From a virus: DNA of 28,550 nt. Below, in pieces: positions 1 to 28,550 of this stretch. The stretch's first letter is position 1. Each line of letters opens with the position of its first letter. The notes beneath the pieces were generated by a model. That model searched no databases, had not been told where the DNA came from, and saw only the letters and a program-made list of their open reading frames with translations. Made by a program: the position numbers and the translations under genes. The stretch lies in IMG/VR virus record IMGVR_UViG_3300046712_000022, positions 1 to 28,550 of that record, one strand, 5' to 3'.

Positions 1-1916
1 GTGCCGCCCGCTGCGCCGATTGTGCCGGAAGCTACGGCTACGCCGGCAGACCCGAACCCGCCGCCTCCGGCGCCTGCCGTGAAGCCGGAATTGGCACCGC
101 CGGAATTACCCTGGCCGAGAGTTCCTACGCCACCAGCCGATGCAGCACCAGCCCCGGCGCCACCACCAGACCCGCCGTTTGAGCCAGCAACATTGAAGGC
201 GCCGCCGCGACCGCCGCCAACGGCGACGGACGCTCCGAATATGCTATTTACCCCGTTGGTTGCCGATGCGCCGCCGGCCCCGATTGTGCAGGAAATAACC
301 TGCCCGGGCACAACCGCGAGGATGGGGACCTGTAGTATCCCGCCGCCGCCGCCGCCACCTCCGGCGCCCCCCGCCCCGGCTGCACCACCGCCGCCTCCGC
401 CAATCAGGGTTAAGGCAAGAGATCGCACATTGGCTGGAACAGTGAATGGGCCGCTTGCCGTGATGATCTGCGAGCCCTCGAGCGCCCCGGCGGCGTAGGC
501 TGCAAAATATCCGCCGGCCGTGAATGGGCTTTCCGCTGGTATGTCGGTAAAGTAGTTCACCCCGGCCGTGAAGCCGGGCAGGTAGTAGTCCTGAAGCATC
601 TGGGCCCGAAGGCCGACGATCTGCCCGTAGTCGGTTTTGTTGACCGTCAGGCGCCGAACCGTGCCGATCAGCACAAGGGCGCTTGATGTCACGTCCGTGG
701 TGGGCTGGCAGATCACCGTGTACGTGCCGGCGGAGCTCACCACCACCAGGCACAGGTACATCACATTGGTGTTATTGAATAGCAGGATGTCGCCGGCAAC
801 GAAGGCCGAGCCCGCCGCCGTAAAGCTCGTGACCGGAGTTCCGGTGACAGCAGCCACCGTGAACGGGACATCATAGTAGCCGTTCAGCAGCGTGAGGCTG
901 TTGCCGGCAATGACGTTTGCCACGTAGCCGTAGGCCCCGACCGGCACGGCGGCCGGAGTGGTTGCCTGATAGCTCGGTGCCGTGAACTGATAGGCGGTCG
1001 GGATTGTCTGTGAAACCGGGATCCGGTCATAGGTGCGGGTCCAGTCGGCAATTCCCTTGGCCAGCTGCGAGGTGCTGGGCGGGCCCTCCAATGTGAGGAA
1101 GGAGAGCGGGTCACCCACATTTCCGTCCGTGTCGAGATCAACTGGCGGGAATACAACGGACCGGGTCACGGCGGTTGTCTGGATCGCTGGATATTGCAGC
1201 GGCGTCGGCAAGTTCGTCGCCGGCATGGTGAACGTTGCACGGCAGGTATAGATTCCCAAGCCACTGCCGCCTACGCCGCCACCGGTGTAAGACTGGAAGG
1301 CCGACCCAGATTCGGACAAGCCGATATAAACGGCCGTTAGTATGTTAAGGTTGGTGGCCGCAACCGTGCACCAATACCAGCCGTTTCCGACAGACTTAAT
1401 CGAAGACGTGCCAATAATCGTAGAATATACAATGCCGTTCTGCAGGTCGAAAACCGCCTCGGCGATGTTTGAAAACGATAGATTGTTTTGGATTGAGAGG
1501 CAGCCGTATTGGATGCCTGCGTATTTCATAAACACCCCAAAGGAGCAGGGCCCGCCTGTTCCGGAGAGGGAGGCCGGAAAAGGCTGCCCCACAAGATGGG
1601 AACTGGTCGCAACCGTATCACCCAGAAAGCTCGCGTTTAACAGGCCCTCGGGATCGGTTGCGGCATTGAACTGAACTGTGGCCGCCGTGGGGGTCCACAC
1701 CGAGGATTGGGTGAGGTCATCCGAGTAGAGCACCTGATTGGTCGCGCTTTGTGGAACCCCGATTATCGGGTAATACGACGCAGCCGTGGACAGCATCTCC
1801 CGGTCTATCTCCTTGGCATAGTATTCCGTCTGTGCCTGCAGGGGGAATGAAAACTGCAGCGCCCCCTGCTGCTTGGGGGTTGTCCATGTGCCGTCGTAAT
1901 ATGGGGAGTTTGGCAT
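1..1916 (-). CDS. Glycine-rich tail fibre/adhesin-like protein, 3' end cut by window
   Basis: Probably a receptor-binding tail appendage. The frame is open from an ATG at 1916, seven bases after the tape-measure stop, to the left edge, giving about 638 residues without a stop. The N-terminus (MPNSPYYDGTW) leads into a region with a phrase like YSDDLTQSSVW, typical of beta-sandwich carbohydrate-binding modules in phage fibres. Near the left edge comes a segment like GPFTVPANVRSLALTLIGG followed by long runs of Gly, Ala and Ser. That combination of a short beta lead-in and poly-glycine is common in tail adhesins. Position directly after the tape measure fits. The beta-sandwich module call is from pattern memory. 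The C-terminus lies outside the window, so the tip domain is unknown. Confidence 0.8.
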   Translation of the reverse strand, partial: MPNSPYYDGTWTTPKQQGALQFSFPLQAQTEYYAKEIDREMLSTAASYYPIIGVPQSATNQVLYSDDLTQSSVWTPTAATVQFNAATDPEGLLNASFLGDTVATSSHLVGQPFPASLSGTGGPCSFGVFMKYAGIQYGCLSIQNNLSFSNIAEAVFDLQNGIVYSTIIGTSSIKSVGNGWYWCTVAATNLNILTAVYIGLSESGSAFQSYTGGGVGGSGLGIYTCRATFTMPATNLPTPLQYPAIQTTAVTRSVVFPPVDLDTDGNVGDPLSFLTLEGPPSTSQLAKGIADWTRTYDRIPVSQTIPTAYQFTAPSYQATTPAAVPVGAYGYVANVIAGNSLTLLNGYYDVPFTVAAVTGTPVTSFTAAGSAFVAGDILLFNNTNVMYLCLVVVSSAGTYTVICQPTTDVTSSALVLIGTVRRLTVNKTDYGQIVGLRAQMLQDYYLPGFTAGVNYFTDIPAESPFTAGGYFAAYAAGALEGSQIITASGPFTVPANVRSLALTLIGGGGGGAAGAGGAGGGGGGGGILQVPILAVVPGQVISCTIGAGGASATNGVNSIFGASVAVGGGRGGAFNVAGSNGGSGGGAGAGAASAGGVGTLGQGNSGGANSGFTAGAGGGGFGSAGVAVASGTIGAAGG

Positions 1917-1922
1917 CGTCTT

Positions 1923-3671
1923 CTATCCCTTGGACGGGCCGATGATTTGATCTAGCTGCCCGCTGATCGTCGTCAATGTGTCGTTGCTGGCCTGCTGTAG
2001 CTGCTGGTTTCCCTGCGTGGTGGAGATCGGCGCAGGCGTGAGGTTGTTCCCGAAAATGTCTGAAGCTGAGACATTAATATATTGTGCGTGGAGGGTGTTG
2101 ATCTTGTCCTCGATGGCCTTGATTTCCGCTGAGGCGTTCGGGTCGGAGTCCGCGCCTTCAAGCGCGTTCATCTGGTCCTGCAGGCCCTGGATTATCGCGA
2201 GCAGGTTCGCCTTAACATTACGGACCGTGTTGCTGATGTACTGCGCCTCCTGCCCGGTGTTGGTGTACGTGTCGAGCGTGCCGGGCCCGCCGCCAGATAC
2301 CGATCCGCTGTCCGGGTCGCCTTCGGCGCCCACCGGGCCGGCGGCAGCTGCCGCGGCAGCTGCCGCAGCAGCGCCCTTCTGGGTCTCAGCCGCCGTCTGG
2401 GCATTGATGGCCGTGACATCGGCGTTATCCGCCGCCACCTCAGCAACCGCCGTTGCGAGGTTCTGATCCAGAACAGCCTTCTGCTGCTGCAACACAACAA
2501 GCTGTGCAGCGGCGGCGGCGCTTTTGGTCTGCTCGTAGATGGCAAGCTGGGCGTCCAAATCAACCTGTGCTTTCTTTTCCGCAGACTGAAGCACCAGCAC
2601 CTTATATTGGTCAGCTGATATGGAATTTATCCCCGTCAACGTGCCGGCCTGGTAATTGAACATTGCCAGCTGGTCGGCCGCCGAGAGCGCAATTGATTTC
2701 TGGTAGGCGTCCTCCTTGGACGCTATCTGCGTGGCAAGTGAGGCAGCCGCATTCGCAAGCAGCTTATTTTGGGCAGAGGTGTTTGTGGCGGCCCCGATCT
2801 GATTTTCGTAATAAACCTGCTGACCGACAAGCGCCGTAATCTGCTGCTGGACGGTCATCGAGTCAGCGCGTTCCTTGTAGTCGTCCGTTGCCGCCTGTAT
2901 CTCGTCCCTCGTGGCCTGGGTCTGCGCAGCCTGGAGGGCAACGGCTGTCTGCATCAGGGCAACCTGCTCAGTCAGCAGTTCCTTCCTTGCCCCGGATGTG
3001 TCGAGCCCTGCAGCCTCCTGCGTCGAGATGACCTGGTTTGTGGCAACCTCCTGCGCAAGGATCGCATTATACTGGTCCGTCAGGTCGTTCACCGAGTCCT
3101 GACTGTCCGTCTGGCTCGCCGCGTACTGCTTGTCCAGCGCCACCAGCTGCGCGTTCATCTTCGCCATCTCAGCCGGAAGGTCCGTCATGAACTTGTCGTG
3201 GGCGGCCTTGATCGTGGCAAGGGTTGCCGTGGTTTGATTCGACATCTGCTGATACTGCTGCTGCCACGCCGGGGAGATTCCGCGCACGTCGTCTATCAGC
3301 GTCCCGACTGCCTCGCCGGCCATGCCTGGAATAGAAACCAGCATCATGCCCACGTCCTTAAAGGTGCTGCCCGTGCCGCTTACAACGGCCTGGGTGTCGA
3401 GCCACGCCTGGCCCTGGTCGCTGATCGCGTTGCCTGTAATTTCGGACGCCTGCTGCTCCGCATCGGCAGCATCCATGGCCGCGTCGGAAAAGTCCTTGAT
3501 CCCCTTGATGGCCTCCATGAACACAACGGCGCCGATGAAACCCGAGCCAATCTCGCTCATGGCGCGGCCCGCCTGTGTCGAGAAACCTTTCATCATTATC
3601 GACGCCTCCTGCGTGGCGTTCTGAAGCCCCGAGGTGTCGCCGCCAAAGTATGCTGTTATTGAGCTATCCAT
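1923..3671 (-). CDS. Tail tape measure protein
   Basis: Sets tail length and occupies the tail lumen. 582 residues. The N-terminus has the FGGDTSGL phrase seen at the start of many tape-measure proteins, followed by a Gly/Met-rich hydrophobic stretch (about residues 35-60 and 105-125). Most of the rest is helical, Ala/Gln-rich coiled coil, with a poly-alanine run near residue 440 and a Gly/Ser linker after it. At roughly 0.15 nm per residue the tail would be about 90 nm, short for a siphovirus. The start lies 8 bases inside the upstream gene. It occupies the lambda H position, after the tail tube and chaperone candidates. The main uncertainty is whether an additional tail-tip gene has been lost, since the next gene is already an adhesin. 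Confidence 0.85.
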   Translation of the reverse strand: MDSSITAYFGGDTSGLQNATQEASIMMKGFSTQAGRAMSEIGSGFIGAVVFMEAIKGIKDFSDAAMDAADAEQQASEITGNAISDQGQAWLDTQAVVSGTGSTFKDVGMMLVSIPGMAGEAVGTLIDDVRGISPAWQQQYQQMSNQTTATLATIKAAHDKFMTDLPAEMAKMNAQLVALDKQYAASQTDSQDSVNDLTDQYNAILAQEVATNQVISTQEAAGLDTSGARKELLTEQVALMQTAVALQAAQTQATRDEIQAATDDYKERADSMTVQQQITALVGQQVYYENQIGAATNTSAQNKLLANAAASLATQIASKEDAYQKSIALSAADQLAMFNYQAGTLTGINSISADQYKVLVLQSAEKKAQVDLDAQLAIYEQTKSAAAAAQLVVLQQQKAVLDQNLATAVAEVAADNADVTAINAQTAAETQKGAAAAAAAAAAAGPVGAEGDPDSGSVSGGGPGTLDTYTNTGQEAQYISNTVRNVKANLLAIIQGLQDQMNALEGADSDPNASAEIKAIEDKINTLHAQYINVSASDIFGNNLTPAPISTTQGNQQLQQASNDTLTTISGQLDQIIGPSKG

Positions 3672-4263
3672 GGGCGGCCTGTGTGCGCCTGAAAAGGTGG
3701 TCCGAGATCAGGCGGTCGCTCGGATTGGAGAGCGATGCCCTCGGGTTGTACCGCTTGCACATGGCCCTCTGGTACTGGAAGAGACGGCAAAGCGGAACCC
3801 CCATGATAAAATCGTCGGTCCAGCCGTACTCATGCGCAAGGGAGTCGATGAGCCCCGCCGAGCCGAGAAAGTATTCCTTTCCGTCCGAGCGGCCGGGCCC
3901 CGCCGAGTCCATGAAGGCATTTCCGATGTGGGCATTGATCTCCGTGACGGCCCATGGGTACTTTCCGGCCAGAAGCACCGGGCGCACGTTGCGCTTGACC
4001 CACCGCTGGCGCCCCCGTTCGTTCCCGGCCTCGTAGGCGAGAGAGTGCAGCCACAGGTACACCGCAACATCCTGGGGCGAAGGAACGCCCTTCGGGACCA
4101 CAAACGGGCTCCCCATGCCCTTCAGAAGCGTGAGCGTGCGAATCGACAGCTGGCGGCAGGGAATGCCGCAGATGATGATTGTGTCGAGAAGCGAAAGCTC
4201 GCGGACCTCGCGCTCGCGCTCCATTGCCTCCGCCAGCTGCGGGATGTCGTCGAAGAGGCTCAT
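3664..4263 (-). CDS. Tail assembly chaperone candidate (lambda G position)
   Basis: 199 residues, starting at an ATG (MSLFDDIPQLAEAM) 13 bases after the tail-tube candidate stops. It lies between the tube candidate and the tape measure, which is where tail assembly chaperones sit in almost all long-tailed phages. The protein is mostly helical and soluble, with no signal peptide or membrane span, and a conserved-looking basic C-terminus (FQYQRAMCKRYNPRASLSNP). I see no separate frameshift extension (GT-type) and no obvious slippery heptamer before the stop, so the usual two-product arrangement is not evident. Function is assigned by position; sequence recognition is weak. A longer in-frame start at 4350 would overlap the upstream gene and gives a low-complexity Arg/Ser leader, so it was not used. 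Confidence 0.6.
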   Translation of the reverse strand: MSLFDDIPQLAEAMEREREVRELSLLDTIIICGIPCRQLSIRTLTLLKGMGSPFVVPKGVPSPQDVAVYLWLHSLAYEAGNERGRQRWVKRNVRPVLLAGKYPWAVTEINAHIGNAFMDSAGPGRSDGKEYFLGSAGLIDSLAHEYGWTDDFIMGVPLCRLFQYQRAMCKRYNPRASLSNPSDRLISDHLFRRTQAAHG

Positions 4264-4276
4264 AAGAGCCCCGTGG

Positions 4277-4642
4277 CTACGATGCGACCCTGACCCGGAA
4301 TCCGAGCGTGACCTTGCGAGCGTCCTTCTGGTTCTCGACCTCGCCAGCATCCGTGACGACGCAGCCTACGGTGGCTGTCGGGGTGCCGTTGCGGACAAGC
4401 GTAAAGGTGGAGCCGATTGTCGGAACGGAAGTCTGGGACGTTGCAAGCTGGAACGTGCCGGAGCCCTTGGAGAAGGTCGGGATGATGACCTGGGACGCCG
4501 GGATTCCGAGCTCTGTGTAACGCTCTATCTGTGTCGAGGCGTCGGTAACGGTCACATTCTCCGCCACGAACGACGATCCGCCGGGATAGACGGTGACCAC
4601 CTGTGCGCCATACGGGACTGTGAAGTCATTATAAGTCGGCAT
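4277..4642 (-). CDS. Tail tube protein candidate
   Basis: 121 residues, probably the repeating subunit of the tail tube. The sequence is beta-rich and Thr/Val/Gly-rich with phrases such as GSGTFQLATSQTSVP and GSTFTLVRNG, which resemble the strand pattern of small tail-tube or hexameric tube-like proteins. It is shorter than lambda gpV (246 residues, which carries an extra Ig-like domain), so this would be a minimal tube fold. It has one of the few good ribosome binding sites in the window (GAAGGG, about 6 bases before the ATG), which fits a protein needed in many copies. Position between the terminator candidate and the chaperone/tape-measure pair supports the call. A decoration-like role cannot be excluded. 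Confidence 0.6.
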   Translation of the reverse strand: MPTYNDFTVPYGAQVVTVYPGGSSFVAENVTVTDASTQIERYTELGIPASQVIIPTFSKGSGTFQLATSQTSVPTIGSTFTLVRNGTPTATVGCVVTDAGEVENQKDARKVTLGFRVRVAS

Positions 4643-4662
4643 TGCTTACCCTTCGGCCACCG

Positions 4663-5154
4663 TCAAGCTGGGAACCCTGACGGGTTAATGAAGAATACGG
4701 GCTGAAGGACCGTGCGCAGCGTCTCGGTCTTCTCCATCGAGTCCACCGTGCGCCCGCCGCCTACCTGCCGCAATGTGTCAGGGGCCAATAGGTAATAGGA
4801 ATTGACGGCGAAGGCCGCCTTGATGGCGGGGTAATTTGCGGTGACTTGGCGTAATGTTCCACGTAGAACATTCGGGCTCTGCGGCCGTGCCGGCGAATAG
4901 GTCAGATTGAGGGTGACCCGGCAATTCTTCTGGGTGTAGAGCACCGTCCCGGCAAGGGAACCGCTTGGGATTGTCTGCTGGTTCATCCCTTCGTCAAGCA
5001 GTTCGCAGATTACCTCAAGGCGCGGGGTGACCTGGGTAGCGTTCGTATCCGTCGCCGTAGCCGGCAGCGCAAGCGTCGTGAAGAGGTAGTTGTAAAGGAC
5101 CGTCTCCACCTCCGTCTCGATGTCGAGAAGGGTTTGGAGGTTGGGCGCGGGCAT
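4663..5154 (-). CDS. Tail terminator candidate (lambda U position)
   Basis: 163 residues, not recognised by motif. It starts with a helical segment (QTLLDIETEVETVLYNYLF) and continues with a mixed alpha/beta body containing CELLDEGMNQ, VTLNLTYSPA and a C-terminal ETLRTVLQPVFFINPSGF. An N-terminal helix followed by a beta sheet is the layout of small tail-terminator proteins, and the gene lies just upstream of the tube candidate, as U does in lambda. It would cap the tail tube and join it to the head. The stop of the preceding gene is 15 bases upstream. Evidence is positional, so an alternative head-tail connector role remains open. Confidence 0.5.
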   Translation of the reverse strand: MPAPNLQTLLDIETEVETVLYNYLFTTLALPATATDTNATQVTPRLEVICELLDEGMNQQTIPSGSLAGTVLYTQKNCRVTLNLTYSPARPQSPNVLRGTLRQVTANYPAIKAAFAVNSYYLLAPDTLRQVGGGRTVDSMEKTETLRTVLQPVFFINPSGFPA

Positions 5155-5169
5155 ACCCTAGACGGTTCG

Positions 5170-5799
5170 TCAGTCGGAATTGACCTCGATTCCCGGGTAC
5201 TTCGCGGCCACCTGCTTCATGTCGTTGAAGACTCCGTGCTTCAGGTTCTGGTTAAAGAATCCCACCCGGCCGGCGATGGCTGAAAAGAAAGCCGCTGCGC
5301 CGCCGATCCATGTCTGAAGGCGGCTGTTGTTGGTCACCTGTATTTTGTACACATTGCCCGCATCCTCGACCGCCGCCTTGACGTAGGCGGCTGCGTCGCG
5401 GCCTGGCTCAACGGCGGTCGATGCCTCCTTGGCTGTGAGCGTGAGGCCTAGGAGCAAGGCGAGCTCGTACCACGCACGCGCCCCCCAACCAATGCTGGCA
5501 ATGCGGATTGCCATGTCTTTTTCCCGCGTTGCCTTTATCACACCCCAAAGTGCGTCCGGGTATCGGTTGCTGAGCTTGTACTTTTTACCCGCCATTGTTG
5601 TCCACTGCGTGCCGGCCTGCGAGGCAACGATCTTGGCCACGCTGCCCACCTTCACGGAGTTGATTGTTTTCTGAAGGATAGACTGCACCTCCGAGCGAAT
5701 GATCTCCTTTTTCGTCGCGCTCCCCTGCAACCGCGAGGCCATCTCGTTCATGCAGGCGTTGAACTGGTCCACCTTGATTTCCAGCTTCAGGTCGATCAT
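5170..5799 (-). CDS. Tail completion protein candidate (lambda Z position)
   Basis: 209 residues. It begins with a short beta strand and a long helix (LKLEIKVDQFNACMNEMASR) rich in Lys, Gln and Ser, the usual beginning of gpZ/HK97 gp10-like tail completion proteins, which bind DNA at the head-tail joint. The C-terminal half contains a Gly/Ala-rich hydrophobic patch (WIGGAAAFFSAIAGRVGFF, residues about 165-183). The start codon overlaps the stop of the preceding gene by 4 bases, so the two are translationally coupled. Length is close to lambda gpZ (192 residues). Assignment is from position and general character; no catalytic motif is expected in this class. Confidence 0.55.
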   Translation of the reverse strand: MIDLKLEIKVDQFNACMNEMASRLQGSATKKEIIRSEVQSILQKTINSVKVGSVAKIVASQAGTQWTTMAGKKYKLSNRYPDALWGVIKATREKDMAIRIASIGWGARAWYELALLLGLTLTAKEASTAVEPGRDAAAYVKAAVEDAGNVYKIQVTNNSRLQTWIGGAAAFFSAIAGRVGFFNQNLKHGVFNDMKQVAAKYPGIEVNSD

Positions 5800-6158
5800 G
5801 CGCGGTGGTCGGCCTTCACGACAAGGGTGACGGCGATGCCATCCTGTGAGGCTTCTGCGGAAACCACCTCGTAATTGGTGGAGAAGGCGTCCCCAAACTG
5901 GGTGACGCCCACCCGGTCTCCGGTGATGGGGGCGACACCGAGCAGGGTCAGGCTCTGCTGGAAGGTGATCTCCAGGTGAACCTCATCGACATTTCCAACC
6001 AGCGTCAGGCTGTATCCCTCGGCAAGCTGCGTGCAGGTGCAGGTGATCGCCGGGTACGCAGTGAAAGGGGTTACGGTCTGCGTCCACGAGAATGATGCGG
6101 GCAAGTCGGCTATGGCCGCCCCGAGGTCTGCATCGAAAACAGCGACGTTAATTGCCAT
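5796..6158 (-). CDS. Head-tail joining protein candidate (lambda FII position)
   Basis: 120 residues from the ATG at 6158 (MAINVAVFDADLGAAI). The length matches lambda gpFII (117 residues), which forms the head-tail interface. The sequence is beta-rich: GYSLTLVGNVDEVHLEI, a Gly-Asp-Arg-Val turn (ITGDRVGV) and a final strand pair IAVTLVVKADHRA. The start lies 11 bases inside the preceding gene and the stop overlaps the next start by 4 bases. An upstream in-frame start at 6179 is possible but would deepen the overlap. The role is inferred from gene order and size; I do not recognise the family from sequence alone. Confidence 0.5.
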   Translation of the reverse strand: MAINVAVFDADLGAAIADLPASFSWTQTVTPFTAYPAITCTCTQLAEGYSLTLVGNVDEVHLEITFQQSLTLLGVAPITGDRVGVTQFGDAFSTNYEVVSAEASQDGIAVTLVVKADHRA

Positions 6159-6417
6159 CACCCAAGGACCGGCCGTCAACGCCGCCCTCCGACCTCATCT
6201 TATCGACCACCGCCCTGACGTCCACGTCCAGCTGCTGCAGGTAACTGAATCCACTCGAGAGGGTTTTAAGCGCCACCTCCGTCACGAGGTTTGTTGCCGC
6301 AAGCATCTGAGGATCCTCCTTCGACTTCACAAGCAGCAGGATAAACCCGCATTTCCCGGAGTGCTTCTTTACCGCCTCCCCGCACCGCTCGATCAGCTGC
6401 TGGTCAAAGTCGCCCAT
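6148..6417 (-). CDS. Small helical protein of unknown function
   Basis: 89 residues from the ATG at 6417 (MGDFDQQLIERCG). The middle has alternating helical segments (CGFILLLVKSKED, LAATNLVTEVALKTLSSGF), and the C-terminus is polar and Gly/Asp-rich. No motif I can name. The start overlaps the end of the E1-alpha-like gene by 25 bases, so this gene is read in the same transcript as both the cargo and the tail genes. It marks the left edge of the cargo block and could belong to either side; a small head-completion protein (lambda FI position) is one possibility. Confidence 0.6.
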   Translation of the reverse strand: MGDFDQQLIERCGEAVKKHSGKCGFILLLVKSKEDPQMLAATNLVTEVALKTLSSGFSYLQQLDVDVRAVVDKMRSEGGVDGRSLGDGN

Positions 6418-7037
6418 GGATTCTTTTTCGGCTGGAAGGTGATGTGATGCTTGCAACCACTTCCAGCATGAGGATACGAGGGAACGTATCTATACCTGAT
6501 GACGTGAGGTCCCCATTCTCTCCGGTGGTCTGATCCAAAGCGTACTGAAACAGACACACCCACGCTCTGGTCGTTGTCCTCGATGATGAACGTGCAGGGC
6601 AGATCTCGGCCCTGCACAAACGACACCGCTTCGTAAAAATGCCCTTCATCAGTCGCGCCGTCCCCCAGGAAGCACCACACCGCCGCCTGTGATCCCGAAT
6701 CCTTGAGCGCCAGCGCAATGCCTGCCGCGATGCAGCAGTTTCCGGCCAGGATTGCCGAGGTGAGAAAGTTGAGGCTCCGCTTGAACAGGAACATCGACTG
6801 GCCGGAATGGATGCGCTGCATCAGTTCCTCCGGGCTTCCGCCGGCCAGCAGCCAGTGGTAGTGGCTGCGATGGGATCCAAGGATCCAGTCTCCGCTGTGG
6901 ATCTGCTTAAAGATGTCAATGAGCGGCCCTTCGTTGCCCCCCGCAAGGTGCAGCAGGTACGGGAGCTCGCCCCGTTCCCAGGCAAGCTGCACCTGGTGCT
7001 CAAACTCGACAAGCTGCTCCCTGGTCGCGTTGTGCAT
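6393..7037 (-). CDS. Thiamine-diphosphate-dependent E1 alpha-like subunit
   Basis: Resembles the alpha chain of 2-oxoacid or acetoin dehydrogenase E1, which binds the diphosphate and Mg2+ end of ThDP and decarboxylates or cleaves a keto substrate. Visible hallmarks are the SHRSHYHWL segment at residues 55-63, the Gly/Ala-rich helix before the cofactor site, and the binding motif GDGATDEGHFYEA (from residue 125) ending in Asn155. At 214 residues it is much shorter than cellular E1-alpha (about 320-370). It stops soon after the cofactor site with a tail reading YPHAGSGCKHHITF, which looks like a designed ending and not random truncation. Start is taken at the ATG 2 bases after the FkbM stop; 7052 is an alternative. 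It would pair with the E1-beta-like gene at 8851. No E2 or E3 is present. Confidence 0.85.
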   Translation of the reverse strand: MHNATREQLVEFEHQVQLAWERGELPYLLHLAGGNEGPLIDIFKQIHSGDWILGSHRSHYHWLLAGGSPEELMQRIHSGQSMFLFKRSLNFLTSAILAGNCCIAAGIALALKDSGSQAAVWCFLGDGATDEGHFYEAVSFVQGRDLPCTFIIEDNDQSVGVSVSVRFGSDHRREWGPHVIRYRYVPSYPHAGSGCKHHITFQPKKNPWATLTSS

Positions 7038-7039
7038 CG

Positions 7040-7609
7040 TCAGAACATCCACTGGTGAAGCTCGATTCCCCGGGCGGCAAAAATCCGCCTGAGCCGGTTG
7101 GCCTCCTCCACGGACCCGCCCTCCTTGATGTGGTGGAACTCGACATGAATCTCTGTCATGCGCTGCAGGGCTGATGGCGCCCGGAGCAGCTTTTCAAGTA
7201 TAGAGAACTCGGAGCCCTCGCAGTCCAGCTTAAGGACGATCTTGTCGGCCGGCAGCGTGAAGGCGTAAACGGCGTCCTCGATGCCCGCCGAGAACACACG
7301 GAGGTCATAGGACGTGCGCATGTTGGCGGTCAGGTGGTCGCTGGCAAGGTAGGGCTCGAAGCTGTCGCCCCTGGGGTCGTCCTTCTGGTGGAACGCAAGT
7401 GATCCGCTCTCCCCCCGGATTCCGAACGGGCAGACGTGGACCCAGTACCGGGATTCCTGCGCGGCGGCTGTCTCCATGAGTGCCGGCACATGTCGCGGCG
7501 ACGGCTCGAAACACCAAATATCCCACCCGTCATACAGGGGTGACTTGTTTAGAAAGTCGGGAAACGTCTGCCCGACATTTGCCCCGACATCGAAGAAATG
7601 GTGCTTCAT
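7040..7609 (-). CDS. FkbM-family SAM-dependent methyltransferase
   Basis: 189 residues. The SAM-binding loop FDVGANVGQ is at residues 6-14, almost at the N-terminus as in minimal FkbM proteins. The acidic second strand motif is in WCFEPSP, and the diagnostic LKLDCEGSEFSILEKL comes near residue 130-145, followed by EIHVEFHH. Known FkbM proteins O-methylate hydroxyls of sugars, polyketides or glycan termini, and they are common in surface-polysaccharide loci. Its start overlaps the dehydrogenase stop by 4 bases and the E1-alpha-like gene follows within 2 bases, so it is part of the sugar-modification cargo. The acceptor cannot be told from sequence. Confidence 0.88.
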   Translation of the reverse strand: MKHHFFDVGANVGQTFPDFLNKSPLYDGWDIWCFEPSPRHVPALMETAAAQESRYWVHVCPFGIRGESGSLAFHQKDDPRGDSFEPYLASDHLTANMRTSYDLRVFSAGIEDAVYAFTLPADKIVLKLDCEGSEFSILEKLLRAPSALQRMTEIHVEFHHIKEGGSVEEANRLRRIFAARGIELHQWMF

Positions 7610-8694
7610 TTGTCCATGTAGATCATCACCCGCCCGGCCTCGCCGGCCTGCACGAGCGCGACGGCTTCGTTGACCTTTTCCAGCGGCAGCCGATGGGTCA
7701 CGATTCCGTCAACGTTCAGCACTCCGGCCCGCCAGGCCGCGATGTAGCGCGGGATGTCCCGGTCCGGTTTGAAGCCGCCGCCCTGCGTTGCCTTGATCGT
7801 CTTTCCCTCGCCTTCAAACATGTGGTCGGCGTTGTGCAGGAACGCTAAGTAGTTAGACGGCGGGTGGCCCACCATGATGAAGCGGCCGGACGGCGCCAGT
7901 TGCGTGAGGGAATCCGAGATAGCCTGTGGGCTGCCGGAGGTCTCAATGATGACATCGAACTGGTGGCGCGGCTCGCGCCCGTCTCTCCACATCCCACAAG
8001 AAGAGCCAGTCCACGAGTTGATCCATGGGTTTGCCATCGGCAACTTGTCGGGCGATGAGTTGATGTACTCGTGGGCCCCGAGCGCCAGCGCGACGGCCTC
8101 CTTGCCTGGGTGGATGTCGCAGCAGGCGATATGGCCCGCGCCGGCTATCCGGCAGGCCCGGATCAGGTTCATCCCAAGCCCCCCGCAGCCGACGATCAGC
8201 ACCGTTTGCCCGATCTTAAGCTCCGCCTCCCGTTCCACGGTTCCCAGGGCCGTGGACAGGCCGCAACCGAGCAAGGCGGCCAGTTCCTGCGGGGTGTCGT
8301 CAGGAACAGGCGTCAAGCGGTTCTCCGAGGCTATGCATTGCTGCGCCAGGGTGGCCACCGCGCCCGATCCGACCTTGCCCTTAGTAGAGTCATAGGTTGG
8401 CAGTCCGGACGCGATCCCTGCGGCCTTGCGCCAGTGAAGCACCACCTTCTGGCCCTTCCTGACACGGGAGACCCCTAGGCCGGTGGTAACGACGATTCCG
8501 CAGCCCTCGTGGCCGAGCAAATGGGGCAAGTGGCTTGCATCACCCTTCTCGCCCCGGATCTCCTGGAGTTGGGCGCCGCAGATGCCCGAGCAGATCATCT
8601 CAACCAGCACCTGCCCGTACCGCAGCGGCTGGTCTGGTTCCACGTCCCACAGTTCCAGCGGGGCATTCAGCTTGGTGAGGATGGCGGCTTTCAC
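7606..8694 (-). CDS. Zinc-type alcohol dehydrogenase (MDR family)
   Basis: 362 residues, medium-chain dehydrogenase/reductase fold, interconverting an alcohol or polyol and a carbonyl with NAD(P). The catalytic-domain phrase is SGICGAQLQE with candidate zinc ligand Cys39, and GHEGCGIVV gives His62-Glu63. The Rossmann signature VLIVGCGGLGMNLI lies near residue 170, followed by the acidic CCDIHP that suggests NAD preference. The usual structural-zinc cluster of four cysteines in the 90-110 region is replaced (HWRKAAGIASGLPTYD), so only the catalytic zinc site seems kept. Start is GTG, overlapping by 4 bases the stop of a 51-residue gene. It fits with the split ThDP enzyme as a reductase acting on its carbonyl product; the substrate is unknown. 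Confidence 0.88.
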   Translation of the reverse strand: MKAAILTKLNAPLELWDVEPDQPLRYGQVLVEMICSGICGAQLQEIRGEKGDASHLPHLLGHEGCGIVVTTGLGVSRVRKGQKVVLHWRKAAGIASGLPTYDSTKGKVGSGAVATLAQQCIASENRLTPVPDDTPQELAALLGCGLSTALGTVEREAELKIGQTVLIVGCGGLGMNLIRACRIAGAGHIACCDIHPGKEAVALALGAHEYINSSPDKLPMANPWINSWTGSSCGMWRDGREPRHQFDVIIETSGSPQAISDSLTQLAPSGRFIMVGHPPSNYLAFLHNADHMFEGEGKTIKATQGGGFKPDRDIPRYIAAWRAGVLNVDGIVTHRLPLEKVNEAVALVQAGEAGRVMIYMDK

Positions 8695-8846
8695 GGGTTA
8701 GGGCCTACGTTTTGCCAGGGGCGACAGAAGCAGAGGCTTCCACGGCTCTGTGGAACACGATACATAGCCACCAGCCCATCACGCTTAACTTGATGATAAT
8801 CCAGGTCGTTGTGTCTGAAATCTATCGGAGCGGGTCTTGTATTCAT
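8691..8846 (-). CDS. Small protein, 51 residues, unknown function
   Basis: An ATG at 8846, five bases after the E1-beta-like stop, opens a 51-residue frame that ends in a TGA overlapping the GTG start of the alcohol dehydrogenase by 4 bases. Beginning MNTRPAPIDFRHNDLDY, it continues with QVKRDGLVAMYRVPQS and ends with two close cysteines (LCFCRPW). The exact fit between two genes and the stop/start overlap are the reasons to accept it. The phrase around Tyr-His-Gln-Val-Lys-Arg-Asp-Gly has the look of a small conserved phage protein, but I cannot name the family. Confidence 0.65.
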   Translation of the reverse strand: MNTRPAPIDFRHNDLDYHQVKRDGLVAMYRVPQSRGSLCFCRPWQNVGPNP

Positions 8847-8850
8847 TTTG

Positions 8851-9402
8851 TCACATCAAGTCCTTGTACTCGAAAAGGGCTGTGGAGTGCGGGTACATCC
8901 CCAGCACCTCCGGGTCTTTCAACCCCTGCACGGCGGCGGCATACCAGTTTGTCACTTGCTGCTCATCCCGAAGGCTGACAACCGGAAAGGAAACCATGCT
9001 GTCGAGGGCCGCCGCAAAGTCCTGTGTGTGGGTCGGGCCGGTAAAGAGCGGTTTCTGGGTGTTGCCGACTACAATGCGCAGCAGCAGGGTCGGCCTGAAC
9101 TCCCCACGGGAGATTGTCCGCATCGCCGCCAGGTGGTTCACGATGGCGTCGAGCGCATTCAACATGAAGTCGGCACGCTCGATGTAAACCAGAGGCTTAA
9201 GCCCGGCCAAGGCCAGGCCGATCCCAAGCCCCACCATCAGGTTTTCAGCAACCGGAGTCTCGATGCATTGCTCCACCGGCACGCCTGCGAAGGTGCCGCC
9301 GCCCCGACTCGGCTGTGCTGTGCCGTAACCAATAATCCTCGCCTTTGGATCCAGCGCAAAGGCGGTCATCGCCGCCGTGAGGGCGTCTTTGTAGGCGCTC
9401 AA
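8851..9402 (-). CDS. Thiamine-diphosphate-dependent E1 beta-like (pyrimidine-domain) subunit
   Basis: 183 residues corresponding to the transketolase pyrimidine-binding domain of E1-beta. It contains VPVEQCIETPVAE, where Glu53 matches the glutamate that activates the ThDP aminopyrimidine. This is followed by LMVGLGIGLALAGLKPLVYI, the helix that packs against the alpha subunit. It ends at residue 183 and lacks the C-terminal transketolase domain of normal E1-beta (about 325 residues). With the short alpha chain at 6393 it would make a minimal two-part ThDP enzyme. The 4-base overlap with the glycosyltransferase start/stop (9399-9402) couples it to the upstream gene. Confidence 0.85.
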   Translation of the reverse strand: MSAYKDALTAAMTAFALDPKARIIGYGTAQPSRGGGTFAGVPVEQCIETPVAENLMVGLGIGLALAGLKPLVYIERADFMLNALDAIVNHLAAMRTISRGEFRPTLLLRIVVGNTQKPLFTGPTHTQDFAAALDSMVSFPVVSLRDEQQVTNWYAAAVQGLKDPEVLGMYPHSTALFEYKDLM

Positions 9403-10190
9403 ATGACGCCCTCCAACTCAAGCATCTTCTTGGCATCGCCCACCGTTTTGCAGCAGACCGTGTTCGGGGCAATGTTCACGTCCTCGTTGTCGAGCAGGAT
9501 CACCCGCCGCTTCACCGTCTCCTTGTTCCAGATGTTGAACGTGGGCCAGCTCGGGCCGGTCGAGGCCCCGACGATGTACTTGCACGAAAGGGACAGGGTT
9601 CCGATCGAGGTCACCGTCAGATGCTTGTCCGCAGCGCACGGCACCCCGAGCCTGCTTGGCTGTGTCGTTATGACGGACAGCTTCCTGGCAAGGCAGGAGA
9701 TCAGCGCCGTCATCTCGGGCTCCGAATACCTACTCCACTGGTTTGAGAGCGGCCTGGAGTTGATGACCAGCACGTCAAACGGGTCGCACAGCTTCTGCTC
9801 TTTTCTGATCGCCGGGTAGTCGAAGAGGAGATCGCCCGGCTCCTTGAGCGGCGATTCAAGCCCGAACAGTTCCGCCAGGTGGTGAAAGAAGGCGCAGTAA
9901 AATCGCCCGTAGTTGTTTTTCAGCAGGTGTGATTCCCAGAAGCCTGCGGCGTTCTTCCACACGTCCACGCTCTCCGCCGGCTTGTACTCAAGCGGGATCA
10001 GGCGCAGGTTCGGCAAGTCCCACACAACCTCCGAAAGCTGGTCCATGTAGCACAGGTGGCAGGCATGGGTGAAAAGGATTTCGGGATGCTGCTTTGCCAG
10101 CGCACGCAGGAAATGCAGATGCGCCAGGTTATCCCCGAGCCGGTAGGCGCAGAACGTGTCAACGGTCTTTGGGAGGAGTTGGCTTTTCAT
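9399..10190 (-). CDS. GT-B-like glycosyltransferase (heptosyltransferase-like)
   Basis: 263 residues. The N-terminus (YRLGDNLAHLHFLRALAKQH) resembles the Gly-Asp-Asn/Leu loop that opens GT9 heptosyltransferases and related GT-B enzymes, followed by Cys/His-rich LFTHACHLCYM. The C-terminal half has a second Rossmann-like region with VLVINSRPLSNQWSRYSE and SLSCKYIVGASTGPSWPTF, where GASTGPS resembles the donor-binding loop near the family's conserved DSGP. It would transfer a sugar from a nucleotide donor to a glycan acceptor. A moderately good ribosome binding site (GAAGGTGG) lies 9-10 bases before the ATG. It starts 32 bases inside the small membrane-protein gene. Family assignment is by pattern and moderate. 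Confidence 0.65.
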   Translation of the reverse strand: MKSQLLPKTVDTFCAYRLGDNLAHLHFLRALAKQHPEILFTHACHLCYMDQLSEVVWDLPNLRLIPLEYKPAESVDVWKNAAGFWESHLLKNNYGRFYCAFFHHLAELFGLESPLKEPGDLLFDYPAIRKEQKLCDPFDVLVINSRPLSNQWSRYSEPEMTALISCLARKLSVITTQPSRLGVPCAADKHLTVTSIGTLSLSCKYIVGASTGPSWPTFNIWNKETVKRRVILLDNEDVNIAPNTVCCKTVGDAKKMLELEGVI

Positions 10191-10395
10191 TCACGGGGTC
10201 CACCTTCAGGAGTTGGTTGGAGATGTTGAACAGATTTTTAACCAGGGCGTTCATCGTGCGCAGCGTCGGGAAGTGCTGCGTGAATAGGATCACTGTGCGC
10301 TTCGTCCCGACCCGAAAGCCAAGCGAGAGCCCCATCAGCAGGCCGAGCATCCAGGCAACTGCGCAGAGAACCGGTGTCCAGATATACCAGTTCAT
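10159..10395 (-). CDS. Small single-span membrane protein
   Basis: 78 residues from the ATG at 10395 (MNWYIWTPVLCAVAW). One strongly hydrophobic segment (about residues 4-26, ending LMGLSLGF) is followed by a basic stretch (RVGTKR), so the N-terminus is probably outside or periplasmic and the C-terminus cytoplasmic. The C-terminal half is amphipathic (MNALVKNLFNISNQLL). The start overlaps the zinc-ribbon gene stop by 4 bases. It lies between two glycosyltransferase genes and might anchor them to the membrane, but a holin-like or other membrane role is equally possible. Confidence 0.65.
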   Translation of the reverse strand: MNWYIWTPVLCAVAWMLGLLMGLSLGFRVGTKRTVILFTQHFPTLRTMNALVKNLFNISNQLLKVDPVNEKPTPPKDR

Positions 10396-10604
10396 TTTAC
10401 GAAGGGAACCAGCGCCACCTTTGGAAACTGCCACAGTTTATTGAAGTTCGTACACCTGACGAATGCGCAGCGCAGGACCGCGTTGCCGTTGCGTTGCTCC
10501 TCCTCAACCCACTCCATCCCTGTTCGGCAATGCGGGCAGATGATGCCGGTTCCAAAAAAGGCCATGCACTCCAGCTTCTCGGTCTTTATTGTTGGCGCGG
10601 CCAT
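10392..10604 (-). CDS. Small zinc-ribbon protein
   Basis: 70 residues from the ATG at 10604 (MAAPTIKTEKLECM). Paired knuckles ICPHCRTGMEW and LRCAFVRCTNF give a CxxC and CxxxxC arrangement typical of a one-zinc ribbon. No other domain. The start shares one base with the stop of the 45-residue gene upstream, and its stop overlaps the next start by 4 bases. Such ribbons are common in phages as adapters or nucleic-acid binding proteins. Specific function unknown. Confidence 0.65.
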   Translation of the reverse strand: MAAPTIKTEKLECMAFFGTGIICPHCRTGMEWVEEEQRNGNAVLRCAFVRCTNFNKLWQFPKVALVPFVK

Positions 10605-10741
10605 CAGTGTTTCCCCCACCGTTTCAACGCAGCCTTGCGTGCCTGCTCCGTGGACCGAGCCTTGCACTTGCCGCGCCCCGCCTTGCCACCAAGCCGTCCA
10701 AACAGGGCGGCGGCATCAGACTTTTTGGAGCGGCTGGTCAT
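10604..10741 (-). CDS. Very small basic protein, 45 residues
   Basis: ATG at 10741 overlaps the stop of the large glycosyltransferase by 4 bases, and its own TGA shares a base with the next ATG at 10604. It begins MTSRSKKSDAAALFGRLGG and ends EQARKAALKRWGKH. The frame has Gly-Gly-Lys-Ala and Ala-Arg-Lys-Ala-Ala-x-x-Arg-Trp-Gly patterns and resembles the small KGG-like basic proteins found on plasmids and phages. At 45 codons it is below common gene-finding limits. The perfect packing between neighbours supports it. Confidence 0.7.
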   Translation of the reverse strand: MTSRSKKSDAAALFGRLGGKAGRGKCKARSTEQARKAALKRWGKH

Positions 10742-12732
10742 TCGTTGTATTCCCGGGTCTTTTGGGGGTTGCGCCGAGTGAATGTCTCGCGCCCGCTTTG
10801 GTAATGCTTGGGATCGTTCTGCCGCCTATAGGTGTCGTCCCACTCTGCGCTCCCAAACACCGGGTGCTCGTGGACAAAGGTGATCTCATTGCGAAGGTCG
10901 AGGACAACCCCGTCCTGTAATGCCCGCACGGTAAACTCGTTGTCCGAGAACATAGAATAGTATTCGGGGGAGAATAGGTACGGCTCTCCCATAACTTCCT
11001 TGGAGGGGTCGAGCGCATTCTTTGTCCCGAGCGCATCGCGCTGCTGCTCGTAGCGGGCCCGCGTCAGGATAGCCATGCAGAACAGGTCGTCCTTGCGGTG
11101 GCCGTCCGAGATGGCGACGACAAGCGGAACCTCGCCCACATTCGCCTCCGGTCCACCCCGGTACTTTGTCTCCTTCTCCAGCGCCTGCCAGATCGCCTCA
11201 TCCCAATGCATCGGCGGGGACCAGTCGTCGGACACCTGCACAAGCACCTTGCCCTGCGAGACTGACGCCAGCGCATTCCATGCCTTCACACAGCCGTTCG
11301 GCTCCTCGATGACAAGGTGCCGGTACTCCTTCAGGTGCTTGAGGCTTTCTGCGTCGTCCTCGTCGATCCCGAAGGTGTGCTCGATTGAGATGGGGATGAA
11401 GGCCGTGCGGAAGAACAGTTCGCGGGCCCGGACTGCCTTTAGCGGCCGGCCTCGCGTTGCATGGAGGAGCGAGAACCGCCCGCCGCCACGGTGGAACACC
11501 CCGTCCTCCAGCTCCATCGCCCCCTTCTCAAATCCAGAGGCCCGCAATGATCGCGTGCGCAGCGTCAGCCCCTTTTCCCCGATGAAGCGGTCGGATTGCG
11601 GAAGCCCGGAGTCGGGTCCACGGTGGATTGACTGCATGAACTCCGAGGCCCGCCGGGCCCTGTTTGGTGATCCCGATTCCAGCTCAAGCTCCGCCATCAC
11701 ACCCCATGGATCGCGCCGGCCCGGCTCGATGCGCAAGGCTTTCCACGCATAGTTAAGCGCCTCGGCGTAGTCTCCCCTGATCCGCAGGATCTCCGCCAAG
11801 TTGAGCAGCGTGGACTGCTTGAGGGGGCTCAGGCAGTCCGATTGCGCTGTGATGTTGGCCCACCGGAACGCCTCCTCGAAAAACACATTGTTCTTCTGGT
11901 CCGCTCCCCACAGGTAGAAAAATTCCCGGTGGATCGCCTCCGCGAAGCCGTGAATGTACCGGAGCGCGAACAGCATGATCCGCACGTTGCGCATCTTGTC
12001 GCGCTCCTTGCCCGCTGTCGGCGCGTGGGTGTAGATAACCCTGTCAACGTAATCAGCCCTCGGCTTTCCCGGCACGATGCACTTCTCAAGCTCGATCTGG
12101 CAGCACTCGTGGACCGGCTGCGACCAGTGGGAGTTGCCTGTGCGAAAAAGGCGCTCGCGGTAGTTGCTTTCCCCTGAAGTCGGGATCGAGTAGTGGAAAT
12201 AAAAGAAGTCGTAGCCGGGGCGGAGCGTGCAGGCGCGGATCTCGGCCGTGTCGGCGTCCGTTGTCATGTCGTCCACATCCGCCCAAATCTGCCAGGCGCT
12301 GTTTGCCAGGCCCCAGGCCAGGTTCCGGGCTGCTGCGAAGTCGTCCACATGCGGCCAGGTCGATGGGTCGCCCTCGATGACCTCTTTTGACTCCGGGTGG
12401 GAATAGGGCAAAAGGACGTTAAAGTATTCAGCGAAGCGGAAGTTTTTCCCGTTCTGCTCGCACCATTTTTTTGCCATCGAGACGGTCTTGTCGTGGGCGT
12501 TGCGCCCGAGCGCACGAACGAGGCAGAGTTCGTCGAACGCCCCACGGAAGGCCGTCAGGAACCGGACGATGTGAAGCTCCTCGTTGCCTGTGATGACGCA
12601 GAGGGAGATTGTCGGCAGCGCGGCCGGATCTATTCCTCCTTCAATTATCCCGTCGGCTATTGCCGCCGCCGATTCCTGTTCCTCGGCGAATGGGATTACA
12701 TTCGTCTCTGCGGGTGCTTCAACTTCGGTCAT
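10738..12732 (-). CDS. Large family 2 glycosyltransferase with TPR-like middle
   Basis: 664 residues, likely cytoplasmic. The first GT-A domain starts near residue 41 (TISLCVITGNEELHIVRFL), with the metal-binding motif in WADVDDM (Asp152, Asp154, Asp155). The middle has a tetratricopeptide-like helical repeat (LLNLAEILRIRGDYAEALNY). A second region resembles a degenerate GT-A fold: the phrase KVLVQVSDDWSPPMHWDEA has the Ser-Asp-Asp pattern of the sugar donor site, and the protein ends with strands and a basic tail. A related single-domain layout is known for bacterial GT2 enzymes that glycosylate proteins or lipopolysaccharide. Two domains could mean two linkages made in sequence. It is the largest cargo gene. 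Confidence 0.85.
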   Translation of the reverse strand: MTEVEAPAETNVIPFAEEQESAAAIADGIIEGGIDPAALPTISLCVITGNEELHIVRFLTAFRGAFDELCLVRALGRNAHDKTVSMAKKWCEQNGKNFRFAEYFNVLLPYSHPESKEVIEGDPSTWPHVDDFAAARNLAWGLANSAWQIWADVDDMTTDADTAEIRACTLRPGYDFFYFHYSIPTSGESNYRERLFRTGNSHWSQPVHECCQIELEKCIVPGKPRADYVDRVIYTHAPTAGKERDKMRNVRIMLFALRYIHGFAEAIHREFFYLWGADQKNNVFFEEAFRWANITAQSDCLSPLKQSTLLNLAEILRIRGDYAEALNYAWKALRIEPGRRDPWGVMAELELESGSPNRARRASEFMQSIHRGPDSGLPQSDRFIGEKGLTLRTRSLRASGFEKGAMELEDGVFHRGGGRFSLLHATRGRPLKAVRARELFFRTAFIPISIEHTFGIDEDDAESLKHLKEYRHLVIEEPNGCVKAWNALASVSQGKVLVQVSDDWSPPMHWDEAIWQALEKETKYRGGPEANVGEVPLVVAISDGHRKDDLFCMAILTRARYEQQRDALGTKNALDPSKEVMGEPYLFSPEYYSMFSDNEFTVRALQDGVVLDLRNEITFVHEHPVFGSAEWDDTYRRQNDPKHYQSGRETFTRRNPQKTREYNE

Positions 12733-12784
12733 GACTATTTTTTAGGCGATTATCCCTTGGCGACAGGTAGTCGATGTGGGCCGC

Positions 12785-13030
12785 TTACTTTCCCGCGGGC
12801 CGCTTATCTAGGCCCTTCTCTGTGAGGATTGCGGCGAGGTCATCGACGTGCAGGCAATCGCACATGCAGGCACCCACTACGCCGGGCTGAACCGGAGCAA
12901 TCGAGCCATTGCAGTAATCGTTGCCTGGAGTGGCGTTGTGGAGCACGCCGAGGGCGTGAATCTTACCTTCGTTACCGATGGAGACGATTATGTCTCCGTT
13001 CTTAGCTTCTCTGCCGTTTCTGTAGTGCAT
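12785..13030 (-). CDS. Small phage protein of unknown function
   Basis: 81 residues (MHYRNGREAKNGDIIVSIGN). The opening Tyr-Arg-x-Gly-x-Glu-Ala-x-x-Gly-Asp is a recurring beginning in small phage proteins with an SH3-like beta barrel. Cysteines cluster later (ACMCDCLHVDDL). The basic C-terminus ends PAGK. It sits 28 bases after the preceding gene and 52 bases before the glycosyltransferase. No function can be assigned. Confidence 0.6.
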   Translation of the reverse strand: MHYRNGREAKNGDIIVSIGNEGKIHALGVLHNATPGNDYCNGSIAPVQPGVVGACMCDCLHVDDLAAILTEKGLDKRPAGK

Positions 13031-13058
13031 ATGATTATTGGTTTTGTTGTTTCATGGT

Positions 13059-13364
13059 TTACGTGTCGTCAGGGGATACTCGCCATTTTTTATCCTCAAT
13101 CCATGTCTTACACGCGGCTCCGCTTGTTACACTTACCCAATACTTCCATTTGCCTGGGCCGGGAATGTGTTGAGTTTCAGCAGTTTCACCAAAGCAAAAC
13201 CGCACCTTACCTATTTCAAAGGAAATTGCTACAAGCCCAGCTTCTCCGTACTCGTCATCACCTATTACCGGAGTGTCCGCTTTAGCTAGAAGATACCCAG
13301 CAAGCTCATGGGAGCGAATTGCTGGTGGGGCAGGGATGTACGCTGGCGGTGGATCGTCGGTCAT
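13059..13364 (-). CDS. Hypothetical protein downstream of capsid terminator
   Basis: 101 residues, starting MTDDPPPAYIPAPPAI. The Pro-rich beginning is followed by a soluble mixed region with VIGDDEYGEAGLVAISFEIG and a C-terminal Trp-rich part (KWKYWVSVTSG, KKWRVSPDD). It is the first gene after the capsid terminator, 44 bases past the hairpin. It therefore needs read-through or its own promoter, which I could not identify with confidence. Unknown function. Confidence 0.55.
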   Translation of the reverse strand: MTDDPPPAYIPAPPAIRSHELAGYLLAKADTPVIGDDEYGEAGLVAISFEIGKVRFCFGETAETQHIPGPGKWKYWVSVTSGAACKTWIEDKKWRVSPDDT

Positions 13365-13407
13365 GCGGCCCTATGCTCAAGCCGTTGCGCACCCCTTCCG
13401 CAAGCAC

Positions 13408-13438
13408 AAAAGAAAAAGCCTGCTGTTTCCAGCAGGCT
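13408..13438 (-). terminator. Intrinsic terminator after the major capsid gene
   Basis: A perfect 9-base-pair stem (AGCCTGCTG and its complement, at 13417-13425 and 13430-13438) closes a 4-base loop. On the minus strand it is followed by TTTTTCTTTT (13417 down to 13408). It lies 31 bases after the capsid stop and separates the head genes from the cargo block. Stem strength and U-tract make it a good intrinsic terminator. Confidence 0.9.
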
Positions 13439-13468
13439 ATTTCACATGAAACCAGCCCAGAGAAAATC

Positions 13469-14440
13469 TTACGCGTACTGTGTGCCGATCAGCTGCGCAC
13501 CGGCCGCCAGGACGACCTGCTCGTCCGTGTTCTGGCGCGAGCGCACGATGGTGGAGCGCAGGCGCTCCTGCCGATAGCTTTCCACCTGGAAGATGTCGGC
13601 GTCCTGCTCCCAGAAGATCGTGAAGGCCACGCTCCCGTTGAAGTATTGGTCCGGGCCGCTCGGCTCGACAATCGTTCCAAGCCACATGAGGGGATCGCTC
13701 CAGATGTTGGAGAGAACCGAGGCCGGAGAGCCTTGGGCCGAACCGTCGTAGGTGGCGCGTCCGATCAGCACCTGCTTCACGTTCAGGGCGTCGGCCATTG
13801 CCTCGGTTCCGAGTGTGATGAAGGTGTCCGTCGAGACCGTACCCCTGATCCTGTTCTGCAGCTTCGTCGAGCCACGGATGCGCAGGAAGTTGTTGTAGGA
13901 CATGACCAAAGTCAGGTTGTCCACGTTCTCCCCGCGTCCCTGGATCTGCGCCTTGGCCGAATCCACGTCCAGGCCAACATCGAAGGTGGCAATGTTCGTG
14001 GTCGTGTACGAGAGGGCGCCTGTGAAGGTCGAGAATGTTGCCGGGGCCTGCAGGAGGTTGGACACGCGGATCTCGTGGCCGATCTGCACCTGCCGGTAGG
14101 CCCACACCGTCTCACGGGCCTCGAGGTCGAAGAACCTCCCGATGGTCCGGGCGTTCTTGTCCGGCACGACTGCCTCGATGCCGTACTCCTCGCAGTTGTA
14201 CTGGCCAGGCACCCAGGCACGCATGATGCGGGGGTAGTCGCTGCCGGCCGAGATCGGCTTCGCCTCGTTGCGGAGCAGGTTGCCCGCGTTCTTCTGGATG
14301 ATGGGGTACTGCCCGGCCTCCGTCTGCACCGGAATCGGAGGGCAGCACTTGGGGCCGATGAAGAGTTCGCTTTGGAGGAACGCTTCCTCGACGACACCCC
14401 GGAGATCTGCACGAAGGATCGCGCCGCCTAGTCCAAACAT
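13469..14440 (-). CDS. Major capsid protein, lambda gpE-like
   Basis: 323 residues (lambda gpE is 341). It should form the HK97-fold shell lattice. The N-terminal arm (FGLGGAILRADLRGVVEEAF) is followed by PIIQKNAGNLLRNEAKPI, a region like the E-loop, then a P-domain/A-domain body with TLVMSYNNFLRIRGSTKLQN and WSDPLMWLGTIVEPSG, matching the GpE family pattern. It directly follows the decoration gene, as E follows D in lambda. The terminator just downstream ends the head operon. No obvious cleavage site for the prohead protease is visible. Confidence 0.9.
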   Translation of the reverse strand: MFGLGGAILRADLRGVVEEAFLQSELFIGPKCCPPIPVQTEAGQYPIIQKNAGNLLRNEAKPISAGSDYPRIMRAWVPGQYNCEEYGIEAVVPDKNARTIGRFFDLEARETVWAYRQVQIGHEIRVSNLLQAPATFSTFTGALSYTTTNIATFDVGLDVDSAKAQIQGRGENVDNLTLVMSYNNFLRIRGSTKLQNRIRGTVSTDTFITLGTEAMADALNVKQVLIGRATYDGSAQGSPASVLSNIWSDPLMWLGTIVEPSGPDQYFNGSVAFTIFWEQDADIFQVESYRQERLRSTIVRSRQNTDEQVVLAAGAQLIGTQYA

Positions 14441-14481
14441 GGTAGTGAGGGATTAAAGTTGAGTTATGACGGAGATGGAGA

Positions 14482-14847
14482 TCAGAACGCCGGGAGCGCC
14501 TCGATGACTGACCCGGTGTTGGTGCCGGAACCCTGGAGCGCGATGCCCCAGACATTCGTGTACGGGCTCACGCAGACGTAGCCGAGAAGGGTTGTGCCGA
14601 GCGTCGCGCCAGGCGTGATCGCTGTCGTGCCGTTGCCGGTGACCGCAATCTGGCAGGAGCCTGTGCCGTAGAAGCGGACCTTCGGGACATCGTAGCTGTT
14701 GCCCGCCACGTCCTGCTGTAGAACACCCTGGCCCTGCTCGGCCCCGGACGGCCCGATGGCGCCATTGAGGCTGACCGTGACGCGGATGAACGCGGACATG
14801 GCCGTGTTGACCGTAAAGCCGCGTGAGAAATCATATGAGGTTGCCAT
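14482..14847 (-). CDS. Head decoration protein candidate
   Basis: 121 residues, beta- and Gly/Thr-rich (FSRGFTVNTAMSAFIRVTVS, GTGSCQIAVTGNGTTAI). It lies between the protease/scaffold and capsid genes, where lambda D sits, and its size (lambda gpD is 110) fits a capsid-cement protein that binds threefold vertices. The ATG is 12 bases after the protease stop. There is no clear Shine-Dalgarno; the leader is C-rich. The call rests mainly on position and composition. Confidence 0.75.
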   Translation of the reverse strand: MATSYDFSRGFTVNTAMSAFIRVTVSLNGAIGPSGAEQGQGVLQQDVAGNSYDVPKVRFYGTGSCQIAVTGNGTTAITPGATLGTTLLGYVCVSPYTNVWGIALQGSGTNTGSVIEALPAF

Positions 14848-14858
14848 GGTAGGGGGGA

Positions 14859-16100
14859 TCAGTCGCGGCTGAACTTGATCGTGCGCTGCGAGGTGATGAA
14901 CGCCCTGTGGGCTTCGCTACCACACTCGGCGGAAGCTGTGGACAGGGCCTTGAGCTTGGAGAATCCGTTCGCCTTGAAATGCTTTTGGGCGGAGGCGATG
15001 AACTTGTCCTCGGGCTTGTCGCCATCGGCGCCGTGGTCGGTCGCGGCGGCAGGCGAGGCAATGGCGCCTGGGCTTTGCCCCAGCTTTGCGGTGAATTGGC
15101 GTGCTATTTCCTGCGCAATCGAGCGGCCCATCTCGCGGAGCTCGACATCCCGCGAATGCGCCTTGAAGCCGGGCGGGGTGGCACGCTTCGGCGTGCCAGG
15201 CGCTGCGATGGCGGGCGGATTGCTGGAAACGGTGTCGCCCTGTGCGATGGGATCGTTGGCGGCTGCAGCGGAGAAGGGAAGCGGAGCATCCTGCGTCTCG
15301 TCGATGCCGGAAGCGCCCCCTGTATTGCCGGGCTCGTCCGTCTCATCGGGGTCGCCGCTCGGGAGCGGAGCGCCGGGCGCCGTGCTCGGCGCCAGGGCGG
15401 CAACCGAAGCCTCGAGCTTGGCGAACCTGGCCATGTGGCCCTGCATTGCCGTCATCAGCTGCTTGTGCTGTGCGGCGATGTCCTTGAGAGAGGGAAGGTC
15501 GGCGTTGTCGGGAGCGCCCTTTGCTGCGGGAGCAGCCTGGGCCGGCGCTGCGGCTTTTGGAGCTGTTTGGATTGCCATTCTACCCTTGACCCCGGCGTCA
15601 ACCCGGCGCCGGGAGAAAAGACCGGTCGGGCAGGCTGCCGGCTCCGTCACCAGGTCGCATGAGAAGATTTCGTCGCAGCGCGTGCAGATACTCCCGCCGC
15701 AGATTTCGTCCTCGCCGATGAATGACACCGAAAAGCCGAAGCAGTCGGGCATGACGTTCGCCATCTCGAAAATCTTGGCCTTGTTCGGCTCTGAATCGAA
15801 GACGTGGAAGTCGGCGCGGAGCGTCTCGCCGTCTATGGCGAAGTTGTCGAGGAAGCCGATGGCTGAAAGTACGCCTGAGCCATGGTCCGCGTTCACCCTG
15901 AGCCCGTTCTCGTAGGTCTGCGCCGAGGCCATCACCTGCTGCAGGGTGGTCATGTCCACGGCTAGCGGCTGCCCGAGCATGGGGTCGTCGTGGCCGAGAA
16001 CCGGCCCCATCGTAATCATCCCGACGCCACGGATTACCCCGTTCGTCTCATCGACCGCCTGGATCGTGAAGTTTTGGGCAAACTGGTGCTCTCTCCGCAT
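14859..16100 (-). CDS. Prohead protease fused to scaffold domain
   Basis: 413 residues. The N-terminal 160 residues look like the phage prohead serine protease fold, with NADHGSG (His73) and FGFSVSF (Ser124) as candidate catalytic residues and EIFSCDLVTEPAA matching the family's Glu-Ile-Phe-Ser-x-Asp-Leu-Val-x-x-Pro-Ala-Ala. The rest (about residues 180-413) is Ala/Pro/Gln-rich, disordered and helical with a coiled-coil patch, typical of scaffold, and ends with a basic helix. This resembles lambda C/Nu3 combined in one chain. An unusual Cys cluster (six cysteines from Cys120 to Cys157) lies between catalytic segments. It probably self-cleaves during assembly. Confidence 0.8.
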   Translation of the reverse strand: MRREHQFAQNFTIQAVDETNGVIRGVGMITMGPVLGHDDPMLGQPLAVDMTTLQQVMASAQTYENGLRVNADHGSGVLSAIGFLDNFAIDGETLRADFHVFDSEPNKAKIFEMANVMPDCFGFSVSFIGEDEICGGSICTRCDEIFSCDLVTEPAACPTGLFSRRRVDAGVKGRMAIQTAPKAAAPAQAAPAAKGAPDNADLPSLKDIAAQHKQLMTAMQGHMARFAKLEASVAALAPSTAPGAPLPSGDPDETDEPGNTGGASGIDETQDAPLPFSAAAANDPIAQGDTVSSNPPAIAAPGTPKRATPPGFKAHSRDVELREMGRSIAQEIARQFTAKLGQSPGAIASPAAATDHGADGDKPEDKFIASAQKHFKANGFSKLKALSTASAECGSEAHRAFITSQRTIKFSRD

Positions 16101-16115
16101 GCCCTAGCCGAACCG

Positions 16116-17750
16116 TCAACTGCCTGCGGCGTCTCCTGATCCTGCAATCGCATCCGAGGCCGCCGCAGCTGCCGCCACCTGCGCCGCCGCCGGATCCGAG
16201 GCCGGTGGAGGCATCGCCGGGGCGATGAAGCCGTTGGGGGTACGAACCGTGAGCATCGTAAGGGCAGTCTCAAATGGGATGCTGCGCTTTTGGGCTATGG
16301 CCTGCGCCATGCCGATAAGCTGGTCCGACTCCTGGGCCATGATCTGCATTTCCGCAGAGGCGTCCTGCCCCGTCTCTCCAAACCATGAATCGAGGGTGAG
16401 CATTCCAGACTGGACCTCCTTGATTGCCGAGGTCGAGTCCCGGCCGGCGTCGATTGAGATGGCCGGGGCGAACTGCCACACGCCGCCGTCCCACTGCGGG
16501 GTCCATGGGATTGAGCCATTGCCCATTCCCTCGATCAGCAGCGCATTCTTAACCTTGTCGAGGAACTGGCGCTGTAGCAGGCGCTGGTAATACTCGATCA
16601 CGCGGTGGGCCTGCTGCGCATCCATGCGGGCATTCGGGCCGCCGAGCTTTGAAAGGTCGTATAGGAATCCGTAGGGGAGATTGAGCGCCAGGCCGATCAA
16701 CCGCACCAGGGTTTCGAGGTAGGTCTGGAACGTTCCGCTCGGGCGCTCCGACTTGATGAAGTCGTACTTGTCTGTCGAGCTCGCCCACTGGATCATGCCG
16801 GGATTGAGCGCCTGCTCCTTCAAGGGCTGGTCGTTCACATCGGTGTCATCGTTCGTCACGAACTGGGTTGGATCCTGGAACGGGCCGCCGTGCGGTGTGT
16901 AGCCGATTGCCGCGTGAAGGTTCTCGAACTTGGTGCCGATGCGGCAGTACTCCATGATCTCCTTCAAATCGCGGGCCTCAGTCAGGATCGGCGCGAACGG
17001 GGTGACGCCCCTATACTGGTTTGTGCGCCTCGGATCAAAAATATGCATCATCTGGTCCGCAGGAATCTCAACCGGGTTGCTGTAGGAGTTGGCCTTTGTG
17101 CGCCAGTAGATGCGGAACGAGAGCGGGCGCCCGGTCGGTAGGTCAATCGTGATCCCCTGCAGGTAGTTGTCCGAGGAACTGACCATGTAAATGCCCCCGA
17201 TCCTGTCGCCCTCGATGCCGCAGACTTTCAGAAGCCCATCGCCGCCGCGCTGCCACTGGTAGCCGAAATCGCCGTCCCGAAGCATCGACTTGAAGGCTAT
17301 CTGCGCCTGCTGCTCGATGCCGAAGCGGCCGGAAAGGTCGAGCGAGTTGTCAAAGCGGTCCTCCAGGTACTCGCCGTAAATTGGGTTAAGCGCACCCTCG
17401 CCGGTCTGCGGCCGGTACTTGATGCGCCCGAAGGCGTACATGGAAACCTTGTCGATGATCGACTGGAAGAGGCCGAAATTCTGCTCGAGGTCGCGGACCT
17501 GGCGGATCAGCTGGAGCCGTTCGGGAAATGCCCGGTAGTCCTCCGGCCCCTGCATGGTCGTCGCCGTGTTGCGGAACCTGTCCGAGCGGCTGGCCTCGTA
17601 AGAGAACTCCCGGCGGGCCCGGATGCGGCCTGCCGCGAACTTTGGAAAGTATCGCCCGATGGCAAGGTCCAGTTTCGTTGGCCTGGACATCTCAACCGGG
17701 TCAAAGGGGTTGCGCCCGATGCGCGTCGGGTCGTTATACCGGATCGGCAT
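16116..17750 (-). CDS. Portal protein, lambda gpB family
   Basis: 544 residues, the dodecameric DNA gate of the head. Family hallmarks are VEIPADQMMHIFDPRRTNQ followed by YRGVTPFAPILTEARDLKEI, the lambda-portal signature, and SMLRDGDFGYQWQRGG upstream. The helical C-terminal half contains TLVRLIGLALNLPYGFLY, and the C-terminus is a long Ala/Pro tail (about residues 505-544). The order gpW-portal-protease is exactly that of lambda. The 3-base gap to the gpW-like gene suggests coupled expression. Confidence 0.92.
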   Translation of the reverse strand: MPIRYNDPTRIGRNPFDPVEMSRPTKLDLAIGRYFPKFAAGRIRARREFSYEASRSDRFRNTATTMQGPEDYRAFPERLQLIRQVRDLEQNFGLFQSIIDKVSMYAFGRIKYRPQTGEGALNPIYGEYLEDRFDNSLDLSGRFGIEQQAQIAFKSMLRDGDFGYQWQRGGDGLLKVCGIEGDRIGGIYMVSSSDNYLQGITIDLPTGRPLSFRIYWRTKANSYSNPVEIPADQMMHIFDPRRTNQYRGVTPFAPILTEARDLKEIMEYCRIGTKFENLHAAIGYTPHGGPFQDPTQFVTNDDTDVNDQPLKEQALNPGMIQWASSTDKYDFIKSERPSGTFQTYLETLVRLIGLALNLPYGFLYDLSKLGGPNARMDAQQAHRVIEYYQRLLQRQFLDKVKNALLIEGMGNGSIPWTPQWDGGVWQFAPAISIDAGRDSTSAIKEVQSGMLTLDSWFGETGQDASAEMQIMAQESDQLIGMAQAIAQKRSIPFETALTMLTVRTPNGFIAPAMPPPASDPAAAQVAAAAAASDAIAGSGDAAGS

Positions 17751-17753
17751 GGC

Positions 17754-18038
17754 TTACATTGTCGGGGAGGTCTGCGCCGATGATGGCGAGCCGCCCGTGT
17801 TCATGTTGGCAAAGGTAAAGCTGTTGCTGACCCCGTTTGCCCGGTCCAGCGCCCGCTGGATCTCCACGAGCGTCTGGCGAACCTCGGGCAGGTTGGCGCG
17901 GGTGAACGCCCGACCGGACAGGGTGTAGGACTGCCCGGCTGTCGCAATGCCAGTCATCACGGCGATATAGTTGGTCTGCATCGTCGTCAGGGTGGCGACC
18001 GGCAGCCCGAAGAATACTCCTGTTACTCCGATAGGCAT
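17754..18038 (-). CDS. gpW-like head-tail joining protein
   Basis: 94 residues. The stretch SYTLSGRAFTRANLPEVRQT with the following VEIQRAL fits the second half of gpW family proteins, and the preceding helix (TTMQTNYIAVMTGIATAG) fits their first. Lambda gpW is 68 residues; extra residues here are at both ends. It lies between the large terminase and portal, as W lies between A and B. It stabilises the head after packaging and prepares it for gpFII. AAGG five bases before the ATG is a modest ribosome binding site. Confidence 0.75.
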   Translation of the reverse strand: MPIGVTGVFFGLPVATLTTMQTNYIAVMTGIATAGQSYTLSGRAFTRANLPEVRQTLVEIQRALDRANGVSNSFTFANMNTGGSPSSAQTSPTM

Positions 18039-18080
18039 TTCAACCTTGCTTCATTCGTCAATCTGCCGCCCCATCTTGAA

Positions 18081-18341
18081 ATGTCCATGTTTAGAATGTC
18101 CCGGCATGGCGGGGCACGCACCGGAGCAGGCCGACCGCCGCTGCCCGACGAGGACAAGCGCAGCCAGCGATGCATCTACGTGCCCGACGAGGCGTGGCAG
18201 GATCTGCTCGGCCAGGCGCTGCAGTTTGACCTTACTCCGGGAGAATACGTCGAGCATCTTGTAGTCGCCGAGTCGGGGCGTCGCGCCAGAGAGGTTTTTG
18301 AGGCTGCTCGGCAGCCGGCGCAGCAGCCGAGCCGGCAGTAA
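18081..18341 (+). CDS. Small GARPG-type protein on the opposite strand
   Basis: 86 residues. The start MSMFRMSRHGGARTGAGRPP contains the Gly-Gly-Ala-Arg-x-Gly-Ala-Gly-Arg-Pro motif that begins many small phage and plasmid proteins. It is followed by IYVPDEAWQDLLGQALQ and LTPGEYVEHLV, a helix-turn-helix or ribbon-helix-helix-like pattern. It is the only plus-strand gene inside the leftward late block, and its last 110 bases overlap the 3' end of the large terminase in antisense. The true start may be 18087 or 18096. The motif is convincing, the overlap is odd. Confidence 0.7.
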   Translation: MSMFRMSRHGGARTGAGRPPLPDEDKRSQRCIYVPDEAWQDLLGQALQFDLTPGEYVEHLVVAESGRRAREVFEAARQPAQQPSRQ

Positions 18342-20106
18342 GGAGTCGCATCATCACGGCGAAACACACCTGCATCTTCGAGGTGTCAAAGCCGTGGTCC
18401 GGGCGGTTCTTGACGGTCTCCCAGTTGAAGACGCCGGGACGTTTCTCCATCTTCTGCTTGTTGAGCAGCTGCGCCTGGTGGTCGCCCGACCAGTCGTCCG
18501 GGTGATCCCAACCGGTGGTCGTGCCGCCGATCAGGTTGGCCAGGATGTCCGAAAAATATCCCTCGTTAAAATGGATGTAGGCCACTCGGCGGGCCGCGCC
18601 GGGCACCTCGGCCATCTGGATCGGTGAGTATGGGAGCGTCACCTTCACCGGGTCCGCATCGCGGGCTCCCTTCGTGTAGTGGGTCCATGAGTTTTGATCT
18701 GATCCGAAGACGGCCAGCCACCCATACTCGACGCACTCCTTGAAAACCTCGTGCTTCTCAAAACGGGCGTCCTGCCACACGCAGCGGTCCTTGATGTGGT
18801 ACTGAAGCTGAATCGCCCGCATCCCCTCCTTGGTGTTGACGCGCCCGAAGTAAAGCTGCCGGGAGGTTCCGTCCTTCCGGTAGGCTCGGATCTCAACCCA
18901 CCTATGGGGCACGTCCTGCGCGATGCCGTGCTGGCGGTCGGCGGTCATCGCCCGGTGGACCTCGCCGTCGATCGGCTGGCCGCCCGAGAAGTCCGCGTAG
19001 CTGTAGCCGCCACGGTTGGTGGTGATCGAAACGGAGAGGTGAACTTCCTCCCATGGGCGGCACTCGTACTTCTGAACGAAGTCCCTCATGGCGCTCATGT
19101 CGCCGTACTCGGCTATCTGCATGGCCTTGATCTTCATCGAGACCAGATCGGCGAAGGAGTAGTTGAGGAGCCCGTTGACCGAGAAGGAGACCGTGCCGGG
19201 CGCCGCGTTCTCGTTTGTCACGACGTATCGCCCCGTTCGGTTCCATTCCGCCCGGGTGCCCTCGGTGTCGGGCCACTCGGTGGCGGTCTGGGCGCAGGAG
19301 TACCGGGCTGTCTCGATCGCCCGGGCAATGGACCACTTCCCCGATGGCAGCTTCGCGTCATCATTCCAAAGGAGACCCCAGCGGCTGCCGTCGTCCCTCT
19401 TCCCGCCACGAAGATCGAGCGGGACCACCTTGCCGGCAGCCTCGTAGCACCACACAGCCTGCGTTCCCTCGCGGTAGTTGGCGTCCTCGACATCGTTTTT
19501 GATCCCCGCCTGCGACACATCCACGATCTTGTACGCCCCGGTGCGCCGGTAGTCTCCGGTGCGGGCCTCGGCATGGGTGTAGAGATCCTGCCAGACCGGC
19601 AGCCAGGTCTCGTCATTGAACAGCCAGCGGATGCCCTTCGATTGCAGGTTGTTGATGTTCGCCCCCTGGCAGACCACGAAGAACGGGCCGAAGTAAATCT
19701 CGGTCGTCAGGGTGTCGTGGCGGTTCGGAGGCAGCATCGCCTTGAACGGCCTGCATGAGCGCCAAAGCTCCCACGCCTTCTCCTTCATGTGTCCCTTCGC
19801 GTCGGCGTCCGACTGCCAGTTCCACATGACGGGCCCAGGGTCGTTGCAGATGATCCATGGGATTGACAGGTCCGCGATCATCGAACCTCCGAACCTGGGC
19901 GGCTTCCGCATCCGGACGCGGTGGATTCGGGTGTCCTGGATCGCATCGAATACCGAGATCAGCGGCCGGGTGATCGCCACATCGAACTTGCCGGGAATGG
20001 CGTAGCTCGGCGGCAGCGTCATGTGCTCGTGGGCCCAGTCGTAGATCGAGCGCCTGTCGGGCTTCGACCAGCTAACCCCCCAGCCGCTTATTGCTTTTGC
20101 TGCCAT
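18232..20106 (-). CDS. Terminase large subunit, GpA family
   Basis: 624 residues from the ATG at 20106 (MAAKAISGWGVSW). ATPase and nuclease that cuts and packages DNA. The N-terminal SIYDWAHEHMTLPPSYA is the GpA signature. The nucleotide-binding loop is atypical, KPPRFGGS at residues 68-75, which aligns with lambda's KSARVGYS in which the lysine is at the start of the loop. The Walker B-like motif is WLFNDETW (residues 161-168). The C-terminal nuclease half includes an EGYFSDILANLIGG segment and GVFNWETVKNRPDHGFDTSK near the end. It overlaps the small terminase stop by 19 bases and its 3' end overlaps the plus-strand gene. Confidence 0.92.
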   Translation of the reverse strand: MAAKAISGWGVSWSKPDRRSIYDWAHEHMTLPPSYAIPGKFDVAITRPLISVFDAIQDTRIHRVRMRKPPRFGGSMIADLSIPWIICNDPGPVMWNWQSDADAKGHMKEKAWELWRSCRPFKAMLPPNRHDTLTTEIYFGPFFVVCQGANINNLQSKGIRWLFNDETWLPVWQDLYTHAEARTGDYRRTGAYKIVDVSQAGIKNDVEDANYREGTQAVWCYEAAGKVVPLDLRGGKRDDGSRWGLLWNDDAKLPSGKWSIARAIETARYSCAQTATEWPDTEGTRAEWNRTGRYVVTNENAAPGTVSFSVNGLLNYSFADLVSMKIKAMQIAEYGDMSAMRDFVQKYECRPWEEVHLSVSITTNRGGYSYADFSGGQPIDGEVHRAMTADRQHGIAQDVPHRWVEIRAYRKDGTSRQLYFGRVNTKEGMRAIQLQYHIKDRCVWQDARFEKHEVFKECVEYGWLAVFGSDQNSWTHYTKGARDADPVKVTLPYSPIQMAEVPGAARRVAYIHFNEGYFSDILANLIGGTTTGWDHPDDWSGDHQAQLLNKQKMEKRPGVFNWETVKNRPDHGFDTSKMQVCFAVMMRLLTAGSAAAPAAEQPQKPLWRDAPTRRLQDARRILPE

Positions 20107-20621
20107 TTGTCGCGCTCCGTGGCAAAGCACTCGCACATCCGGTCGCCTATGCCCCGGGCAATTAGGCGAATCTCCTCCGGGGTCTTGCCCGACGCCTTTG
20201 CCGGAAGCTCCTGCTCAAGGGCGGCGAAGAGGATCGCCTTCAGCAGCAGCCCAATACGCATGAACGCCTCGTCCACATCCCGCATCTCGATCATCTCGCC
20301 CTCGATCTTCTTGATTTCGATGTCGAGCCTGCGGTTCTGCTTCTCGAGGTTCGCCTGCTTCAGCTCCATGATGTTGCCCTTGGCCTTCTCCGCCAGTTCC
20401 CGGTAGTACCGGAGCATCCCCGTCACCGCCTTCTCAAGATCGTAGATCCCACCAACCGGCGGCGGGAAGAATCTCTCAGCCGCAAGCTGCTGGAGACGCC
20501 GCTGCGACAGCCCGGTCCATTCGCAGAAAATTTCCCATGTGAGGGCGAACGTCTTGGCGGCCGCCGCCGCCTCTTTTTTGGCTTTCTTGGGCGCTGTCCC
20601 TGCGGTTGCTTTCTTGGGCAT
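20088..20621 (-). CDS. Terminase small subunit, Nu1-like
   Basis: 177 residues from the ATG at 20621 (MPKKATAGTAPKKAKK). It recognises the packaging site and regulates the large subunit. A winged helix-turn-helix of Nu1 type is clear: WEIFCEWTGLSQRRLQQLAA followed by IYDLEKAVTGMLRYY. Then comes a long Lys/Glu helix (LEKQNRRLDIEIKKIEGEM) for oligomerisation and a C-terminal helical domain. The basic Ala/Lys N-terminus is an extra tail. A TTG start at 20648 would add 9 residues. It lies directly before the large subunit, as usual. Confidence 0.85.
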   Translation of the reverse strand: MPKKATAGTAPKKAKKEAAAAAKTFALTWEIFCEWTGLSQRRLQQLAAERFFPPPVGGIYDLEKAVTGMLRYYRELAEKAKGNIMELKQANLEKQNRRLDIEIKKIEGEMIEMRDVDEAFMRIGLLLKAILFAALEQELPAKASGKTPEEIRLIARGIGDRMCECFATERDKWQQKQ

Positions 20622-20654
20622 ATTGGTAACCGAAACGAATTGCGCCAAAACGGC

Positions 20655-21104
20655 TCATATGTGCCGGTCTTGGCCCGGCGCACTTCGGTCGCGGCGGCCG
20701 GGCTTAGAAGTCTCCTTACCCGGGGCCGGGGCGGGGGTGGCCCGCAAGCCATCAGCCCGCCTGTCCTTGTCATCGACGGCACGTATCAATGCCAGCACCC
20801 CGGCCACAACTGCCCGCCTTGTGGCACGGGTGTGGGTGGGGGAGGCCGTGGGCGGGTGTATGGTACGGGGCGGAGCGACCGGCGGGCGGGCGGCGGGCTG
20901 GGTCGGGCTCGTGACTGTGCCGCAAGGTTCGATGATGCGAGCCGAGCTGCGGCCGAGCGCCGGCAGGAGCGTTCGCCTGTTCCTGGTCTCGCGCTCTGGG
21001 ACCAAGAGTCTAAGTCTTCGACTCGCTCTTGCTCGCTTGCTCGTCTTGTCTTCGCTCGTCTTCGCCTCGTTACTTGTCGTCGTTGCTGTATCGGGTATGG
21101 TCAT
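20655..21104 (-). CDS. Doubtful Pro/Arg-rich ORF
   Basis: An open frame of 149 residues from the ATG at 21104, 13 bases after the preceding stop, ending just before the small terminase. Composition is unusual: Thr/Lys/Arg-rich at the start (SEDKTSKRARASRRLRLL), Pro/Thr-rich in the middle and a single hydrophobic helix (AVVAGVLALIRAV) near residue 105. It has no Shine-Dalgarno. Several other frames are open here because the sequence is G+C-rich, so it could be a false ORF. A GTG at 21206 gives a longer version overlapping the upstream gene. If real, its function is unknown. Confidence 0.35.
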   Translation of the reverse strand: MTIPDTATTTSNEAKTSEDKTSKRARASRRLRLLVPERETRNRRTLLPALGRSSARIIEPCGTVTSPTQPAARPPVAPPRTIHPPTASPTHTRATRRAVVAGVLALIRAVDDKDRRADGLRATPAPAPGKETSKPGRRDRSAPGQDRHI

Positions 21105-21117
21105 TGTGCTGGCGTTG

Positions 21118-21756
21118 CTATTGCTCGTGTCGTTCAACGGACACAACCAAACCTTGCGAGTTGGTGTTATGTGATCGTTGTTCTTCGACACGAGATACTT
21201 GTCCACGAATGTGCTTTATCTGGTGTGACAGTTCCGGGAACGCACGCTCTATCGCGGTCAGCACGGAATGGAACTCGGCATGTGCGGCCTGCTTTGAGAT
21301 GGCGCGGTCTTGCGACTGCTGCTGGAACGAGTTGAAGATTGAGGCGTCGCCGTGCATCAGGCGGACCGTGTAGCGAAACGCCATGTGGCTGACCTCTGAG
21401 ACTTGGACGAGCCGTGACAGGATGCTTATTCCCAAGCCGAGGCGAATATCCTCCAGCTCGTGGAGTCGCTCGCAGACCTCGGAAACGATTGGCGCGGCTT
21501 CGGATAGCTTGTCGCACTCGGTTTCAAAGAATGGTTCCGGGCCTGTCGCCCTTACCCCAAGAACCCCATCCTCGATTGCACGCGTCATCCAGTTTCGGGA
21601 CTTGAGGCGCTGCCTGGCGAGATCGGCATCATGGCAGCGGTCGCAGAGCGTGAATTTGCGGGCCTTCTTGCCGCAGCGGATACAGAGCTTCCTCGCCTTG
21701 CGTTTGCGGGCCCAAAGCGACCACTTCGAGAGTTTCCTGGTGTGAACCGCCGTCAT
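21118..21756 (-). CDS. Zinc-finger-like protein, 212 residues
   Basis: The ATG at 21756 overlaps the upstream stop by 4 bases. The N-terminus has a knuckle pair KLCIRCGKKARKF and LCDRCHDADLARQ in a basic segment, suggesting a small zinc finger that binds nucleic acid or protein. The following 150 residues are helical, with LSEAAPIVSEVCERLHELED and a Gly/Leu stretch (LGISILSRLVQVSEV). No catalytic motif is visible. The gene belongs to the early-late junction operon with the HNH gene and other zinc-finger-like genes. Function unknown; a regulator of late genes is possible. Confidence 0.65.
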   Translation of the reverse strand: MTAVHTRKLSKWSLWARKRKARKLCIRCGKKARKFTLCDRCHDADLARQRLKSRNWMTRAIEDGVLGVRATGPEPFFETECDKLSEAAPIVSEVCERLHELEDIRLGLGISILSRLVQVSEVSHMAFRYTVRLMHGDASIFNSFQQQSQDRAISKQAAHAEFHSVLTAIERAFPELSHQIKHIRGQVSRVEEQRSHNTNSQGLVVSVERHEQ

Positions 21757-21914
21757 TTGAAATCCCCCACCTTTGGCGTCGGCAGATTCCTGTAATATGC
21801 ATGGTTGTACGCTTTTCTCCATTCCTTGTGCCGGCGCTGGTATTCGCGGCATTTCCTGCGTGCAAAAGCCTTGTCGGCGCCGCTGGCGTAATTGCCATGC
21901 TTTACGTTGCTCAT
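21753..21914 (-). CDS. Small basic protein, 53 residues
   Basis: From the ATG at 21914 (MSNVKHGNYASGADKAF), overlapping the HNH stop by 4 bases, to a stop overlapping the next start by 4 bases. It is rich in Arg, Lys and Tyr (RRKCREYQRRHKEWRKAYNH), so it is very likely a nucleic-acid-binding peptide. No longer homolog comes to mind. Its packing in the operon supports it. Longer in-frame starts upstream overlap the HNH gene and were rejected. Confidence 0.6.
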   Translation of the reverse strand: MSNVKHGNYASGADKAFARRKCREYQRRHKEWRKAYNHAYYRNLPTPKVGDFK

Positions 21915-22195
21915 TTCAGCAGTCCCAGCGCCCGGGCCTTGGATTTGTTCTCGTGGATCCATGAATGGCAGCGCCGGCAGACGGCAAGCCAAGTTGACTG
22001 GTCCAGGTAGTTTTTCCCTGTCCGTCCGCATACATGGTGAATATCACATGAAAGATGCATCAGGTTGCCGGTCCTGGGGCACGCCTCGCAAAGCGGGTGG
22101 AGGATGAGGAAAAACCGGCGATCGCGGCCATAGACGACCATCTCGGCTTTCCTGCGGCTGGAAACCCTTGGCATCGCTCTTTTGCGGCGGGTCAT
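21911..22195 (-). CDS. HNH endonuclease
   Basis: 94 residues from the ATG at 22195, which overlaps the upstream stop by 4 bases (the in-frame 140-residue version would run into the upstream gene). Motif: CEAC (Cys36, Cys39), then DIHHVCGRTGKNYLD (His53-His54), then VCRRCHSWIHENKSKA (Cys73, Cys76, His77, His81). This is the canonical zinc-bound HNH fold. In many cos-type phages an HNH protein next to the terminase is needed for packaging. Here it is upstream of the terminase pair but separated by three ORFs. Homing or restriction-type nicking is an alternative. Confidence 0.85.
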   Translation of the reverse strand: MTRRKRAMPRVSSRRKAEMVVYGRDRRFFLILHPLCEACPRTGNLMHLSCDIHHVCGRTGKNYLDQSTWLAVCRRCHSWIHENKSKARALGLLK

Positions 22196-22398
22196 AGTCC
22201 GTCGAAGGGTTGTGTGATGATCCGCATCATCCCCGGGCTGTTTCGCCTCGGGTCGGCGATGAACCGCTCGATCAGCCGGATCCGCTCCGCCGTCACCTTG
22301 GCAAAGTCGCTTCGATGGCGTTTGAGCATCCAAAGGCTGCGCTTCGCCCTGGACGTTATCTCGCGCTCGCTCATCTCGTAGCTGCCGATCAAGCTCAC
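22192..22398 (-). CDS. Small helical protein, 68 residues
   Basis: From the ATG at 22398 (MSLIGSYEMSEREI), overlapping the preceding stop by 4 bases; its own stop overlaps the HNH start by 4 bases. It is basic and helical (SRAKRSLWMLKRHRSDF, KVTAERIRLIERFI) with a hydrophobic end (MMRIITQPFDGL). Possibly a DNA-binding or transcription accessory protein, but no motif is recognisable. Confidence 0.6.
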   Translation of the reverse strand: MSLIGSYEMSEREITSRAKRSLWMLKRHRSDFAKVTAERIRLIERFIADPRRNSPGMMRIITQPFDGL

Positions 22399-22556
22399 CG
22401 TTTTTCGAGCTCCTTCAGCTTTTCAGTCCTTTTCTTCCGCCAGACCCGCGAGGCCAGAGCGTGGCACGCCAAACAGAACCGCTGCCCATTCCTGGCAGGC
22501 TTCACCCGGCAATGGGAGCAGGACCGCAGCGTCAGTTGCATTTTTTTGTCTGCCAT
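22395..22556 (-). CDS. Small zinc-ribbon-like protein, first gene of leftward operon
   Basis: 53 residues from the ATG at 22556 (MADKKMQLTLRS). Two CxxC pairs (SCSHCRVKPARNGQRFC and CLACHALA) form a small ribbon, followed by a basic tail (RVWRKKRTEKLKELEKR). It starts the leftward operon below the candidate promoter. It has only a weak AGAGAG-type ribosome binding site. It could be a regulatory or nucleic-acid-binding protein. The longer version from 22619 adds 21 residues of unlikely leader. Confidence 0.6.
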   Translation of the reverse strand: MADKKMQLTLRSCSHCRVKPARNGQRFCLACHALASRVWRKKRTEKLKELEKR

Positions 22557-22665
22557 CTCTCTTTGTCCGCATACCCGGTGTCGATCACCAGGCTGCTGAA
22601 CCAGCCCGGTGAAGGACACGTGTTTTTTTCCCTGCTCACACTAAGATGCAATGCATACAACACCC

Positions 22666-22694
22666 CATATCCGCAAATAGGCTGCGCTTGTCAA
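22666..22694 (-). promoter_or_regulatory. Candidate leftward promoter
   Basis: On the minus strand a perfect -35 hexamer TTGACA (22694-22689) is followed by a 17-base spacer and a weak -10 (GATATG, 22671-22666, 3 of 6 matches). It would drive the operon starting at 22556. An 11-base palindrome at 22646-22656 falls around the expected transcript start and could be an operator. Confidence 0.35.
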
Positions 22695-22772
22695 CTTATC
22701 AGTTCCACGCCCAGTCGGTTCGACTTCGCGCTGCAGCCTTGGCTTTCGGTTCGTGGAAACTTTGCGGGCACA

Positions 22773-22794
22773 CCTCACCTGTTGTCAGATGAGG
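22773..22794. promoter_or_regulatory. Interrupted palindrome, operator candidate
   Basis: CCTCA-C-CTG, a TTGT centre, then CAG-A-TGAGG: two 9-base arms that mirror each other apart from one mismatched position. It lies in the control region about 80 bases upstream of the candidate leftward promoter. A helix-turn-helix repressor site or hairpin is possible. No partner protein is assigned. Confidence 0.35.
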
Positions 22795-23083
22795 CGTGAA
22801 GCAGCGATGGCTTTCGGACTGTGGTATCGCGGTTCAATCCGTGGCACGCCCGGCATTGTCCCAATTCAGCGTCTTGCCACGGCCCTCAGCCCTCGCGGGC
22901 GACAGGAATGAAGCGCGGCTGGTAGGGTAGCAGGCCGCGCACCGTATTTGTGATCCGTGGGGCTCTTTCCCTTTTCGGGCGGCTCGGAGTTCTCTGGTTG
23001 TTATCGCGGGTCCAGTGACCGCGCCCTGGAATGGGCTGTTATAGAGAAGGACACCAAAAGCCGGGAGTCGCCCCGTGGCAAGC

Positions 23084-23122
23084 AAAAACCCCTGCACGCC
23101 TTCCAGGGGGAACGTGCAGGGG
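23084..23122 (-). terminator. Minus-strand intrinsic terminator in the control region
   Basis: A perfect 10-base stem (CCCCTGCACG at 23089-23098 and its complement at 23113-23122) around a 14-base loop that can fold further (TTCC with GGAA). Read leftward it is followed by TTTTT (23088-23084), so it terminates minus-strand transcripts. No coding gene lies just upstream of it on that strand. It could block antisense transcription from the right arm or end a small RNA. Confidence 0.65.
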
Positions 23123-23158
23123 ATAAAACCAACGGGCTAAAATCGTGCTTAAATGCTT

Positions 23159-23217
23159 GTCTTGCAAGACTAGAATGAAGACAAGTTGAGCATCTTGCAA
23201 TCTGAGCTTGCAAGATG
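23159..23217. repeat. Cluster of TCTTGCAA half-sites (operator candidate)
   Basis: Contains a perfect 12-base palindrome GTCTTGCAAGAC (23159-23170) and a 10-base inverted repeat CATCTTGCAA / TTGCAAGATG (23191-23200 and 23208-23217) separated by 7 bases. Together these give four copies of the half-site TCTTGCAA. The cluster ends 25 bases before the first rightward gene, and a TAGAAT box at 23171-23176 beside the palindrome could be a -10. Binding of a dimeric repressor is a plausible reading. Confidence 0.55.
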
Positions 23218-23242
23218 TTCCACGCAGGGATTGGGTGTGGGT

Positions 23243-23431
23243 ATGGAAGCAACACAAACACAGGAGACTGAGCTGACGATTTCAATGCGCGATTTCTTCG
23301 CGTTGCCCGAGGTGATCGCAGCGCAGAGCGTCCAGAAGCAAAACCCGTATGGGTCGTTTGAACATCGGATGGCATCATCGGCCATTCTGCTCTTGGCGGA
23401 TAAACACAACTGCGGGGAGTACTTCGCATAG
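23243..23431 (+). CDS. First rightward gene, small protein
   Basis: 62 residues from the ATG at 23243 (MEATQTQETELTIS). It has a Thr/Gln/Glu-rich start and a more hydrophobic middle (MRDFFALPEVIAAQSV) and C-terminus (ASSAILLLADKHNC). It begins 26 bases after the TCTTGCAA cluster. The in-frame longer version would read into the operator and was not used. No motif; possibly a regulator expressed first in infection. Confidence 0.6.
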   Translation: MEATQTQETELTISMRDFFALPEVIAAQSVQKQNPYGSFEHRMASSAILLLADKHNCGEYFA

Positions 23432-23452
23432 CGGAGGGAAAAGCCTGATTCC

Positions 23453-23716
23453 ATGCAAACACCGACTCAAACGACCGTGCTACCGAATCCGAACCTGAAG
23501 AAGCCCATTGGAATATCACTGCCGCCGCACACGGACAAGGTGATTACAGAGTGGGTGGACCACCTGGGAAAGCGGCGCACCTTTGTTTTGGGCGAGCGCA
23601 AGCCGACACGCGGAACAGTCATCACCGAGATAGTTGAGAAGCTGCTGGCCGCAGGCTGGATGCCCGGCGACAGGTTGAGGGTTGTGGCTGCGAAGCCGTG
23701 GAGGAAGGCCAAGTGA
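23453..23716 (+). CDS. Small protein with possible DNA-binding helices
   Basis: 87 residues (MQTPTQTTVLPNPNL). The second half (RGTVITEIVEKLLAAGWMPG) has helical character with a turn, reminiscent of small ribbon-helix-helix-like proteins, and it ends in a basic tail (AAKPWRKAK). A GGAGGG sequence lies about 14 bases before the ATG, too far for an ideal ribosome binding site. Function unknown. Its stop overlaps the next start by 4 bases. Confidence 0.6.
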   Translation: MQTPTQTTVLPNPNLKKPIGISLPPHTDKVITEWVDHLGKRRTFVLGERKPTRGTVITEIVEKLLAAGWMPGDRLRVVAAKPWRKAK

Positions 23717-23910
23717 GCACAACCCTCTACGTTCCAGTCAGGGACTCGGATGGATTTCGCTCGCTGCCCCATCTTTATGCAACGGGTGCCATGCTCTGGA
23801 TCTTCGGCCAGAGCAAGCCGCACGAGTGGCACACTGAAATGATTTCGGCTGAGGATGACGGGCGGGAGCTTGCCATAACGCCTTCAGCCTTGGACATCGG
23901 CAAACCTTAA
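23713..23910 (+). CDS. Small protein, GTG start
   Basis: 65 residues from a GTG at 23713 that overlaps the preceding stop by 4 bases (a longer in-frame ATG at 23698 reads MEEGQV and would deepen the overlap). It has a beta start (STTLYVPVRDSDG) and aromatic middle (LYATGAMLWIFGQSKP, EWHTEMISAEDDG). Unknown function; soluble. Confidence 0.6.
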   Translation: MSTTLYVPVRDSDGFRSLPHLYATGAMLWIFGQSKPHEWHTEMISAEDDGRELAITPSALDIGKP

Positions 23911-23915
23911 TCACT

Positions 23916-24182
23916 ATGAGCGCCACAAACTACAGCCGAGTTCTAGCCGCCTCCATCCAGCAGGGCGCGAAGGATTCAGGGCTATCGCTTGACGCTTATC
24001 TTGAGCGCGAGGAGCAGCGCGTTGAATCGGTTGCAGCCATGAGGCGCAGCGCGGCCCGCGAGCAACTGGAGCGCAAGTGGCTCACCGAGTACTGCGCAAG
24101 GATCAATGCGGCCACCGGCCAGCTTGACAGCGAGGAAAGCGCCGCCGTGAAGAGCCACCTTTCAGAGATCACCCACGAATAG
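23916..24182 (+). CDS. Helical acidic protein, 88 residues
   Basis: ATG at 23916, 5 bases after the previous stop. Almost entirely helical and charged (LSLDAYLEREEQRVESVAAM, REQLERKWLTEYCARINAAT). No membrane span or catalytic motif. It lies immediately upstream of the SSB-like gene. Coiled-coil accessory protein for replication is a guess. Confidence 0.6.
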   Translation: MSATNYSRVLAASIQQGAKDSGLSLDAYLEREEQRVESVAAMRRSAAREQLERKWLTEYCARINAATGQLDSEESAAVKSHLSEITHE

Positions 24183-24190
24183 AAACCACC

Positions 24191-24952
24191 ATGCCTAAAT
24201 CAGAACCAATGCTGTCAGTTGCCGAAGTGCTGGAAATGCAGCCTGGCGACGACCAGAACGCCACATGGATCAATCCCGGCTTCATTGCCGAGGTTGCCGC
24301 CATCAAACCCACAACCGTTAAGTCCACCGGGAACCCCATGAATATCTGCACGCTCAAGGACACGAGCGGCAGCGCAACAATCTCCATGACGGTCTTCGGG
24401 CCAGCCAAGTTTGGTATCGGCGCAACCATCGAGGTAAGCGGCAAGGGCCTGCGCAGAACCGAGTACAAGGGGATGGAGCAGGTGAGCGTCGGCAAGGAGA
24501 CGGAGATCCATGTCGTTAGCCTCGGCAAGACTCCGGCACCACCCACCAACAGCGAGCCTGTGGTCGGCCAGAGGATGCCGGACGGCACCGAGCCCACGCA
24601 GCCTGTCTATGGTGGAACAGTCGGCATGGCGATGAAGGAGGCGCTGGCGCTGCTTACACGCGAGCTCACCCGGGACGAGTTGATCGAGCAGCTTGTCTCC
24701 CAATCCTTTTGGAAGGCGGTCCACGAGGTGTCATCGGACATCATCCGGGTCTCCCTGCTGCTCGAGAAGGGAAGGCTTGCCCCCAGCGTCAAGGAAAGGA
24801 CTGCCGGGCCGGCGCCTGCCGCTCCCCAGCCCGAGCCCCAGAAGGCCGCAGCGCCGTCAGGGCAGCCAAGGCGGGGCCAGCCACAGACGGAACGACAGGC
24901 TGCCAATCAGGCCGATGTGGTGGATGAAGATGTCCAAGATGTCCCGTTTTGA
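24191..24952 (+). CDS. Single-stranded DNA-binding-like OB-fold protein
   Basis: 253 residues. The OB-fold region is about residues 28-112, with NICTLKDTSGSATISMTVFG, a strand pair and a conserved turn (TEYKGMEQVSV). A helical region follows, then a long Pro/Gln/Ala-rich linker. The chain ends in an acidic tip reading VVDEDVQDVPF, the form found in bacterial SSB (Asp-Asp-x-Pro-Phe) that recruits repair and replication partners. Other OB-fold proteins with such a tip are rare, so an SSB role is likely. The OB core is divergent and a nucleic-acid-binding recombination protein is the alternative. The ATG follows ACCACC, with no Shine-Dalgarno. Confidence 0.75.
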   Translation: MPKSEPMLSVAEVLEMQPGDDQNATWINPGFIAEVAAIKPTTVKSTGNPMNICTLKDTSGSATISMTVFGPAKFGIGATIEVSGKGLRRTEYKGMEQVSVGKETEIHVVSLGKTPAPPTNSEPVVGQRMPDGTEPTQPVYGGTVGMAMKEALALLTRELTRDELIEQLVSQSFWKAVHEVSSDIIRVSLLLEKGRLAPSVKERTAGPAPAAPQPEPQKAAAPSGQPRRGQPQTERQAANQADVVDEDVQDVPF

Positions 24953-25232
24953 AATGCCCTCCCCACTCAAACAAGGGCGGCTTGACCGCACCCCTACCGA
25001 GAAGCGGCTGGACGAGGACGAGCATGACGAACTAGAGGCGCTCGGCGACCTGTATGGCTACAGCGAGGCGCAGATCCGGCTTGCGCATGATCTTCTGCCA
25101 GGCCTCAAAGACAGAGGCTACCCAGCGGCCTACAGTCTGACCATCGCTCACGCGTGGGACGGCGTGCGCAACAGTGAACTTAAGCGCAGCGCCCTCACCC
25201 GGATCAACGCGATGAAGGGGGAGAAATTATGA
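24939..25232 (+). CDS. Hypothetical protein following SSB-like gene
   Basis: 97 residues from the ATG at 24939 (MSRFEMPSPLKQGR), overlapping the end of the SSB-like gene, or 92 from 24954, which is one base after its stop. The acidic patch KRLDEDEHDELEALGDLYG is followed by helical segments (YSEAQIRLAHDLLPGLK, AYSLTIAHAWDG). Unknown function; possible partner of the SSB-like protein. The end overlaps the next ATG by 4 bases. Confidence 0.6.
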   Translation: MSRFEMPSPLKQGRLDRTPTEKRLDEDEHDELEALGDLYGYSEAQIRLAHDLLPGLKDRGYPAAYSLTIAHAWDGVRNSELKRSALTRINAMKGEKL

Positions 25233-25483
25233 CCCCCGAAAGCCACGACCAAGAGATCGCCCGGGTGGCGAGAGAGCGAGACGCGCAACGTCAGCCGAAA
25301 TGGCTGATCTGGTCTATGGAGCACAGCGCGTGGTGGCGTGCGGACCATTCTGGGTATACGACGACAAGGGTGAACGCAGGCCGCTACTCGTTCAGCGACG
25401 CGCTCGACATCGTTCACAACGCAAACTACGCGCCAGAGTGCGCCAACCATCCACACGAGGCCATGATCCTCGACGAAATATGA
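25229..25483 (+). CDS. Small phage protein, WSMEHSAWW type
   Basis: 84 residues. The central phrase LIWSMEHSAWWRADHSGYT with GRYSFSDALDIVHNAN is a pattern I associate with a family of small phage proteins in early regions, though I cannot name a function. Both ends overlap neighbours by 4 bases (25229-25232 and 25480-25483), so it is translated in a coupled series. It is soluble, with a Trp-rich core. Confidence 0.7.
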   Translation: MTPESHDQEIARVARERDAQRQPKWLIWSMEHSAWWRADHSGYTTTRVNAGRYSFSDALDIVHNANYAPECANHPHEAMILDEI

Positions 25484-26244
25484 ATAAAACCAAAATCTAC
25501 GCCGACCATTCGGCTTTCCTCGGCCGCGAGGACAAAGACACCAACGGCGTCTCTCCTGCCCACACGGAGTCGCACAGCGACTACGCGAAAGAAAATGAAA
25601 CGAACAAGGGGTGTTGGAACTGCTCCGACTGCTCCGACTGCTACGACTGCTCCGGCTGCTACGGCTGCTCCGACTGCTCCGACTGCTACGGCTGCTCCGA
25701 CTGCTCCGGCTGCTCCCGCTGCTCCGGCTGCTCCCGCTGCTCCCGCTGCTACGACTGCTCCGGCTGCTCCCGCTGCTCCGACTGCTCCGACTGCTACGAC
25801 TGCTCCGGCTGCTCCGGCTGCTCCGGCTGCTCCGGCTGCTACGGCTGCTCCGGCTGCTACGGCTGCTCCGGCTGCTACGGCTTGCGCGACAAAAAAAAGT
25901 CAAAGCCGGTTGAAGCCGAGGCTGGCACATCATGGTTTAACGTTCCGGTCATCAAGAACCTACACACCCTGCTTCTCTCCGTCGTCGAGCAGCCAAACGC
26001 GCTCGACATGTCAACCTGGCACGTCTGCAGAACGACGCATTGCCGGGCTGGGTGGGTCGTGACGCTCGCTGGCGAGAAGGGAAAGGCCCTTGAGAAGTCG
26101 AGTTCAACCCTCTTTGCCGCCATGCAGATTTGCAAGGCGTCGAGCCCCATCAAAGTGAGCCCCGTCAGGTTCTTTGAGACAAACGAGGTCGCCATGGCCG
26201 ACATCAGGCGGTGCGCTGCTGAGGAACTGGCGGCAACCCCATGA
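25480..26244 (+). CDS. Cys-tripeptide repeat protein
   Basis: 254 residues. An N-terminal polar segment is followed by 30 tandem Cys-x-x tripeptides (residues about 45-134), then a globular C-terminal domain starting near FNVPVIKNLHTLLLSVVEQP with a conserved-looking WHVCRTTHCRAGWVVTLAG and later AAMQICKASSPIKVSPVRFF. The same C-terminal domain type recurs, as far as I recall, in uncharacterised phage proteins. The repeat could form a metal-binding or disulfide-stapled solenoid; Cys makes up about a third of it. The start overlaps the preceding stop by 4 bases. No signal peptide is visible, which argues for a cytoplasmic, metal-bound state. Confidence 0.75.
   Translation: MNKTKIYADHSAFLGREDKDTNGVSPAHTESHSDYAKENETNKGCWNCSDCSDCYDCSGCYGCSDCSDCYGCSDCSGCSRCSGCSRCSRCYDCSGCSRCSDCSDCYDCSGCSGCSGCSGCYGCSGCYGCSGCYGLRDKKKSKPVEAEAGTSWFNVPVIKNLHTLLLSVVEQPNALDMSTWHVCRTTHCRAGWVVTLAGEKGKALEKSSSTLFAAMQICKASSPIKVSPVRFFETNEVAMADIRRCAAEELAATP
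25612..25881 (+). repeat. 30-copy 9-base tandem repeat inside the Cys-repeat gene
   Basis: Unit TGC-T[C/A]C-[G/C][A/G]C, encoding Cys-Ser/Tyr-Asp/Gly/Arg. Only the first unit differs (TGTTGGAAC). Codons are fixed, so units differ by at most three bases. Units 2-5 and 19-22 are the same four-unit block (SD, SD, YD, SG), which suggests block duplication. Arg units occur only at positions 12, 14, 15 and 18. CYR is never used. Confidence 0.95.
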
Positions 26245-27167
26245 GCCGGCACGCCCGGGAGAATCCCGAACAGGAACGCCTGAAGTCCCTTGAGCATATT
26301 CCAGCACAACGAGCCATGACCAAAATCTCCAAGTCGGACCAGCCTATGAAAACAACACCCCTGCTCGCATACCACGGCAACCGCCGCATCAAGGAAAAGT
26401 ACCTGAAGCGCGTCCGCGCCCACGCCAAGGCCGATGAGATCATCAGCGGCTCCTACTGGGAGAACGGCAAGGGCTGCGCGGTCGGCTGCACCATCCACGG
26501 GTCGAACCACGCGGCATACGAGACCGAGATCGGCGTCCCGCAGGTCTTGGCGCGGCTGGAGGACCGGCTGTTCGAGGGGCTTTACGCGACGGGCAATGTC
26601 CAGCGCGCCAAGGAGTGGCCCGAGGAGTTTCTGCGGTCGATCAAGCCCGGGGCCGACCTTTCGCTCGTCTGGGCGAAGTTCGGCGCGTGGCTGCTCTTGG
26701 ATGAGACTTCAGGCGTCATCGCGTTCGCCAAGCGCCCGCAGACTATCGAGAGCATCCAGCGCGTCGGAGCACTTTACCAGAGGTGGGCGGTGGGCGACAA
26801 GCCCGCAACCACCGAATGGGAAAGTGCGAAAAATTTAGCCGCCGCCTACGCCGTCGCCCACGCCGCCTACGTCGCCTACGCCGCCGCCTACGCCGCCGCC
26901 TACGCCGCCGTCGCCGGCGGCGACGCCGCCGCCGCCGCCGACGCCGCCTCCGCCGCCGCCTACGCCGTCTACGCCGACTCCGACGCCGCCGCCGCCGCCT
27001 ACGCCTACGCCGCCTACGCCGTCTACGCCGCCTACGCCGCCGCCTCCGCCGACGCCGCCTCCGCCGCCGCCGCCGCCGCCTACGCCTACGCCGCCGATCG
27101 AAAGGCTCGCGGTGCCCACTACGTCAAGATGGCCGACAAGCTGATCGAGCTGCTGAAAGCCGCATGA
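26241..27167 (+). CDS. Ala/Tyr-repeat protein with GCAVGCTIH domain
   Basis: 308 residues from the ATG at 26241, overlapping the previous stop by 4 bases; starts at 26316 or 26346 are possible alternatives, and the domain proper begins near the latter (TTPLLAYHGNRRIKEKYL). The domain contains KGCAVGCTIHGSNHAAYE with Cys, His and Glu in a tight pattern, and later LARLEDRLFEGLY. Residues 200-285 are an 86-residue Ala/Tyr/Asp/Val/Ser low-complexity stretch, and a short helical end follows (YVKMADKLIELLKAA). It neighbours the Cys-repeat gene, and the pair may work together. Function unknown. Confidence 0.7.
   Translation: MSRHARENPEQERLKSLEHIPAQRAMTKISKSDQPMKTTPLLAYHGNRRIKEKYLKRVRAHAKADEIISGSYWENGKGCAVGCTIHGSNHAAYETEIGVPQVLARLEDRLFEGLYATGNVQRAKEWPEEFLRSIKPGADLSLVWAKFGAWLLLDETSGVIAFAKRPQTIESIQRVGALYQRWAVGDKPATTEWESAKNLAAAYAVAHAAYVAYAAAYAAAYAAVAGGDAAAAADAASAAAYAVYADSDAAAAAYAYAAYAVYAAYAAASADAASAAAAAAYAYAADRKARGAHYVKMADKLIELLKAA
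26838..27095 (+). repeat. Ala/Tyr low-complexity repeat, 86 codons all ending in C
   Basis: 258 bases made mostly of GCC with TAC, GTC, GAC, TCC and a few CAC and GGC codons. Every codon ends in C. The alternate frame on the same strand is also open and Arg/Leu-rich, and the minus strand is open and Gly/Val-rich. Both follow from this simple base pattern. Confidence 0.9.
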
Positions 27168-27790
27168 ACGCCGACACCCCGCAGCCCTCCGAGCGCGTCG
27201 AGGCGACGGACGGCGATAGGGACCCGCTGGCAATGCACAAGCTGGTTTCCGCTATCGTTAATCAGCCAATGGAGAATGAGGGTGAAGGAACCATCGAAGA
27301 CATGCGGTATGCCTACGATGAAAACGAGGCGATCATCCAAGAACACAACAGGGTTGAAGTCCTCATTGCCTCCCACACGGCACGCGCCGTCGCTGCCGCC
27401 GTGAAGGGGAAGGACGAGGAGATTGAAAAACTGTCCGGGCTGCTTGGGTATGCCCGCATCAGCCTACAGCTCGGCAACGGCAACTTTATTCACGCGGTAG
27501 ACGACCTGCAAAAAAGAGGGTTCGCGCACATTGCCCATATTGGTGAGTTGAACGCCGACCTCACCGCCTGCCGCGCCCAACTGGCCTCACGCGACGCGGA
27601 GATTGCCAAGTTCAAGGGTATGCCCGCGTTGCTCTTGGAATGTCGGGACGCATTGCCCGCCATAACGCAAACGTCCGCAAGGCTTCACGGGATAAGCCTG
27701 TCGCTGGCAGACCGCATCGAAACGGCATTAGAACCGCGAGCGAGCAGCCGGAACGGCGGGAGGCCGTGCAGTCTCAACGTAGCAGTCTAG
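27164..27790 (+). CDS. Hypothetical protein with charged coiled coil
   Basis: 208 residues from the ATG at 27164, overlapping the previous stop by 4 bases. An acidic beginning (DGDRDPLAMHKLVSAIVN) is followed by helical coiled-coil stretches (SHTARAVAAAVKGKDEEIEK, LNADLTACRAQLASRDAEI). The C-terminal MPALLLECRDALPAITQT leads into LSLADRIETALEPR, a pattern I recall from small phage proteins. No catalytic motif. The longer upstream reading of this frame crosses the repeat and is not used. Confidence 0.65.
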   Translation: MNADTPQPSERVEATDGDRDPLAMHKLVSAIVNQPMENEGEGTIEDMRYAYDENEAIIQEHNRVEVLIASHTARAVAAAVKGKDEEIEKLSGLLGYARISLQLGNGNFIHAVDDLQKRGFAHIAHIGELNADLTACRAQLASRDAEIAKFKGMPALLLECRDALPAITQTSARLHGISLSLADRIETALEPRASSRNGGRPCSLNVAV

Positions 27791-27828
27791 ATCGTTACGG
27801 ACCGACCTGCACCTTTGAAGGGGGCGGG

Positions 27829-27888
27829 ATGATTTCTGACGACATCATTGAAGAATTAGAAGCCATTCTAAGCTACGGAGAGAAATAA
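27829..27888 (+). CDS. Possible 19-residue acidic peptide
   Basis: ATG at 27829 preceded by AAGGGGGCGGG, a ribosome binding site-like run. Encodes MISDDIIEELEAILSYGEK, an acidic amphipathic helix. The frame also extends upstream to 27640, but that overlaps the preceding gene by 150 bases. Small and uncertain. Confidence 0.35.
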   Translation: MISDDIIEELEAILSYGEK

Positions 27889-27892
27889 TATC

Positions 27893-28198
27893 GTGCCATA
27901 CATCGACGAATTACCCAAGTTCTATGACGACGCGGGGGACCTAACCCGCGTTCCAATGAAGGACCAATTGAAGGCCGCTTGCCATGAAGTTGACATACTT
28001 AGGGCTCGGTTAAGCGCGACTAACGACGCACGCGCCGCAATCGACGCCGCACGGGCAGAAGCGGAGAGGGCGAAGGCGGAACTTAAAGCAACTCGTGAAT
28101 ATGCAGAAACAAGCGACCAGCAAAGCGATTTGAGACTACAAACGATCCTAGATTTGGAGCGCAAGCTAGCCGCCCTGCTAGGCAAGCGCGCACGCTAA
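27893..28198 (+). CDS. Coiled-coil protein, GTG start
   Basis: 101 residues from the GTG at 27893 (MPYIDELPKFYDDAG). Most of the protein is a charged coiled coil (DARAAIDAARAEAERAKAEL, LQTILDLERKLAALLG). The start is 4 bases after the preceding short ORF stop, and there is no strong Shine-Dalgarno. Unknown function; a scaffold or adapter role is possible. Confidence 0.6.
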   Translation: MPYIDELPKFYDDAGDLTRVPMKDQLKAACHEVDILRARLSATNDARAAIDAARAEAERAKAELKATREYAETSDQQSDLRLQTILDLERKLAALLGKRAR

Positions 28199-28216
28199 AG
28201 TGAGCGCCTACCACAA

Positions 28217-28550
28217 GTGAAGCCCTACTACCAAGACGATGCGGTTACCATCTATCACGGCAACATGTCAGACATGTACGACCTCGATGCGGTTGACCAC
28301 ATAATCACCGATCCTCCTTACGAGGCCGAAGCCCATACTTCGCAGCGCAGATGCAAGGGGCGCAATTCGCCGGATGGCTCAACCTTTTATGGTAAGAGAG
28401 AGATCTTAAATATGCCATTGGATTTTGTGGCCATAACAGATGACGACCGAAAGCTATTCTCCTTCGGGGCCAAGAAGCTGGTTAAACGCTGGGTGCTTCT
28501 TTTCTGCCAAATTGAGGCCCTGACGATCTGGCGCGCTCACATGCAATCGG
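28217..28550 (+). CDS. DNA methyltransferase (N4-cytosine/N6-adenine type), 3' end cut by window
   Basis: 111 residues visible, starting from a GTG at 28217 (MKPYYQDDAVTIYHGN). The catalytic motif IV TDPPYEAEAH is at residues 31-40, near the N-terminus. This makes a permuted layout (catalytic region first, SAM-binding motif later), the beta group of amino-methyltransferases. The recognition sequence cannot be read. It may protect phage DNA from host restriction; no paired restriction enzyme is visible. The gene ends at the window edge. Confidence 0.8.
   Translation, partial: MKPYYQDDAVTIYHGNMSDMYDLDAVDHIITDPPYEAEAHTSQRRCKGRNSPDGSTFYGKREILNMPLDFVAITDDDRKLFSFGAKKLVKRWVLLFCQIEALTIWRAHMQS

Follow-up and report, generated by a model that had tools for sequence, protein, structure and literature searches.

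To our knowledge, few cases of phage virion glycosylation have been described, and making rare sugars through C-C bond chemistry is not an ability usually ascribed to phages. Freeman et al. (2023; cited in PMC11256854) reportedly described virion glycosylation in mycobacteriophages, where glycosyltransferases encoded by the phage are proposed, or have been shown, to modify capsid proteins. These glycosyltransferases differ from those considered here and, in Maravista, their genes are close to the end of the genome rather than downstream of the capsid gene; no report was found of a sugar-building ThDP module in that system. Among cellular enzymes, GmaR, SunS, and ThuS are protein or peptide glycosyltransferases whose GT2-type N-terminal domain is common to GT664, the phage glycosyltransferase described below. 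GT664 differs from them in carrying an extra second GT-A domain and in being linked to a capsid gene.

E1-type pairs have been assigned the addition of two-carbon branches to antibiotic sugars (PMC4802897, PMC10338323). Like the phage pair reported here, they consist of separate alpha and beta subunits resembling pyruvate dehydrogenase (PDH) E1, and they occur in a sugar-biosynthesis setting with glycosyl- and methyltransferases. Judged by description, the closest ThDP precedents for the phage enzyme would be Plm8/Plm9 (paulomycin), EvdU5/EvdS3 (everninomicin), and AviB1/AviB2 (avilamycin), and not YerE. In contrast to the antibiotic pairs, the present pair is encoded by a phage and is limited to the ThDP domains, the C-terminal domain of E1-beta being absent. 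Its putative keto-sugar step belongs to a linked MDR or radical-SAM enzyme, whereas antibiotic pathways use 4,6-dehydratases or decarboxylases. In 2-deoxystreptamine biosynthesis, one step is performed either by an MDR enzyme or by the twitch radical-SAM enzyme BtrN. The phage MDR/radical-SAM swap is alike, although the phage radical-SAM family is not nearest to BtrN.

Relatives also occur in the cyanophages S-SM2 and P-TIM68, where a ‘transketolase central region’ protein (phrog_34187) belongs to the same E1 family and adjoins the same MDR family. There, alpha and beta are fused and lie in a nucleotide-sugar cluster, and no GT664 was found in the stretch examined. In the S-SM2 E1-alpha, D replaces the metal-binding N.

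The window analyzed here is a 28,550-nt stretch of viral DNA, positions 1 to 28,550 of IMGVR_UViG_3300046712_000022. From the capsid gene, the cassette runs through GT664, the GT9-like gene, E1-beta, MDR, FkbM, and E1-alpha to the head-tail genes; the named cassette genes are real ORFs in the ORF listing, all on the minus strand. The features are as follows.

13469..14440, minus strand: major capsid protein (phrog_1005; PHROG match 1.4e-25), a capsid family behind which GT664 lies, within 1.2 kb, in most relatives
13059..13364, minus strand: small ORF, 101 aa; ORF only, no family match, no similarity in the related contig L002
12785..13030, minus strand: small ORF, 81 aa; ORF only
10738..12732, minus strand: GT664, putative virion protein glycosyltransferase with a GT2-type GT-A domain, TPR-like helices, and a second GT-A domain (invariant motifs, profiles, fold)
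10392..10667, minus strand: small ORF, 91 aa, zinc-ribbon-like CPHC...CAFVRC by sequence inspection; no counterpart found in L002
10159..10434, minus strand: small protein, apparently with a single membrane helix on inspection; L002 homologue at 60% identity
9399..10190, minus strand: GT9-like (GT-B) glycosyltransferase, 263 aa (AlphaFold2 model and fold search)
8851..9402, minus strand: E1-beta-like ThDP subunit, pyrimidine-binding domain only, 183 aa (Pfam Transket_pyr 2.5e-8); catalytic Glu53 retained
8691..8846, minus strand: possible 51-aa ORF in the E1-beta/MDR gap, from reading the junction sequence
7606..8694, minus strand: zinc MDR dehydrogenase (ADH_N/ADH_zinc_N ~1e-14; phrog_2640 1.4e-71)
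7040..7609, minus strand: FkbM-type methyltransferase (TIGR01444 1.8e-14, 54.4 bits against a cut-off of 37.7; Pfam 36.8 against a cut-off of 22.7, 5.7e-9)
6393..7052, minus strand: E1-alpha-like ThDP subunit, PP domain (Pfam E1_dh 1.8e-19); GDG(130-132)...N160 retained
6148..6456, minus strand: first gene past the cassette, head-tail by position; 49% identity to an L002 gene, no profile match

The original prediction, made from the sequence alone, placed glycosyltransferases, a split ThDP enzyme, an MDR, and an FkbM methyltransferase between capsid and head-tail genes, and this content is borne out, with catalytic motifs intact. Its two glycosyltransferases are indeed two genes, which hold three catalytic domains (two in GT664, one in the GT9-like protein). 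The lambda gene order that it saw on both sides holds for the left flank, where the lambda-family portal (PF05136), the GpA-type terminase (PF05876), and the major head protein (phrog_1005) were matched by profile; the FII/Z/U/V-like labels on the other side were based on size and order and found no profile match among the genes tested. Scanning the window for Rfam families and tRNAs gave no match. No nucleotide-sugar synthesis gene is seen in the cassette, so the precursor must come from the host.

The two ThDP subunits form a short version of an E1 enzyme. Aligned to human PDH E1-alpha, the alpha subunit presents the metal/ThDP motif G130-D131-G132 and N160, while alignment to solved E1-beta places the catalytic Glu53 of the beta PYR domain in an invariant ETPxAEN. 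Transket_pyr stands alone in the E1-beta; the C-terminal domain (Transketolase_C, E2 docking) is absent, and solved E1-beta chains align over only about the first half. A canonical PDH or acetoin dehydrogenase E1 was rejected because this domain is missing and no E2/E3 gene is seen, and a YerE-type enzyme because the top-scoring families belong to E1 and not to acetolactate synthase. A dead E1 pair, which would have spoken against a dedicated pathway, is not supported, given the retained GDG...N160 and Glu53.

This short pair is coupled to one of two redox enzymes. The 35 independent groups of E1 loci divide into 16 with the MDR, 18 with a twitch-type radical-SAM enzyme, and one with neither; none has both. 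Greedy ORF calling missed genes in GC-rich loci, and co-occurrence was recounted by profile searches in all stop-to-stop frames. A single clade of MDR-type loci is rejected (p-AU 2.2e-7), with at least two to three partner exchanges. In the MDR, the catalytic zinc ligands C39, H62(E63), and C144 and the NAD-binding glycines G169, G171, G172, and G174 are invariant. The radical-SAM partner has CX3CX2C and exactly four more invariant cysteines in 19/19 members, and four auxiliary-cluster ligand cysteines are also present in the alcohol-oxidizing enzyme BtrN (PMC9012708). BtrN is not the nearest solved enzyme, as SuiB, BlsE, MoaA, SkfB, and PqqE outscore it against the radical-SAM partner profile. 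Radical-SAM enzymes can also carry out dehydration, epimerization, or rearrangement. Because the MDR is replaced exactly by a twitch-type radical-SAM enzyme, and BtrN and other alcohol oxidases are enzymes of that type, we lean towards an MDR that works ahead of the ThDP step, oxidizing a sugar to a keto-sugar, over one that reduces the product afterwards.

A C-C-branched sugar as the product is a fair guess by analogy, falling just short of probable. The ThDP pair may instead act as a decarboxylase, a transketolase-like enzyme, or a C-C-cleaving enzyme, either producing a sugar or small acyl unit or shortening one, with the redox partner acting at another step. Two-domain ThDP enzymes include decarboxylases, the profile of E1-alpha reaches DXP synthase and transketolase as well, and sequence does not reveal the substrate residues. 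However, the strictly exclusive redox-partner pairing favors a keto-sugar acceptor, and E1-type precedents lie in branched-sugar clusters; we regard this alternative as a serious possibility that is nevertheless somewhat improbable.

GT664 (664 aa) consists of two GT-A domains flanking a TPR-like helical stretch, and its acidic motifs D152-x-D154-D155 and S501-D502-D503-W504 are invariant in 13 homologues. By profile, the N-terminal domain matches GmaR (5e-19), SunS (7e-12), and ThuS (2.5e-8), in addition to TPR chains, and fold matches are to SunS/ThuS and GT-A domains. It thus has the GmaR/SunS-type layout, in which TPR-like helices come after a GT2-type domain bearing DxD. Among 73 informative related loci, 67 have GT664 ≤1.2 kb behind a capsid gene, a linkage that spans two unrelated capsid families (46 phrog_1005, 21 P22-type). 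Of the 80 best GT664 loci, only 2 contain the E1 module, which in some phages stands beside replication-type genes instead of the capsid gene. GT664 is a regular neighbor of the capsid gene, and the GT9-like, E1, redox, and methyltransferase genes behind it are the exchangeable part, which replaces the earlier idea of a single 7-kb insert. Its capsid-adjacent position and its resemblance to protein and peptide glycosyltransferases make the virion the likeliest target, and the acceptor is probably a virion protein.

The GT9-like protein has no Pfam match, and a sequence search of the PDB with its profile gave no hit; a fold search succeeded. The AlphaFold2 model (pLDDT 94.8) has a confident GT9/GT-B fold, with WaaC (Z 14.3, rmsd 4.0, 236 residues) and TibC (Z 13.5) as matches, and the gene adjoins E1-beta in many phages. 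The classical substrate of GT9 enzymes is the LPS core. Remodeling of the host surface, in which infected cells receive the modified sugar on their LPS or O-antigen, e.g. as a means of shutting out other phages, would agree with the LPS heptosyltransferase WaaC as nearest fold. It would also agree with the large nucleotide-sugar/glycosyltransferase cluster that holds MDR and fused E1 in S-SM2 and P-TIM68, and is the published reading for pelagimyophage glycosyltransferases (PMC7029224). The cyanophage and candidate-phyla-bacteria versions lie among sugar kinases, epimerases, or nucleotidyltransferases, in what look like surface-polysaccharide clusters. Yet the present genes sit in the late structural block directly behind the capsid gene, where GT664 is nearly always found, the nearest solved GT664 relatives act on proteins or peptides, and no flippase, polymerase, or lipid-carrier gene is seen in the cassette, all of which makes a host-surface target unlikely.

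The whole cassette recurs in the same order on an independent contig, L002, at 66-84% identity, with dN/dS of ~0.14-0.22 for every gene compared. It is conserved there under purifying selection, and its recurrence is far above chance. Viral contigs contain at least 495 E1-alpha and at least 244 E1-beta relatives of the short pair. Single-protein scans with the MDR or the capsid protein (MCP) recovered almost only the nearest relative, and alignments were needed. A scan of bacterial genomes gave at least ten matches, and a one-phylum scan of 297 genomes was run as a check: the query genome scored 322 bits against ≤103 bits elsewhere, mostly in longer ORFs of canonical length, and the short form was absent from the other 296 genomes. 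Bacteria commonly carry the MDR, FkbM, and E1 superfamilies, and canonical E1-alpha occurs in many genomes, but an accidental host operon fragment without phage function is highly improbable in view of the conserved order, the purifying selection, the hundreds of viral relatives, and the near absence of short E1 from sampled genomes. The cassette, which co-occurs in many other phages as the original prediction of a dedicated sugar-modifying function implied, is very probably a dedicated phage glycan module. A literature search, mostly outside subscription journals, found no description of it.

The best reading is a capsid-adjacent glycosylation island with swappable modules, to which we give an even chance. 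GT664 would put the first sugar on a protein of the virion, with the product of the adjacent upstream capsid gene as the likeliest acceptor; the second GT-A domain of GT664 may extend this sugar, and the GT9-like enzyme would add a further one. The exchangeable module behind GT664 would make or tailor the sugar. The MDR, or in other phages the twitch-type radical-SAM enzyme, would turn a sugar hydroxyl into a ketone, to which the short E1 pair would join a ThDP-bound small acyl unit (e.g. pyruvate-derived), and FkbM would then O-methylate the branched sugar. The originally predicted combination of ThDP, redox, and methylation enzymes is present, with oxidation first being more likely than a later reduction; E1-type pairs are nearer precedents than the YerE of its yersiniose example, and of its two proposed targets, host-surface glycan or virion, the latter is favored.

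In two unrelated capsid families, the position after the capsid gene is a site of exchangeable glycan genes, and in one of the exchangeable modules a ThDP enzyme is coupled to either of two unrelated redox enzymes. Tentatively, and with more doubt than confidence, tailed phages may have a pathway of their own for building sugars that is largely missing from the cells sampled. A minimal split ThDP enzyme, with a zinc MDR or a radical-SAM enzyme as its interchangeable redox partner, would there form a C-C-branched sugar, which a capsid-linked glycosyltransferase would place on the virion. Capsids of environmental phages would then be predicted to bear unusual glycans, with possible roles in stability, host recognition, or defense evasion.

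The cassette is real, conserved and under selection. All of the genes named in the original prediction are present on the minus strand of the 28.5-kb IMG/VR record, and profiles bear out its labels for the E1-alpha and E1-beta subunits, the zinc MDR dehydrogenase and the FkbM methyltransferase. The two proposed glycosyltransferases are indeed such enzymes, but the 664-aa protein (GT664) contains two GT-A domains, each with an invariant acidic motif, flanking TPR-like helices. For the 263-aa protein sequence searches gave no match; a confident model (pLDDT 94.8) shows a GT9 fold near WaaC and TibC. The core genes overlap or almost abut, with a single gap occupied by a 51-aa ORF. Small genes in the cassette are as follows.

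Window 8691-8846, minus strand: 51-aa ORF in the E1-beta/MDR gap, with a 4-nt overlap with the MDR start
Window 10159-10434, minus strand: small protein with a single apparent membrane helix, conserved in L002, an independent contig
Window 10392-10667, minus strand: small zinc-ribbon-like protein

The predicted flanking gene order holds by profile on the left (lambda-family portal, GpA-type terminase, phrog_1005 capsid protein), but the FII/Z/U/V-like names, assigned by position on the right, found no profile match among the genes tested. Tandem repeats occur at window 25620-25882 and 26840-27095 (units of 9 bp and of 9/21/30 bp), and the coding strand appears to switch in this region.

In L002, which comes from another sample, the order capsid, GT664, GT9, E1-beta, MDR, FkbM, E1-alpha is kept at 66-84% identity, the co-occurrence in another phage that had been proposed as a check. 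Alignment-based scans of IMG/VR found at least 495 relatives of E1-alpha and at least 244 of E1-beta, and at least 10 cellular E1 loci were found among 84,980 species genomes. Across 297 genomes of one phylum, the short E1 form is present only in the query genome (322 bits); runner-up matches reach at most 103 bits, almost all in 320-440-aa ORFs. The short E1 is largely a viral family. The family's named phage carriers are cyanophages S-SM2 and P-TIM68, in which fused E1 alpha and beta adjoin the MDR gene; the genes in an uncultured phage of 735 kb are GT9-like, E1-beta, radical-SAM and E1-alpha. Rare cellular short-E1 loci, L090 and L091 (candidate-phyla bacteria) and L086-L088 and L092 (archaeal and bacterial MAGs), are accompanied by MDR and a sugar kinase or by one or two radical-SAM genes. 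Among the ten species-genome loci, L094 and L095 aligned across only some 50 residues, and both failed a profile recount. At L056, L061, L067, L085 and L165 the gene order is E1-alpha, E1-beta, radical-SAM; the neighbours, judged by inspection, are RecT/RusA-like replication genes instead of capsid genes, and a further glycosyltransferase-like gene follows the three.

An alignment scan with the capsid protein returned 186 relatives. The best 80 of these loci form 19 independent groups, and in 15 of them GT664 follows the capsid gene at a distance below 1 kb; the E1 module occurs only in the cassette's near relative and L170/L191. GT664 has at least 568 relatives; among 73 loci with sufficient upstream sequence, a capsid gene lies within 1.2 kb in 67, phrog_1005-type in 46 and P22-type (PF11651) in 21. 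Behind GT664, relatives carry other GT9-like, other glycosyltransferase-like, FkbM or Methyltransf_24 proteins, then head-tail genes. The glycosylation island at this locus is fixed, and part of it is exchangeable; the single cargo insertion first envisaged is wrong, as GT664 recurs behind capsid genes and the genes behind it vary. Differing glycosyltransferase or methyltransferase genes mark this swap hotspot at L171, L183, L193, L209, L226 and L229, and at L193 the swapped gene directly follows the capsid gene.

The GT664 N-terminal domain most resembles, among solved glycosyltransferases, GmaR, SunS and ThuS, which glycosylate flagellin or peptides, and TibC, whose fold is close to that of the GT9-like protein, is itself a protein heptosyltransferase. 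Judging by capsid-adjacent position and glycosyltransferase family taken together, a virion protein is the probable target. The main rival is host-surface remodelling, which fits the setting of the cyanophage E1 loci and matches published views on pelagimyophage glycosyltransferases (PMC7029224).

By alignment to solved E1 chains, E1-alpha has an intact GDG...N ThDP/metal motif (D131, N160) and E1-beta retains catalytic Glu53, which does not describe a dead pair; MDR retains its catalytic zinc ligands. Between the window and L002, dN/dS is ~0.14-0.22 for all genes compared, an approximate range with dS near saturation. Judged from sequence, the cassette enzymes look active. The E1 pair is minimal, with one PP and one PYR domain, and E1-beta lacks the Transketolase_C domain, which carries E2 docking; an E2-dependent dehydrogenase role is therefore unlikely.

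Loci with a common exact 60-mer (GATC-anchored) were placed in one group. Among 35 such E1 groups, 16 have MDR and 18 radical-SAM; no group has both, and the only one that lacks both is a bacterial MAG. Zero overlap has p ~4e-9 if the partners are independent (hypergeometric, by hand, ignoring relatedness). The E1 tree requires at least three partner changes, at least two of them forced by supported branches. A single clade of MDR types was rejected (p-AU 2.2e-7).

The radical-SAM partners share CX3CX2C and exactly four additional invariant cysteines, the pattern expected where a twitch domain holds a single, fully ligated auxiliary cluster. One member (L072, 6157-8280; 707 aa) has a seemingly intein-like insertion past the first cysteines. 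BtrN performs a step of 2-deoxystreptamine biosynthesis for which other clusters rely on an MDR dehydrogenase. BtrN has the same auxiliary-cluster arrangement and converts the alcohol of an aminocyclitol into a ketone (PMC9012708). From these cysteines and this interchange we infer that either partner would act ahead of the ThDP step, by oxidising a sugar alcohol, which renders doubtful the order first proposed, carboligation then reduction. The phage family is not nearest to BtrN, however: SuiB, BlsE, MoaA, SkfB and PqqE all outscore it against the radical-SAM profile, so some other radical reaction is possible.

The pathway would start from a host NDP-sugar, or a sugar already attached, which MDR would oxidise; E1-alpha/beta would then perform a ThDP-dependent C-C addition, FkbM would O-methylate, and GT664 with the GT9-like enzyme would transfer the sugar to the capsid. 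We infer every step beyond gene identity. Precedents for the addition are three E1-type pairs, Plm8/Plm9, EvdU5/EvdS3 and the avilamycin pair, whose assigned role is to put two-carbon side chains onto keto-sugars (PMC4802897, PMC10338323). The E1 pair may instead catalyse a different ThDP reaction; this rival concerns the reaction and host-surface remodelling the target, separate questions, so the two are not mutually exclusive. An accidental fragment of a host operon is excluded by the conservation of the cassette and its many viral E1-alpha relatives.

The original prediction thus holds in outline, with its one insert discarded and its step order in doubt. Virion glycosylation and E1-type sugar branching are already known in kind; the exclusive exchange of redox partners and the capsid linkage are new and well supported.
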